DNA of 64,000 nucleotides. It comes from Planctomycetota bacterium (GTDB lineage Bacteria > Planctomycetota > Phycisphaerae > Phycisphaerales > UBA1924). The position numbers were made by a program, and so were the translations under genes. The stretch lies in the NCBI GenBank assembly GCA_003696675.1, contig RFGH01000117.1, positions 78,890 through 142,889 on the forward strand, written 5' to 3'. Of the stretch, positions 1 through 64,000 are shown piece by piece (the first letter of the stretch is position 1; each line of letters opens with the position of its first letter). Under the pieces are notes generated by a model. That model did not search any database, had not been told where the DNA came from, and worked only from the letters and a program-made list of their open reading frames with translations.

Positions 1-149
1 GCGCGGAGCTGGTCGCTGGGAAACGCTTGGAGTTGGACGACCCGAGCCACGACCACGCCGAACAGGAGCAGCCCGAACACGCGTAGGCCGATCGCGGCAC
101 GCCGGGCGGCCCGATCAGCAGCGACTCGGCTGGGAAGCGCGATATTCAC
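1..149 (-). CDS. ftsI: Penicillin-binding protein / FtsI N-terminus (partial, runs off window)
   Basis: Minus-strand GTG at 149 gives VNIALPSRVAADRAARRAAIGLRVFGLLLFGVVVARVVQLQAFPSDQLR, a cytoplasmic-TM PBP start; overlaps the stop of the ftsL-like gene; dcw gene order. Confidence 0.6.
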   Translation of the reverse strand, partial: MNIALPSRVAADRAARRAAIGLRVFGLLLFGVVVARVVQLQAFPSDQLR

Positions 150-463
150 GGCTTGAGGCCCCGCTCGGGATCGACGATGAGCGCGTTGTCCTCGGGCGGC
201 CGGGCTGCGATCGCCGGCACCATGTCCGCCTGGACCGCATAGATGGCGAGTGCCTCCGGCGACACCCACGCCGCGATCTGATTGCGGAGCTCCATGGTGC
301 GTTCGGCGTGCTGACGCATGTTCAGCCGGGCCTGGGCCGCCTCGTGGGCCGCCTGTAGACGGGACTGGCGCAGCGCGAGTACCCCCACGGCCGTGCTGCC
401 AACGGAGAGAACCATCACCACCATCTTGGCGAACAGCGCCGAACTCATGACTCCCCCGGTCAC
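146..463 (-). CDS. Small single-TM protein in FtsL position
   Basis: 105 aa, N-terminal TM followed by a heptad-rich region, located between rsmH/LysM and ftsI. Confidence 0.45.
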   Translation of the reverse strand: MTGGVMSSALFAKMVVMVLSVGSTAVGVLALRQSRLQAAHEAAQARLNMRQHAERTMELRNQIAAWVSPEALAIYAVQADMVPAIAARPPEDNALIVDPERGLKP

Positions 464-1401
464 TTGTGCGGGATCTTCAGGCTCTGCCCGACCCGGATGT
501 CGTCGGGGTCTTTGAGCCCGTTGAGCTCGACAATCTCACGCATGCGCTTCGATGAGCCCAGCAGCTTCTGGGCGATTGTGCCGAGGTTGTCGCCCTTGAG
601 TACGACATATTCGCGCAGGGGCTTGTCGGAGGACGAGCGGGGCCGCGTGCGAGGGGCGGGTTCGGCCGTGGTGCGGCGGTCGATTTTGAGCACCATGCCA
701 ACCTTGAGCGTCTCACCGCCGCCGAGGACATCGGCGTTGAGCTTCTGCAGTTCGGTCCAGCGGTTGCCGTCGCCGAGGTAAGTCCGGGCGAGCGCGTAGA
801 GGCTATCGCCGGCGACCACCGTATGGGTGCGGTAGGACGGCATGGGCTCCGCGGCGGGCGGGAACGACGGGACGCGCGAACCCTCATCTGGAACGGGCTT
901 GAGGGGCTGACCGGTCGAGCGGCTCCCGGGCGGAACTGTCCTGGCCCGATCGTCGACACGCTCGAATCCTTCAGGAATCTCGATGCGCAGCTCGGGCATG
1001 TCCATGCCGCGAAGCCGGTCGAACGCGTTCTCAAGGATGCCCGATCCCTGCGAGATCTCGACCGGGCGGTCGTCCGTGATCGGAGCGTTGGCGATCGCAT
1101 CCTCCGATGCCCAGACGGAAGACGCGACCGGCTCGGTTGTCATCGGCGCGGGACGGGGTTGAAGACTGGCGAAATCATCGGCCAGCGGTGCGAGCGGCTG
1201 CTTGGCCGCCGCCACGGGCTGTGCCGGTGCGTCAAACTGTGCACCGGTCGCGCCGGACAAGTGATCTGAGATCAACACCCCGACCAGAAGGACCAGGGTG
1301 ATGCCGATGACGAGCGCCAGCTTGCTTTCGCGGGTCACGGTCGCGTCCTGTCGTTGAACCCATCCCGCCGAGTCCGTGGCGGGGCGAACAGAAAAGATCA
1401 A
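460..1401 (-). CDS. Membrane-anchored protein with two LysM domains
   Basis: N-terminal TM (LALVIGITLVLLVGVLI) and two LysM motifs (THTVVAGDSLYALARTYLGDGNRWTELQKLN; EYVVLKGDNLGTIAQKLLGSSKRMREIVELN). Confidence 0.85.
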   Translation of the reverse strand: MIFSVRPATDSAGWVQRQDATVTRESKLALVIGITLVLLVGVLISDHLSGATGAQFDAPAQPVAAAKQPLAPLADDFASLQPRPAPMTTEPVASSVWASEDAIANAPITDDRPVEISQGSGILENAFDRLRGMDMPELRIEIPEGFERVDDRARTVPPGSRSTGQPLKPVPDEGSRVPSFPPAAEPMPSYRTHTVVAGDSLYALARTYLGDGNRWTELQKLNADVLGGGETLKVGMVLKIDRRTTAEPAPRTRPRSSSDKPLREYVVLKGDNLGTIAQKLLGSSKRMREIVELNGLKDPDDIRVGQSLKIPHK

Positions 1402-2387
1402 TCGGTCGCGCCGGCGTCTCCGCCGACCAGCCGGATGACCCGCAGTTTCGCCGAGCGAGACCGCGGGTTGCGCCGCTGCTCGTCCTCGGTCGGGACAACG
1501 GGGCGACGCGTGACCGGCTCGGCGTGCCCGCTCTGGGTCAACGCCGTGAAGGCACGCTTGACCGGGCGGTCCTCCAGGGAGTGGAAGCTGATGATCCCGA
1601 CGCGTGCGCCCGGGACCAGCCAGCCCTGCTCCCCGGTTGGCCGCGTGGTCACACGCTCGATCGATCCGAGCAGCGCCTCGAGTGCCCCGATCTCGTCGTT
1701 GGTCGCGATCCGCAGGGCCTGGAAGGTGCGGGTCGCGCCGTCGATGGATCCGGGCGTCCTCGGGACGACCGAGCGGACGATCGATGCCAGCCGATCGGTG
1801 GTTGTGATCGGCGCTTCGCGTCGCTCGGCTGCAAGTTTGGCCGCGATCCGTCGGGCGTGCCGCTCTTCCCCGAAACGGGCGATCAGATCGCCCAGCTCTC
1901 GCTCTGGCAGCGTGTTGACCAGTTCGGCCGCCGAGATCGGCGCATCCGGGTCCAGACGCATGTCCAAGGGGCCGGGCTTGCGGAAACTCAGCCCGCGTTC
2001 GGGATCGTCAACCTGGGTGCTGGCGAAGCCGAGATCGGCCAGCAGCATGTCGGCCCGGACGCCATGGCGGTCGGCCCAGGCCGGGGCCTGCACGAAGTTC
2101 GCCCGGACGGCGTCCACCCGGGCGGAGGCGGGGTCGGCAGGATTCAGGGCGGCCCGCACGCGGGCCTCAGCCCGGCGGAGATTGTTGGGATCGAGGTCGA
2201 AGAGCACCACCCGTCCGGAAGGGCCCAGACGGGCGGCGATGGCCCCGGCATGTCCGCCAAGCCCGGCGGTGCAATCGATCAGGGTTTCGCCTGCCCGGGG
2301 GGCAAGAAGTTCGAGCACCTCGGCGTGCAGGACTGGGATGTGGTCCGGATCGAAGTCCATGGGGGACGAGAGGATACGCCGGTCCAT
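1398..2387 (-). CDS. rsmH: 16S rRNA (cytosine(1402)-N(4))-methyltransferase RsmH
   Basis: HIPVLHAEVLELLAPRAGETLIDCTAGLGGHAGAI...GLSFRKPGPLDMRLDP...ISFHSLEDRPVKRAF; start 2387 or 2360, the longer tracked ORF is spurious. Confidence 0.93.
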   Translation of the reverse strand: MDRRILSSPMDFDPDHIPVLHAEVLELLAPRAGETLIDCTAGLGGHAGAIAARLGPSGRVVLFDLDPNNLRRAEARVRAALNPADPASARVDAVRANFVQAPAWADRHGVRADMLLADLGFASTQVDDPERGLSFRKPGPLDMRLDPDAPISAAELVNTLPERELGDLIARFGEERHARRIAAKLAAERREAPITTTDRLASIVRSVVPRTPGSIDGATRTFQALRIATNDEIGALEALLGSIERVTTRPTGEQGWLVPGARVGIISFHSLEDRPVKRAFTALTQSGHAEPVTRRPVVPTEDEQRRNPRSRSAKLRVIRLVGGDAGATD

Positions 2388-2408
2388 GCCCGGCCCTATT
2401 CTGGGTCC

Positions 2409-2774
2409 GTGGACGAGTCGCTGGTGGTTGTGGCCCGAGTCCGTGGGGACGCCGAGGCGAACGAGGTGCTCTACGGGCTGTCGCTGCGGGGTATCCGAGC
2501 GCAACTCCGCCCTTCGGTCCGCGGCGGGCCGGACCCGTGGGAAGTCGTGGTGCCGAGCCACTCCGCCCAGCAGGCCAGGATGTCGCTCGCCGTCATCTGG
2601 GACGCGGTGTTGAACTTCGACCGGGCGCTGACCCCGGACGGGCAATGCCCGTTCTGCGGGTACGACCAGCGGGGTGTGCCCAGGGATCGGCCGTGCCCGG
2701 AATGCGGGGTCGATCTGCGCTCGGTGGAGGCCCGGCGAGCCTATCGAGATGGGAGACGACCTGAGGAAGGGTGA
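2409..2774 (+). CDS. DUF2007-like protein with C-terminal CPxCGY...CPECG zinc ribbon
   Basis: GTG start; VVVARVRGDAEANEVLYGLSLRGIRAQLR then CPFCGYDQRGVPRDRPCPECG; only the C-terminal part of the tracked ORF is plausible. Confidence 0.65.
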   Translation: MDESLVVVARVRGDAEANEVLYGLSLRGIRAQLRPSVRGGPDPWEVVVPSHSAQQARMSLAVIWDAVLNFDRALTPDGQCPFCGYDQRGVPRDRPCPECGVDLRSVEARRAYRDGRRPEEG

Positions 2775-2922
2775 AACCGCCCTATTCGGGCGGGCGTATG
2801 GCCGATTGGCCCGTTCGGGCTTCGGTCCGGTTCTCGGACTTTGGTCTCTGCCAGAAAAGCCAAGAGCTCCGCCGCCCTGACTCGTGACAGACGGTCGCGC
2901 TCGATTCGTGAGAGGTATTGCC

Positions 2923-4137
2923 ATGTTGAACATCGCCCTGATTGCGGCCGCCGCCATTGGTCCGGCCGCCCCCCACGACCACAATCACCTCCCGGTCGAG
3001 CCGCCCCGTAGTTTCCAGGTGATCTCGGACACGGAGATCATCGCCGATGGCATGACCTTCAACTCGTGGCAGGCTCTCGCCGAATCGGGGTACTTCCATC
3101 AGATGGATACCCGGTGCGCGACTTCGTTCTGGGATCTGCCGGATGACCCGGCCCGTGGCATCCCCGCGGACTGCTCGTTGAACAATACGAACCCCGCCCC
3201 GGCATATGCGCCGAGCGTTTCGAAGCTCCGCATTCCGGTGGTCGTCCATGTCATCCAGAACTCCTCGGGCACGGGCTTCATCCCTGAGTCGCGTGTGCGT
3301 TCGCAGATCGACATCCTCAATGAGGATTTTCTCGCGTTGAGCGGTACGAACGGAGCGCTGGGATTCGACACGCAGATCGAGTTCTACCTCGCGACGGAGG
3401 ACCCCAACGGCAATCCGACCACTGGCATCACATACACCACGAACAACACCTGGTTCAATGACTCCGGCACTTACTACAACACGCTGGCGTGGGACACGGA
3501 TCGCTATCTGAACATCTACACAAACTCCGCCTCGGGTGCGCTCGGCTATGTGCCGGCGCTGCCGCAGGAAGGCATCGTCGGGTCCAACGCCGACCGAGTG
3601 GTCTGCCTGTATTCGGCGTTCGGACGCAACGCCCCGCTTGCGCCCTACAACCAGGGCCGCACGGCGACCCATGAGGTCGGTCACTACCTCGGGCTGTTCC
3701 ATACCTTCAACGGCGGATGTGCTTCGGCTTCGGGCTGCTCGGGCAACGGTGATCGGATTTGCGATACGAACCCCGAGGCCCAGCCTCGGTATGGCTGCCC
3801 GGGTTCGGCTTCTTCCTGCGGCAACAGCGACCCGTATCGCAACTACATGGACTATACCGACGACCTCTGCATGACGAACTTCACCGAGGATCAGGGCTAC
3901 CGCATGCGTTGCACGCTGATCAACTATCGCCCCGATGTGTTCTCGGTGGATAATCCCGCCGAGCCCTGCCCGGCCGACCTGTCACCCCCGATCGGTTCGC
4001 TGGACATCTTCGACATTCTCGTGTATCTCGAGCAGTACAACTCCCAAGACCCGGCTGCGGACCTGGACAACAACGGTAGCTTCAGCATCTTTGACATCCT
4101 GGCGTTCATCGAGCTGTATAACGCCGGCTGCCCCTGA
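2923..4137 (+). CDS. Secreted M43-like metalloprotease with C-terminal GC-type dockerin-like domain
   Basis: Metzincin motif HEVGHYLGLFH, Met-turn-like NYMDY, signal peptide, C-terminal duplicated IFDIL..(Y/F)...YN unit ending YNAGCP. Confidence 0.85.
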   Translation: MLNIALIAAAAIGPAAPHDHNHLPVEPPRSFQVISDTEIIADGMTFNSWQALAESGYFHQMDTRCATSFWDLPDDPARGIPADCSLNNTNPAPAYAPSVSKLRIPVVVHVIQNSSGTGFIPESRVRSQIDILNEDFLALSGTNGALGFDTQIEFYLATEDPNGNPTTGITYTTNNTWFNDSGTYYNTLAWDTDRYLNIYTNSASGALGYVPALPQEGIVGSNADRVVCLYSAFGRNAPLAPYNQGRTATHEVGHYLGLFHTFNGGCASASGCSGNGDRICDTNPEAQPRYGCPGSASSCGNSDPYRNYMDYTDDLCMTNFTEDQGYRMRCTLINYRPDVFSVDNPAEPCPADLSPPIGSLDIFDILVYLEQYNSQDPAADLDNNGSFSIFDILAFIELYNAGCP

Positions 4138-4160
4138 TCGATCGCTTTTAGAATCATCCC

Positions 4161-4208
4161 AACCGGCCGCGGGCGACTGGAGAGCGTCCGCGGTCGGTTG
4201 TCGTTTTT
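4161..4208 (+). terminator. Rho-independent terminator
   Basis: aaccggccgcgggcg / cgtccgcggtcggtt stem (two G-T pairs), 9-nt loop, then a T run. Confidence 0.65.
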
Positions 4209-4259
4209 GTAGTATTCAAGGGACGCGACCGCGATGACTCTGACTCCAACAATCCGGCC

Positions 4260-5762
4260 ATGATGCTGGGCATGACCGAACCTGCGGCCACCGCGACCAT
4301 GCTCGCCATTCTCGGCGTGTTGCTGGCGGGCTGCGCGGTCTTTGCACGGTACCTCGATCGGCTGGGCGTACCGGTCGTGCTGATCTTCCTGCTTTTCGGG
4401 ATGCTTGGAGGCTCCGAGGGCGTCGGCGGGTTGGCGTTCGAGGACGATGAACTCGCCTTCCGGCTCGGCACGATCGCGCTGGTGCTGATCCTGTTCGACG
4501 GCGGGCTGAACACTTCCAAGCGGGCGCTTCGGAGTACCTGGAGACCTGCGGGGATTCTGGCTACGGCGGGGGTGCTGATAACGGCCGCCCTGCTGGCAGT
4601 GGCGGGGCGACTGCTCGGGCTGCCGTGGGACCAGGCGGTTCTGATCGGCGCGATCGTATCCTCCACGGACGCGGCGGCGGTGTTCGCGGTGATCCGCGGG
4701 GGGAGCGTGAAGCTGAAGGACCGCGTTCGTGACACGATTGAGATCGAATCGTGTCTCAACGATCCGATGGCCGTGATCCTGACCATCGGGACGATCGAGT
4801 TCCTGTTGCAGTCCGGAGGCGGTGGTGGCGTGGCCGGGGTTCTGCGGCTGGCGTTTCTGGTGCCGGTGCAACTCGGCGTCGGTGTCGGAGTGGGTCTGAT
4901 CGTCGGTCTGCTTGTGCGGCTGATTCTCATCCACGCGAGGTTGGGCAACGGCGGGCTGTTCCCGGTCGTGACCCTCGGTGGCGCGTTCTCGGCGTTCGGG
5001 CTGGCCACTGTGTTGTTCGGGAGTGGTTTCCTGGCGGTGTTTGTGTGTGCTGCCGTGGTGGGCAATGGTTCGCTTCCATACAAACCGGGTCTGCGTCGGA
5101 TCCACGACGGAATCGCATGGATCAGCCAGGTATCGATGTTCCTGATGCTCGGCTTCCTGGTGTTCCCGTCCAAGCTGCTGCCTGTGGCTGCCATCGGGCT
5201 TGTGCTTGGGCTGATCCTGGCGGTTGTGGCCCGACCGTTGGCTGTGGCGGCATGTCTGTTACCGTTCCGCTATCCGCGGGCGGAGATCGGTTACATCGGA
5301 TGGGTCGGACTGCGTGGCGCGGTGCCCATCGTGCTGGCGACGATTCCACAGATGTCAGGGCTGCCCGGATCGGACAGGGTGTTTCATATCGTCTTCTTCA
5401 TTGTGGTGGTCAGCGCCATCATTCCGGGAGCATCAATCGTCCCGCTCGCGAGGAAGCTGGGGCTGGCTAGAGCGGGAGGGTCCGAGCCTGCGGCGGTGGT
5501 CGAGCTCAACTCGCTTCAGCGGCTGGCCGGAACCATCCGGGTTTATCACATCACGCCGGATGTGGTTGTTTGCGGCGCCAGACTGGCGGAGGTCGCATTT
5601 CCGGCGGGTGCATCGGCCGTGCTCGTGGTCAGGGGACGAGAGCTCATCGCGGCCCGTGGGCAGACGGTGCTCGAGCCGGGCGACCATGTGCACATCTTCT
5701 GTACTGATAAGGATGAGCCACTCATCGGGCTGCTGTTTGGCAGCCGGGTCGGCGAGTCATGA
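4260..5762 (+). CDS. Potassium/proton antiporter, CPA1/NhaP2 family
   Basis: Multi-TM Na/H exchanger signature FDGGLNTSKRAL...SSTDAAAVFAV and C-terminal TrkA_C-like domain. Confidence 0.88.
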   Translation: MMLGMTEPAATATMLAILGVLLAGCAVFARYLDRLGVPVVLIFLLFGMLGGSEGVGGLAFEDDELAFRLGTIALVLILFDGGLNTSKRALRSTWRPAGILATAGVLITAALLAVAGRLLGLPWDQAVLIGAIVSSTDAAAVFAVIRGGSVKLKDRVRDTIEIESCLNDPMAVILTIGTIEFLLQSGGGGGVAGVLRLAFLVPVQLGVGVGVGLIVGLLVRLILIHARLGNGGLFPVVTLGGAFSAFGLATVLFGSGFLAVFVCAAVVGNGSLPYKPGLRRIHDGIAWISQVSMFLMLGFLVFPSKLLPVAAIGLVLGLILAVVARPLAVAACLLPFRYPRAEIGYIGWVGLRGAVPIVLATIPQMSGLPGSDRVFHIVFFIVVVSAIIPGASIVPLARKLGLARAGGSEPAAVVELNSLQRLAGTIRVYHITPDVVVCGARLAEVAFPAGASAVLVVRGRELIAARGQTVLEPGDHVHIFCTDKDEPLIGLLFGSRVGES

Positions 5763-5768
5763 ATGGGG

Positions 5769-6911
5769 TCAGGATGGAGAGGGCCAGCCTTCACCGGTGA
5801 ATCGGCCGTCGCGGCTGAAAACTTCGCCGTCCGCCTCGATGGTGCCCCCTCGGCGCAGGTCGCAGACCATGTCCCAGTGGAGCGCCGACTCGTTGGAGTT
5901 GCCCGACTCGGGGTATCCGGCCCCCACCGCCGCATGGAAGGTTCCGCCGATCTTTTCGTCGAAGAGCGTGTTGCGTGTGAAATCGGTGATGGCGTAGTTG
6001 GTGCCGACGGCGATCTCGCCCATGGTGCGGGCGCCGTCGTCCTGATCGAGCATGGCAAACAGGAACGCCTCGTTCTTCTTGGCGCTGGCATCCACCACAC
6101 GCCCGTCACGAAACTGCAATCGAACCCCCTCGACCTCACGCCCGTTATAGACCGCGGGGAAGGTGTAGTTGACATGCCCGTTGGCGGATTGTGGCCCGCA
6201 GAAGACCTCGCCATCCGGGAAGTTTTCGGTGCCTGCGCAGTTGATCCATACTGATTTGGCAGGATCGACATCGACGGTGAGATCCGTGCCGTCGTGGCCG
6301 TGCTCGCCTGGCGCGCGGAACCGGATGACGGAACGGCTCTGCAGGTATTCGCGGACACGCTCCTGCCGTTCGTGGATCTGCCGCCACGCGGCGACCGGGT
6401 CCGGCAGGTGCAGCAGGCCTGCTCCGAAGACAAACTTCTCGTAGTCACGGAGTGACATCTCCGCGTCCTGGGCCGAGGCCGCGGTTGGATACAGGGTCCC
6501 GCACCATCGCAGTTCGCCCGCCGCGGCTCGCTCAAAAAAACGCTTGGTGATGGGCTTGCGGGCGACACGGACCGCCGCGACTCGCTCGGGATCCACACCG
6601 GTCAGGCTCTTGGTGTTGGTCTCCGCCCAGAAGACGATCCTTGCGTCGATGGTCTCCGTGGCGTGCAGATCGAGCGGTGAGCAGTATTCCAACTGCCGCT
6701 GTTCGGCGATTTCCATGAAAATGTCGGTTAGGCTGTCGCAGGTTGCCTTCCAGAACGGGTGTCCGCCAGCCCGCAGGACACGCTCATAGACCGCCTCGAC
6801 GAGCGGGAGCCCGATGGGATCGGACTCGATCATGACCAGATCGCCCGGTCTTATGCGGGTGGAGTAGACGACCAGCACATCAGCCAGCCGGTCGAGTCGG
6901 GGGTCGCGCAT
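5769..6911 (-). CDS. Aminopeptidase, M29 family
   Basis: DLVMIESDPIGLPLVEAVYERVLRAGGHPF...GTENFPDGEVFCGP...NTLFDEKIGGTFHAAVGAGYPESG. Confidence 0.9.
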   Translation of the reverse strand: MRDPRLDRLADVLVVYSTRIRPGDLVMIESDPIGLPLVEAVYERVLRAGGHPFWKATCDSLTDIFMEIAEQRQLEYCSPLDLHATETIDARIVFWAETNTKSLTGVDPERVAAVRVARKPITKRFFERAAAGELRWCGTLYPTAASAQDAEMSLRDYEKFVFGAGLLHLPDPVAAWRQIHERQERVREYLQSRSVIRFRAPGEHGHDGTDLTVDVDPAKSVWINCAGTENFPDGEVFCGPQSANGHVNYTFPAVYNGREVEGVRLQFRDGRVVDASAKKNEAFLFAMLDQDDGARTMGEIAVGTNYAITDFTRNTLFDEKIGGTFHAAVGAGYPESGNSNESALHWDMVCDLRRGGTIEADGEVFSRDGRFTGEGWPSPS

Positions 6912-7039
6912 CACAGGCTCCAGAATCGGTCCGTTCGGGCTCGCCCTCGCCGGGCGGTCTGGGTCCGTAGAGTACGCCCCCGGCGGGGCGGAGCGCCCGG
7001 GCCGGAATCCATCCATGAATTCACCGAGGAGGTTTTGAG

Positions 7040-7747
7040 ATGTCCCGCACGATGCAGAGCATGACCCTGGGGCTGGCGCTGGCGGCCGCGGGCTTCGCCG
7101 GAGCCGCGTTGGTCCACAATGCCGATGCCGACCGGGCCGTTGCCCCTTTCGAGCAAGGCATCGCCTTTGTGGATGTGTTCGGGCTGATCGACGAGATTCT
7201 CAAGGGGCCGGAGCCGGAGGCCGTGCGGCTCGCCTTCGATGAGGGCAAGCAGGCCGAGCTGGCCGGGATGCAGAGCCGGATGCAAGAGATCCAGGCACAA
7301 GTCCAGGCCATGGATGCCAACGACCCCGAGTTAGGTGCGCTGTATGGCGAGGCCCAGCAGCTCCAGCAGAACATGCAGCAGTTCTATCAGAACTACCAGT
7401 TCGAAATGCAGAGCATGATCGCCGAACAGATCGGCGCCGCGTACAAGCAGGTCTTCGCTGCGGCGAAGGCGCAGGCAGCGGAAGAGGGCGTTCACTTCCT
7501 CTTCGCCACCCGCCCCTCCGACGACCTGATCGTTGACTCGTTGACCGGGGTGGCCCAGGAGATCCTGGCCCGTCCGATGATCGCACCGGCCGAAAGCATC
7601 GATCTGACCGCGGCGGTGCGTGTACGGCTCGGGCTGCCCGATCCCGCTGACGCCACCCCCGAGGATGGCACGGACGCGGGCAGTCCGGACACCGGCATCC
7701 CCGGATCTGGCGAGCCCTCCGCCCCGCCGTCCGACGACGGCGAGTGA
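7040..7747 (+). CDS. OmpH/Skp-like periplasmic protein
   Basis: Signal peptide, central Gln/Met coiled coil, AYKQVFAAAKAQAAEEGVHFLF; strong SD gaggagg. Confidence 0.6.
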   Translation: MSRTMQSMTLGLALAAAGFAGAALVHNADADRAVAPFEQGIAFVDVFGLIDEILKGPEPEAVRLAFDEGKQAELAGMQSRMQEIQAQVQAMDANDPELGALYGEAQQLQQNMQQFYQNYQFEMQSMIAEQIGAAYKQVFAAAKAQAAEEGVHFLFATRPSDDLIVDSLTGVAQEILARPMIAPAESIDLTAAVRVRLGLPDPADATPEDGTDAGSPDTGIPGSGEPSAPPSDDGE

Positions 7748-8434
7748 TCAGCCCATCGGTCTGAGCACCCGCCCGAGTTCCTCAACAAGCAAGCCGGCGA
7801 CCTGGTCCATCGACGGGCAGGCCTCGCCGGCGATTTCTTTCATGGAGATCACAGGCCGGCCGGCGAGCCCGCACGGAACGATCAGCCCGAAGTGGCTCAT
7901 GTCCGGATCGATATTGATCGCCAGGCCGTGCATCGAAACCCATCGTCGCACCCGCACGCCCATGGCGCAGATCTTGGCGTCTTGACCGTCGCCCCGGGGC
8001 ACCCAGACACCGGTCGCTTCGGGATCGCGACGGGACTCGATCCCGAAGCGGGAGAGCACACCGATCACGGCCTCCTCGAGCGCCCGCATGTACTCGTGGA
8101 TGCGCAGCCCCGCCCGGTTCAGATCGATGATCGGGTAGCAGACCAGCTGCCCTGGGCCGTGGTAGGTAACATCACCTCCCCGGTCGGTCTCGCAGACCTC
8201 GATTCCCCGAGCGGCAAGCGCAGCCTGCGAGAATAGGACATGGCTCTGGGCACCCGGGCGTCGGGTCACGGTGATGACCGGCTCGTGCTCGGTGAGAATG
8301 ATCCGTCCGAGTTCGGGCGAACCGCTTTCGCGGGATGCCAGCACGGCCTCGAGGTGTGTCCGCTGCAGCTCCACTGCGTCGCGGTAGCGAGTCCGGCCGG
8401 CTCGAATCACGGCCAATGGGGTTGGGTCTGGCAC
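7748..8434 (-). CDS. lipB: Lipoyl(octanoyl) transferase LipB
   Basis: RGGDVTYHGPGQLVCYPIIDL; KICAMGVRVRRWVSMHGLAINI. Confidence 0.94.
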   Translation of the reverse strand: MPDPTPLAVIRAGRTRYRDAVELQRTHLEAVLASRESGSPELGRIILTEHEPVITVTRRPGAQSHVLFSQAALAARGIEVCETDRGGDVTYHGPGQLVCYPIIDLNRAGLRIHEYMRALEEAVIGVLSRFGIESRRDPEATGVWVPRGDGQDAKICAMGVRVRRWVSMHGLAINIDPDMSHFGLIVPCGLAGRPVISMKEIAGEACPSMDQVAGLLVEELGRVLRPMG

Positions 8435-8470
8435 ACCCGATCGTAAGCCCCCGGACCTAGACTCGGCTCT

Positions 8471-9301
8471 ATGCCCACCGTCCACCCGACCGCCGTTGTC
8501 GATGCTCAGGCCCAACTCGCCGACGATGTCCATATCGGCCCCTATTGCGTGCTCTCCGGCCCCGTGACACTCGGTGCCGGCGTCCGCCTGATCGCGCATG
8601 TCAGTATTCAGGGCCCTTGCACGATCGGCGATGCGACCATCGTCTATCCGAACGCTTCGCTGGGATTCGAGCCTCAGGACTTCAAGTTCAAGCCCGGTGC
8701 CCCCACCGCGGGCGTGACCATCGGTCGCAACTGTCTCATCCGTGAGCATGCCACCGTGCACGCGGCCACCAAGCCCGACCGCCCGACCTCGGTAGGTGAT
8801 CGGGTGCTGATGATGGTCAACAGCCACCTCGGGCACGACGCCTGGGTCGGCGATGATGTCATCCTGGTGAACAACTGCATGCTGGCGGGTCACAGCGAGG
8901 TGCAGTCCAGAGCGATCCTTTCAGGCGGTGTGATGGTCCACCAGTTCGGGCTGGTCGGGCGGATGGCGATGTGCTCAGGGGGTTCGGTCCTGAGCAACGA
9001 TGTGCCGCCCTTCTGCATGACGGCAAACCGCAACATGCTGGTGGGTCTCAATCTGGTTGGGCTGAGGCGTTCGGGCATGCCGCCCGAGGAGATCAACGCG
9101 ATCAAGCGAGCCTATTCGCAGGTGTTTCGGAACAATCCGCCGCGTGCGGAACTGCTCGAGATGCTCGATGAGCGGGCGAAGTCGAGCCCGGCGGTCGCCG
9201 AGATAGCCGCGTTCATCCGCGCCTCAAAGCGACCGATCTGCCCGGTCGGAGGTCGCCGCACGCACCGTGTTTCCAACGCTCCCGAGGAGGGGGGCTTGTG
9301 A
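8471..9301 (+). CDS. lpxA: Acyl-ACP--UDP-N-acetylglucosamine O-acyltransferase LpxA
   Basis: Hexapeptide repeats; NCLIREHATVHAAT; NSHLGHDAWVGDDVILVNNCMLAGH. Confidence 0.92.
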   Translation: MPTVHPTAVVDAQAQLADDVHIGPYCVLSGPVTLGAGVRLIAHVSIQGPCTIGDATIVYPNASLGFEPQDFKFKPGAPTAGVTIGRNCLIREHATVHAATKPDRPTSVGDRVLMMVNSHLGHDAWVGDDVILVNNCMLAGHSEVQSRAILSGGVMVHQFGLVGRMAMCSGGSVLSNDVPPFCMTANRNMLVGLNLVGLRRSGMPPEEINAIKRAYSQVFRNNPPRAELLEMLDERAKSSPAVAEIAAFIRASKRPICPVGGRRTHRVSNAPEEGGL

Positions 9302-10218
9302 CTGCGTTGGGCGTGACGCCGCCCCCGGCGACCGGGCTGTCCCTGTGTGTGCTGGCCAGTGGGTCGTCCGGCAATTGCTCGGTGCTGGTAAGCAGACCGG
9401 ACGAGACCGGTCCGCGCCGGGTCGTGCTGCTGGACGCCGGGCTCTCACCCCGCAGGACGCAACGCTTGCTGGCCGAACGCGGCATCCGCCCCGACGAGGT
9501 CGACGACATCCTTTTTACGCACCTCGACACGGATCACTGCCACTCGGGCTGGACCTCAGCGTTCCGGCCGGGCGGCTGGCGGGCTAGGCTGAGGATCCAC
9601 CGTCGGCATCTCGGGCGGGCCGAGCGTGCAGGGCTGCTGTTCCGGCACACCGAGGTTTTCGAAGATACGCTGGATCTCGGCACCGGGCTGGACGCGCGGG
9701 CCATGCTGATGTCGCACGATGACCTCGGCGTCGCTGTCTTCCGCCTGAGGGCCGATACCCCGGCCGGGGACGCCCATCTGGGGTTCGCCACAGACCTCGG
9801 GCACACCACAGACGAGTTGATCGCCTCGCTCCGCGGGGTGGATGCCTTGGCCATCGAGTCGAACTATTGCCCCATCATGCAGCATGAGTCCGACCGACCC
9901 GCCTTCCTCAAGCAGCGAATCACCGGGGGAGCCGGGCATCTGAGCAACACCGAGTCCGCCCAGGCCGCGCGGCGGATCGGTCCGCGCGAGTGTCTGATAT
10001 TGCTCCATCTCTCGCGTCAATGCAATACGCCCGTCCGGGCATTACGGGAGCACGCGGGCTGCGGCTGCGAGGTGCATGTCACCAACCAGCATCGTCCGAC
10101 CCCCTGGTTCACGATCCGAGGTGGTGCGCCGCGGTGCGCGGTACCCGCGCCACCCCGCTGCCCGCGTACGCTATTCGACCTTGTGTCCGAACCGCCTACG
10201 CGTACCGTTGCACCATGA
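9298..10218 (+). CDS. MBL-fold metallo-hydrolase (YycJ/WalJ-like)
   Basis: FTHLDTDHCHS metal motif, ASGSSGNCSVL N-terminus, ESNYCPIM; GTGA overlap with lpxA. Confidence 0.8.
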   Translation: MTALGVTPPPATGLSLCVLASGSSGNCSVLVSRPDETGPRRVVLLDAGLSPRRTQRLLAERGIRPDEVDDILFTHLDTDHCHSGWTSAFRPGGWRARLRIHRRHLGRAERAGLLFRHTEVFEDTLDLGTGLDARAMLMSHDDLGVAVFRLRADTPAGDAHLGFATDLGHTTDELIASLRGVDALAIESNYCPIMQHESDRPAFLKQRITGGAGHLSNTESAQAARRIGPRECLILLHLSRQCNTPVRALREHAGCGCEVHVTNQHRPTPWFTIRGGAPRCAVPAPPRCPRTLFDLVSEPPTRTVAP

Positions 10219-11003
10219 GTCACGATCGCTCCGATCCGGGGGCAACGCGTCTCGAGCGATGGCTTGACCGACTAACGGGTGTCGGTTCCGGCAAGCTGCG
10301 CATCATCGACGGCGTGCGATACAAGGAACGACGGCCCGGCACATTCTCAGGCGTATTCACCAGCACGGAACACGGCGTGCGGGAGTATGAGGTCCGATTC
10401 CCGAACTCGGACGCACGCGCCCGCCCGATGAGGATCCGAGCCACCCCGACCAGGATCTTCGACGATCTGACACCCGATCCACGAAGGACCCTGGTCAAGT
10501 CGCTCGATGCCGTGGTTCGCCCGGGTGACCGGGTGCTCGATCTGGGCTGTGGCACCGGTGCTGCCTCGCACCACCTGGCGTACCTCGTCGGTCCATCGGG
10601 CGGTGTGGTCGCCTTGGACCGGGACGGCGAATCGATCCGGTTCGCTCGCCAGCGGTACGCATCCCCGCAGCTTGGGTACGAGTTGGGATGGATAGAAACC
10701 CTCGCCGGCGAACTCGACGGCGCCTTCGACACGGTCGTCGCCGTTGATCCGCTGCGCGACACCCCCAACGAACCGGAACGCGACAGACGCGTCGAAGAGC
10801 TGCTCCGCGTCCTGCGGGCCGGCGGTCACCTCTTCTGCATCGGTTCCTCCGCCGAGTCGGGCGAACAGACACGCCGGACGCTCGTACGCCACGCGGTCGA
10901 GCAGGTCGGCCAACCGGTCCATTGCGGCGACTGGCGTGCGACACTGTGGAAGCGGGAGATCCCAGGCCGGACCGCGCCAGACGGAGACACGATCCGCCCC
11001 TAG
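10215..11003 (+). CDS. Class I SAM-dependent methyltransferase
   Basis: VRPGDRVLDLGCGTGAASHHLAYLVGPSGGVVALDRD. Confidence 0.75.
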   Translation: MSHDRSDPGATRLERWLDRLTGVGSGKLRIIDGVRYKERRPGTFSGVFTSTEHGVREYEVRFPNSDARARPMRIRATPTRIFDDLTPDPRRTLVKSLDAVVRPGDRVLDLGCGTGAASHHLAYLVGPSGGVVALDRDGESIRFARQRYASPQLGYELGWIETLAGELDGAFDTVVAVDPLRDTPNEPERDRRVEELLRVLRAGGHLFCIGSSAESGEQTRRTLVRHAVEQVGQPVHCGDWRATLWKREIPGRTAPDGDTIRP

Positions 11004-11011
11004 GGTTGGCC

Positions 11012-11467
11012 ATGCCAGAAGGCCATAGAAACCGACAGCACGCCCGATCCGGCGCCACCACCTCCGACCAACCCGCCGCCTTCGATCGCGAAGGTGCTCG
11101 GGCATTTGCCAAGTCGCTCGCCCGATCGCTGCTCGATGATCGGTGCGAGGATGTCGTCATCCTGGATGTTGCCGATCAGACTACGGTCACGGGCTGCATC
11201 GTGATCGCCTCGGGCACATCCGACCGGCAGATGCGCGCCGCGCTCGACCACCTGGATGATGTAGCCAGGGAGCACGGCACAAAGGTTGCGCGTGTTTCCA
11301 AAGACGACAACACCACATGGCTGCTGGCAGACTTCGTCGATGTGGTCGTCCATCTCTTCGAGCCCAACGCCCGTGCGTTCTATGACCTCGAGAGCATGTG
11401 GCTGGACGCGCCGCGGATCGATCCGCCGGAACCGTCTCGGCGTCCCGGCAAGGACAGCCCGGCATGA
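11012..11467 (+). CDS. rsfS: Ribosomal silencing factor RsfS
   Basis: VILDVADQTTVTGCIVIASGTSDRQ...WLLADFVDVVVHLFEPNARAFYDLESMW. Confidence 0.93.
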   Translation: MPEGHRNRQHARSGATTSDQPAAFDREGARAFAKSLARSLLDDRCEDVVILDVADQTTVTGCIVIASGTSDRQMRAALDHLDDVAREHGTKVARVSKDDNTTWLLADFVDVVVHLFEPNARAFYDLESMWLDAPRIDPPEPSRRPGKDSPA

Positions 11468-12642
11468 ACGCCCGGGAGGTCAGAGTTGAACTGGGTGAGC
11501 GTGCCTACACCGTGCACATCGGCCCGGGCGCACTGCTCAGCGTGCCGGCAGAGATACGCAAGCGGCTCGGCACGACTCCCCGCCGCGCCTTCGTCGTGCG
11601 AGATTCTGGCGTGCCCGCCGTGTTCTTCGATGAACTCGCGGCGCTTCTCTCCGACGCGGAACTTGCCGTGTCATCGATCGAACTGGTGCCAACAGAGCAA
11701 TCCAAGAGTATCGCAACGCTCGAGCGCGTCCTCGCCGCCATGGCCTCATCCGGACACTCAAGGGCCGACCCCGTGGTCGCGCTTGGCGGCGGCATCGTCG
11801 GTGATCTCGCGGGGTTTGCCGCAGCCAGTTATCAACGGGGCGTGCCCGTGGTGCAGTGCCCGACCACGCTCCTCGCGATGGTGGACGCGTCCGTGGGCGG
11901 AAAAACCGGTGTCAATCTACGGGTCGCGAACGATACCGGCGATCGCCTGCTGAAGAACTTCGTCGGCGCCTTCCACCAACCGTTGACGGTCGCGGCGGAC
12001 ACGAGGGTGCTGATGTCTCTCCCCGACCGTCACCGTCGCGCCGGGCTTGCCGAGTGCGTCAAGCATGCGATGATCGCCTTGGGCATCACCGGAGCCGACC
12101 TGATGTCGGAGACGCGGGCCGCCATGCCGGGTGTGCTCGCGGGCGAAGAAGACGCTTACGGTCGTCTCATCGAACGGTCCGTGGCCCTGAAAGGCGAGGT
12201 CGTCCGCAGGGACGAGCGTGAGTCCATCGCGGGTCTCGGCGGGGTGCGCATGCTCCTCAACCTTGGGCACACCTTCGGACACGCGATCGAGACGATCCCG
12301 AATCTCTCACCGAACCCCGCGTATCCCGAACTGGCGCCGCTGCATCACGGCGAGGCGGTCGGACTAGGACTGCTGGCCGCGTGCCGGTGTGCCGAGCGCC
12401 TCGGCATGTGTGAACCCGGTGTCGGCGACGAGGTGCTCGGCATTCTCGACATGATCGGGCTGCCCAGCACCGTCCGGGACCTTCCCGACACGGACGAGGT
12501 GCGTTCCCGCATGGGCGCCGACAAGAAGGCGGCCGGGGGCAAACTGCGTTTGGTGCTCCCCGAAGGCAGAGGGCGGTGCCGGGTCGTTACCAATCCGGAT
12601 GAAACAGCAGTAGCGGCCGGCATCGACGCGATCCGTGGCTGA
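11464..12642 (+). CDS. aroB: 3-dehydroquinate synthase
   Basis: ALGGGIVGDLAGFAAASYQRGVPVVQCPTTLLAMVDASVGGKTGVN; LNLGHTFGHAIE. Confidence 0.95.
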   Translation: MNAREVRVELGERAYTVHIGPGALLSVPAEIRKRLGTTPRRAFVVRDSGVPAVFFDELAALLSDAELAVSSIELVPTEQSKSIATLERVLAAMASSGHSRADPVVALGGGIVGDLAGFAAASYQRGVPVVQCPTTLLAMVDASVGGKTGVNLRVANDTGDRLLKNFVGAFHQPLTVAADTRVLMSLPDRHRRAGLAECVKHAMIALGITGADLMSETRAAMPGVLAGEEDAYGRLIERSVALKGEVVRRDERESIAGLGGVRMLLNLGHTFGHAIETIPNLSPNPAYPELAPLHHGEAVGLGLLAACRCAERLGMCEPGVGDEVLGILDMIGLPSTVRDLPDTDEVRSRMGADKKAAGGKLRLVLPEGRGRCRVVTNPDETAVAAGIDAIRG

Positions 12643-12662
12643 TCCCATAGGATGACCGCGAC

Positions 12663-12932
12663 ATGAGCCTCGCCGTGACCAGTACGACATCGCTCCTCAT
12701 CTGGGTCGGGGCCTTGATCGTGGTCGCATTGTTTGGGGGTCTGGTCATGCTGGCGGTGCGTCGGCGGATGTTCAACGAGCCGGATGCCGCCGCGGATGCG
12801 GGTCTCATGGAGCAGCTCAGACGCATGCTCGAGCGCGGAGAAATGACCCAGGACGAGTACGACCTTGCCCGACGCAAGATCGTGGAACGGGCCCGCGGAA
12901 ATCCCGCACCCCGATCAAAATCCGACCAGTGA
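12663..12932 (+). CDS. Small single-TM SHOCT-like protein
   Basis: N-terminal TM then LEQLRRMLERGEMTQDEYDLARRKI-type SHOCT motif. Confidence 0.6.
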   Translation: MSLAVTSTTSLLIWVGALIVVALFGGLVMLAVRRRMFNEPDAAADAGLMEQLRRMLERGEMTQDEYDLARRKIVERARGNPAPRSKSDQ

Positions 12933-13174
12933 CCACCCTTGGATGACGCCGGAAGGGTTGGACTGTAGCAGTATGGTTGGGTTCTGGTAGTTACGACTTT
13001 CCCTTTGGAGACTGGAGCCGGCCCACCGGACGGGGATACGCTCTGAACTAGGGAGCGCAGGCGCCGGAACCGGCGGTTCGGATTGAGCCGGCCCGCCCGA
13101 TCGGCCGATACCCCCGACGGAACCACGCTTTCGGAAGCGTGGCTCACAAGCCCCGACGAACCCACGAGGCCGCG

Positions 13175-14602
13175 ATGACCCAATACCGCAAAGGCGCTTC
13201 TGTTCCGCCCGTCCCTGTCAGCGCGACCCGATCCGGATCGGTCGGCTCGTCAGAGTCCGGCTCTGGTTCCGAGAGCGGGACCGGCGGCGGCTCCGGAGGC
13301 GGAGGATCCGGGTCCGGCGGAGGCGGCGGCTTTCGCGGCCGCAAGGTCACTACCTGCTCGTTCTGCGGCAAGACCAGCCGCGAAGTCGGCCCGATGGTCG
13401 AAGGCCCGGGCGAGGTCTACATCTGCAACAACTGCGTCGACCTGTGCCAGAACATATTCCGCCAAGAGCGCCGGCGCGTCTCATCTGTCTCGGCCCAGCT
13501 CAGCGAGATCCCCTCGCCCCGCGAGATCGTTGAGTTCATGAGCCAGTATGTCATCGGGCAGGAGATCGCCAAACGGTCCCTCGCCGTCGCGGTTCATAAC
13601 CACTACAAACGACTGCTCCACGCCGAGAGCGAAGACGCCAATACGATCGAACTCGACAAGTCCAACATCCTTCTGATCGGGCCGACCGGATCTGGCAAGA
13701 CGCTCCTCGCCCGCACCATGGCGCGTCTGCTCAAGGTCCCCTTTGCCATCGGCGACGCGACGACGCTGACCGAAGCGGGCTATGTCGGCGAGGATGTCGA
13801 GAACCTTCTGCTCAAGCTGCTCCAAGCGGCTGACTTCGACATCGAGGCTGCCCAGCGCGGCATCATCTATATCGACGAAGTCGACAAGGTCGGCAAAACC
13901 TCCAACAATGTCTCGATCACCCGCGATGTGTCCGGCGAGGGCGTCCAGCAGTCTCTGCTCAAGATGCTCGAGGGCACCGTCGCCAATGTGCCCCCACAAG
14001 GCGGGCGCAAGCACCCCGAGCAGCAGTACATCCAGTTCGACACCCGCAATGTGCTGTTCATCTGCGGCGGCACATTCGTCGGGCTTGAGGACATCATCCG
14101 CCGGCGTCTGGGCAAAACCAAGATCGGCTTCACCAGCCATGAGTCCGACCCCGCCCGCCCGGTGGGCAACGAGAAGCTCGAGCGTGAGTGGCTGCTCAAG
14201 CAGGTCACGAACGCCGATGTCGTCGAGTTCGGGCTGATCCCCGAGCTGGTCGGGCGTCTGCCGGTCATCACCCCACTGATGCCGCTCACCAACGACGCGC
14301 TGGTCCAGATCCTGACCGAGCCGAAGAATGCCATCGTGCGTCAGTATCAGCACATGTTCGCACTCGAGGGTGCGAAACTGACCTTCACCGATGAGGCACT
14401 GCTGGCTATCGCCAAGCTCGCGTCCAAGCGGTCGACCGGCGCCCGCGCCCTCCGCGCGGTCATGGAAGAAGTCATGATCGATCTGATGTATGACCTGCCG
14501 GACATGGACAACACCAACGCCGAGTATGTGATCGACAAGGACCATGTAGAGCACCCGCGCAAGCTCAAGGAACTGCGCGTGCCCAAAGTCCACACGGCCT
14601 GA
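13175..14602 (+). CDS. clpX: ATP-dependent Clp protease ATP-binding subunit ClpX
   Basis: C4 zinc finger [11 protein letters not shown]...[37 protein letters not shown]; Gly/Ser-rich N-terminal extension. Confidence 0.96.
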
Positions 14603-14626
14603 TCGTTCTCAACATCAGAAAACAAC

Positions 14627-14656
14627 GCGGGCGTCCCTCGGGACGCCCGCTTTTAA
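14627..14656 (+). terminator. Rho-independent terminator after clpX
   Basis: gcgggcgtccc-tc-gggacgcccgc followed by tttta. Confidence 0.85.
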
Positions 14657-14679
14657 TTGTGAGATCGATCGTCGTGTGC

Positions 14680-16083
14680 TCAGGTATTGATGGGCGTAGC
14701 AACCATGATTTCCTCGCCGTCCACTTCTACCGAAGCCAATGCATACAGCCGGATGTCGGTGTCCAGCACCGCCCGATGACGAGCGGGCGAGCGGGCGAGT
14801 AGATGCAGCGTGACGCCACAGTCGGCCATCGGATCGGAAGCCGGCAGGCGGACCGATGTCTCTGCCCGGATCAGCAGAGGAAGATTATCCATGGCCCACG
14901 CGCCCGCCGCGAGCAACCTGGCGACGGCGTCCGGGCCATCATCGGTTGTAACCGCGTGCAGATCGCCTTCCGCATCGCAGGCTAATTCTACGCCGGGTGC
15001 GTACGGACACCGAGCCTGGATCGTGCTGAGCCCTTCGATCAGCTCCGGCAGCGGCTCGCGCAGACGACGGTTCGTCGGCTTCGGTTCGACCAGCGGCAGC
15101 GAATCTCCCCGCGTGACCGCGGGGGTCGGATCGGAGCGCGGCGCACCGATCGGACGCACGACGACCTCGGGCATCGCCGGGCGATCGGCCTCTTCGTCCG
15201 TGAGCCGCAGCGACACCGGAGCGAACGGGGCCTCACTCTGTGTGTCGAGCAATGCTTCGATCGCACGGTCCGCCGCGTGATCTTCATCGATACGACAGAT
15301 CGTCGTGGTCCCTGTTGCGTCGATGCGACCGGATGCGTCGAGCACCTCGACCGGTCGGTCGAGGAACGCCTTACACGCGCGCTCGATCTTCTTGCACGCC
15401 TGCGCGATGACCTCGCCCGATCCACCCATCACGGCGACCCGCAATCGCGGGGGCTCATCCGAGTCCAGCCGATCATCGAGCGACGCGGCGAGCGATTTGA
15501 TCAGACGGTAAGACGCAACAACCGCGGCCTCGTCCGCCCCGGTTAGGATTGTCACCTCGTCGATCCCGCCACGCTCAAGCAGTTCCGGCTCGGCCGTCTC
15601 ATCCACACGCAGAATGACCCGCGATGCGGCAGCCATAGCGACCGCGATGGCATCCTCGATCGACTCGACCGGCTCGACCTCCGCGCGCTGCACGCCTGTG
15701 ATCACATCAACCGCCACCGATCCGCCCGAGGTACGAACCAGAGAGACGGTCTCGCCACGCTTCCGGGCCGCTTGGCACGCATACTGCCTCACCCAGAGCG
15801 AGGCTCGCACAGGTAAGTGTCCGAGTACCACAAGTTCTATCTGAGGACGCTCAGCCCGATGGTCCGAGTCCGAATCGGCCCGCACCGATCGCACCGCTGA
15901 ACCCTCGTACCGCGAGGACGGTGGCGCACTCGTCGGCTTGGGCTGGGGCTCGTCGGCGGGAGACATCGGGCGGGGAGCGAACGCCGCATCGCCGAGGAAC
16001 AGCTCGGCCAGCGCGTCATGTTCTTCCTGCTCGGTGCCGGTCAGACGGATGCCCGGACGGGCAGGTGGGCGATTCTGATCCAT
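14680..16083 (-). CDS. Conserved protein with MinD/FlhG-like fold features but no Walker A motif
   Basis: SRVILRVDETAEPELLERGGIDEVTILTGADEAAVVASYRLIKSLAAS..LRVAVMGGSGEVIAQACKKIERACKAFLDRPVEVLDASGRID resembles the C-terminal half of MinD/FlhG ATPases; GGAGG SD before the 16083 ATG; follows parA-CBM48. Confidence 0.45.
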   Translation of the reverse strand: MDQNRPPARPGIRLTGTEQEEHDALAELFLGDAAFAPRPMSPADEPQPKPTSAPPSSRYEGSAVRSVRADSDSDHRAERPQIELVVLGHLPVRASLWVRQYACQAARKRGETVSLVRTSGGSVAVDVITGVQRAEVEPVESIEDAIAVAMAAASRVILRVDETAEPELLERGGIDEVTILTGADEAAVVASYRLIKSLAASLDDRLDSDEPPRLRVAVMGGSGEVIAQACKKIERACKAFLDRPVEVLDASGRIDATGTTTICRIDEDHAADRAIEALLDTQSEAPFAPVSLRLTDEEADRPAMPEVVVRPIGAPRSDPTPAVTRGDSLPLVEPKPTNRRLREPLPELIEGLSTIQARCPYAPGVELACDAEGDLHAVTTDDGPDAVARLLAAGAWAMDNLPLLIRAETSVRLPASDPMADCGVTLHLLARSPARHRAVLDTDIRLYALASVEVDGEEIMVATPINT

Positions 16084-16137
16084 CGGCGAGCCTCCGCTCC
16101 AGTTTGCCCGCCGATCCATCCGGCGGGGCGTGCGGCC

Positions 16138-17496
16138 TTAGGCCGACGCGACATTGTTCTCACCCCCCAGACCGTTGGGCGTCCGGGCGGGGTTGTACGG
16201 ATCGCAGCACCACTGCCCGTCCACCACCAGCCGGTATTCGTGCCGCCCGCTGGGGCATTCAACCCGGCACTCGAAGATACCCAGGTCGGTTCGTTTCGTC
16301 ATCTGTCCCCGTTCCGGGTTCCACCCATTGAACCCCCCCACCACCGATACAGACCCACCAGCCGTTATAGGCTGAACAAACAGCAGCCCTCCGGCGACCG
16401 CCCGGACCCCCCACAAATGGCGGAGAGCCTCGGGATCGGGGGGCGGTGGAGCCTCTGCGGGTGTGGGGTCCGGCACGATCTCGATCGCCACCGGCTTGTG
16501 GGGCATCAACGAACGGCGCAACGGGACGGATCTGGTCATGGAAGCCGCCTTGAGCGCCATTTCCTGGGCCCGGCTCAGCGTGGCCCCACTCCCGGGCGTG
16601 ACGAGCGTGGCCTCTAGGAGGCGAGGTTCGACGATGCGATCGGTATCTCCCCCCGGTTCAGGGCGGTCAAGGTCGGCGTGCTCGATCAGCCATTCGCATA
16701 GCGAGCCGTAGTCGTCCGCACCCATGGACCCCGGGGCATGCTCCTCGACGGGGCGTCCGAACGAAGCCGCCTCCTTCACCTCGGGGTCCAAACGAATGAT
16801 CGTGGGGATCACCGCCGATCCGAAGCGATCCCGGAGATCGTCCAACAGATCGCGAGCAAGGGGCAGTGTGGGGTCGTACATGGTCGCTAGGAGACGGACA
16901 CGCGGCTCGACCCCGATATGACGGGTGACGGAGCGTGCGGTCTGGATCTGCTTACCGGCGCCGCGGAGCGAGAAATAGCTGGTTTCGACCGGGATGATGA
17001 TCTCCGAAGCGGCAGCTAGGGCGTTGTAGCTGAGCAGCCCGATCGACGGTGGGCAGTCGATGACCACGACATCGTACTTTGTCCCCGAGGCGCCCTGCTG
17101 ACCGGCTGGGCTGTCGTCGACAGGCGGCGTGGCGACGAGGCGTTTGATGACGGAAGCAAGCCGGTTTTGGGGCTGATCCATGTCGGCCAGCCCCCCGCGG
17201 GCAGACTCGAGCCCCGCGAGTCTCATGCGGCTGGGCAGCAGGTCGAGACCGCGACCGACACGCCACAGGAACCGGTCGCGATCGAGCGGGGCCCCGGTCG
17301 GGAGGCGGAGCGCGTCGCCGACATCGAGATCGAGCCGATCCTCGGGAACGCCCAGCCCGGCGGCACAATGGGATTGGGGGTCCAGATCGATGAGCAAGGT
17401 GCGGAAACCGCGTCTGGCCAAACCGGCCGAGACATTGATGGCGGTGGTCGTCTTGCCGCACCCGCCTTTCTGATTGATGACCGCGATCGTGCGCAT
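16138..17496 (-). CDS. ParA/Soj-family ATPase with C-terminal CBM48/AMPK-beta-like glycogen-binding domain
   Basis: N-term MRTIAVINQKGGCGKTTTAINVSAGLARRGFRTLLIDLDPQSH; YDVVVIDCPPSIGLLSYNAL; C-term GSVSVVGGFNGWNPERGQMTKRTDLGIFECRVECPSGRHEYRLVVDGQWCCDPYNPARTPNGLGGENNV. Confidence 0.92.
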   Translation of the reverse strand: MRTIAVINQKGGCGKTTTAINVSAGLARRGFRTLLIDLDPQSHCAAGLGVPEDRLDLDVGDALRLPTGAPLDRDRFLWRVGRGLDLLPSRMRLAGLESARGGLADMDQPQNRLASVIKRLVATPPVDDSPAGQQGASGTKYDVVVIDCPPSIGLLSYNALAAASEIIIPVETSYFSLRGAGKQIQTARSVTRHIGVEPRVRLLATMYDPTLPLARDLLDDLRDRFGSAVIPTIIRLDPEVKEAASFGRPVEEHAPGSMGADDYGSLCEWLIEHADLDRPEPGGDTDRIVEPRLLEATLVTPGSGATLSRAQEMALKAASMTRSVPLRRSLMPHKPVAIEIVPDPTPAEAPPPPDPEALRHLWGVRAVAGGLLFVQPITAGGSVSVVGGFNGWNPERGQMTKRTDLGIFECRVECPSGRHEYRLVVDGQWCCDPYNPARTPNGLGGENNVASA

Positions 17497-17661
17497 GGGA
17501 ACGGCCCCTCGAGAGGTCTCCCCCGCCCCGACCCTCTTTCGGCTCGTGCGGCGGGAATGCTCCAAACTTGCCAGCCCGCACGACTTGGGCGCAGATTCGG
17601 TTGTCATAGGCCGGGGGACGATTCCCCCCCTGCCGCGGATGGATCGGGGAAGGTCGGCCGA

Positions 17662-18393
17662 TCAGAAACTGGCCGAGGCGATCTCTTCCCGGAGGGGGAT
17701 GAGCAGGGCCGGCACGGCGAGGGTGTCGACGAGCTCGCGACCGCGGGCCGCGAGCATGTCCATCCGGGCGGGGAGGTGCTTGAGATCGGTGACCGGCTCC
17801 GTCGATCGGACCGTTACATAGAGTGAGATCGGATCGGGGCGTTCCGCCCCCGCCTTGGCCGAACGGGTCTTGACCTCGACAGATGCATGCAAGCCATGAT
17901 CCAGCGTGAGCCCGACCAGCGGCTGGCACTCGCGGACGGTCGCGTTGGGCAGGTCAAACAGTGCGGCTAGAGGGGATCCATCGAGCAGCGCCGACGCGAC
18001 GATGGTGTCGTGGTTTGATCGTGCGGCGAGATCGAAACCGAACAGGATCTCGACCGACTCAACATCGAGAGGTGAGATGGAAAGGTAGTATGGGCAAACC
18101 TCGGCCGCGGAACGGTGGAGATCATGGATCTGATCTTCCGTCTCGGGGTTGACGATGCCGGTGCGGACCGAGTGGCTTCGGATGGCCATCCATCGGTGCG
18201 GGACATCGTCCTGGCCCGACTCGAGGGCGAGTTCGTCCTTGTAGCGACGGAAGGCGGCCATCTTGGGATATTCGCGCTTGATGCGCTCGAAGAGTTCGAG
18301 CACTGGTTCGCGTGACCGTGGCAGTTCCATCCGCGAGGTCAGCTTGGCGTTGACATAGAAGTCAGAACACAACGCCGCATAGCTCATCGTCAT
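17662..18393 (-). CDS. Conserved hypothetical protein
   Basis: Long ORF with SD GGAGG upstream of the 18393 ATG; no family recognised. Confidence 0.6.
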   Translation of the reverse strand: MTMSYAALCSDFYVNAKLTSRMELPRSREPVLELFERIKREYPKMAAFRRYKDELALESGQDDVPHRWMAIRSHSVRTGIVNPETEDQIHDLHRSAAEVCPYYLSISPLDVESVEILFGFDLAARSNHDTIVASALLDGSPLAALFDLPNATVRECQPLVGLTLDHGLHASVEVKTRSAKAGAERPDPISLYVTVRSTEPVTDLKHLPARMDMLAARGRELVDTLAVPALLIPLREEIASASF

Positions 18394-18489
18394 GTGTTGG
18401 GCCTCCGATGCCTCTGGGGAGCAGTGTACCGATGCGCATGGGTTGCGCGGGGTTGTTGACAGGTTGTGCACAGCATCTTGACCGAATTA

Positions 18490-19695
18490 TCACACGGTGC
18501 GGATCCCGAGATAGGTGATCTGCCGCCAGAGCCACTCGAACGGGCCGTAGGGAAACCACCTTAGCCAGAGAGCGCTGAACGCCAGATTGAAGATCCATAC
18601 GGCGAGCACGATCCCGTACAACGCCGGGAAGTCGATCGTACCGAAACGCCCCAGACCGTAGCCGTAGAAAATCGTGGTGCAGATCAGGGTTTGGCTGAGG
18701 TAGTTCGTCAAGGCCATGCGTCCGACATTGGCCAGTCCCTTCACCGGTCCGCGCATCGCACGCGACCGGCAGGCGAGCACGACGAGTTGGCTGTACCCCA
18801 GAGAAAGCGGGATGCCGAGGAACTGGGCGAAGGCCTGCCAGACGAACGCGGGCGGTGTGACAAGGTCGAGCGAATAGCAGGCGAGGTATCCAATGACGGT
18901 GAGGACCGAACCAAGAAGGAGCATTGAAAGCCCGAAGGTGACATGGAATCGGGTCGAGCGCTCTCCTGTCAGGATTCCGGATCGTGTCAGCCCCATTCCC
19001 AACGCCATCGTGCCCCATAGGGCGGGAAGAAAGAGCGGGCCGTATTGGAGCTGGAACTTGGCGGTCTGAAAGAACCGCGTGCGGAAGGCGTCAGCGAAGG
19101 AGCCTCGGTATCCGGCGAGCTCGCTCGCCGGATCTCCCAGAAGCTGCTCGAGGGGCATTTTTCCGGTTTCGACGAAGTACAGCCCGGCGGCCATGAAGAG
19201 GCCCATCAGCACGAAGCCGAGGGTGTAGGCGGCGAGTCCGCCCCAGATCTGGACACCGATCGGCAGACGCCTGATCCACCAGACGAGGGTGAGCCCCGCG
19301 AAGGCGTACCAAGTCAGGATGTCGCCATACCAGAACAGGTAGGCATGGATCAGTCCGAAGCCTAAAAGGACCGCGCAACGCCGATGCCAGAGGGCCCATC
19401 CGTCCGTCAGTTTCGATCGCCCCGACGAACGGGTTTTGCGATCGAACTACACCACCCCTGCCCCGAAGAGCATCGCGAAGAGAAACATGAACTTACCGAG
19501 GAACACCGTCTGCATCACGGTGAGGGCGAAGGCGTTCCATGCGCTATCGCCCATCGTCGTGTGGTCGAACATCGATGCGACCGGCCAAGAGAAGGTATAA
19601 ATATTGGGTACCAGAATGCCCAGCAGCGCGAAGCCGCGAAGAGCGTCGAGCGTGATCAGGCGATCGCGTTCGGGCGTGTGGGTTCGGTCAGCCAT
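18490..19695 (-). pseudogene. DUF418 (YeiB-like) membrane protein interrupted by a single in-frame TAG at 19447-19449
   Basis: RLITLDALRGFALLGILVPN...MFLFAMLFGAGVV*FDRKTRSSGRSKLTDGWALWHRRCAVLLGFGLIHAYLFWYGDILTWYAFAGL... stays in one frame on both sides of the stop. Confidence 0.8.
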
Positions 19696-20372
19696 GCCAG
19701 AATGTCCCCCGTGCGTGAAAGATCTTTGACGACTCGGTGCGCGCCCGCCGCGGCCAGCTCGGCGGCGGAGTTGTGACCGGTCGCGACCGCGAGCACCCGG
19801 CAGCCGTGGGCCAAGGCACAGGATACATCATGGATGGTGTCGCCGATGATGACGACCTGATCGGGAGACAGTCTGACGCCTTTCAGTGCTGCATGGCGTT
19901 CGATGCCGATGGGGGGCAGGTGATCGCGGACTGGCGGGAAGTGCGGCGAATCGTCGCCCCACACCCGGACCGGGAACCGCTCGATATCAAATCCGGCAGC
20001 GCCGAGCTTGAGCCGCCCGGTTTCCTCGAAGTTTCCGGTGAGCAGCCCCAGCGTGACCTCGGCCATGTCCCCGAGAGCATCGACGAGTTGGTGTGTACCA
20101 GCAAGCGCGGTGCTGGTCGCTCCAGAATCGAGGGCGAGCGCGAGTCGCTCGGCGTACGCCGCCCGCATGGCCCGAATGTTCTCGGGGGACGGGATGACCC
20201 CCGCCCGCTCGAGTATGTCGCCGATGATGAGGAGATCCAGTCGACCCCCGAACTCGATACCCTCGACGGAGAGATGGTCGCCGAAGAGTGAGCGGCCCGC
20301 GTCCTGCAGGCAGACCATGCCTACACCGCGGGTTTCGAGCAGTGTGCGGTCGATGTCAAAGAGGATCAGCAT
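19656..20372 (-). CDS. HAD-family hydrolase (phosphoglycolate phosphatase-like)
   Basis: MLILFDIDRTLLETRG; VVIIGDTIHDVSCALAHGCRVLAVATGHN. Confidence 0.88.
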   Translation of the reverse strand: MLILFDIDRTLLETRGVGMVCLQDAGRSLFGDHLSVEGIEFGGRLDLLIIGDILERAGVIPSPENIRAMRAAYAERLALALDSGATSTALAGTHQLVDALGDMAEVTLGLLTGNFEETGRLKLGAAGFDIERFPVRVWGDDSPHFPPVRDHLPPIGIERHAALKGVRLSPDQVVIIGDTIHDVSCALAHGCRVLAVATGHNSAAELAAAGAHRVVKDLSRTGDILAWLTEPTRPNAIA

Positions 20373-20404
20373 GGGCGAGCGTATCCGTGGGTCGACACAG
20401 CCGT

Positions 20405-20677
20405 TTATGCGTATCGGATGCGGAATCCCGATTCGTCGCGTTCCGGATTGACCTGGACGGTCAGCTCCCGAACTACCAGGCCCGAGACACGGCGGCGGAG
20501 GTCGCCCAGATATCGCTCCACCGCGTCCTCGTCGCCCTGCACTTCGAGCAAGACTGTGCCGTCGGGCTCGTTGCGGACCCATCCGGTCACGGGGTGCCGT
20601 GACGCGGTATCGCGGGCGCGGGCTCGGAAGCCCACCCCCTGCACCCGGCCCTGGAACAGCACGCGGCGACGGATCAT
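20405..20677 (-). CDS. acyP: Acylphosphatase
   Basis: FQGRVQGVGFRARARDTASRHPVTGWVRNEPDGTVLLEVQGDEDAV. Confidence 0.93.
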   Translation of the reverse strand: MIRRRVLFQGRVQGVGFRARARDTASRHPVTGWVRNEPDGTVLLEVQGDEDAVERYLGDLRRRVSGLVVRELTVQVNPERDESGFRIRYA

Positions 20678-20828
20678 GGCGGAATTGTCGGCGGGCTTTC
20701 GGATGGGAGCAAGTGTTCCCGAGGACTGTGGCGTGCCGTTTCGGGAAAAATCGTTCGCGTCTCTAGGATCCGGCGGGGGTAATGCCCTACTGCGTTGGCT
20801 GATCTTCGGGGCTGTGCTACCCTCACGC

Positions 20829-22763
20829 GTGGATCTTGGGACCGCACGGATGGATCTGTACCATCGACAGGACGACGACCGTCAACGCGTGAAAGACGCG
20901 TCGGACATCGTCCGGGTGGTGGGCGAACACCTGACGCTCAAGCCCAAGGGGCGGGAGTTCGTCGGACTGTGCCCGTTCCACGACGATCGCAACCCTTCGA
21001 TGTGCGTGGTGCCCGCCAAGCAGATTTTTCACTGCTTCGTGTGCGGGACGGGTGGCGATGTGTTTTCGTTTGTTCAGAAGTACCACTCGATGGACTTCCG
21101 TGAGGCGCTCGAGTTTCTGGCCCAGCGAGCGGGGATCGAGCTGACACGGCGACAGCCGCAACGCGAAGACGGTGCCGCGGAAAGGACTGGCGCGTCTGTC
21201 GTCACGAAGGCGGACATTCTCAAAGCCAATGACATCGCGCAGGCTTTCTTTCGTGCCATTTTGAGTCATCCCGAGCACGGCCGCTCCGCACGCGAACTGA
21301 TCGCCCGGCGTGGCATTTCGCCGGAGATGGTCGAGCGGTTCGGTATCGGCGCCGCGCCGGACCGTTGGGACGGGCTGCTGGTCACGATCGAGAAAAAGGG
21401 GCTGAACCCTCGGGCCTTCGAAGCGGCCGGACTTCTCAAGACCAGGGAGTCCGGCGGGAAGTACGACGCGCTGCGGAACCGTCTGATATTCCCGATTCAG
21501 GATCAGCTCGGACGCGTGATCGCGTTCGGCGGGCGGCGGATCAACGACGAGGATGACCCGAAGTATCTGAACAGTCCCGAGACACTGGCGTTCCGGAAGA
21601 ACACAACGCTGTATGGGCTCACGCATGCTTCGCGTGCGATCCAACAGCGACGCACCGCGGTGGTTGTCGAGGGGTATACGGATGTCGTCGCTTGCCATCA
21701 GCACGGGATCGAGCATGTGGTTGGTACGCTCGGGACCGCGCTCACAACGGGGCACGCCGCTGTGCTTCGACGGTTGTGCGACTCGGTCGTTCTGCTTTTC
21801 GACGGTGATGCGGCCGGTGAAAAGGCAGCCGACCGTGCGGTGGAGGTGCTCTTTACCGAGCAGCTTGATATCCGCGTGGCCACACTGGCCGGTGTAACCG
21901 ACGCGAAGGACCCGGACGAGTTGCTCAAACGGGCAGATGGCCGTGCGACTTTCGAGCGTGCGATCGCCGATGCTCCGGACCTTCTCGCTTGGAAGTTCGA
22001 ACGATTGCGGGCATCCCTAAGCGACAAGGGGCCCGCGGCCATCGCCAACGCGGTCGAAGAGGAGTTTGAGCGGTTCGCTCGGCTCGGCATGTCGCGGCTG
22101 GGGCCGGTCCGTCGGCGACAGCTGGTGCGGCTGATCAGCGAAGCCACCGGCATCGACGAACGGACGATCCAGAATCAGATGCGGACGGGGCGTGGACCGG
22201 GCCAGCGGAACGGTGGCACGGACGACGCTGTCGGTGCGACCCGCAAAGCGTGTCCGACGGGGCGGGAACTCGTACTCGGCTGTCTGCTGAATGACGGGCG
22301 GCTTTGGAACACCATGACCCACGACGAGCGGGATCGCATCCGGGTGGATGCGTTCGTGAACCCGCTTTCACGCCTGGTGGCCGACGCGGTGCAGAGGTGT
22401 GGCTGGGACGGCATCGGGCCGGGCCTGGACGCGACTCTGAGCGAGATCGACGCGGAGAGCGAGCTGGCAGCGGACGCGGCGGCGTGGGCGGTAACGCTGG
22501 CCCGCAGCGTCGAGCAGCAAAGCCAGGGCGACCCGGAGCGGCTCCGCCGGCTGCTGGACGAGTGCCTGCGATCGGCGGGGCTCGAGGACGAGTTGGGACG
22601 CACCGGCGGCACGGACGCGGGGGCGCAACAATCAGTGTCCGACCCCGGTCCTCAGGGCGGCGTTCGAGCGGAGGGCGAATCGCTGGAGGCTTTTATCCAG
22701 CGGCAGCGTGCCCTTCGGGAGAGGTTCGGTCGCCCAGGCGTGACACGCCTGGCGGGAGAGTGA
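20829..22763 (+). CDS. dnaG: DNA primase
   Basis: CHC2 zinc finger CPFHDDRNPSMCVVPAKQIFHCFVCGTGGDVFSF; EGYTDVVACHQHGIEHVVGTLGTALT; start GTG 20829 or ATG 20850. Confidence 0.95.
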   Translation: MDLGTARMDLYHRQDDDRQRVKDASDIVRVVGEHLTLKPKGREFVGLCPFHDDRNPSMCVVPAKQIFHCFVCGTGGDVFSFVQKYHSMDFREALEFLAQRAGIELTRRQPQREDGAAERTGASVVTKADILKANDIAQAFFRAILSHPEHGRSARELIARRGISPEMVERFGIGAAPDRWDGLLVTIEKKGLNPRAFEAAGLLKTRESGGKYDALRNRLIFPIQDQLGRVIAFGGRRINDEDDPKYLNSPETLAFRKNTTLYGLTHASRAIQQRRTAVVVEGYTDVVACHQHGIEHVVGTLGTALTTGHAAVLRRLCDSVVLLFDGDAAGEKAADRAVEVLFTEQLDIRVATLAGVTDAKDPDELLKRADGRATFERAIADAPDLLAWKFERLRASLSDKGPAAIANAVEEEFERFARLGMSRLGPVRRRQLVRLISEATGIDERTIQNQMRTGRGPGQRNGGTDDAVGATRKACPTGRELVLGCLLNDGRLWNTMTHDERDRIRVDAFVNPLSRLVADAVQRCGWDGIGPGLDATLSEIDAESELAADAAAWAVTLARSVEQQSQGDPERLRRLLDECLRSAGLEDELGRTGGTDAGAQQSVSDPGPQGGVRAEGESLEAFIQRQRALRERFGRPGVTRLAGE

Positions 22764-22865
22764 CTTGCGGCGCTGCGGAGGACTGGCGGCGTCGATTCGT
22801 GGGCAGGGCCGCACGGAAGGGCAGAACGCCCATAGCGGCCCGAAGGATGTACGCAGGAGCACGCC

Positions 22866-24776
22866 GTGATCTCGATGCTGCACCCGCCACTTGAAGACCT
22901 GCTCGCCATCGGCGCTGAGCGGGGCTGGCTGAGTTACGAGGAACTGAACAACATCCTGCCCGACGAGATGGTCGAGTGGCGAGCGGTGCATGATCTGCTG
23001 ACGCGGATAGACGCCGCGGGCATCGAGTTGATCGACGAGATGGAGTTCCGGGCCCGTTCGTTCCGGGCGTCCAAACGGGGCGAGCCCTTCTTGCCGGTCG
23101 GTCCGCTGGGCGGCGGGTTCCGTGCGATGTCGGTAACCGGGGGTGAGCACCGGGGTGAACACGAACGACTGCGCGTTCAGATCAACTCTCCCCACTACGA
23201 GAACGGGCAAACGATCAAGCCGAATGAGCTGAGGCGGCTGGCGGGCGAGGCGGCTGACTCGTTCGACCGTGACGAGGCCGAGCGGGATGTGGCGGAAGCC
23301 CGGGATCTCGACGCAGACTCCCTGCAGCGTGACATCGACGACAACAACTCCGAGCCTAGCAGCAAGCGGATCGATGATCCGGTGCGTATGTACTTGAGCC
23401 AGATGGGCTCGATCCCTCTGCTGACACGGGACGAGGAGATCCGGCTCGCCAAGAAGATCGAGACAACCCGAATGGTGTTCCGGCGTCGTTGCCTGCAATC
23501 GGACTACATCGTGGCCCAAGCGGTAGCCACGCTTCGTCAGGTGTCCAATGGTGAGCTTCCATTCGATCGAACTCTGCGTATCTCGACACTCGACGAGAAC
23601 GCCAAGGACAAGCTGTCCTTGCGGATCCCCGCCAATCTGCCGACCATCGAGAAGATTCTCGAACTGAATCGGGAAGACTGGCATACGCTCGAATCTCTGC
23701 GGGGCGACGACGGCAAGTTCAAGAACGCGAAACAGGCACGGGAGCTGGCGGACCGGCTGGAGGCACGGCGTCGCCGCATGGCAGCCCTGATGGAAGAACT
23801 TTGCCTGCGGACGGGACGAATCGTTCCTTTGATGCGCAAGCTGCGGTCGATCAGCGAGAAGATGGAGCGTCTGCAGAGCGAGATGCTGCAAGCGGCCCGC
23901 TATCCCAAGAGCCACGACGCCGAAGATCTCGAAGTCATGCGTGAGGAGCTCGACGGGCTCCGTGCCCTTGTGCTGAGCGAGCCCGAGGAACTCTCCGCAC
24001 GCGTCCGGGACATCACCACGGTGTTCTGGGAGTATGAGCAGGCCAAACGCGACCTTTCGGGCGGCAACCTCCGTCTGGTGGTATCGATCGCCAAGAAGTA
24101 CCGCAACCGTGGGCTGGGCTTCTTGGATGTGATTCAAGAGGGCAACACGGGCCTGATGCGCGCGGTGGACAAGTATGAGTACAAACGCGGATACAAGTTC
24201 TCGACCTACGCGACATGGTGGATCCGCCAAGCGATCACCCGGGCCATCGCGGATCACGCGCGGACCATCCGCATTCCGGTCCACATGATCGAGACGATGA
24301 CCAAGCTGCGGAACATCCAGAAGGAGATCACGCAGCGGACGGGGGTTGAGCCGACGCTGGAAGAACTGGCCGAGCACGCGGGCATGCCCGAGCACGAGGT
24401 GCGGCGCATCATGCGGATCGGGCGGCACCCGGTGTCCTTGGACCGCCCGGTCGGCGAAAGCGAGGACTCGAACTTCGGAGACTTCATCGAGGACACGAAC
24501 CAGTCCAGCCCGTCGGACACCGCCAGCCAAGAGATGCTCCGCCAGCGGCTCGAGCAGGTGCTCAAAACCCTGACCTACCGCGAACGGGAGATCATCAAGC
24601 TCCGCTACGGCATCGGCGACGGGTACACCTATACGCTGGAAGAGGTCGGGCGGATCTTCAAAGTGACCCGCGAGCGGGTCCGTCAGGTGGAAGCCAAGGC
24701 CATCCGCAAGCTCCAACATCCGGTCCGCAGCCGCAAGCTCAAGGGCTTCGTGGACGGGGAACAGGCGGGGGCCTGA
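22866..24776 (+). CDS. rpoD: RNA polymerase primary sigma factor (RpoD/SigA)
   Basis: [80 protein letters not shown]; region 4 [12 protein letters not shown]-type. Confidence 0.95.
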
Positions 24777-24878
24777 GAGGTCCGATCACGCACCGCAGCG
24801 GCCGCGGAACCGGCACCAGAGCAGGAAAACCCCGATTTTCGGCGTGCGAGCGGAAAAATGCCGGGGTATCGTCTGAGC

Positions 24879-26156
24879 ATGCTTTTTTCCGTATATCGAT
24901 GTGTTGCTGCCTTGGCGGCGGTTGCCGGATCCGCTATTGCCGGGTCGCCGAGCCTCGTGATCGTCGGTGAGAACGGCGCCGACACACCCCACTCATTCGC
25001 ATATTGCGTCTCGGGCGACGGATCGACGATGGGCGGATTCACCCGGATGGGGACCGGGATCCGCGGGTTCCGATGGAGGGCCGATTCCGGGCTCGTGCTG
25101 CTCGATCCGGTCACGGCCGAGCCGAGCGAGTTGGATATTCCCTTCGCACTCAGCCACGACGGATCGGTGGTGTTCGGCTATTCGCAGATCGGCGTCGAGC
25201 CAGTTGCAACACGATGGGATGCCAGCGGATCGCCGCAGACGCTCGGAACGATCGGCACGGACCCTCTTTCCGGATTCAGCTACTCGAACGCGGTAGGTTG
25301 CTCGCCGGACGGTTCGGTGGCGGTTGGGTTTTCGACTTCCTCGTCCGGCAAGGAAGCAATGCGGTGGACGCTCGATGGACTCCAGGGGCTCGGAGGGCTG
25401 CGGACCTCGGGCTTGCAAGATGCCCAGGCTTTCGCCATCGATTCGGCTGGTGTGATCCGTGGACACGCGAAAGATGACTTGAACCGCCTTCGTTTATTCC
25501 GCTGGGCGGAGAATGATGGGATCGAAGAGATCCCGCAATCGCTGTTTACACAGCAGATTGTGGTTGATGCGTCGCCTGACGGGCGGGCGCTGACCGGCGG
25601 CGCACTCCGCGAGGGGATCACCGTTGGCGTGCCCTATGTGTGGACCGAGTCGGGAGGCTCGGTGGAGCTGCCGATGCCGGCGGGATCGAACGCCGCGTTC
25701 GGTTACGCGGTTTCGGATGGCGGCACAGTCGTCGCAGGTCGGTACGAGCCAGCCCCGACCAGCCCGGGCACCTCGGGTTGGCTCTGGACGCCGCAGGGCG
25801 GCGTCGTGGATCTGCTGGATTACTGTCGCGACACCCTGGCAATCGATCCGGGCGACTGGGTGCTCTACCCCGAAGACATCGATGCTGCCGGGCGGTTCCT
25901 GGTGGGTGTCGCGAGCTATCACCCTGACGGCTCGGCGATCGGGCTGGCGGAGGCCGCGTTCATCCTGGACCTCAGACCCCCGTGCACAGCGGATTTGGCC
26001 GAGCCGTTCGGGAGTCTGAATGTCTTTGACATTCTTGAATACATCGCCCGGTACAACCTGCAAGATCCTTCTGCGGATCTTGCCGAACCGTACGGGGCGT
26101 TCAACATCTTCGACATTCTCGCGTATATGGACAGCTACAATGCGGGCTGCCCCTGA
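24879..26156 (+). CDS. Secreted HAF-repeat/beta-propeller-like protein with C-terminal GC-type dockerin-like domain
   Basis: Signal peptide; repeated S.DG(S/T)...G(F/Y)S....A.RW units; C-term ADLAEPFGSLNVFDILEYIARYNLQDPSADLAEPYGAFNIFDILAYMDSYNAGCP. Confidence 0.75.
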   Translation: MLFSVYRCVAALAAVAGSAIAGSPSLVIVGENGADTPHSFAYCVSGDGSTMGGFTRMGTGIRGFRWRADSGLVLLDPVTAEPSELDIPFALSHDGSVVFGYSQIGVEPVATRWDASGSPQTLGTIGTDPLSGFSYSNAVGCSPDGSVAVGFSTSSSGKEAMRWTLDGLQGLGGLRTSGLQDAQAFAIDSAGVIRGHAKDDLNRLRLFRWAENDGIEEIPQSLFTQQIVVDASPDGRALTGGALREGITVGVPYVWTESGGSVELPMPAGSNAAFGYAVSDGGTVVAGRYEPAPTSPGTSGWLWTPQGGVVDLLDYCRDTLAIDPGDWVLYPEDIDAAGRFLVGVASYHPDGSAIGLAEAAFILDLRPPCTADLAEPFGSLNVFDILEYIARYNLQDPSADLAEPYGAFNIFDILAYMDSYNAGCP

Positions 26157-26162
26157 CCAAGA

Positions 26163-27419
26163 TCACCGCGGGCGTCGCGCCGCCGAAGCAGAGTCGAACG
26201 ACATCACCAGCGTCGTCGGAACCGGCGGGTAGGGCATCCGTACGCGGAACACATCGAACGACTCGGGCGCCCAACCCAGCGTGCCCAACGCCTCGTCCAC
26301 CGCGTCGGCGAAGCGAGGGAATGCTTCGACGGCCAGCTCGGTCGGATGGGCCCTGAGAACCTCGAGCTCCGGCGGACCGGGCAGTTCATCATCGACGGGC
26401 ACGCTGGGGCCGGCAATCCCCGCAAAGAGATCAGACACGATCGAGACGCGCGGGCGTGCCCTGGAGAACAGGTCGCGGTGCATGAACACATCGAACACGG
26501 CCTGCTGAGCGGGGATGCGTAGCGCGAAGCGGGTCCGAAGCGGATCCTCGCCGTCTTCCACATAGCGTGACTTGAGCGAGCGGCTGACCTCGCCCATGAC
26601 CAGATCGAACCGACCCAGCTTGCCCACGGGCCCAGGACCGAGCATGTATTCGACCGCGCCGAGCGTGGAAGGGGCACGCTCGATGACCGGGAGCGGGTGG
26701 GAGCAATACGCCTTGAGCAGCGGGATCTCTTCGCCGGGGTCGGTGCCGCGGAGCGACGGGTCCACGGCCTCGCGCCGGAAGCCGGACTCGACACCCTCGC
26801 TCTTGCGGACGGTCATGCGGGCGACGCGCCACGGCACATCCCGACGCAATCGCTGGCAACCGATGATGCCGCGGAGCAAGGCGACATCGATCTCATCGCC
26901 CGATGCCGAGGGATGCAGGATGTAGGTCATCAGGTTGGCGACGCACTCGATGCCCCAGACCGAGCGGATGCCTTGGAAGGCGAGCTTCCGGTGTTCAATG
27001 GTCGACCGCTCTTCGGTCGATTGAGCGCTGAGTAAGACATCGAACCCGGCCCGATTATCGGCGTGGCGGGTGACACAGGCGTGGAACGCCTCGCCTGCTT
27101 TACGGACGGCATCGACCGATTTGCGGTCTGCCCCTGCACGCTCCAATCCCTCGGCGATCAGCCCGATGCCGGCCCGACCCGGGACGAAGAGGGCCGCCGC
27201 GAAGGGATCTTCATTGGAGAGCATCCAGTGGAGCTTCCACCCGAGCTTCGTGTCCAGTCCCAGATCACGGGACAGCTCGGCCGGGGCGCGGACCGAGCCG
27301 TCCGGATCGTCACCGAGGGCGTGGAGAATCGCCCCGCGGAGGTCGGCGATGACGGAGCGGACCTCTGTCTCGAAGGAAGACTCGGAGGGGCCGGCCAGGG
27401 TGTTGACTGATTTCTTCAT
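26163..27419 (-). CDS. Conserved hypothetical protein
   Basis: Long ORF MKKSVNTLAGPSESSFETEVRSVIADLRGAILHALGDDPDGSV...; no family recognised. Confidence 0.6.
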   Translation of the reverse strand: MKKSVNTLAGPSESSFETEVRSVIADLRGAILHALGDDPDGSVRAPAELSRDLGLDTKLGWKLHWMLSNEDPFAAALFVPGRAGIGLIAEGLERAGADRKSVDAVRKAGEAFHACVTRHADNRAGFDVLLSAQSTEERSTIEHRKLAFQGIRSVWGIECVANLMTYILHPSASGDEIDVALLRGIIGCQRLRRDVPWRVARMTVRKSEGVESGFRREAVDPSLRGTDPGEEIPLLKAYCSHPLPVIERAPSTLGAVEYMLGPGPVGKLGRFDLVMGEVSRSLKSRYVEDGEDPLRTRFALRIPAQQAVFDVFMHRDLFSRARPRVSIVSDLFAGIAGPSVPVDDELPGPPELEVLRAHPTELAVEAFPRFADAVDEALGTLGWAPESFDVFRVRMPYPPVPTTLVMSFDSASAARRPR

Positions 27420-27465
27420 CCGGTTCGCTGCCTCACGGGTCAAAGGGAGCTCAGCATCGATCGGC

Positions 27466-30400
27466 CTAGAGCTCGGGCGCGAAGCCGCGGCGCATGGTGT
27501 TCTCACAGCACGCCCGCGGCTCGACGAACTGGTACAGATAATCCGACCCACCCGCCTTGCTGCCAACGCCGGACAAGCCAAAGCCGCCAAAGGGCTGCCG
27601 CCCGACGAGGGCACCGGTGATGCCCCGGTTCACATAGAGATTGCCTACGCGGAACTCGCGCTTGGTCTTCTCGATGTGGCTGGGCTTTCGGGTGAAGACG
27701 CCTCCGGTGAGCTTGTAGGCATGGCCGTTGGCGAGGCGGAGGGCCTCGTCGAAGTCCTTCGCGTGCACGATTGCCAAGACCGGGCCGAAGATCTCATCGC
27801 GGTAGATCGTGTGCTCCGGCGTGACGCCCGTGAAGATGTGCGGCGGAATGAGGTTCGGGAGGCCCTCGGGCACCTTGAAGTCCTTGGCGCCGACGACCTC
27901 GGTCAGCCCCTCGTCGCGGGCGATCTGGATGTACCTGCGGATTCTGTCGGCGGCCTCGGAATCGATGACGGGTGCGACATCGGTGCTTGGCTCAGAGGCA
28001 TCGCCGAGCACGAGTGTCTTGGTCGCCTCGGCCAAGCGTTCGACGAATGTGCGGGTGTGCACCCCGTTCGGTCCGCCCGGATCGACGACGATGCACCGCG
28101 AGCAGGCGGAGCACTTCTGGCCTTGGAAGCCAAACGCGGAGTAGCGGATGCCGAGAACGGCCTCGTCGAGATCGGCGGAGATATCGATGATGGCTGCGTT
28201 TTTGCCGCCCATCTCGCAAACGACCCGCTTGACATGCATCTGCTCATCGGGCGTGACGCCCGCGGCTTTGATAATGTCCAGCCCGACCGCCTTTGAGCCG
28301 GTAAAAGCGATCACCGCGACGCGGGGATCACGAACGAGCGCGGCACCGACCGTCTCCCCCGGTGCTGGGATGAAGTGGAGCACATCGGGCGGGGCGTCAA
28401 CGCTTCGCAGGGCGTCAGTCAGGATTTCGTACATGACTTTCGCGGTGCCCGGGGTCTGCTCGGCGGGCTTGACGACCACGGTGTTGCCCGTGACCAGCGC
28501 TGCAACCGTCATACCGCAGCAGATGGCCAGCGGGAAGTTCCAAGGAGAGATCACCACGCACACGCCGCGGGGCTGGTACCACACCTGATCCAACTCGCCA
28601 ATGAAGCGTCCGAGCCGCTTGCGTTCGAAGAGCTGAGGGGCGCATCGGGCGTAATAGGCGCAGAAATCGATCGCCTCACAAACATCCGCGTCCGCTTCTT
28701 TCCAGGTCTTGTTCGACTCTTTGCAGACGATGCCGGAAAGCTCATCACGCCGGGCACGCATGATCTCCGCGGCGCGTACCAGCGCCCGCGATCGTTGGAT
28801 CGGGTCGAAGTCTCTCCATGCGTCGAACGCCTTGTGGGCACGAGCGACCATGTCGGCTGCCATTTCAACGGTGCCGTCGTTCGCGACCTGAGGGACCACC
28901 GCCCGTTTGAGCACCTCGCCGAAAGCATCCCGCTGGCGGGCGTCCGAAAAATCACGCATCGGCTCGGTGTAGAACGGGCGACCGTCGCCAACCCCCACGA
29001 CCGCCGGCGACAGCTCATGGCGTTCCTTGGCAACCTCTGCAAGATCGCGAAGTCGCTCGGTCGCCGGGGTCGGATGGGGAGCGGCCAGCAGAATGGCGGG
29101 GTCGGCATTATCGAGGAAACCGGCCTTCAGCCATGACTCGTTGCTGGTGTTCTCGAGCAGCCGACGAACGAGGTACGCCATGCCGGGGATCATCTCGCCG
29201 ACGGGCACATATTCACGCACACGCAGCCCCAAATCAACTCCGGCGTGCTTGAGCTGGTCGGCCATGCCGTGCAGCATCTGGAGCTCGATGGCCTCCCTCG
29301 GCAGCCCGCGGCGTTCCATCCCGGCGAGCGCGGCCGCGATCGAACGCACATTGTGCGAGCCGAGCGCCAGCTTCACGCCGCCCTCGCCCGGCTTGGTCGG
29401 GCAAGCGTCAAGGAAAACCTCAACCATCTGCTCGAAGCAGCGGTCGGTCTCCCATTTCTCGTTCCAAACCGGGCAGGGCCAGCCCATCTGCTCGGCGTGG
29501 ATGGTCTCGTAGTCCCAGTAGGCACCCTTCACCAACCGGATGGTTACCACCCGTCCTGTTCGCTTGGCCCACTCGGCGATGCGTCGGGCGTCGTCCACTC
29601 CGGATTTGAGATAGGCCTGCATGGCCATCCCGGCGTGGAAGTCGTAGGTCTCGCACGCATGCATGAATGCCTCGATGGTGAGATCCTTCAGGCTGTGCTG
29701 CTCCATATCGAAGTTGATCAGCACGCCGTTGCGCTTTGCTGCCTCGAGCACGGGGGCCAGACGCGTCATCAGATCGTTGATGGCGGCATGCGGCGCGATC
29801 GGGTCGAACTGGGCGCTCAGGCTGGAGACCTTGATGGACACATTGACCCGCGGCACAGTGCCGAGGTGGTCCTTCTCAAGCCGCGGGTTGGGCTTCCAAC
29901 TCGATGCCTCCCCGACGAGGTTCTCGACGAGATCGAGGTACTTGCCCTTGTACATCTCGGCCTCGGTGTTGGACACACAAGCCTCGCCGAGCAAATCGAC
30001 CGAGAACGCGATCCCTTCGTTCCAGAGCTTGCGAAGGGTGGGGAGCGCGTCTGCGGCGTCGGTGCCGGCGATAAAGTTGCCCGCCATCCCCTTGATCTGG
30101 CCGCTGATGGTCTTGGTCATCAGCCCCTTAGCCACCCCGCCTGCCTTGAGCCCGAGGTCCATGCCCGGGGGGAGCTTGACACCCGGCTGGGTCAGATAGT
30201 CCACGAGGTGGTCATGCACCAGATCAGGCGTTGTCAGCGCCGGGAACGCATCGACGAATCGGAACAACTGGACCTTGAAGTTTTTGTCCTTCATGGACCA
30301 GTCCATCAACTTGTCCTGATAGAACTTCGCGCTGAGCAGACCGGCCTTGTGCTCGCGAGCCTTTTCGAGCATCTCCCGACCGATCTCCATGACGCGGGCG

Positions 30401-30483
30401 TCGTCAGCGTGCGGATACTGAGCCGGCGTATACACCGGCTCGCGGGCGGGGGCGGGCTTGACCTTCTTTGTGAACAGACCCAT
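27466..30483 (-). CDS. putA: Bifunctional proline dehydrogenase / L-glutamate gamma-semialdehyde dehydrogenase
   Basis: N-terminal proline dehydrogenase (FDMEQHSLKDLTIEAF...VRLVKGAYWDYE) and C-terminal ALDH (NFPLAICCGMTVAALVTGNTVVVKPAEQTP; FQGQKCSACSR). Confidence 0.94.
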   Translation of the reverse strand: MGLFTKKVKPAPAREPVYTPAQYPHADDARVMEIGREMLEKAREHKAGLLSAKFYQDKLMDWSMKDKNFKVQLFRFVDAFPALTTPDLVHDHLVDYLTQPGVKLPPGMDLGLKAGGVAKGLMTKTISGQIKGMAGNFIAGTDAADALPTLRKLWNEGIAFSVDLLGEACVSNTEAEMYKGKYLDLVENLVGEASSWKPNPRLEKDHLGTVPRVNVSIKVSSLSAQFDPIAPHAAINDLMTRLAPVLEAAKRNGVLINFDMEQHSLKDLTIEAFMHACETYDFHAGMAMQAYLKSGVDDARRIAEWAKRTGRVVTIRLVKGAYWDYETIHAEQMGWPCPVWNEKWETDRCFEQMVEVFLDACPTKPGEGGVKLALGSHNVRSIAAALAGMERRGLPREAIELQMLHGMADQLKHAGVDLGLRVREYVPVGEMIPGMAYLVRRLLENTSNESWLKAGFLDNADPAILLAAPHPTPATERLRDLAEVAKERHELSPAVVGVGDGRPFYTEPMRDFSDARQRDAFGEVLKRAVVPQVANDGTVEMAADMVARAHKAFDAWRDFDPIQRSRALVRAAEIMRARRDELSGIVCKESNKTWKEADADVCEAIDFCAYYARCAPQLFERKRLGRFIGELDQVWYQPRGVCVVISPWNFPLAICCGMTVAALVTGNTVVVKPAEQTPGTAKVMYEILTDALRSVDAPPDVLHFIPAPGETVGAALVRDPRVAVIAFTGSKAVGLDIIKAAGVTPDEQMHVKRVVCEMGGKNAAIIDISADLDEAVLGIRYSAFGFQGQKCSACSRCIVVDPGGPNGVHTRTFVERLAEATKTLVLGDASEPSTDVAPVIDSEAADRIRRYIQIARDEGLTEVVGAKDFKVPEGLPNLIPPHIFTGVTPEHTIYRDEIFGPVLAIVHAKDFDEALRLANGHAYKLTGGVFTRKPSHIEKTKREFRVGNLYVNRGITGALVGRQPFGGFGLSGVGSKAGGSDYLYQFVEPRACCENTMRRGFAPEL

Positions 30484-30600
30484 ATAGGCAGCGCTCCGGA
30501 CAACAAAGCCGCCGCGGCCGATCGGGCATCCCTCACGCCCGGGCCGCGGGGTGACGCGGGATGCTACGCACCGACCAGCCCCCTACCCTTCTTTCCAGCT

Positions 30601-31583
30601 ATGCCGACGGCCGTGACCATCGGAAACTTTGACGGGGTGCATGCCGGGCATCGGGCGTTGATCGCACGCGCCCGGGACCTCGCCGGGCCGGGCGGAAAGG
30701 TCATCGCCCTCGCTTTCGATCCGCACCCCCTGGCCGTCCTCCGTCCGGAGGTCGCGCCGCCCCCGATCGAACCATGGACCGACCGGGTCCGACGGTTGGA
30801 AGAAGCCGGGGCGGACCGTGTGGAGCGGCTCCGGCCCACGCCCGATCTGCTTGGGCTCTCACCGGCTCAGTTTCTCGATTCCCTCTCGGCACAGCACACC
30901 CCGACCCACATTGTGGAGGGTCCCGACTTCCGTTTCGGATCCGGTCGGTCCGGGACGATCGAAACCCTGCGTGCCCTCGCCCCGGCGCGAGGGATGGCGG
31001 TCGAGATCGTGCCGCCGGCGGTTGTCACGCTACGGGATCAGTCCGAGGTCGTGGCATCATCCTCATTGGTCCGCTGGCTGCTCAGACAGGGACGGGTCCG
31101 CGACGCGGCGTACGCCCTCACCCGCCCGCACGAGCTGTCCGGCACCGTCATCCGGGGTGACCGGCTCGGGCGGTCGATCGGATTCCCAACAATTAACCTC
31201 GCGACCGAATGCCTGATCCCGGGCGAGGGGGTCTACGCGGGTATCGCCGACCTGCTGGATGGGTCGAGGGCCATCGCCGCGATCCACCTCGGCGGTCGCC
31301 CCGCGGTGGGTGATGACACTCCCCGGGTCGAGGCCCACCTGCTCGACCTCGCCGGTGGCCCTTGGACCCCGCCACCCGGCCTCCCCGAATATGGCTGGTC
31401 GTGTACGCTCCGTCTGATCGGGCGCATCCGCGACATCGCCGGATTCGACGGGCTCGACGCCCTGACCGCCCAGATCGCCCGGGACTGCGACCGGGCGCGA
31501 GCCATCGTGACCCCCGTGCTGAACCCGCCGGGAGACACCTCATCCCCCCCCCTGCCGCCGCGGCCGCGACGGAGCCCGCATGA
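30601..31583 (+). CDS. ribF: Bifunctional riboflavin kinase/FAD synthetase RibF (3' end frame uncertain at C9 run)
   Basis: TIGNFDGVHAGHRALI; SSLVRWLLRQGRVRDAAYALTRPHELSGTVIRGDRLGRSIGFPTINL. As written the frame stays open to 31998; a 1-nt insertion in C9 (31544-31552) gives a TGA at 31581-31583. Confidence 0.85.
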
Positions 31584-32647
31584 GCATGACCGACTTTGGA
31601 TCTTGGACCTCAACCGTCACCGTCGCCGAAATGGCCGACTGGATCGGTTCGAAGCGAACCTGCGTACTGCTGACCCATGTCAAGCCCGACGGCGATGCGC
31701 TGGGCTCCACCCTCGCCCTCGCACGCACCATCAACAAGGTCCACCGCACCACCGGCGCGATCTCCGCGGCCGAGTGCTGGTACGGTGCCCCCATGCCCGA
31801 GTGGACCCCCACAGTGACGGGCTCGACCAAGATACGCACGATCGAGCCGGGCCAACCCGTGCCCGGTGCCTTCGATCCCGAGGCCGTCATCATCTGCGAT
31901 ACCGGCTCGTGGGCCCAGCTCGACCCGTTCCGCGAGTTCATCGAGGAGCGTCTGGAGCGCACCGCGATCATCGACCACCACCTCCAGGGCGACGCTGAGA
32001 TCGCCGACCACCGGCTGCTTGACACATCGGCAGCGGCCGTGGTCCAGCCGGTGGCGGAGGTCTGCTGCCGCCTGCTCGGGCTCAGCTCACCCGGCCAGCT
32101 GCCCGTGGACATCGCATCCGCGCTCTACATGGGGCTGGCGACCGATACCGGCTGGTTCCGCCACTCAAATGTCGATGCCCGTGTGATGAGGCTGGCTGCG
32201 GACCTGCTAGAGGCGGGCGTGGACCACGCCGGGCTGATGGAGCTGATCGAGCAGAATGACCGCCCCAGCCGCCTGCGACTCATGCAACGGGCGCTGGCCA
32301 ACCTCGAACTGATCGAGGAGAAGCACGCGGCCATCATGACGCTCACCACAGCCGACTTCCGCGAAGCCGGTGCCGCCCCTGGCGAATCCGGCGGCTTCGT
32401 CGACATCCCACGCACCGTGCCGAGCATCCGCGTCGTTGCCTTGCTGACCGAGCAGACCGACGCTCAGGGCGTCTTCACCAAGGTCTCGATGCGTTCCAAG
32501 GCCACCGGTTGGGACGGGCAGGACCCAGTCGATGTCAACGAGGTCTGCAAGAAGCTCGGCGGCGGCGGGCACGCCCGCGCTGCCGGGGCGCGGATCAGGG
32601 CACCGCTGGCGGAAGCGAAGAAGCTCTTGATCGAGGCCCTGCCGTGA
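31580..32647 (+). CDS. DHH/DHHA1 phosphoesterase, NrnA-like
   Basis: LTHVKPDGDALGS; AIIDHHLQGD; GGGGHARAAG. Confidence 0.93.
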   Translation: MSMTDFGSWTSTVTVAEMADWIGSKRTCVLLTHVKPDGDALGSTLALARTINKVHRTTGAISAAECWYGAPMPEWTPTVTGSTKIRTIEPGQPVPGAFDPEAVIICDTGSWAQLDPFREFIEERLERTAIIDHHLQGDAEIADHRLLDTSAAAVVQPVAEVCCRLLGLSSPGQLPVDIASALYMGLATDTGWFRHSNVDARVMRLAADLLEAGVDHAGLMELIEQNDRPSRLRLMQRALANLELIEEKHAAIMTLTTADFREAGAAPGESGGFVDIPRTVPSIRVVALLTEQTDAQGVFTKVSMRSKATGWDGQDPVDVNEVCKKLGGGGHARAAGARIRAPLAEAKKLLIEALP

Positions 32648-33483
32648 GCAAACCGAACCCCAAGTCGCTCCGTCAGCGGATCGAACGCGCAGCCAACGAC
32701 CCAACTGCCGGACGCCACGACCGGCCCCGCGGCCCGCGCCCAGGCCAGCGTCCGCCCCTGCGCGTTTTCACCACTACGCTCTGGGAATACCCCAGCCAGC
32801 ACTACGACGGACGCGAGTCGCGCTTCCAAGGCAGCAAGGACTACGCCGGGGCCACACCGAGCTGGGTGATCTGGCAGCTCCTCCAGCGGTATACACGCAA
32901 GGGCGACACAGTGCTCGACCCGATGTGCGGTTCGGGCACCACGCTCGATGTCTGCGCCGACCTCGACCGCAAGGGCCTCGGATTCGACCTCAATCCCCAA
33001 CGACCCGAGATCGCCTACGCCGATGCCCGCGAGCTGCCGGTCGACGATCAGTCCGTCGACTTCTGCTTTGTCGACCCGCCCTACTCCACCCACATCGACT
33101 ATTCCGACGACCCGAAGTGCATCGGTAAGCTCGACGCGGGCGCCCCGCCCGGGCCGGGAGATGACATCGTCGGGCAGGCCTATTACGAGGCAATGGAAGA
33201 AGTCATCGCCGAACTCCACCGCGCACTCCGACCCAACCGCTACATGGGGCTCTATGTCTCCGACTCATGGCGCAAAGTGAAGGGTGTCAAGGGTGGACTG
33301 TTCATGCCCATCGGCTTCGAACTCTTCTCGATCATGCGGGACTACTTCCGCCCCGTCGACATCATCGCGGTAGTCCGAGGCAACACCAAGCTGCAGCGCG
33401 GCAACTGGCACAAGTCGGCGGAGGAGGAAAACTTCTTCTTGCGGGGATTCAACTACCTGTTCATTATGAAAAAAGATGACTAA
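32644..33483 (+). CDS. DNA methyltransferase-like protein (N4/N6 type), no adjacent restriction gene
   Basis: VLDPMCGSGTTLDVCADLDRKGLGFD and FVDPPYSTHIDYSDDP motifs; GTGA overlap with upstream nrnA-like gene. Confidence 0.8.
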   Translation: MSKPNPKSLRQRIERAANDPTAGRHDRPRGPRPGQRPPLRVFTTTLWEYPSQHYDGRESRFQGSKDYAGATPSWVIWQLLQRYTRKGDTVLDPMCGSGTTLDVCADLDRKGLGFDLNPQRPEIAYADARELPVDDQSVDFCFVDPPYSTHIDYSDDPKCIGKLDAGAPPGPGDDIVGQAYYEAMEEVIAELHRALRPNRYMGLYVSDSWRKVKGVKGGLFMPIGFELFSIMRDYFRPVDIIAVVRGNTKLQRGNWHKSAEEENFFLRGFNYLFIMKKDD

Positions 33484-33495
33484 CCGAAGCGGGTC

Positions 33496-33990
33496 TCAGA
33501 TCCCCGGCCCGTCGATCTTGCCACCCTGCCAGCCGCCCGGCCCGGTACGGTGATCGTCGATCTGGACGCGGATCATGGGCAGGTTGGCGATCAGGCGCTG
33601 CATCTCGGCCTCACCGAGCTGCTTAGCCACCTCGATCATGCCCTCGATGGTCAGCTGTTTGCGCTGGACGCTGCCGTCCGGCAGGCGGCGCACGGCCGCC
33701 CCGGCACGGTCGCTGAGGAATGTCGGCTCCCGCTCGAGCATGTCGGCCATCTTGCGGAGCATTGTCGCCGCCGTCTGGGCCGACACTCCATGCCCGACCC
33801 GCACCCGCACCGGAACGATCGATCCGGGATCCTCCGGCCGCTTGATGATCGTACCAGTGATCACATGCCCGTCCTCGTCAACGCCCGGGTCATCGCCGCG
33901 GTCGTGGGTCTCCGCGTTGAGCCCGGAGAGATAGATCGCGAGGTGGTTGGTATCGGGCTGATCGGCGAAATCGGGGGTCGGTTCGGTCAT
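33496..33990 (-). CDS. Conserved hypothetical protein
   Basis: ORF MTEPTPDFADQPDTNHLAIYLSGLNAETHDRG...; TACGAT-N6-ATG upstream. Confidence 0.6.
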   Translation of the reverse strand: MTEPTPDFADQPDTNHLAIYLSGLNAETHDRGDDPGVDEDGHVITGTIIKRPEDPGSIVPVRVRVGHGVSAQTAATMLRKMADMLEREPTFLSDRAGAAVRRLPDGSVQRKQLTIEGMIEVAKQLGEAEMQRLIANLPMIRVQIDDHRTGPGGWQGGKIDGPGI

Positions 33991-34012
33991 CACGCAATCG
34001 TAGGGGCGCGGC

Positions 34013-35227
34013 TCACGCGCCGACACGCGCGATCCACCCGCCGCCGAGAACGAGGGTGGGATCGTTCTCGTCATAGAGAACGATGGCCTGCCCCGGCGTC
34101 ACCGCCCGTTCGGGAGCCCCGAACTCGACCGCGAACGCGCCGGCACGACCCGACGGACCCGTTGTGTCTGTGGCCTGACCGATCACCCGCACGCGAGCCG
34201 GCACCGCAGACGCGTTGTAGCGGTGCTGAGCGAGAACGCCGATCCATTCGCCCTCCGTAGGCGGATCGACGAGCCAGTTCGGCTCGTGCACCACGCACGA
34301 AGACGCCAACAGATCGGTGTTCTCCCCCACCACCACCTCGTTGGTCTCGGGCCGCTTCTCGATCACATAGATGGGATGCCCGAGCGCGACCCCCACACCG
34401 CGCCGCTGCCCGATCGTGAAGCGGTGCTGCCCGGCGTGCGTGCCGAGCTGATTCCCTTCGCGATCGATGATGCGCCCCTCGACGCTCAAGTCTGGACGGC
34501 GACGCTCAACCAGGCCCGCATAGTCGTTGTCTGGGACGAAGCAGATTTCCTGCGAGTCCGGTTTGTCGAACACCGGCAGCCCCATCCGCTCGGCGATCGC
34601 CCTGACCTCGGCCTTGGTCTCGTACTCGCCGATCGGCAGCACCATCTCCGAAAGCCGCTGCCGCGACGCGCCGAAGAGCACATAACTCTGATCTTTCGAG
34701 AGATCCAGCCCACGCCGCATGACCGGGCTCGGGCCGGACCGGTCCACGCGGGCGTAGTGCCCGCTGGCAACGAACTCGGCGCCGATCTGTCGGGCGTACT
34801 CGTGCAGCTTTCCGAACTTCAGCCAGTCGTTGCAACGGACGCACGGATTGGGCGTCCGCCCGCGGGCGTATTCGTCCACGAAGTAGTCGATGATCCGCCC
34901 GAAGTCTTTCTTGAAGTTGCAGACATAGAGCGGAATGTCGAGGGCGGCCGCCACATGCCGGGCATCGGCGGCGTCGTTGATCGAGCAACAGCCCTGATGC
35001 CCGATCTTGACCTTGGCCGGGTCGCAACTGACCTGAGCGGTGTCATACGGCACTAGCTCGTCAAGGGTCTCCCCGGGCGACCCAAGGCGCATGAAGCACC
35101 CGACCACCTCGGCCCCCTGCTCCTTGAGCAGCCCGGCCGCGACGGAAGAGTCCACGCCGCCCGACATGGCGACGAGCACCTTGCGACCCTTCCAAGGCCG
35201 CTCAGAATGACCCGAAGTCCTTACCAC
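34013..35227 (-). CDS. mnmA: tRNA 2-thiouridine(34) synthase MnmA
   Basis: VLVAMSGGVDSSVAAGLLKEQG; NPCVRCNDWLKF; GHYARVD; SKDQSYVLF. Confidence 0.95.
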   Translation of the reverse strand: MVRTSGHSERPWKGRKVLVAMSGGVDSSVAAGLLKEQGAEVVGCFMRLGSPGETLDELVPYDTAQVSCDPAKVKIGHQGCCSINDAADARHVAAALDIPLYVCNFKKDFGRIIDYFVDEYARGRTPNPCVRCNDWLKFGKLHEYARQIGAEFVASGHYARVDRSGPSPVMRRGLDLSKDQSYVLFGASRQRLSEMVLPIGEYETKAEVRAIAERMGLPVFDKPDSQEICFVPDNDYAGLVERRRPDLSVEGRIIDREGNQLGTHAGQHRFTIGQRRGVGVALGHPIYVIEKRPETNEVVVGENTDLLASSCVVHEPNWLVDPPTEGEWIGVLAQHRYNASAVPARVRVIGQATDTTGPSGRAGAFAVEFGAPERAVTPGQAIVLYDENDPTLVLGGGWIARVGA

Positions 35228-35241
35228 AGTGGATCATACGC

Positions 35242-36537
35242 TCAGCCTCGCCCTGCTTCGTCTCCGTCCTCAGCGAGTGGGATCGAGTCGTCGTCGTCAC
35301 CCCTCCCGGACGCCGGATCGGGCATGGGACGAGGCTCTGGGAGATCCCGAAGGTCCTCGGGCCTGTCCTCGTCGTCGCCGCTGAGAGGAATTGGCGACTC
35401 ATCCGGCTCGCGAGCGAGCGGGCCGAACGATGGCCGGCGCGGCACGATCTTCTGGGGCGTTCCCGACTCATCGATATCCAGCGGGAGCTCGTCCTCGGGA
35501 TGGCGCGGCCGATCGTTGAAAATCGGGAACGGCGTGATATCCGCGTAGGACTCGCCGCACTCCGGACAACGCCCCCCGTTGGGAAGTCCTCGCAGGCTGT
35601 ACCCGCACCGCCTGCAGTAGGTATCCCCGGTGACCTTCCCTCCGTGCTCCACCCGCTCACGCAGCCGTTCCGTGATCCGCTCGGCACGCCCCTCGACCTG
35701 ATCCTGGTACCGCAACACCCAGCTCGCCAGCGTAGCGCACTGCACGACGGACCAGGCGAACGAAATCGCACCCACCACGACCACGATCGAGATCCAGAAC
35801 GCCAACCACGCCACGATCGTCACACCGATCGCTGTCAATCCCACACACAGCATCAGGAGCGTACCAAACACCGCCATCGCCCACGCCGCGGCCCGCAGCC
35901 TCCATCCACCGGTATCGTCGGACATCCAGAACGCCAGTTCGCCGATGAAGATGCACAGCGGGATCAGGCTGAGATATGCCCCGAGTCCGCCCAAGACGCG
36001 GAAAAAAGCCGCCACCCCCTGCAGCATGCCGTTCCCACCACCGTTCGCCGCTGCCTCGATGAGCGCGATATGCGCCACCGACGCGAGTGTGTACAACACC
36101 CACACACCGCCACAAATCCGCACCAGGAGACGAACCCTGGGATTGTCGAGAATCGGCTCATCGAGCGAGTTGAACGGCTCGGGGCGGGGACGGGAGACGA
36201 TAAAGACGCCCCCGCACCAGGCGAACGACGCGATCACGCTGATGCCGCTGCCGACCCAATACCAGACCGGGCCGCCGAAGTACGCGAAGAACCGGACAAT
36301 CATGCCGAAAAGCGAGGCCATGATCGCCATGCTCATCAGCACGAATCCCCAGCGCAGCATGGCGACATAGCCTGGGTCCGCATCGGCCATGGTGCCCTCG
36401 CGGGCACCCTTGGACTTGGGACGAGACTTGATCGGCTCGCCGCATTCCGGGCAGTTGAGCCCGATGCGCAGCCCCTTGAGCTCGTAGCCGCACTTCCGGC
36501 AAGGCCGGTTCTCGGTGATCACTGTGTCGCCGGGCAC
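35242..36537 (-). CDS. Multi-TM membrane protein flanked by two CxxCGYxLxGL...CPECGE zinc ribbons
   Basis: N-term CRKCGYELKGLRIGLNCPECGEP; several TMs; later CRRCGYSLRGLPNGGRCPECGES; acidic C-terminus. Confidence 0.75.
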   Translation of the reverse strand: MPGDTVITENRPCRKCGYELKGLRIGLNCPECGEPIKSRPKSKGAREGTMADADPGYVAMLRWGFVLMSMAIMASLFGMIVRFFAYFGGPVWYWVGSGISVIASFAWCGGVFIVSRPRPEPFNSLDEPILDNPRVRLLVRICGGVWVLYTLASVAHIALIEAAANGGGNGMLQGVAAFFRVLGGLGAYLSLIPLCIFIGELAFWMSDDTGGWRLRAAAWAMAVFGTLLMLCVGLTAIGVTIVAWLAFWISIVVVVGAISFAWSVVQCATLASWVLRYQDQVEGRAERITERLRERVEHGGKVTGDTYCRRCGYSLRGLPNGGRCPECGESYADITPFPIFNDRPRHPEDELPLDIDESGTPQKIVPRRPSFGPLAREPDESPIPLSGDDEDRPEDLRDLPEPRPMPDPASGRGDDDDSIPLAEDGDEAGRG

Positions 36538-36606
36538 TGGCGGGCTCCTGTGTGTGCGTCCCGAGCAATGTACCGCCGAACCACCCGACCGGTTGTAGGG
36601 ATACGC

Positions 36607-37419
36607 TCAGACGGACTGAGTCCGAACCGCCTCGACCGCCCCGGCAAACATCGCCAACCCCGGGGTCCGTCCGGCCCGCACGCCCGTGTCGAGCCGGGTC
36701 CAGAACGGATGACGCGTCCAGTCGAGGTACCGCTCCGGGTGCGGCATCAACCCGAATATCCGGCCCGTCGCGTCGCAGATACCCGCGACATCCCCGGCCG
36801 AACCGTTCGGGTTGTCGGTGTACCGCAGCGCGATCTGCCCGTTGGACGCCAGTGAACGCAGCGTGGCGTCGTCCCGGGGAACGAACCTTCCTTCGCCGTG
36901 AGCGATCGGCAGCATCATGAGCTCCGGCGTCGAGAACCCATGCAACCCCCGCGTCCACACACAGGGCGAGTTCGCGTCGGCCGTCACCCCGACCCACCGG
37001 TCGACAAATCGGGGCGGCTCATTGTCCACCAGAGCCACCCGTTGCTCTGGCGCCGCGTGTTCAGGCCATCCCTCGCCGGCATCCGGCCCCGGCAGCAGGC
37101 CCACCTGGACCAGCACCTGGAAGCCATTGCAAACACCGATCATCGCCGCCCCGCGTTCCGCGGCCGACCGCAAAGCCGGATACAGCCGCTCCCGGAGCTG
37201 CATCGCCAGGACCCGCCCAGAAGCGATGTCGTCGCCATACGAAAATCCGCCCGGAAACCCGAAGAGGTCAAAGGCGTCCATCCGGGAAGGATCCTCGATC
37301 AACGCCCGGATGTGCACCAACTCGGGCTCGGCCCCGGCCAGCTTGAACGCTCTGCAGAGCTCGGCGTCGCAGTTGGTCCCCGCGGTGCGGACGATCAGGG
37401 CTCGGGCGGTGTCGGGCAT
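36607..37419 (-). CDS. purQ: Phosphoribosylformylglycinamidine synthase subunit PurQ
   Basis: FPGGFSYGDDIASGRVLA; GVCNGFQVLVQVGLLPG; LMPHPERYLDWTRHP. Confidence 0.93.
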   Translation of the reverse strand: MPDTARALIVRTAGTNCDAELCRAFKLAGAEPELVHIRALIEDPSRMDAFDLFGFPGGFSYGDDIASGRVLAMQLRERLYPALRSAAERGAAMIGVCNGFQVLVQVGLLPGPDAGEGWPEHAAPEQRVALVDNEPPRFVDRWVGVTADANSPCVWTRGLHGFSTPELMMLPIAHGEGRFVPRDDATLRSLASNGQIALRYTDNPNGSAGDVAGICDATGRIFGLMPHPERYLDWTRHPFWTRLDTGVRAGRTPGLAMFAGAVEAVRTQSV

Positions 37420-37422
37420 GCC

Positions 37423-37451
37423 GGATCGTACGCCGCGGCGCGGTATGATCC
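37423..37451. promoter_or_regulatory. Near-perfect dyad between divergent purQ and DUF1015 genes, carrying -10-like sequences on both strands
   Basis: GGATCGTAC-N11-GTATGATCC; TACGAT toward purQ, TATGAT toward the DUF1015 gene. Confidence 0.4.
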
Positions 37452-37506
37452 CGCGCCCGGGCGGGACCCCCGGGCGATCTGCCCAGACTTCCAAAGGGGA
37501 TCGGCC

Positions 37507-38853
37507 ATGCCAGGCGTCTATCCGTTCAGAGCGATCCAGTACCGAGCCGGTTCCGGCGATGTCTCCGACCTCGTGGCCCCCCCATACGATGTGCTCGACG
37601 CCGACGCGAAAGCCAGGCTCCTCGATCGGAACCCCTCCAACATCGTCGGGATCGACCTCCCTCATGTCCCGGCCAAGCAACTGGGTCCCAAGGAGGCCTA
37701 TGAGTCGGCGGCCTCCTCCTATCAGAACATGCTCGCCACCGGAACCCTCGCTCAACGCGATACCCCGGCGATGTTCGCCTACCGACAGACATTCACCTTC
37801 GAGGGCAAGTCCTACCAGCGATGCGGCATGGCCTGCACGATCGACACCGTGCCCTTTGGGGCCAGGGAAGGCGGAGGCGTGCTCCCACATGAGCAGACCT
37901 TCGGGGGCCCGAAGGAAGACCGGCTCGCGCTCATGCGCGCGACACGGTGCCAGCTCTCGCCCATCTTCGGGCTGTACGCCGATGACGATGGCGAGGGAGC
38001 ACGCGTGGTTCGGGACGCCATGGAATCACGCCAGCCCGATATGACCGCCGATCTGGGCGACGGCGTGACCCATGAGGTCTGGACCATCGAGGAAGGCCCC
38101 GTCACGGAAGCATTCCAGAAAGCTCTCGCGGGGCAGGATGTCTTCGTCGCCGACGGACACCATCGGTACAACACCGCGCTCAACTATCTGAACGATCTCC
38201 AGAAGTCCGGGCCGCTGCCGCAGGATCATCCCGCCCGTCGAACTATGTTCGTCATGGTGTCGATGGCGGACCCGGGGCTCGCGATCGGACCGACCCACCG
38301 CGTGCTCGGCGGCATGGCCAACTACTCGATGGACCGATTCATCGAGGCATCTGCTGGATTGCTCCATGTCGAAGCGATCGACAACGACCCCAAAGCCTTC
38401 GAGAAACAGATCGAGTTCCTGGCCGACCGGGAAGACACCAATGTGTTCGGGCTGTACGACTATGCCACCGGGCTGTGCTTCGCAGGCTGGCCCGCCATCC
38501 CGGACCCGCTCGAAGACCAGTTCCCGGATAAGCCGGCGGCCTGGCGCTTGCTGGATGTGGCGATCGTACAGCATCTGATCGTGGAGCAGATCTGCCAGCC
38601 AGAGCTGAACAACGGCGACCCAGTCCGCTGGGCCTTCCCGCACACCATCGACGAGATGCTCGCGCTCGGCCGGGGCGTCGAAACCGGCAGCTCGATCGAG
38701 GGCGGCGGACGCCCGCAACTGGCGGTCATCGTCCGCCCGACACCGCTCGACGCCGTACGCGACATCTCCCGCGCGGGCGAACTGATGCCCCAGAAGTCAA
38801 CATTCTTCTATCCGAAACTCGCCACAGGCTTTTTTCTCAACCCGCTGGCCTGA
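37507..38853 (+). CDS. DUF1015 family protein
   Basis: YPFRAIQYRAGSGDVSDLVAPPYDVLDADAKARLLDRNPSNIVGIDLP; FVADGHHRYNTALNY. Confidence 0.92.
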   Translation: MPGVYPFRAIQYRAGSGDVSDLVAPPYDVLDADAKARLLDRNPSNIVGIDLPHVPAKQLGPKEAYESAASSYQNMLATGTLAQRDTPAMFAYRQTFTFEGKSYQRCGMACTIDTVPFGAREGGGVLPHEQTFGGPKEDRLALMRATRCQLSPIFGLYADDDGEGARVVRDAMESRQPDMTADLGDGVTHEVWTIEEGPVTEAFQKALAGQDVFVADGHHRYNTALNYLNDLQKSGPLPQDHPARRTMFVMVSMADPGLAIGPTHRVLGGMANYSMDRFIEASAGLLHVEAIDNDPKAFEKQIEFLADREDTNVFGLYDYATGLCFAGWPAIPDPLEDQFPDKPAAWRLLDVAIVQHLIVEQICQPELNNGDPVRWAFPHTIDEMLALGRGVETGSSIEGGGRPQLAVIVRPTPLDAVRDISRAGELMPQKSTFFYPKLATGFFLNPLA

Positions 38854-38856
38854 CGG

Positions 38857-39294
38857 TCATTCCGGCTCTCCGAGCGACTTCCGGATCATCCGGAGGTACT
38901 CGGCCGGGCCCGCCCCGCCCTCGATGACGCCGATGGTCTCGTCGCCGCGCATCAGCAGCGTGGTGGGATACGCCCTCACGCCGAGCGATCGGATCTCCGC
39001 GAGATTCGGCCCCTCCTCGAGATAGACGGAAACGGTACGATCGCGCAGATACGCGACAACCTCCGCGTCCGTCAGCGCCCCGCGTTTGAGCGCCTGGCAC
39101 GGGCCGCACCAGTCCGCGGTCGCAAGAATGAACAGCGGCTTGCCCGTTTCGGCAGAAACCGAACGCGCGGCCTCAAGCGTGTAGCCATCCGCGAAGACCT
39201 CGGGCGTTTGGGCCTTGCGACCGAGCCCGCGGGCCATCAGCAACGCGGAGAGCGCCGCCACGATCACGAACAGCACAACCGTGTCCTTCTTCAT
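38857..39294 (-). CDS. Membrane-anchored thioredoxin-fold protein
   Basis: N-terminal TM; LFILATADWCGPCQALKRGAL; cis-Pro region GVRAYPTTLLM. Confidence 0.85.
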   Translation of the reverse strand: MKKDTVVLFVIVAALSALLMARGLGRKAQTPEVFADGYTLEAARSVSAETGKPLFILATADWCGPCQALKRGALTDAEVVAYLRDRTVSVYLEEGPNLAEIRSLGVRAYPTTLLMRGDETIGVIEGGAGPAEYLRMIRKSLGEPE

Positions 39295-39339
39295 GCCCCG
39301 CAAACCCAGCTTGCCGCGGTCTTATTCCCAGCCCAGGCA

Positions 39340-40323
39340 TCACCACGCCCGCAGATCGCCGATAAGCGGCTCAACCAGATCTTTCTGCGTCACAATTCCG
39401 ACCGCCTGCCCGCCCCGCTCGACGATACCCATCTGCGCCCCCCGATCCCGGAGGGTCCCCAAAGCATCCCACGCCGTCGCATCGAAAGCAACCATCGTCG
39501 CGGGCTCCGCGAGGACACCGACCGATGCCCAGCCGCCCCGCGCGATCGCCAGCATCGATGCGATGCCCACCACACGCCCCTGATCGTCCAGCACCGGGTA
39601 CAGCGAGTGAGGCCTCTTCGCCACGAACGCGCGAACACGCGGAAATGTCCACCCTGCCCGCAGGCACGCCGCCGCCTGAATCGGCACCATTTCCTCACGC
39701 ACCCGAGTCGTTTCGACCGCCAGAGCTCGATCAACCAGGCCTGCCTGGGCCTCGGACAGCGCGGGCGAACCATGCTTGATCATCTCGGCGCTCCGGGCTC
39801 TGGGCGTGCTGAGCGCACCGGCGGCATCCGCCCCGAGCACCCGGCCGAGCAACCTCGACAACAGCACAATGCCCGGAACCACGCCCGTCACCAGCCCCAG
39901 CAGCATCATCCCGTGCAGAGCAGGCGCGAACGCCCGAACGGCGCGATCGGCATTCGCACGGAAGAGTTCCTTGGGAAGCGACTCGGCAAAGACAAGCAGG
40001 ACCGGGGTCAGCACCGCTGCCTGCAGCAGTACCATGGCGGCTTCGGAAAGCCCGAGCGTCGCAAGCAGCGCTGTCACCGCCAGAGTCCCGAGATAGTTGA
40101 ATGCATTGTTGAAAAGCAGCAGCGTAGTCAGGCTACGCTCGGGATGATCGAGCGCCGAAGCCACCACACGGTCGCCAAACCCCGCAACCGCCGACCGTGC
40201 ACGGATGAACGCCCGAACAGAACTCGTCGCATACAGCCCGGTCTCCATACCCGAGCACAACATCGAGCCCCCTAGCCCGATGGCCGCGACGAGCCACCAC
40301 ATCGCCAACTCCACGCCGCTCAT
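39340..40323 (-). CDS. CNNM/DUF21-CBS transporter-like membrane protein
   Basis: DUF21 TM region followed by CBS-like domains; overlaps the upstream paralogue by 4 nt. Confidence 0.8.
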   Translation of the reverse strand: MSGVELAMWWLVAAIGLGGSMLCSGMETGLYATSSVRAFIRARSAVAGFGDRVVASALDHPERSLTTLLLFNNAFNYLGTLAVTALLATLGLSEAAMVLLQAAVLTPVLLVFAESLPKELFRANADRAVRAFAPALHGMMLLGLVTGVVPGIVLLSRLLGRVLGADAAGALSTPRARSAEMIKHGSPALSEAQAGLVDRALAVETTRVREEMVPIQAAACLRAGWTFPRVRAFVAKRPHSLYPVLDDQGRVVGIASMLAIARGGWASVGVLAEPATMVAFDATAWDALGTLRDRGAQMGIVERGGQAVGIVTQKDLVEPLIGDLRAW

Positions 40324-41573
40324 GACCGCCGCTCCCGCAAGGCGACCCCCACACGCAGAATGGCCCGGTCTTCCACCTGTATCGCGGTGAGGCGCAGATC
40401 ACCCAGCTCGACCGAATCACCCTCGACCGGCATCGTTCCGAGTTGGGCCATCAGCAATCCCGCGATGGTCGTCGCCCGCCCGGCCTTTGCAATCGCCGCC
40501 CGCTCGCCGAACGCCTCGATCATGTGCCGAACCGTGAGCCGCCCCGGCACGACCCATGCCCGCTCGCCGACCCGCTCGATGCCCAAATCGGAACCCTGCT
40601 CCGAGGTTTCCGCCCCAGAGACGAGCACTTCCACGACATCGGCCACCGTGATCAAGCCCGAGACGCCGCCGTGCTCATCCACACACACCGCGACACTCAC
40701 GCCCTCATCCCGAAACCTCGAAAGCAGCGTGTCCAACCGTGCCAGCTCCGGCACGAACCGGACCGGCTCGACCGACCGCTCCATCGACCAGCCCGCGAGC
40801 ATGCGATTGGCGTGGAGCATGGAAACCACACGCCCGTCGAGTCCGCCCACGCACACCGGGTAATGATCATGCCCCGTGTCCAGCACGGTTCGGAGGACAA
40901 CTTCCTTCGACGCCCCCCGCTCGATCGCCACGAGATCGACACGCGGGCGCATGACCTCACGCACACGCATCCCGCCCAACGAGACGATCGAACGCAGCAG
41001 CCCCTGCTCCGTGCCGCGGAACGCTCCCTCGGCGGCACTCAACTCGATGAGCGCCCCCAGCTCATCCGGAGTCACCGGCTGGGGATCCCCGGATCCCGGC
41101 GCCACCAATCTCGCCAGCGGCGCGATCACGAACCGGTCGAAACCGGCCAGAAACGGAGAAATCACAGCGCCCACACCCGCATGGAACGGCGCTGCGAACC
41201 GTAGAAAGAAGACGCGGGCCGATGTCGCAAACAACTTTGCGAAAACCTCGCCGAGCAGCACGATCGCGAGCACAGACCCCACCGAGATCAGCACCCGCTC
41301 GGTCGTCGTCTCCGCCCGCACCGTCAGCACGCTGGTGGCTACGAAATAGGCCACATTCGCCACCATGTTCAGCAGCAGAACCTGCCCGAGCAGCCTGCGA
41401 GGATGGGCACGCAACCGCTCGATGATGCGCAGCACGCCCGGCGATGTCCGACGCAACCGAGCCAACTCGCCCGGCGTGACACCAAACAACGCCGTCTCGG
41501 AAGCCGACGCAAACGCCGAAAACACGAGCAGCACCGGCAGCGACAGCAGCAGCGCAAGCCCGGTCGGGTCCAT
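40320..41573 (-). CDS. CNNM/DUF21-CBS protein with C-terminal CorC/HlyC-like domain
   Basis: SAFASASETALFGVTPGELARLRR; VREVMRPRVDLVAIERG; DEHGGVSGLITVADVVEVLVSG. Confidence 0.88.
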   Translation of the reverse strand: MDPTGLALLLSLPVLLVFSAFASASETALFGVTPGELARLRRTSPGVLRIIERLRAHPRRLLGQVLLLNMVANVAYFVATSVLTVRAETTTERVLISVGSVLAIVLLGEVFAKLFATSARVFFLRFAAPFHAGVGAVISPFLAGFDRFVIAPLARLVAPGSGDPQPVTPDELGALIELSAAEGAFRGTEQGLLRSIVSLGGMRVREVMRPRVDLVAIERGASKEVVLRTVLDTGHDHYPVCVGGLDGRVVSMLHANRMLAGWSMERSVEPVRFVPELARLDTLLSRFRDEGVSVAVCVDEHGGVSGLITVADVVEVLVSGAETSEQGSDLGIERVGERAWVVPGRLTVRHMIEAFGERAAIAKAGRATTIAGLLMAQLGTMPVEGDSVELGDLRLTAIQVEDRAILRVGVALRERRS

Positions 41574-41578
41574 GGTGT

Positions 41579-42136
41579 TCAGCCCGAGAAGTCCGCGTGC
41601 CGCGGGTCGTACCCAGGATCGAGCTGCTCGATGAGCCGCTCGGTGTACCGCCAAGCATTCAACTCCGTCCGGATCCTGCGCAAGAGTTCGTGGTCGGGGC
41701 TTCCACCCGCCTCTCGGAACAATGCCGCCGCACGCCCGATGTGCGCTGCTCGCCTTTCCGCGGCGAACGATTCCCATTTCGAACGCGCGTGCTCCCCCTC
41801 CGCCAACTCATCCTCGATCGTGCTGCGCAGCTCCATCATCTCCATCAGGAACCCGTCAGGCAGGCTCTTCTCTTCGCTCGCGGCCGGCCCGCCCAGCAGC
41901 GACAGCAACACATTCGCCCGCGACTCCGGATCCGCCAACACCGATCGCGCCTCCGTCAGGAACGCCGCATCCAACGCCCCACCCTCACCGACCACATCGG
42001 GATGAACCCCCCCCAACCGGGCAAGGAAAGCTGCCTCAATTTCCGCGTCCGAAAGATCGAACCGCCGTGGCAATCCCAAGGCCCCGAAGGGGTCAAAACC
42101 GACTTTCTGGCTGGATGAAGAGCCCGAATGCATCAC
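41579..42136 (-). CDS. HscB/DnaJ-like co-chaperone
   Basis: FGALGLPRRFDLSDAEIEAAFLARLGGVHPDV; RANVLLSLLGG...LPDGFLMEMMELR as in HscB; no ISC genes nearby. Confidence 0.7.
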   Translation of the reverse strand: MMHSGSSSSQKVGFDPFGALGLPRRFDLSDAEIEAAFLARLGGVHPDVVGEGGALDAAFLTEARSVLADPESRANVLLSLLGGPAASEEKSLPDGFLMEMMELRSTIEDELAEGEHARSKWESFAAERRAAHIGRAAALFREAGGSPDHELLRRIRTELNAWRYTERLIEQLDPGYDPRHADFSG

Positions 42137-42238
42137 AGACCAACCTTACGCAGCTTGTACCCACAAACACGGCATTGACCGACCGCCCCTTTTCGAGGAA
42201 CATGGGGTGTCACGAAACCCGTAGGGAAAGGACTCCGC

Positions 42239-42952
42239 TTGCCCAGGCATTTCGGCATCGTCGGCGTGAGCCCCGAAGGGGCGGCCATCTGCTTCCGGCA
42301 GGTCCATCGCCACGCCTCCCTGCTGCTCGATTCCCACCTGCACCCCACAGTCTCCGTCCACAACCTCCCGTTCGCCGACTATCTCGACGCCATCCACCGC
42401 GACGATTGGCTCGCCGTCGGCTCGATGCTCCGCGAGTCTGCCAACAAACTCGCGTCGATCGGCGCCGAGTTCTGCTTCTGCCCCGACAACGCCGTTCAGC
42501 AGGCTGTTCAGATCGCCGAGGTCGGATGCAACATCCCCTGGCTCCGCATGACCGACGCAGTCGGGGAAGCCCTCGCCCGCGACGGACGGCGCACAGTCGG
42601 TGTCATCGGAACCAAGGTGGTCACCTGCGGCAGCGTCTATCAGACCGATCTGGGTCTACGGGGCATCAAAATCGTCCGCCCCGACGATGATGACGCCGAC
42701 ACGCTTGATTCGATCGTCTTCGACGAACTGGTCTACGGCTCGATCAAGCCCGAGTCACGCGATTCGATGATCAGGATCGTCCGCCGCCTCGGGGCAAAGG
42801 GCTGCGAAGGCGTGATCCTCGGCTGTTCGGAAGCGCCACTCGCCATCACACCGGAAAACAGCCCGCTGCCCGTCTACAACGCCAGCGAAATCATGTCCGA
42901 GCAGGCGGTGCGACACGCCATGGCAGGACTGGCAGCCAAAGCAGCCCAATAG
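42239..42952 (+). CDS. Aspartate/glutamate racemase family protein
   Basis: CPDNAVQQA and GVILGCSEAPLAI cysteine motifs. Confidence 0.85.
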   Translation: MPRHFGIVGVSPEGAAICFRQVHRHASLLLDSHLHPTVSVHNLPFADYLDAIHRDDWLAVGSMLRESANKLASIGAEFCFCPDNAVQQAVQIAEVGCNIPWLRMTDAVGEALARDGRRTVGVIGTKVVTCGSVYQTDLGLRGIKIVRPDDDDADTLDSIVFDELVYGSIKPESRDSMIRIVRRLGAKGCEGVILGCSEAPLAITPENSPLPVYNASEIMSEQAVRHAMAGLAAKAAQ

Positions 42953-42955
42953 CGC

Positions 42956-43447
42956 CTACGGAGCGGCATCGCCCGCCGGCTCGGTGACCGGCAATCCCGT
43001 CGCGAGCCACTCGTCGTACCCACCCGGGTAGAACTTCACCCGGCTCTTGAACATGCTGTTGTAGCCGGCCTGAAGTAAACGCTTGACCATGGCCCGAGCA
43101 ACCCCAGAACTGGGGTTCTGCCCGAAGACCACCAGAGCTTCCTTGGATTCGAGATTCGGGTCCAGGCGAGCCCGCAGATCTACATCGTTTGGGCGAAGAT
43201 TGATCGCACCCTCGATCGTGCCCTGCTCGAAAATCGAGGACCGCCGGGCATCAATGAACACCGCCTCCGCGTCGGCGCCCTTCGACTTCTCGTGCAACTT
43301 TACCGCCTCGGCAAGCGTGACAATCTGGATCCTTTTGTCGGAAACTTGGCGCTGGCACCCGCCGAGGTGGAGCCCCGCCAAAACCACGCCCAACACCACC
43401 CAGATCCGGGGTGACATCCATGACCAGCGTCGCATCTCATCGTGCAT
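42956..43447 (-). CDS. Rhodanese-like protein (lipoprotein-like N-terminus)
   Basis: VLAGLHLGGCQ lipobox-like; VFIDARRSSIFEQGTIEGAINL; LVVFGQNPSSGVARAMV. Confidence 0.75.
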   Translation of the reverse strand: MHDEMRRWSWMSPRIWVVLGVVLAGLHLGGCQRQVSDKRIQIVTLAEAVKLHEKSKGADAEAVFIDARRSSIFEQGTIEGAINLRPNDVDLRARLDPNLESKEALVVFGQNPSSGVARAMVKRLLQAGYNSMFKSRVKFYPGGYDEWLATGLPVTEPAGDAAP

Positions 43448-43534
43448 GCGGAGAGAATAACACCCGCAGCCGGTGCGTTCTCCTCGGACACCAAGGCTTG
43501 GGAGAATAGGTCGTTGAAACGGAAGTCACCCCAA

Positions 43535-44350
43535 ATGAGTGCACTCGCCGTTGTCACCTTGGTCGCGTCGGGTGCTCTGGCGTCCCAACCGGCCGCCGAG
43601 CACACCGAGGATCCGCTCGTCCGCGTCCGAGCGATCTCGATGTCCCCTTCCGCCATGCCCGGTCAGCGGGTCGAGGTCGGCATCCACTTCGAAATCGCGG
43701 ATGGCTGGCACACCTATTGGCCCGGACAGAACGACACCGGATTCGGGACCACCATCGAGGTGAAAGCACCGGAGGGCGTTCAAGTTTCCGGCCCCCACTG
43801 GCCGGCTCCGAAGCGGCATGTGGCCCCGGGAGACATCCTCGACCATGTCCATGAGGGCTCGGTGACCCCAATCTTCTATCTCAACCTGCCGCAGGGCCTT
43901 GAGATCGGCTCTACGATCACCATCGACTTTGATCTGGCCTGGCTGGTGTGCAAAGAAATGTGCATACCGGGCTGGGAAAGCCTTTCGTTGTCCATCCCCG
44001 TGACTCAGACAGACGCGCCGCCCCAGACTGAAGGTCGGATCCTTGCCGAAGCCAGGGCCCGCATCCCCGATTGGCGGCGCCCCACCCGCATTCAGCTCGA
44101 TGGAAGCACGGCCAGCATCACCCGACCCGGCGCGACCGCCATCGCCTTCTATCCCGACGAAGCCTCGGGCCATGTCCGAGACCTGCTCAACGCCGGCTAC
44201 GCCGAGGGCGACACCTTGACGCTGACCGTCGAGGGAGACGATCCGCGGCTTTCGGGCGTGCTGGAGGTCTGGCGAGGCCCGGACCAGCCTTCCACCTTGG
44301 AGCAGATCACATCCGGAGCGATCGCCGCACCGGAATCACCCTTTGAATAA
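43535..44350 (+). CDS. Stand-alone DsbD N-terminal-domain (DsbD_N/DsbC-like) protein
   Basis: GIHFEIADGWHTYWPGQNDTGFGTTIEVKAPEGV..FDLAWLVCKEMCIPGWESLSLSIPV; no following TM or thioredoxin domain. Confidence 0.8.
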   Translation: MSALAVVTLVASGALASQPAAEHTEDPLVRVRAISMSPSAMPGQRVEVGIHFEIADGWHTYWPGQNDTGFGTTIEVKAPEGVQVSGPHWPAPKRHVAPGDILDHVHEGSVTPIFYLNLPQGLEIGSTITIDFDLAWLVCKEMCIPGWESLSLSIPVTQTDAPPQTEGRILAEARARIPDWRRPTRIQLDGSTASITRPGATAIAFYPDEASGHVRDLLNAGYAEGDTLTLTVEGDDPRLSGVLEVWRGPDQPSTLEQITSGAIAAPESPFE

Positions 44351-44415
44351 AACCTGATCCGGCGACGCGCCGGAATCCACACCCCCGCCCCAGAGCGGGC
44401 GAGAAGGAGGAACCC

Positions 44416-45045
44416 ATGTTCGGATCTATGAAGCGTGCCCTGTTCGCCACCGCCGCCATCGCCGTCGGCGGTGCCATGATCGCCGCGGGAGCGGCCGCAC
44501 CGCAGGCCGAGGTCGGCAAGCCCGCCCCGGACTTCACACTGGTTGATATGGACGGCAAGGAGCACAGCCTGAGTTCCTACACCGCCCAGGGCAAGATCGT
44601 CGTTCTTGAGTGGTTCAACTACGAGTGTCCCTTCGTCAAGAAGCACTACAACAGCGAGAAGGACACCATGAACGCGCTGGTCAAGGCCTGGGAAGCCCAG
44701 CCGGTCGTCTGGCTGCGTGTCAACTCCGCCGATCCCAAGAACCCCGTCGGCAAAGCCGAGAATGTCCGCGAAGCCATCAAAGAATGGAACATCACGACCC
44801 CCGTCCTCGTCGATGCGGACGGCAAGGTCGGCAAGATGTACGGCGCCAAGCGCACCCCCGAGATGTATGTCATCAACGCCGACGGCGTACTGGTCTATCA
44901 CGGCGCGATCGATAACGACCGCACCGCACGCGGCCCCGGGGATGTGAACTATGTCGAGCAGGCCGTCAACGCGACCCTCGCCGGCGAGCCGGTGACCACC
45001 CCCACTACCCAGGCCTACGGGTGCTCGATCAAATACGCCAACTGA
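44416..45045 (+). CDS. Secreted redoxin/AhpC-TSA-like thioredoxin-fold protein
   Basis: Signal peptide; VGKPAPDFTLVDMDGKEHSLSSY; VLEWFNYECPFVKKHY; strong SD gaaggagg. Confidence 0.88.
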   Translation: MFGSMKRALFATAAIAVGGAMIAAGAAAPQAEVGKPAPDFTLVDMDGKEHSLSSYTAQGKIVVLEWFNYECPFVKKHYNSEKDTMNALVKAWEAQPVVWLRVNSADPKNPVGKAENVREAIKEWNITTPVLVDADGKVGKMYGAKRTPEMYVINADGVLVYHGAIDNDRTARGPGDVNYVEQAVNATLAGEPVTTPTTQAYGCSIKYAN

Positions 45046-45092
45046 TCCAACAAACCGAGGCCTCCCGACCCCGGTCCGGGACCATCTCCTCG

Positions 45093-45126
45093 CACGCCCC
45101 CGGCCATACCGCCGGGGGCGTGTTTT
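45093..45126 (+). terminator. Rho-independent terminator
   Basis: cacgcccccggc-catacc-gccgggggcgtg then tttt. Confidence 0.88.
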
Positions 45127-45182
45127 CTCCACGATCCCCACCGCTCCCGCGTCGATACAGTTGACGGAAGGGAACCCCCGAC

Positions 45183-47303
45183 ATGCTCGATCTCCCGGGC
45201 CCGCTGGGCACCATCTTCAATCTGCTGCTCGTCGTCCTCGGATTCGGCGCGATCATCTTCGTCCATGAGCTCGGCCACTTCCTTGCCGCCAAATGGGCAG
45301 GCATCCGCGTGCTCGCCTTCTCGATGGGCATGGGACCCGTCGTCCTCAGTTACCGAAAGGGCATCGGATGGCGGAAAGGCTCGAGCGAATCGGATTATCG
45401 TGCTCTGGTCCAGACCGGACGGGACAAGCAACTCGGCGTGAGCCCAACCGAGTATCGCCTCAGCGCCCTGCCCCTCGGCGGCTATGTCAAGATGCTGGGT
45501 CAGGAGGACCTCAACCCCGGCGCGATCTCCGATGCCCCGGACAGTTACCAGAACCGTCCGGTCTGGAAGCGCATGGTGGTGATCTCCGCAGGTGTCGTGA
45601 TGAACCTCATCACGGCGGCCCTGCTGTTCATCGTGGTGTTCATGGCCGGGCTGCAAGTGCAGCCGCCCGTGATCGGCGCGGTGGCCGAGAACTCGCCCGC
45701 CACCACCGCGACACCGATCGGGCGCGACGACATCCCCCCCGGCCTGCAGCCCGAGGACCGCATCCTCGAAGTGAACGGACACCGCACCCGGGCGTTCACG
45801 GATGTCACTACCGAAATCGCGATGAGCGGGCGACACGACACCGTGCGTATCCTGGTCGATCGCCCCGGCGAGGGCACGATCCAGTTCCAGGTCAAGCCCG
45901 AGCGTGACAAGTCCACCGGCTTTCTCGATCTCGGGATCTTCGCGGCCCAGGCGCCCAGGGTCATCAACCCTCGCTCGCAGCCCGACAGGGAGTCGGTCGA
46001 ACGCTTCGCCTCCTTGCGGGGCTTGAGCGGGATGCCGCTTGGAGGCGTGCTCATAGAGATCGACGGGAACCCCGTCACCCGTCCCGACGCGCTGGCCGAG
46101 GCCGCCGAAGCGTCGAACGGCGGGCCGTTCACCGCGAGCTTCGCCCAGGCTGATGCCGCCACGATCACACTGGAAGTGCAGCCCGTGCGGGCGCTCCAGC
46201 GCGGACTCATCGCGGCCGGGGATCAGTTCGCCGGCGTCGAGCACGTGCTCGGGCTGCGCCCGCTGCTCCGGGTCGACCCGAGCAGCGCACCGGCACAGGT
46301 CCAGCAAGGACTCAAGCCCGGCGACGTGTTCGTGCGCATCGCCGATGCCGAGTATCCCGCGTACGACGCCGCCCTGGTGCTGATCCCGGCGCTCAAGGGG
46401 CAGGACATCGAGGTCGAAATACTCCGCGACGGCGAGCGCCTCACGCTGCCGGTCACGGTCAGCCGCAAGGGGACCATCGGCTTCCTCCCGGACAGCACGG
46501 TCAACACCGACGCGATCACCGCGCGCCCCGTGCGGATCGCACCGCCCTCGGACGACCCCGCCCCGGCGCCCACGCCCGCGGCGGCCCTGATCGAACGGGC
46601 GGGCACCCGGATCCTCTCGATCGGAGATCAGCCCATCGGCACGCTACGCGACATCCCGGGCGCCATCGCAAGGGCGACCGACGACGCTTTCGCCAGCGGC
46701 ACGGTGCCCGACACCTTCACGCTGTCCGTCCGCGTCGAGTTGCCGCTTCCCGTACAGCCCGACGGCGTTCGCCCGATCGAGTCACGCTCGTGGACCCTGT
46801 CCCGCGCCGATGTGGAAGCCGTGCGGAGTCTCGGGTGGGAGCTGCCCGGAGGCATGGCCTACCTTGCCCTGTTCGAGCCGGACATGGTGATCGACAAAGC
46901 CGATTCACCCTGGGGCGCGGTCGTCATGGGGCTGGCCAAGTCCCGCCAGACCATGAACCAGACCTATCTGACCTTCCTCCGCCTGTTCCAGGGCACCGTG
47001 CGGATCGAGCACCTTAAGGGCCCCGTCGGCATCGCCCACCTCGGCACGCAGGTCGCCGACCGTGGCTTCGTATGGCTGCTCTTTTTCCTCGCGCTGGTCA
47101 GCGTCAACCTCGCGGTGATCAACTTCCTCCCCCTGCCCATCGTCGACGGCGGGCAGTTCCTGATGCTCGCCTACGAGGGCATCCGGCGTCGCCCTGTGCC
47201 GATCGGGTTTCAGAACGCGGTGACGCTGGCCGGGCTGCTCCTGATCGGCGCGGTCTTTCTCATCGTCACCTTCCACGACATCAAGTCGCTGCTGGGGCTC
47301 TGA
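45183..47303 (+). CDS. rseP: Site-2 intramembrane metalloprotease RseP-like (706 aa, PDZ-like insertions)
   Basis: FVHELGHFLAAKWAGIRV; VNLAVINFLPLPIVDGGQFLML; PDZ-like regions between. Confidence 0.92.
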   Translation: MLDLPGPLGTIFNLLLVVLGFGAIIFVHELGHFLAAKWAGIRVLAFSMGMGPVVLSYRKGIGWRKGSSESDYRALVQTGRDKQLGVSPTEYRLSALPLGGYVKMLGQEDLNPGAISDAPDSYQNRPVWKRMVVISAGVVMNLITAALLFIVVFMAGLQVQPPVIGAVAENSPATTATPIGRDDIPPGLQPEDRILEVNGHRTRAFTDVTTEIAMSGRHDTVRILVDRPGEGTIQFQVKPERDKSTGFLDLGIFAAQAPRVINPRSQPDRESVERFASLRGLSGMPLGGVLIEIDGNPVTRPDALAEAAEASNGGPFTASFAQADAATITLEVQPVRALQRGLIAAGDQFAGVEHVLGLRPLLRVDPSSAPAQVQQGLKPGDVFVRIADAEYPAYDAALVLIPALKGQDIEVEILRDGERLTLPVTVSRKGTIGFLPDSTVNTDAITARPVRIAPPSDDPAPAPTPAAALIERAGTRILSIGDQPIGTLRDIPGAIARATDDAFASGTVPDTFTLSVRVELPLPVQPDGVRPIESRSWTLSRADVEAVRSLGWELPGGMAYLALFEPDMVIDKADSPWGAVVMGLAKSRQTMNQTYLTFLRLFQGTVRIEHLKGPVGIAHLGTQVADRGFVWLLFFLALVSVNLAVINFLPLPIVDGGQFLMLAYEGIRRRPVPIGFQNAVTLAGLLLIGAVFLIVTFHDIKSLLGL

Positions 47304-47306
47304 TCC

Positions 47307-48233
47307 GTGCCCGCCTGGCTCGGCCTGATCAACCTGCTCGGCGTGGGGCTGATCGTCGCGATCACTTTGGCCGCTTTCCACACGGCGTGGTCGCTGACCC
47401 ACCCGCCACGACGCACCTACGCCTGGGCCGTCGCCCGACGCGTCCCGGGCGATCCCGGCGAACTCGACCCGCCCCGCTCCTACGAGGCCTTTACCTTCCG
47501 AGGCTGCCGCACCGACCTCCCCGCCTGGCGCGTGCCCGGCGACAACCCGGACGGCCCGACCGTGGTCCTGACCCACGGCTGGGGAAGCTCCCGTGTCGGC
47601 GGGCTCAAGCGCCTCGACCCCGTCCTGCCGCACGCGAAGCAGGCGATCCTGTGGGACCTGCCGGGACACGGCGAATCCCCCGGCTCAGCCCGCATGGGCA
47701 CCGACGAACACCGCGACCTGCTCGCCCTGCTCGACACGCTCGGGAACGGCCCCATCGTCCTGTTCGGCTGGTCCCTCGGCGCTGGCGTATCGATCCGAGC
47801 CGCCGCGGAGGATGCCGGCGAACACGACATCCGCGCCGTCGTCTGCGAAGCGCCGTATATCTACCCACTCACCCCCGCCCGCAATGTCATCCGCCTGCGA
47901 GGCATGCCCTACCGCGTCAACCTGCCGCTCGCGATGGGCGGCATCGGCGTGCGCCTGGGCGTCGGTCCCCACTGGGCCGGTTTCGCCCGCGACAGGCACG
48001 CCGCGAAACTCGGCCAGATACCGCTGACAGTCATCCACGGCGACGCCGACCCCGTCTGCCCGATCGCCGACGGACAGGCCATCGCCGACGCCGCGCCCAA
48101 CGGGCGCCTGATCGTCATCCCCGGCGGCGGACACAACAACCTCTGGACCGACCCGCAGTTCCGCGAGCCCGCGGCGAAGGCGATCGCCGACGCCGTCCGC
48201 GCCGCGTCCGCCGCTCCCTATCATCCGGCATGA
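47307..48233 (+). CDS. Alpha/beta hydrolase
   Basis: VVLTHGWGSSRVGG; LFGWSLGAGVSIRAA (GxSxG); VIHGDADPVCPI; GGGHNNL. Confidence 0.88.
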   Translation: MPAWLGLINLLGVGLIVAITLAAFHTAWSLTHPPRRTYAWAVARRVPGDPGELDPPRSYEAFTFRGCRTDLPAWRVPGDNPDGPTVVLTHGWGSSRVGGLKRLDPVLPHAKQAILWDLPGHGESPGSARMGTDEHRDLLALLDTLGNGPIVLFGWSLGAGVSIRAAAEDAGEHDIRAVVCEAPYIYPLTPARNVIRLRGMPYRVNLPLAMGGIGVRLGVGPHWAGFARDRHAAKLGQIPLTVIHGDADPVCPIADGQAIADAAPNGRLIVIPGGGHNNLWTDPQFREPAAKAIADAVRAASAAPYHPA

Positions 48234-49159
48234 CAGGCGCTTCCGTCTCCAACCTCCCCCACTCCCCCACCGTCGACGCCATCGCCGTCGATCGGCGGGC
48301 CGCGTCGTTCACCACGCGCTCGATCAAGAACGAGAGCAAGATCAACGCCCTGCGCCTGGCCTTGACCATGGTCGATCTGACCACGCTGGAGGGCAAGGAC
48401 TCGCCGGAGAAGGTGCGGAGTCTGTGCCGCAAGGCCGTCCGCCCTTGGGAGCGGGACGAGGAACTGCTGGGCGAGCGCCTGCCCCCGGTGGCCGCGGTGT
48501 GCGTGTACCCGAGCATGGTCCCGGTCGCGGCGGAGCTGCTGGCGGGCACGAGCGTCAAGGTCGCCTCGGTCGCCACCGGTTTCCCCAGCGGACAGTACCC
48601 CCTCGACATCCGGCTCAACGATGTCCGCCAGGCCGTCCGCGACGGGGCCGACGAGATCGACATGGTCATCAACCGCGGCGCGTTCCTCTCGGGGCGCTAT
48701 CAAGAAGTCGCCAACGAGATCCGGGCCGTGTGCGAGGCCTGCGGCGACGCCCACCTCAAGGTCATCCTCGAGACCGGCGAGCTCGTCACCTACGACAACG
48801 TCCGGCGCGCCAGCGACATCGCGATCGCCTGCATCCGCCCGGGCGACTTCATCAAGACCAGCACCGGCAAGGTCAGCCCCGCGGCCACCATGCCCGTCAC
48901 GCTGGTCATGCTCGAAGCCATCCGCGACGCGTACCTCGACACCGGCGTCAAAATCGGCATGAAGCCCGCCGGCGGCATCCGCACCGCCAAGCAGTCGTGG
49001 CACTATCTGTGCATGGTCAACGAGACATTGGGTGATGGCTGGCTGAGCCCGGACTGGTTCCGCTTCGGGGCGAGTTCACTGCTCAACGACCTGCTGCGAT
49101 CGATGCAGAAGCTCAAGACCGGGTCGTACGCGGCGGAGTATGACTTCTCGGATGCGTGA
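48230..49159 (+). CDS. deoC: Deoxyribose-phosphate aldolase
   Basis: DGADEIDMVINRGAF; LKVILETGEL; FIKTSTGK; GMKPAGGIRTAKQ. Confidence 0.94.
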   Translation: MTGASVSNLPHSPTVDAIAVDRRAASFTTRSIKNESKINALRLALTMVDLTTLEGKDSPEKVRSLCRKAVRPWERDEELLGERLPPVAAVCVYPSMVPVAAELLAGTSVKVASVATGFPSGQYPLDIRLNDVRQAVRDGADEIDMVINRGAFLSGRYQEVANEIRAVCEACGDAHLKVILETGELVTYDNVRRASDIAIACIRPGDFIKTSTGKVSPAATMPVTLVMLEAIRDAYLDTGVKIGMKPAGGIRTAKQSWHYLCMVNETLGDGWLSPDWFRFGASSLLNDLLRSMQKLKTGSYAAEYDFSDA

Positions 49160-49892
49160 CACCGCGAAATCTCGACGACGCAAGCACGTTTGGCGGGGCG
49201 TGCGTGCGGTCTTTATGGGTGTACTCACCACCATCGTGGTACAACTGACGATCGCGAGCGGGACTCAGCAGGTTTCGTTCCGTGGGCTGGGCCAAACGTC
49301 GTCATATCGGGGGCCCGCGCCGAGCTATCTCGCTGATTTCGCACCTCCGTACCAACACGCAAATACATCAACCCCAACCGACAACGGACGAGATGTGAAG
49401 TTGTTTTTCTTGAAACCGGCATTCGGCGTCAAGAACGTCGAGTTCGTGTACTTCGATGACTCTTACACTGGCGCCGAGATCTGGAACAATGACACAGGCG
49501 GCCTGCGTCCACCATACCTACAGATCACGAGAATCTATATTGGTTGGCCATTCTGCTCGACCTTCGTCGACAGGCCGGCAGTAAGCCACACCCCAGACGA
49601 GCAGCTGCTCGAAGAGTTTTGGCCCATTTACAGCGCCGCCGCCGGCTTGCGTCAGGGAGTCAAGGCACCGGACTGGTGGCCGAAGGCCGAAGGCGTCTAC
49701 AGGTTGCCAGTCACACCCCTCTGGGGCGGATTGGTGACAAACTCCATGATCTTTGCGGCTTTCTATTTTCTGCCCGGGACGCTGTTCCGCATCGCACGCC
49801 AGCGCCACAGGCGCAAGCGCAACGCGTGTCTCAACTGCGGTTACGACTTTGGCACCTTGTCGCCGTGCCCGGAATGCGGAAGCACACCCTAA
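49140..49892 (+). CDS. Single-TM hypothetical protein with C-terminal zinc ribbon
   Basis: C-terminal CLNCGYDFGTLSPCPECGSTP; N- and C-proximal TM segments. Confidence 0.65.
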   Translation: MTSRMRDTAKSRRRKHVWRGVRAVFMGVLTTIVVQLTIASGTQQVSFRGLGQTSSYRGPAPSYLADFAPPYQHANTSTPTDNGRDVKLFFLKPAFGVKNVEFVYFDDSYTGAEIWNNDTGGLRPPYLQITRIYIGWPFCSTFVDRPAVSHTPDEQLLEEFWPIYSAAAGLRQGVKAPDWWPKAEGVYRLPVTPLWGGLVTNSMIFAAFYFLPGTLFRIARQRHRRKRNACLNCGYDFGTLSPCPECGSTP

Positions 49893-49893
49893 G

Positions 49894-50487
49894 TCACGCC
49901 GCCCGGCGCTGCTCCGCCGCCAGCCGCTCGTCGTACCGCGACCGCAGCTCCCGATCCCGCAGGATCGAGTACGCCTTCTGCAGCTCCGCGAAGCGGGTCG
50001 GGGCGTCGGGGTCCTGCGAGCGGTCAGGGTGACAGTACTTGGCCAGCTTGTGGTACGCCCGCCGGATGTCCTCCTGCGAGGCGTAGGGGGACAGCCCGAA
50101 GAGCTTGTACAGATCGGGATACTCAACGCGGACCCGCTCGGTCTCGTCGCCCAGCCCGGACGCAACGCCGGTGGCCGCGAAACGACGGAGGGCGTCGCGC
50201 TTGGGCGGGGTGATGCCGACGAACTCGACGCCCACCTCGGCCCGCTTGTGCATCCGCCCGGCCGGGCGGACCCAGCGGACGGTGGCCAGGAGCTGGATCT
50301 CCTCGGGGCCCTCGCCGAAAACATAGGTCTCGACATCCCCGACTCTGGGGGCGGTCTTCCACGGCACCAGCACCCGCATGCCCGAGCCGGACATGTCCAG
50401 CACCCGACCGGCGTGGCAGCTCATGCCGGTGGTCTCGAGCCGGGGCTCGACGCGGCTGTGGATCTGGTCGGGCGATTCGTGCGTCAT
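49894..50487 (-). CDS. PilZ domain - DnaJ (J) domain fusion protein
   Basis: PilZ motifs RVEPR and DMSGSG, ARWV-like VRWVRPAG..AEVGVEF; then DLYKLFGLSPYASQEDIRRAYHKLAKYCHPDRSQDPDAPTRFAELQKAYSILRDRELRSRYD with HPD. Confidence 0.85.
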   Translation of the reverse strand: MTHESPDQIHSRVEPRLETTGMSCHAGRVLDMSGSGMRVLVPWKTAPRVGDVETYVFGEGPEEIQLLATVRWVRPAGRMHKRAEVGVEFVGITPPKRDALRRFAATGVASGLGDETERVRVEYPDLYKLFGLSPYASQEDIRRAYHKLAKYCHPDRSQDPDAPTRFAELQKAYSILRDRELRSRYDERLAAEQRRAA

Positions 50488-50595
50488 GCCGGTCGCATCG
50501 GGCCGGGGCGGCGGCCGGTCGAGCCGCAAGGGTGGATCCCCCCCCGATGCCGGATTCACACCGGGATCGACCCGCATTCGCCCTACAATGCGTCG

Positions 50596-52116
50596 ATGAG
50601 CACGGCCGCCGGCAGCACGAACAGGTCCCAGAACGCAGCAGGCGTCCAGGCCCCGCCGCGGCTCGACCTCCGGGCGGCCACGGGCGGCGGGCTGTTCGAA
50701 TACGCCCCGGCCCCCGAGTCGGTCCGCCCCGCCATCGCCGACCGGTACGGGCTCTTCATCAACGGGCGGTTCACCGACCCGACCAGCAGCAAGCGGTTCA
50801 CCACGATCAACCCGGCCACCGAGGCCACCCTGAGCGAGGTGGCCGAGGCGAATGAGGCCGATGTCGACGCCGCCGTCCGGGCCGCCCGCGACGCCCTGCC
50901 CGCCTGGGCCGGTCTTCCCGGCAAGGAACGCGGCAAGTTCCTCTACCGCATCGCCCGGCGCCTCCAAGAGCGGGCCCGCGAGCTGGCGGTGCTCGAGACG
51001 ATGGACGGCGGCAAGCCGATCAAGGAATCCCGCGATGTCGACATCCCGCTCGCGGCGGCCCACTTCTTCCACCATGCGGGCTGGGCGGACAAGCTGCAAT
51101 ACGCCTTCCCCGGGCGGGAACCCCGTCCCGTGGGCGTGTGCGGCCAGATCATCCCGTGGAACTTCCCGCTGCTGATGGCCGCGTGGAAGATCGCACCGGC
51201 TTTGGCGTGCGGTAATACGGTGGTGCTCAAGCCCGCCGAGACCACGCCGCTGACGGCCCTGCGTCTGGCCGAGATCTGCGACGAGATCGGTTTGCCCCCC
51301 GGTGTCGTCAATATCGTCACTGGCGCGGGCGCGACCGGGGCCGCGATCGTCAACCACCCGGGCATCGACAAGATCGCCTTCACCGGCTCGACCGAGGTCG
51401 GCAAGATCATCGCCAAGGCCGTGGCCCCCACTCACAAGCGACTGACCCTCGAACTCGGCGGCAAGAGCGCGAACATCATCTTTGAGGACGCGAGCATCGA
51501 CCAGGCGGTCGAGGGCATCATCGAGGGGATCTACTTCAACCAGGGCCATGTTTGCTGCGCGGGGTCACGCCTGTTCGTGCAGGAGTCGGTACTCGACCGC
51601 GTGATCGGCAAGCTCAAGGACCGCATGAGCACGCTGCGCGTGGGCGATCCGCTCGACAAGAACACCGATGTGGGCGCGATCAACTCCAAGGCGCAGCTCG
51701 CGACCATCGGGAAGTATCTCGAGATCGGCTCCAAAGAAGGAGCCGAGCGGCACGACTGCGGCACGGCCGACCTGCCCGGCAAGGGCTACTTCTGCCGCCC
51801 CTGCTTCTTCACCGGCGTGCAGCCGAGCCACACCATCGCCCGGGAGGAGATCTTCGGACCGGTGCTGGCTGTGATGAGCTTCCGCACGCCCGAGGAGGCG
51901 ATCAGCAGGGCGAACAACACGCCGTACGGGCTGGCCGCGGGTGTGTGGACGGACAAGGGCAGCAAGATCTTCGACACGGCCCGCCGGCTGGACGCCGGGG
52001 TGGTCTGGCTGAACACCTACAACAAGTTCGACCCGACGAGCCCGTTCGGTGGGTTCAAGGAATCGGGCTTCGGCCGCGAGGGCGGGCGGCACGGGCTGCT
52101 GGCTTATCTGGCGTAA
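50596..52116 (+). CDS. Aldehyde dehydrogenase family protein
   Basis: NFPLLMAAWKIAPALACGNTVVLKPAETTPLTAL; LELGGKSANIIFEDA; NQGHVCCAGSRLFVQ. Confidence 0.93.
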   Translation: MSTAAGSTNRSQNAAGVQAPPRLDLRAATGGGLFEYAPAPESVRPAIADRYGLFINGRFTDPTSSKRFTTINPATEATLSEVAEANEADVDAAVRAARDALPAWAGLPGKERGKFLYRIARRLQERARELAVLETMDGGKPIKESRDVDIPLAAAHFFHHAGWADKLQYAFPGREPRPVGVCGQIIPWNFPLLMAAWKIAPALACGNTVVLKPAETTPLTALRLAEICDEIGLPPGVVNIVTGAGATGAAIVNHPGIDKIAFTGSTEVGKIIAKAVAPTHKRLTLELGGKSANIIFEDASIDQAVEGIIEGIYFNQGHVCCAGSRLFVQESVLDRVIGKLKDRMSTLRVGDPLDKNTDVGAINSKAQLATIGKYLEIGSKEGAERHDCGTADLPGKGYFCRPCFFTGVQPSHTIAREEIFGPVLAVMSFRTPEEAISRANNTPYGLAAGVWTDKGSKIFDTARRLDAGVVWLNTYNKFDPTSPFGGFKESGFGREGGRHGLLAYLA

Positions 52117-52141
52117 ACCACAAACCCCGGAGGGAGGTCGC

Positions 52142-52669
52142 ATGTCTTCCATGGATCACGGATCGAGTGTCATGCCGCCCGAGTACAAGGGCGAGTTCGT
52201 GGTCCGCGAGCTGACGCCAGAAGACAGGCCTTGGGTGCAGGGCGTGCTGCGCCGTTACTGGGCCTCTCTGGTGCAGGTCACACGCGGACGGAAGATCCAG
52301 GCCGATGAGCTGCCGGGCTTCGTCGCCATGCGCGACGGTGAAGAAGTCGGGCTGATCACCTACGAGATCGTGGGCGATCAGTGCGAGGTCGTGACCCACA
52401 ACTCGCTCGCCGGGCACGGCGGCATCGGCTCTTGTCTGCTCGCGGCCGTCCGCACCAAGGCTCGCGAGGCGGGCTGCAAACGGATGTGGCTGGTCACCAC
52501 CAACGACAACACCCCCGCGCTGCGGTTCTACCAACGCCGGGATTTCGATCTCGTGGCCATCCACCGCAACGCCGTGCAAGAAGCCCGGAAACTCAAACCA
52601 GAAATCCCTGATATCGGGCTTGACGGCATCCCGATCCGGCACGAGATCGAGATGGAGTACCGCCTCTGA
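52142..52669 (+). CDS. GNAT family N-acetyltransferase
   Basis: VVRELTPEDRPWVQGVL; GHGGIGSCLLAAVRTKAREAGCKRMWLVTTNDNTPALRFYQRRDF. Confidence 0.88.
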   Translation: MSSMDHGSSVMPPEYKGEFVVRELTPEDRPWVQGVLRRYWASLVQVTRGRKIQADELPGFVAMRDGEEVGLITYEIVGDQCEVVTHNSLAGHGGIGSCLLAAVRTKAREAGCKRMWLVTTNDNTPALRFYQRRDFDLVAIHRNAVQEARKLKPEIPDIGLDGIPIRHEIEMEYRL

Positions 52670-52688
52670 GCACCCGGACAGGACCGAC

Positions 52689-53537
52689 ATGAGCGAACGA
52701 CTCTCTATTACAAAGACATACAAGCTCTATATCGGAGGCAAGTTCCCGCGCACCGAGTCCGGGCGGACCACCGCGGTGACAGACGCCTCGAACACCCTCA
52801 TCGCCCATGTGTGCCACGCGTCGCGCAAGGACATCCGCGACGCCGTCGAAGCCGCCCAAAAGGCCCAGGAAGGCTGGGCCAACACGACGGCCTACCTCCG
52901 CGGCCAAATCCTGTACCGTCTCGCCGAGATGATGGAGGGCAAGCGGGCCGAGCTCGCGTCCGCGATCGTTGAGTGCGGCGAAGACGAGGTCGCCCGCGCC
53001 ATCGACCGCGTGGTCCATTTCGCGGGCTGGACCGACAAGTTCCCGATGATCGCCGGCGGCGCCAACCCCGTGGCGGGTCCCTATCACAACTTCACCGTTC
53101 CGTTCCCGGTCGGCGTCACCGGCGTGGTGTGCCCGGATGAACCGTCGCTGCTCGGTCTGATCACGCTCGTCGCCCCGGTGATCGCGATGGGCAACGCGTG
53201 CGTTGTGCTGGCGAGCGAGACCAACCCCATCCCCGCGATGGTTCTGGCCGAGGCGCTGGCGACCAGCGACCTGCCCGGCGGCGTGGTGAACATCCTCACC
53301 GGCTTCCGCGACGAGCTGTGTCCTCACCTTGCCGAGCACCGCGGGGTGATCGCCATCCACGCGGGCGGACTGACCGACGCCCAGCGGACCACGCTGCGCT
53401 TGGGCAGCGCGAACAACATGAAGCGGGTCACGATCCGCGAGCATCTGGACTACAAAAACGACGATGCGTGCGAGGGCCCGCGCTGGCTCGAGCCGTTCGT
53501 CGAGTTCAAGACGATCTGGCACCCCAGCGCGGTCTGA
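52689..53537 (+). CDS. Truncated aldehyde dehydrogenase-like protein lacking the catalytic Cys domain
   Basis: 283 aa: YKLYIGGKFPRTESGRT...APVIAMGNACVVLASETNPIPAMVLAEALATSDLPGGVVNILTG; no GQxCxA motif. Confidence 0.85.
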   Translation: MSERLSITKTYKLYIGGKFPRTESGRTTAVTDASNTLIAHVCHASRKDIRDAVEAAQKAQEGWANTTAYLRGQILYRLAEMMEGKRAELASAIVECGEDEVARAIDRVVHFAGWTDKFPMIAGGANPVAGPYHNFTVPFPVGVTGVVCPDEPSLLGLITLVAPVIAMGNACVVLASETNPIPAMVLAEALATSDLPGGVVNILTGFRDELCPHLAEHRGVIAIHAGGLTDAQRTTLRLGSANNMKRVTIREHLDYKNDDACEGPRWLEPFVEFKTIWHPSAV

Positions 53538-53549
53538 CGATGCGGGGCA

Positions 53550-54239
53550 TCAGGCCGGACCGGTCTTCTTCTGCAGCCCCTCGTCCATGACCAGCCGTGG
53601 CTGCCCGCCGGCGGGCTGATTCCTCCATGCGACCTCGAGCGAGATATCAAAGAGACGGGCGATCGACTGGAGCTGCCGCTCGATGGAGTCCCGGGCCTGG
53701 GCGATGTAGCGAGGATCGTTTTTCTCGAACAGCTGGGCCGCCTGCGTCTGGGCGGTGCGCATGAGCTCGCCCTGCCGCTCTGCGTTCATGTTGATCACAT
53801 CCAGCAGCCCCAGCACGCGCCCCTGCTGGATGTCATAGGGCTCGACATCCATCAGACGCAGCGATCCGACGATCGGGGGCAACTCGACGCGGAACCGCCC
53901 GTTGCCCAACTCGGTGACATCGCCCGGGCCGAGCGTGCCGAGATCGACCGAATACTGCTTCTCGAACTGGAAAATCATGGCCATCTTGGCCTGGCTGAGC
54001 AGGATCGGGGGCAGCCAGTTCCAGCCCTTGGTCGCGGTAGCGATCTCTTTGGCGTGGACCTCCAGCCCGATCAGCCGCCCCACCGCCCGCACCCGCTCGG
54101 TGAGCATGCGGATCTCGATCCGGTCGACATCCCCGCTCCGCCGACCCCGTCGGATCGCAAGGATGACCCAAGCCGTCACCGCGGCGCCGAGCACCCCGGC
54201 CAAACCGAGCACGATGATGAGCAGGACGAGTTCGTTCAC
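53550..54239 (-). CDS. DUF4230-like membrane-anchored protein
   Basis: N-terminal TM; LEVHAKEIATATKGWNWLP..QFEKQYSVDLGTLGPGDVTELGNGRFRVELPP. Confidence 0.55.
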   Translation of the reverse strand: MNELVLLIIVLGLAGVLGAAVTAWVILAIRRGRRSGDVDRIEIRMLTERVRAVGRLIGLEVHAKEIATATKGWNWLPPILLSQAKMAMIFQFEKQYSVDLGTLGPGDVTELGNGRFRVELPPIVGSLRLMDVEPYDIQQGRVLGLLDVINMNAERQGELMRTAQTQAAQLFEKNDPRYIAQARDSIERQLQSIARLFDISLEVAWRNQPAGGQPRLVMDEGLQKKTGPA

Positions 54240-54305
54240 GCGTGATTCTTGGCGACCGGCGGACCGGGGTTTCGGGGGGACCGGACAGGTCCGAAAATAT
54301 CGGCC

Positions 54306-54971
54306 TTAGGAGGCATCCCCGTCGATGTTCTCGGGCCGGCCGAGTTCGTACGAGCGAATCAGCAGATGCCCCCCCGCCGACACAAGCCCGATGCCGATAA
54401 CGCCGGCGAGCAGCCAGACGGCGATTCGCACCGCCTCGGCCCCGGGTGTTTCTCTGGGTGTGGACATCGGCAGCCCGGTCCCGAGCCTGGCAAGCCCTAC
54501 CACCGCAACAACCGGCAGGAGCATCGCGACGCCGACGAACACCAGACGCCAAGACCGGGGATTCCGAGCCCAGACCGCGACGGACGCGAGCAGCCCGATC
54601 AGGACCGCAGCCGCCAGCCTGGCAGCGAGCATGGGCTTGAGCAGGGGGGCGATATCCGCATTGGTGCCGAAGTTCGCCCGAATCTCAACGAACGCGAATA
54701 CGCCGCAGACAAGCACGGTGCCCCCGGCGCAGGCGAGCGCGAGCGCCCAGCCCTCACGGAAGCGGCCGAAGCCGGCCAGCACCCCTATCGCGCAGGCCCC
54801 GAGAACCAGCAGTTCGAACATGGTGGAGAACCACAGCGTCCGGTCGGCCCCCAGGACAGTCAGGTACAGAACCGGCAGGCAGGACAGCCCCACGATCAGG
54901 GACACCCCCACAGCCGCAAGCCGAAGAAATGCAGGCGGGGTCGGGAGGTGGATGGGTCGTTCGTTGCTCAC
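54306..54971 (-). CDS. Multi-TM hypothetical membrane protein
   Basis: Several hydrophobic segments (LRLAAVGVSLIVGLSCLPVLYL etc.); no family recognised. Confidence 0.55.
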   Translation of the reverse strand: MSNERPIHLPTPPAFLRLAAVGVSLIVGLSCLPVLYLTVLGADRTLWFSTMFELLVLGACAIGVLAGFGRFREGWALALACAGGTVLVCGVFAFVEIRANFGTNADIAPLLKPMLAARLAAAVLIGLLASVAVWARNPRSWRLVFVGVAMLLPVVAVVGLARLGTGLPMSTPRETPGAEAVRIAVWLLAGVIGIGLVSAGGHLLIRSYELGRPENIDGDAS

Positions 54972-55294
54972 GGGGGGCCCTTTCGACCGCTCTTTCGTCT
55001 GATTCTTGGCTCGGGTTCACGCGGTCGTCGAAGGAAGGCCCGAAAACCGGACCGGGCGGGGTCCGGCCAGCCCCCCGCTTCCGGGCACCAGCCCCCCCCA
55101 TTTCCGGGCATATGAAGGTCGAGTGCGGAAGGTGTCAGCGCGGTTGATGCGCTTTGGGCGCGGATCCCGCCGAATCGAGCGGCCGATCCCGCCGATCCTC
55201 GGAAGCCACGGCCCGGTGCTTTCGCTATGCATCGACGGAGGGGAGCCGTCCGGCCGATAGAAGAACCGGGATCAGACTCCCCGCGGAGGTAGCC

Positions 55295-58129
55295 ATGGGC
55301 GGCATTACCACAGGCGTTGGACTGTTCAGCGGCATCGACACCGGCTCGTTGATCGAGCAGCTGATCGCGTCGCAATCTCGACCGCAGATCCTGGCCAGCC
55401 AGCGGCTGGTGCAGCTGCAGAGCCAGAAGTCCGCCTATCTGGACCTCAACTCACGCCTGAACGCACTCAAGACCGCGGCAGCGGCGTTCCGCACAGGCAA
55501 TGCGTTCGATGTCAAGAAGGCTGTGTCGTCCAACGAGGATGTGCTGACCGCGACCGCAAGCGGCTCTGCGATCAACGGGACCTACAACTTCATCGTCGAC
55601 CGGCTTACCACGACCCAGCAGTTGCTCAGCCGCGGCTTTGCCGATCGTGACTCCACGGCGGTCGGGCTTTCGGCGCTGACCTTCGAGGGGGTCGAGGCCC
55701 GAATCGACCGGGATACGGCGCTGGCCGACCTCAACAACGGTGACGGGATCAACCGCGGCAAGATCAAACTCAACAATGTCGAAGTCGATTTATCGCGCGT
55801 CGAGACCGTGGGCGAACTGCTCGACGCGATCAACAACGCAGGCACCGGTGCCACCGCCTCTGTCAGCAACGGCTCGATCAAGCTCGAGGGCGTGACCAGC
55901 CTGAGCAATGTCACCGGTTACAATGTGCTCTCGTCCATTGGGCTGGACGGAACCGTCAGCTCCACCATGATCGGCTCGGTGATCTACGGGCTTGGGACAA
56001 ACACGGCGCTCTCGACTCTGAACGATGGACGAGGGGTCGGCGTGCGGGATGTGACCGGCGAAGGCGTCTTCGACTTCAATATCACGGTTGACGGGACCGT
56101 CGTGGGCGTTCGCATCGGCGAGATCCAGGAAATCAATGACGACGATGATCTGGTTACCATCGAGGGCGCGGCTTCGAGCACCGGGCAGGTCATCGAGCGG
56201 ATCAATGACGCGCTGGCTGCCGCCGGTTTCACAGATGTCACCGCTTCGATCGACGAGGCGAACGGCCGAATCGTGATCAACAATGCGGCAGGTCGATCGA
56301 TCGAGATCACTGACATCACGACCGGTTCGACCACAGCCCGCACCGCGACCGATCTCGGCATCGCGACTTCCGGGCCGGTGACCGATACGGCCATCAACGG
56401 GCGCCGCGTGCTCGCCGGGCTCAACACGACGCTGCTCTCGAGCATCAACGGCGGTCGCGGCCTGGACGGTGCGGTTGACCCCATCACCTTCGAGACCGCC
56501 AGCGGCGCCTCGATCGCGATCGATATCAGTTCCGCCACCACCCTCAGCGAGGTGATCGACCTGATCAACAACGATCCCGCCAATGATGACGGGCTCGGCA
56601 ACCGGCTTGTTACCGCCACGCTGAACAGCAAGGGCAACGGCATCTCGATATCGGACAACACCACCGGCGTCAACGATCTGGTGATCTCGGGGGATACCGC
56701 CGCGGCGCTCGGGATTGATGGCACCTTTGCGGACAACGCCACCGACGGGTCGAATCTGCAACTGGCCTACATCGGTACCGCGACGCTGCTGGCGAACCTC
56801 AACAACGGCGAGGGCATCGGCACGGGCACATTCCGCATCACCGACTCGTTTTCAGAGTCCGCCGAGATCACAATAAACGAGAACGACAAGACCCTTGGGG
56901 ATGTGATCCGCAAGATCAACTCCGCGGGTCTTTCGATCCAGGCACGCCTGAACGATACAGGCGACGGCCTGCTGATCGAGGAGGTCGGGGCCACCCCGGG
57001 CGGTGCGAAGATCAAAATCGAAGACACTTCCGGCGGCGTCGCGAAGAACCTCCGCATCGCCGGCGAGGCTTCGGGAACCGACGCCGAAAACTTCATCGAC
57101 GGCTCCTATGAGATCACGGTTGAGTTTGACCCGACCGACACGCTCCAAGATATCGTGCGGGCGATCAATGATGCCGCCCCGGGCGTCCGGGCGTCGATCA
57201 TCAACGACGGTGCCGGAGCCAATCCCTTCCGAATGAGCATCGTCTCGGCCCAGTCCGGGCGGGACGGCCGGTTCATCATCGACACCGGCGGCTTCGATCT
57301 CGGCCTGAACACGCTCGAGGAGGGTCAGAACGCCCGGATTTTCTACGGCTCGACCGACCCCGCCAGGGGGGTGCTCCTCTCGAACAACACCAACTCGTTC
57401 GACGGTGTAATCGAGGGTGTCTCTCTTGATATCAACCGTGTGTCGGATGATCCCGTTACGATCTCGATCACGACCGACAGCGAATCGATCGAGAAGAAGA
57501 TCGAGGCGTTCGTCTCCGCCTTCAACACGGTGATCGACCGGATCGACTTCCAAACCCGCTACAACGATGAAACCAAGGAACGCGGCCCGCTGCTGGGTGA
57601 CGGCACCGCGATCGCGATCCGGTCGCGTCTGTTCGAGGCGATCCGGGCTTCGAACGATGGCTTCAACGACACCTTCGATCGTCTGGCACAAGTCGGCATC
57701 ACAGTCGGCGAGGGAAGCAAGCTTGAGTTCGACAGCGAGAAGTTCGCCGCGGCCTACGCCCAGGACCCCGGCGCGGTCGAGGACCTGTTCACCCGTCGCG
57801 ACATCGCGGAGCGAAACGACGACCCGGACGGCGACGGAATCATCATCAATGACCCGGACGCGGAGCTTGAGTTCTCGGCACTCGGTGTGATCCCGCAACT
57901 CGAGGAGCTGATTGACGACTATACCTCCACGATCAACGGCACCCTGCAGAACCGGTCGAACGCCATCGATAACCAGATCGAGCTGCAGCGGGCTCGGATC
58001 GATTCGCTCCAGAAGAGCCTCGATGCCAAGCGGGCGATCCTGGAGCGGCAGTTTCTGGCCATGGAGCAGGCGATCGCCCAGTTCCAGACGCAGGGGTCGG
58101 CCCTGTCGCAAATTCAACTCATCGGCTGA
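55295..58129 (+). CDS. fliD: Flagellar hook-associated protein FliD (enlarged, four internal repeats)
   Basis: N-term GLFSGIDTGSLIEQLIASQSRP; C-term DSLQKSLDAKRAILERQFLAMEQAIAQFQTQGSALSQIQ; SD ggaggtagcc; followed by fliS. Confidence 0.92.
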   Translation: MGGITTGVGLFSGIDTGSLIEQLIASQSRPQILASQRLVQLQSQKSAYLDLNSRLNALKTAAAAFRTGNAFDVKKAVSSNEDVLTATASGSAINGTYNFIVDRLTTTQQLLSRGFADRDSTAVGLSALTFEGVEARIDRDTALADLNNGDGINRGKIKLNNVEVDLSRVETVGELLDAINNAGTGATASVSNGSIKLEGVTSLSNVTGYNVLSSIGLDGTVSSTMIGSVIYGLGTNTALSTLNDGRGVGVRDVTGEGVFDFNITVDGTVVGVRIGEIQEINDDDDLVTIEGAASSTGQVIERINDALAAAGFTDVTASIDEANGRIVINNAAGRSIEITDITTGSTTARTATDLGIATSGPVTDTAINGRRVLAGLNTTLLSSINGGRGLDGAVDPITFETASGASIAIDISSATTLSEVIDLINNDPANDDGLGNRLVTATLNSKGNGISISDNTTGVNDLVISGDTAAALGIDGTFADNATDGSNLQLAYIGTATLLANLNNGEGIGTGTFRITDSFSESAEITINENDKTLGDVIRKINSAGLSIQARLNDTGDGLLIEEVGATPGGAKIKIEDTSGGVAKNLRIAGEASGTDAENFIDGSYEITVEFDPTDTLQDIVRAINDAAPGVRASIINDGAGANPFRMSIVSAQSGRDGRFIIDTGGFDLGLNTLEEGQNARIFYGSTDPARGVLLSNNTNSFDGVIEGVSLDINRVSDDPVTISITTDSESIEKKIEAFVSAFNTVIDRIDFQTRYNDETKERGPLLGDGTAIAIRSRLFEAIRASNDGFNDTFDRLAQVGITVGEGSKLEFDSEKFAAAYAQDPGAVEDLFTRRDIAERNDDPDGDGIIINDPDAELEFSALGVIPQLEELIDDYTSTINGTLQNRSNAIDNQIELQRARIDSLQKSLDAKRAILERQFLAMEQAIAQFQTQGSALSQIQLIG

Positions 58130-58173
58130 GCACCGGCTGAAGTCGCCCCCCACACGGACCGATAGCTCTGGCG

Positions 58174-58608
58174 ATGACTCCCAACGAGACCACCACCGCG
58201 TATCTCCGTTCCAAGGTCATGAGCGCCTCGCCAGAGGAGCTTCGGCTGATGCTGCTCGATGGGGCGATCCGGTTCGCCCGCCAGGCCGAGGACGGCCTGC
58301 AGAATCGCAACTTCGAGCACACCTACGCCGGGTTCACCCAGTGCCGGGCCATCGTGCTCGAGCTGGCCAACAGCATCCGCACCGAGCAGATCCCCGAGTT
58401 CGGCAGCAAGCTGCAGAGCCTGTACCACTTCATGTACTCCGAGCTCGTCGCCGCCAGCCACGAGAAGGATGTCCAGCGGCTGCGTCAGGTGATCGAACTG
58501 CTCGAGTATGAACGGGAGACTTGGGTACTCGCGATGGATCGCGCCGCGCAGGAGCGGGCCGGGGCTGAGCCCAAGCCGGCCGCCCGTGCCATCAGCTGCC
58601 AGGCCTGA
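58174..58608 (+). CDS. fliS: Flagellin export chaperone FliS
   Basis: VMSASPEELRLMLLDGAIRFARQAEDGL. Confidence 0.92.
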   Translation: MTPNETTTAYLRSKVMSASPEELRLMLLDGAIRFARQAEDGLQNRNFEHTYAGFTQCRAIVLELANSIRTEQIPEFGSKLQSLYHFMYSELVAASHEKDVQRLRQVIELLEYERETWVLAMDRAAQERAGAEPKPAARAISCQA

Positions 58609-58617
58609 TACGCCGAA

Positions 58618-59793
58618 TCAGTAGATCGCCTCGCGGGAGGACAACCCCGCGACCAGGTGCTCGAACACGAACTTCATCTGAACATTGCTGTCCAGCTCGC
58701 GTTGTGCTCTTGCCACCGCGTCAATCGCCTGCATGGCCGTGTCTCTTCGCCGGGGATCGACCAGCCCGGGCCGTGCCCGATCGGCAACCAACGAGAGCAT
58801 GCGTCGCACTCCGACGCGGTTGGCCGCATCCTTGGACCGGTTCTCGCCCTGCTTTTCGCCTTCCTTGACCCACGCGGAAGCCCAGTCCTCGACCAGTTTG
58901 CTCATCGTTGAGCCGAGCGTCAAGGGCAGGACGCCGCGCTCGGCTTCCGCCAGCATCGAATCGATGGCTGTGTACCAGGCGTAGGCGCCGCTCTCACGCA
59001 GCGACAACACCCGACCCGGCGAGCCCTGCCCCATACGCAGCAGCCAGTCCCGTTCGGCCCCATCCGCTTCGAGCCCCGCATGGCTCATCCAAACCCGCAT
59101 CGCTTCGTCGGACAATGGCGCGAAGGCGACCCGCTGGCATCGGCTGCGGATCGTCGGGAGCAGCCGGTCTTCGCTGCTGGTCACAAGGATGATGATCGTT
59201 CCTGGTGCCGGCTCCTCGAGCGTCTTCAGGATGGCGTTCTGAGTCGGCGCGTTCGACGGCGAACGATCGAGCAACTCGGCCTCATCAACAATGAACACCT
59301 TGCCCGCACGGGACTCGGACCGCATCACCGGGGCACGCGACGCCGGGACAATCAAGTGCTCCTCGACCACGGCCTTCGGAATGGTCGCCAGCTTCGCATC
59401 ACGCACCTTCGAATCGTCGCTGAACCTTGCAAGTTCCTTGCACACCACATGCAGATCCGGGTGCATCCCGGCGGCCAACAGACGCTGGGTCGGCGAATCC
59501 GGCTCCGGAGCGATCTCGCCGGTCAGGCCCGGCCTGGATGTCGGATCGAGCAGCACGGCCGCCCACGCCAGCGCGGTGGTGAACTTCCCGACCCCTTCAG
59601 GACCATGAAAAATCCACGCATGATGAAGCCGCCCCGACCCCATCGCGGCACGGAGCTGACAGAGCGCCCGCTCATGCCCGATCACCGAATCAAGGGGCAC
59701 GGGCGCGGGGACCTTCAGCGTCTGCCGCTCGCTGGGGCCTTCGATCGTGCGGACGCGCTTGGTGCCGGACTTCTTGGTGGTTTTCTTGGCCAT
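58618..59793 (-). CDS. holB: DNA polymerase III delta' subunit-like AAA ATPase
   Basis: VIGHERALCQLRAAMGSGRLHHAWIFHGPEGVGKFTTA; NAILKTLEEPAPGTIIILVTSSEDRLLPTIRSRCQ. Confidence 0.92.
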   Translation of the reverse strand: MAKKTTKKSGTKRVRTIEGPSERQTLKVPAPVPLDSVIGHERALCQLRAAMGSGRLHHAWIFHGPEGVGKFTTALAWAAVLLDPTSRPGLTGEIAPEPDSPTQRLLAAGMHPDLHVVCKELARFSDDSKVRDAKLATIPKAVVEEHLIVPASRAPVMRSESRAGKVFIVDEAELLDRSPSNAPTQNAILKTLEEPAPGTIIILVTSSEDRLLPTIRSRCQRVAFAPLSDEAMRVWMSHAGLEADGAERDWLLRMGQGSPGRVLSLRESGAYAWYTAIDSMLAEAERGVLPLTLGSTMSKLVEDWASAWVKEGEKQGENRSKDAANRVGVRRMLSLVADRARPGLVDPRRRDTAMQAIDAVARAQRELDSNVQMKFVFEHLVAGLSSREAIY

Positions 59794-59834
59794 GCGTCCC
59801 GGGAGGATACCCGTGCGCACGGGGGCACGCGGCA

Positions 59835-60740
59835 TCACCGACGCCGTCGGGCCGCCGCCATCAAAGCGGTGCCGAACAACGCCACGCCTCCGGGCGTGGG
59901 CACACCCGTTACCGAGTAGATCCACGGCGTATAGGCAGAAACCCTGGTGTAGACCGAGATGTCCCCGTAGTCGGCGTCCGGATTGCCGTCGACCGATGAG
60001 ATGAACGAGGTGATCCCCGCGATGGCGTAGCCGTTGGCGGTCTGCACAAACATCGGTCCGCCCGAGTCGCCGGGCGCGACCTGGATCTCCAGATCCAGCG
60101 GGGCCGAGTCTCCCCAGATCGAATCGTTCGTATTCAGCGGGTTGTCGAAATCCGTAAGCAGCAGATTCTCGCTCCAACCCCGCGCGGTCCCGAGCACATC
60201 GAGCACATTGTTTCCGGCCCTCTTGACCCCCTGCGTCCCGGCGATGTCACCCGTCAGCCCGGTCCCGCTGCGTCCATAGCCCACGGAAGTGCCGACCACG
60301 CCCAGCTCCTCGGACCCCGTGTAAACGGCTGCCGGATCCACATTCGTCACCGCGGAGCTCAGACGAACCAGCGCGATGTCGTTGCCGCCAAAGAAGTCGT
60401 TCGGATCCCAGTCCGGGTGCAGCACAATCTCCTCGACAATGCCGAACGCCGTGTCGGTGCCCCAGAGCACGCTGGTGGTGTTGCCGTCCACGCAGTGCGC
60501 GGCCGTCAGCACCCACCGATCGCTGATCAGCGTCCCTGTACAGATCGTCGACCCTCCGTTGATCAGCAACTGCCCGACCGCGGCGAACTGCGGCTCCTGC
60601 GCCAACGCCAGATACAGCGAGTCGTCCACATCGTGCCGACGCACGCCGGCGCTCGCGGGCCACACGACCCCGCCCGCCACGCCCGCCCCGACGAGAACCC
60701 GGCCGACAGACCTGAACCACAACTCGCGGGCAGAACGCAT
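59835..60740 (-). CDS. Secreted trypsin-like (S1) serine protease with PEP-CTERM-like C-terminus
   Basis: WVLTAAHCVDG; NDIALVRLSS; VAPGDSGGPMF; C-term VPTPGGVALFGTALMAAARRRR. Confidence 0.9.
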   Translation of the reverse strand: MRSARELWFRSVGRVLVGAGVAGGVVWPASAGVRRHDVDDSLYLALAQEPQFAAVGQLLINGGSTICTGTLISDRWVLTAAHCVDGNTTSVLWGTDTAFGIVEEIVLHPDWDPNDFFGGNDIALVRLSSAVTNVDPAAVYTGSEELGVVGTSVGYGRSGTGLTGDIAGTQGVKRAGNNVLDVLGTARGWSENLLLTDFDNPLNTNDSIWGDSAPLDLEIQVAPGDSGGPMFVQTANGYAIAGITSFISSVDGNPDADYGDISVYTRVSAYTPWIYSVTGVPTPGGVALFGTALMAAARRRR

Positions 60741-61003
60741 CCGATCTCTCCTTGCCGCTGCGTCGCAACACGGGACCATCCGCCCGATCGGGCGGTGCAC
60801 GCCATCACCATGCCCCCACTCCCGCTCTCCGGCCACCCGCTTGCCCGATCGGACCCCTGTTTTCGGGCCTCCGCATCGGTCCAACCCGACACCGGATCGA
60901 CGGAAACCCCGCCCCGCCCGCGTAGGATCATGCCGCAAGGGCGTCCCCGCATGTTCTCGGACGCTCCAACAACCACTTCCGTCCCCGCCAGGAACGCCGC
61001 AGC

Positions 61004-63910
61004 ATGTCCCAGACCCAGATCAAGACCTCCGCCAGCGCCCCGATCCCCCCCGGGCGGTCCGCCGCCGAGGTCCGGGCGGCGTTCATCAAGTTCTTCGAGG
61101 AACGCGGGCATACCTTCGTCCCCTCCTCGACCTCCTGCCCGATGAACGATCCCTCGTTGCGCGACACCTTCGCCAACGCGGGCATGAACCAGTTCAAGCC
61201 GATCTTCCAGGGGGTGCTGCCCCCGGACTCGCCCCTCGCCGGGCTCAAGCGGGCCGTGAACAGCCAGAAATGCATCCGCGCCGGCGGCAAGCACAATGAC
61301 CTCGACGATGTCGGACGCGACACCTATCACCACACCTTCTTCGAGATGCTCGGCAACTGGTCCTTCGGCGACTACTTCAAGAAAGAAGCCATCGCCTGGT
61401 CCTTCGAGCTCCTGACCAAGGTATGGGGGATCGACCCCGACCGGCTGTACGCCACCTACTTCGAGGGTGCCCCAGAACAGGGCGTGCCCACCGACACCGA
61501 GACCCGAGACCTGTGGCGACAGTACCTGCCCGACGACCACATCCTCCCGGGCAACATGAAGGACAACTTCTGGGAGATGGGCGACACCGGCCCCTGCGGC
61601 CCGTGCACCGAGATCCACTACGACCGCATCGGCGGACGCAACGCACGCCACCTGGTCAATCAGGACGACCCGGATGTGCTGGAGATCTGGAACAATGTCT
61701 TCATCCAGTTCGACCGCATCGAGGGCGGCGAGCTCAAGCCCCTACCCGACAAGCATGTCGATACCGGCATGGGGCTGGAGCGCATTGTCTCGGTCTTGCA
61801 GGACAAGCGGAGCAACTACGACACCGATGTGTTCATGCCGCTCTTCGACTCGATCCGCAAGATCACCGGCTGCCGCCCCTACACCGGCAAGCTCGGCACC
61901 GAGGACGCCGACGGCGTGGACGAGGCGTATCGCGTCATCGCCGACCACATCCGCACGCTGACCGTCGCCATCACAGACGGACAGATGCCCGGCAACGAGA
62001 GCCGCGGCTATGTCCTCCGCCGCATCCTTCGCCGGGCCGTCCGCTACGGGCGCCAGAAGCTCAACGCGCCCGAAGGCTTCCTCGCCGGGCTGGTGCCCAC
62101 CGTGGTCGCATCGCTGGGTGACGCGTTCCCCGAGCTGAAGAAGGACCCGGAGAAGGTCCGCGCCGTGATCGCCGAGGAAGAGGAGAGCTTCGGAAGGACG
62201 CTCGACCGCGGGATCAAGATGTTCGATGACCTCGCCACAGGGTCGAAGTCCATCTCCGGCGAGGACGCCTTCAAGCTTTACGACACCTACGGCTTCCCCT
62301 TCGACCTCACGGAGATCATGGCCCGCGAGCGCGAGCTGACCGTCGACAAAGCCGGCTTCGAGAAGGCGATGGCCGAGCAGAAAGAACGCTCCCGCCAGGG
62401 CGGGCGCAAGGACGAGGGCGAACGCTTCGAGTTGCGGGCCGAGCACACCGCAGCCCTCCAGCGTCTGAATGTCAAGCCCACCGACGACTCGCTCAAGTTC
62501 GCCGCCCGCGAGATCAAGGCCACCGTCAGGGCGATCTTCAACGGGCACAACTTTGACCAGCACACCGGCGCCACCGGCACCAAACGCCGCGTCGGCATCA
62601 TCCTCGACAAGACCAACTTCTACGCAGAGATGGGCGGCCAGGTCGGCGACCACGGCGAGCTGACCGTCACCCGCGACCTCGGCAAGGGCGGCGGCGGGCA
62701 CTTCCGCGTCGAGGACACCCAGGTCTTCGGCGGCTATGTCGTCCACATCGGCCATGTCACCAAGGGCGAGATCCGCGTCGGCGAAGATGTCGCCTGCCTC
62801 GTCGATCACGCTCGACGCGACCGCATCGCGGCCAACCACACCGCCACCCACCTGCTCAACCTGGCGCTCAGGCAGACCCTGGGCGACGGAGTTGACCAGC
62901 GCGGCTCACTGGTCGATCCCGACCGGCTCCGCTTCGATTTCTCCTACAACCAGGGCGTCGAACCCGACCAACTCGCCGCGATCGAGTCCTCGGTCCGCGA
63001 GCTGATCGCAGCAGACCTGCCCGTTCACGCCGAGGTTGCACCGCTGGCTCAAGCCCAGCACATCAACGGGCTCCGCGCCGTCTTCGGCGAGGCCTACCCC
63101 GACCCCGTCCGCGTTGTCTCGATCGGTGCCCCGGTCGCCGACCTGCTCGCCAATCCCGCCGACGGACGCTGGGCGTCCCAGTCCACCGAGTTCTGCGGCG
63201 GGACCCACCTGCCCAGCACCGGGCGGGCCAAGGCCTTCGCCCTGACCAGTGAGGAAGGCATCGCCAAGGGCGTACGACGCATCTTCGCCCTGACCGGCGT
63301 GCCCGCCCAGGCCGCGATCGAGGCGGCCGACGCCCTCGACCGCGATGCCGCCAACCTCGCCAAGCTGCCCGACAGCGAGCTCGCCAAAGGCGTGCAGCAG
63401 CTCAACGCCCGGATCGACCAGATGACCATCCCCGCGGTCCGCAAGGCGATGCTCCGCGCCACCCTCGCCGGATATCAAGAGCGGGTCAAGCAAGCCAGCA
63501 AAGCCGCTGCCGCCGCCAAGGCCGCCGAGGCCCAGAAGCTCGCTCGGGGCATCGCAGCCTCAGCCGCCGGCTCGCCCGACGAGGTGGTCATCGCCTCGCT
63601 CGACCTGGGGTCGGACAAGGCGTCCCTCGAAGCGGCTATGAAGGTCATCCGCGACGCGAATCCGAACAAAGCAGTCCTGATCCTCTCCCCGGACGAGGAC
63701 GCCGGGCGGGTCTCCGTCGTCGCCAGCGTGCCCAAGTGCATGACCGACCGAGGCCTGAAAGCCGGCGATTGGGTCCGCGAGGTCACCGGGGTCATGGGCG
63801 GCAAGGGCGGCGGACGCCCCGACACCGCCCAGGGCTCCGGTCCCGATCTCACGAAGGTACGCGAGGCCGTCGCCGCCGCCCGAGTGTTCGCCGCCCGGGC
63901 CACATCATGA
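61004..63910 (+). CDS. alaS: Alanyl-tRNA synthetase
   Basis: RAAFIKFFEERGHTFVPSSTSCPMNDPSLRDTFANAGMNQFKPIFQG; HTATHLLNLALRQTLG; TEFCGGTHLPSTG. Confidence 0.97.
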   Translation: MSQTQIKTSASAPIPPGRSAAEVRAAFIKFFEERGHTFVPSSTSCPMNDPSLRDTFANAGMNQFKPIFQGVLPPDSPLAGLKRAVNSQKCIRAGGKHNDLDDVGRDTYHHTFFEMLGNWSFGDYFKKEAIAWSFELLTKVWGIDPDRLYATYFEGAPEQGVPTDTETRDLWRQYLPDDHILPGNMKDNFWEMGDTGPCGPCTEIHYDRIGGRNARHLVNQDDPDVLEIWNNVFIQFDRIEGGELKPLPDKHVDTGMGLERIVSVLQDKRSNYDTDVFMPLFDSIRKITGCRPYTGKLGTEDADGVDEAYRVIADHIRTLTVAITDGQMPGNESRGYVLRRILRRAVRYGRQKLNAPEGFLAGLVPTVVASLGDAFPELKKDPEKVRAVIAEEEESFGRTLDRGIKMFDDLATGSKSISGEDAFKLYDTYGFPFDLTEIMARERELTVDKAGFEKAMAEQKERSRQGGRKDEGERFELRAEHTAALQRLNVKPTDDSLKFAAREIKATVRAIFNGHNFDQHTGATGTKRRVGIILDKTNFYAEMGGQVGDHGELTVTRDLGKGGGGHFRVEDTQVFGGYVVHIGHVTKGEIRVGEDVACLVDHARRDRIAANHTATHLLNLALRQTLGDGVDQRGSLVDPDRLRFDFSYNQGVEPDQLAAIESSVRELIAADLPVHAEVAPLAQAQHINGLRAVFGEAYPDPVRVVSIGAPVADLLANPADGRWASQSTEFCGGTHLPSTGRAKAFALTSEEGIAKGVRRIFALTGVPAQAAIEAADALDRDAANLAKLPDSELAKGVQQLNARIDQMTIPAVRKAMLRATLAGYQERVKQASKAAAAAKAAEAQKLARGIAASAAGSPDEVVIASLDLGSDKASLEAAMKVIRDANPNKAVLILSPDEDAGRVSVVASVPKCMTDRGLKAGDWVREVTGVMGGKGGGRPDTAQGSGPDLTKVREAVAAARVFAARATS

Positions 63911-64000
63911 TGACCGGCAACGCCCCAGCGCCGCAACCCCATGACACACCGCAGGATGGGTCTCAGCCCCGGGATCCGCGGCTCGAGATCCCCCCCGTAC
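63907..64000 (+). CDS. Partial CDS start (unknown), ATGA overlap with alaS
   Basis: ATG at 63907 with open frame MMTGNAPAPQPHDTPQDGSQPRDPRLEIPPV to the window end. Confidence 0.5.
   Translation, partial: MMTGNAPAPQPHDTPQDGSQPRDPRLEIPPV

Follow-up and report, generated by a model that had tools for sequence, protein, structure and literature searches.

The locus raises the question of what a ParA-type ATPase would do with a sugar-binding module of the kind found in AMPK. ATPases of the ParA/MinD family are responsible for organising chromosomes, carboxysomes, chemoreceptors and flagella, and to our knowledge none of them carries such a module. The original prediction, made on the 64-kb window (the whole stretch of DNA that was analysed), described a complete Soj/ParA ATPase followed by an AMPK-beta-type CBM, proposed glycogen granules or another glucan-associated cargo, and placed the cargo adaptor within the ATPase itself. 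The two domains do lie in one protein, encoded by a real single ORF, and belong to the families named. The adaptor and the cargo fare less well, mainly because of a second, previously unannotated gene directly downstream, absent from the original prediction, and of the distribution of glucan enzymes.

A ParA-type ATPase with an AMPK-beta-type CBM

The fusion gene and its main features are as follows (positions in the window).
16138-17496, minus strand: ParA-CBM48 fusion gene, 452 aa, a single ORF with start ATG and stop TAA
16672..17496, minus strand: Soj/ParA-type ATPase domain, residues 1-275 (Foldseek and PDB sequence matches)
17446..17472, minus strand: deviant Walker A, QKGGCGKTT, residues 9-17 (conserved across 65 orthologues)
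16537..16575, minus strand: conserved short linker helix, SRAQEMALKAASM, residues 308-320 (conservation; helix predicted at 309-320)
16144..16410, minus strand: AMPK-beta-type CBM (CBM48/PF16561), residues 363-451 (Pfam, PDB sequences, model and contact residues)

The fusion protein matches AAA_31 (Pfam; E 1.9e-35), and the best structural matches of its ATPase are the Soj/ParA structures 9a6n, 8ray and 2bek (Foldseek; E down to 4.5e-23), which superpose with prob 1.00 and TM by target of 0.89-0.90, identifying a Soj/ParA fold. With the full fusion model as query, the best 50 Foldseek matches are to the ATPase only. The signature Lys and the P-loop Lys are invariant in 65 orthologues, and KGGCGKTT, D37, D147 and neighbouring residues are conserved in the same set; the deviant Walker A and the catalytic Asp motifs are present and the nucleotide site is, as far as its motifs predict, intact. 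Several loci belonging to the same family retain a 269-aa gene upstream of the fusion (17662-18471, minus strand in the window), which has no convincing family match.

At the C-terminus, residues 380-449 match AMPK1_CBM (PF16561; E 3.3e-10; 40.5 bits, curated cut-off 26.8), while the match to CBM_48 is below threshold (Pfam). By sequence alone, the last 94 aa match CBM structures of AMPK beta-1 and beta-2 (E 2.9e-8 to 4e-7) and, less strongly, SEX4/DSP4, which are glucan phosphatases (E 1.4e-4); with a family profile, E ~1e-12 is reached. In the AlphaFold model, which had been named as a check on the predicted fold, this region forms a beta-rich domain (pLDDT 95-98), and the linker that joins it to the ATPase is modelled with low confidence. 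A plasmid search for the CBM gave no match. Separately, one genome (G003) carries a stand-alone CBM48-type ORF of ~107 aa (L052:7246-7569, minus strand) ~2 kb from the fusion gene, and similar small CBM48 ORFs occur in several genomes of the order (e.g. 125 aa in G033 and 209 aa in G025).

In AMPK, W100, K126, W133 and N150 are sugar-contact residues, and mutants at these positions are impaired in binding glycogen (PMC4032982, PMC2642990). The window protein keeps the equivalents of W100, W133, L146 and N150, with Arg for K126 and Gly for T148 (W392, R422, W429 and N447 in its own numbering for the four sugar-binding positions). The original residue-by-residue comparison (both Trp, the Leu and the Asn kept, Lys replaced by Arg) was correct; the change at T148 had not been listed. 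Among 65 orthologues, the W100 equivalent is Trp in all, that of K126 is Lys or Arg in all, that of W133 is Trp in 64 and that of N150 is Asn in 57, and the L146 and T148 equivalents are mostly Phe or Tyr and mostly Glu, respectively. The W100, K126, W133 and N150 columns are among the most conserved of the CBM (mean entropy 0.31 vs 1.75 bits), and entropy was equally low in 180 of 100000 random four-column sets. Because these contact residues are conserved and are needed for glycogen binding in AMPK, sugar binding by the fusion CBM is likely.

The linker between ATPase and CBM is long and mostly disordered in the AlphaFold model, and the short helix listed above is its sole strongly conserved stretch (family consensus SRAAELAxRARxL; R309 in 61/65 orthologues, R316 as Arg or Lys in 59/65). 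As the CBM-less proteins L201 and L203 end with a sequence that resembles this helix by eye, it may serve as a docking site.

DNA-contact residues and the ParABS possibility

The arginines implicated in the non-specific contact of ParA with DNA, whose equivalents in Bacillus Soj we take to be R189/R218, correspond to positions 210 and 239 of the window protein; in our own alignment these are Thr and Glu and vary within the family. Position 241 is Lys or Arg in 65/65 orthologues, and the region is basic in many members. In Caulobacter ParA the two DNA-binding arginines are R195/R224, and MipZ binds DNA through other residues (PMC7229837). Nucleoid binding by the fusion ATPase appears plausible.

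With Soj/ParA proteins as its closest structural relatives, the fusion could be the chromosomal ParA of a ParABS system; we consider this very improbable. Family scans and neighbourhoods contain no ParB-like gene beside the fusion, in agreement with what had been noted for the window, where no parS-like site was found with up to 3 mismatches allowed. The fusion gene lies close to aroB or to other unrelated genes. The window genome also encodes another Soj-like ParA (C213; 38% identical), and the majority of genomes in the order contain a further, weaker match whose size is that of an ordinary ParA.

Distribution and history of the fusion

A match to the fusion protein (E <= 1e-5) is present in 199/201 sampled genomes of Phycisphaerales; many matches are full-length, and these span dozens of genera. 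In a named-species scan of 84,980 genomes, most of the 80 best loci bear the label Phycisphaerales, Phycisphaeraceae, Phycisphaerae or Planctomycetota; a single Tepidisphaera and a single Sedimentisphaerales are also among them. The same fusion is found outside Phycisphaerales at three class-level loci (L202, L204 and L205); the matches listed for the rest of the phylum are less strong (E 1e-55 to 1e-79) and shorter, stopping ahead of the CBM. The dozens of genera and the 80 named loci rule out an artefact or a fusion specific to this assembly, a concern raised with the original prediction: ParA-CBM48 fusions run through Phycisphaerales and Sedimentisphaerales. Two complete genomes labelled as strains, ZRK32 and syqfu (L124 and L144), carry it. 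What looks like a separation of ATPase and CBM in another genome (G186) is a pair of contig ends.

In a tree of the ATPase domain (120 sequences) the fusion is basal and the CBM was lost at least three times within Phycisphaerales; the root is not firm, as the branch leading to the only outgroup is very long. Sequence comparison points to a real fusion, conserved across the class Phycisphaerae and, on this tree, ancient. Two records named 'Leptolyngbya sp. PLA1' and 'Cyanobacteria bacterium CYA' (L103 and L135) group with Phycisphaerales on the fusion gene and also carry the downstream gene described below; they look mislabelled.

A conserved gene for a putative partner downstream of the ATPase

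The downstream gene, here called c1, has the following features.
14680..16119, minus strand: partner gene c1, 479 aa, previously unannotated, starting 18 bp past the ATPase stop codon
15991..16020, minus strand: N-terminal peptide HDALAELFLG, residues 34-43 (conserved in 57 members)
15220..15846, minus strand: degenerate FlhG/FleN/MinD-like domain, residues 92-300 (Foldseek and profile matches)
15793..15828, minus strand: site of the lost P-loop, VLGHLPVRASLW, residues 98-109 (conservation compared with intact-P-loop homologues)
14683..15057, minus strand: C-terminal alpha/beta domain, residues 355-479 (pLDDT mostly above 90)

No family match to c1 was found in Pfam or NCBIfam, and a family search with its C-terminal domain was likewise without match, leaving that domain with no known relative. 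The best structural matches of the c1 model are FlhG (4rz2/4rz3; E 7e-6 to 2e-5), followed by FleN and MinD (Foldseek); superposition on 4rz2 is partial (prob 1.00; TM by target 0.46) and indicates a MinD-like fold. Where FlhG carries SGKGGVGKT, c1 has VLGHLPVxAxxW (57 members), and because this replacement removes the Walker A, c1 is classed, on its motifs, as a pseudo-ATPase, a P-loop-less relative of FlhG. In profile searches full-length c1 relatives are restricted to Phycisphaerales; outside the order the c1 profile matches 110 residues of FlhG/YlxH-type ATPases whose P-loops are intact.

In 75 of the 80 named loci c1 lies directly downstream of the ATPase on the same strand, with a median gap of 39 bp between ORF calls. 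The five loci lacking an adjacent c1 comprise three contig ends, one Sedimentisphaerales and one rearrangement (ZRK32, also sampled as G055), in which a profile search locates c1 ~10 kb from the ATPase; by the same search it is adjacent in G024. ATPase and c1 also remain together where the CBM has been lost (at least three times), and from this survival of the pair we infer that the CBM is accessory and c1 the core link. Class-level relatives of the fusion outside Phycisphaerales have no recognised c1, which is therefore not essential for every member. What weakens the proposal that the ATPase contains its own cargo adaptor is the separate, conserved partner encoded next to it, which persists through the CBM losses.

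The N-terminal peptide of c1 (family form (Y/F)DALADLFLG) is leucine-rich and acidic-hydrophobic, without positive charge, and lies in a disordered N-terminus between flanks of low pLDDT, with a helix predicted at residues 31-42. In ParA/MinD ATPases cargo specificity is set by a partner that contacts the ATPase via a disordered N-terminus, and the contact region of known partners is positively charged (PMC10241942); in ParB the contact is made by a short motif at the N-terminus through its conserved hydrophobic residues (PMC12462528). By analogy, the ATPase-c1 gene pair has the published partner layout, minus the positive charge of the peptide.

Alpha-glucan metabolism in host genomes

GlgA (GT5) is clear in 2/201 genomes of Phycisphaerales (nine pass the cut-off, seven of those weakly), and matches to a GT4-type glycogen synthase (TIGR02149) are all below cut-off and uninformative. 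GT35 and CBM48 enzymes are patchy across the order, some genomes of which encode both GlgB and alpha-glucan phosphorylase. In the window genome (92% complete) neither a phosphorylase (GT35) nor a CBM48-type branching enzyme was found, and its two GH13 proteins are better matched by amylase/trehalose-synthase or maltodextrin-type enzymes than by GlgB. A GH57 enzyme is present, as in 12 of the 15 genomes sampled, window genome included, leaving an alpha-glucan possible as ligand. One stretch of genome G012 (L239:5659-16366) holds GlgB, alpha-glucan phosphorylase (TIGR02094) and a GH57-DUF3536 protein within ~11 kb, a possible alpha-glucan cluster that is not linked to the fusion.

The notion that fusion-bearing genomes have no alpha-glucan metabolism at all was dropped, as GH57 is present in G000 and in G033, the latter with none of GT5, GT35 or GH13. 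GH57 occurs in 11/11 genomes with the CBM and 1/4 without it, in a hand-picked set of 15 in which two of those four represent one reduced genus, and the CBM-less genomes G040 and G044 retain matches to alpha-glucan phosphorylase; loss of the CBM in step with loss of glucan enzymes was for these reasons not used as an argument. No glucan pathway clearly tracks the CBM, and the enzyme distribution does not single out glycogen as cargo. The original choice of glycogen granules is not supported, given the rarity of GlgA and the enzymes undetected in the window genome, its GH57 notwithstanding.

Proposed mechanism and alternatives

The best reading, to which we give roughly an even chance, is a conserved module of two proteins that positions something or acts as a switch, and whose tail responds to alpha-glucan. 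The ATPase would cycle between ATP dimer and monomer, and c1 would engage it, probably via the N-terminal peptide, much as ParB and McdB, among other partners, engage theirs. It would be c1, not the CBM, that forms the core connection to the object being positioned or switched; the CBM would bind alpha-glucan or malto-oligosaccharide and thereby provide the ATPase with either a tether or a metabolic input of the AMPK kind. More tentatively, and with the balance against it, the module could be a new kind of positioning system, in which the ATPase would bring a polyglucan-binding module of its own and cooperate with a pseudo-ATPase descended from FlhG. Storage polyglucan, or some other cargo coated with glucan, would then be spaced and inherited, or the positioning cycle would be gated by how much of it there is.

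Several other readings draw on the same evidence. The CBM could be a metabolic sensor that reads intracellular malto-oligosaccharide or alpha-glucan and alters the ATPase cycle, the pair controlling a process that has nothing to do with glycogen, such as division, motility or appendage placement. In other bacteria FlhG controls how many flagella are made and where they are placed, and the apparent descent of c1 from FlhG fits such a role, as does a CBM that is dispensable while the pair is kept; in AMPK, glycogen acts as an allosteric inhibitor through its glycogen-binding domain, the same type of domain (PMC2642990). The length and disorder of the linker speak against a sensor, which we regard as possible and not probable. 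Segregation of glycogen granules, with the CBM as built-in adaptor tethering the ATPase to glycogen so that granules become distributed across the nucleoid and are passed to daughter cells, would agree with the retained contact residues, the frequent GH57 and the proximity of GlgB, phosphorylase and a GH57-family protein in some genomes (L239). It is unlikely in view of the scarcity of GlgA, the un-GlgB-like GH13s and undetected GT35 and CBM48 branching enzyme of the window genome, the phosphorylase matches in G040 and G044 where ParA has no CBM, the DNA-contact arginines that are not conserved, and the separate partner c1.

Alternatively, the CBM may have lost sugar binding and become a protein-binding module, as could be suggested by the variable L146 and T148 contacts (Phe/Tyr and Glu in most members) and by many genomes with no clear glucan-synthesis pathway. 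This we think quite unlikely, since the four sugar-binding residues of AMPK are strongly conserved over the whole class, and we know of no reason for such conservation without a sugar ligand. If the CBM of the preferred two-protein module binds glucan, bacterial cell organisation would be linked to carbon status by the module that ties glycogen to AMPK in animals. An ATPase paired with a P-loop-less FlhG relative would also be a new type of partnership. The fusion is directly testable, as its domains are small and two complete strain-labelled genomes carry it.

Comparison with known systems

Open-access literature on ParA together with CBM48, glycogen positioning or Phycisphaerae yielded no description of the fusion, in keeping with the earlier statement that no such system was known to have been described; fusion and two-gene module are apparently undescribed. 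The fusion shares with Soj/ParA, McdA and PpfA/ParC the fold, the deviant Walker A and the size of the ATPase core, as well as a dedicated gene adjoining that of a diverse, here putative, partner with a disordered N-terminus. It differs from them in its C-terminal AMPK-type CBM and conserved linker helix, and in having as partner a P-loop-less FlhG-like protein; unlike Soj/ParA, the window protein is also without the classical DNA-contact arginines. The CBM resembles that of the AMPK beta-subunit in sequence family, modelled beta-rich domain and retention of W100, W133 and N150, with K126 as Lys or Arg, whereas L146 is replaced by Phe or Tyr and T148 by Glu in most fusion members, and the domain sits on a ParA ATPase rather than on a kinase subunit.

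With FlhG/FleN/YlxH proteins, its best structural matches, c1 aligns in the second half of the domain, including a DAYxxIK-type segment. In contrast to them, it has no P-loop or Walker A, has gained an N-terminal peptide region and a relative-less C-terminal domain, and is encoded with a ParA. FlhF-FlhG, two related P-loop-type proteins that act as a pair, offers a possible model for ATPase and c1, although here the active member is ParA-like and it is the FlhG-like c1 that appears to have lost its nucleotide site. A ParA/MinD-family ATPase with a partner is of a known kind; the CBM tail and the pseudo-FlhG partner are apparently new.
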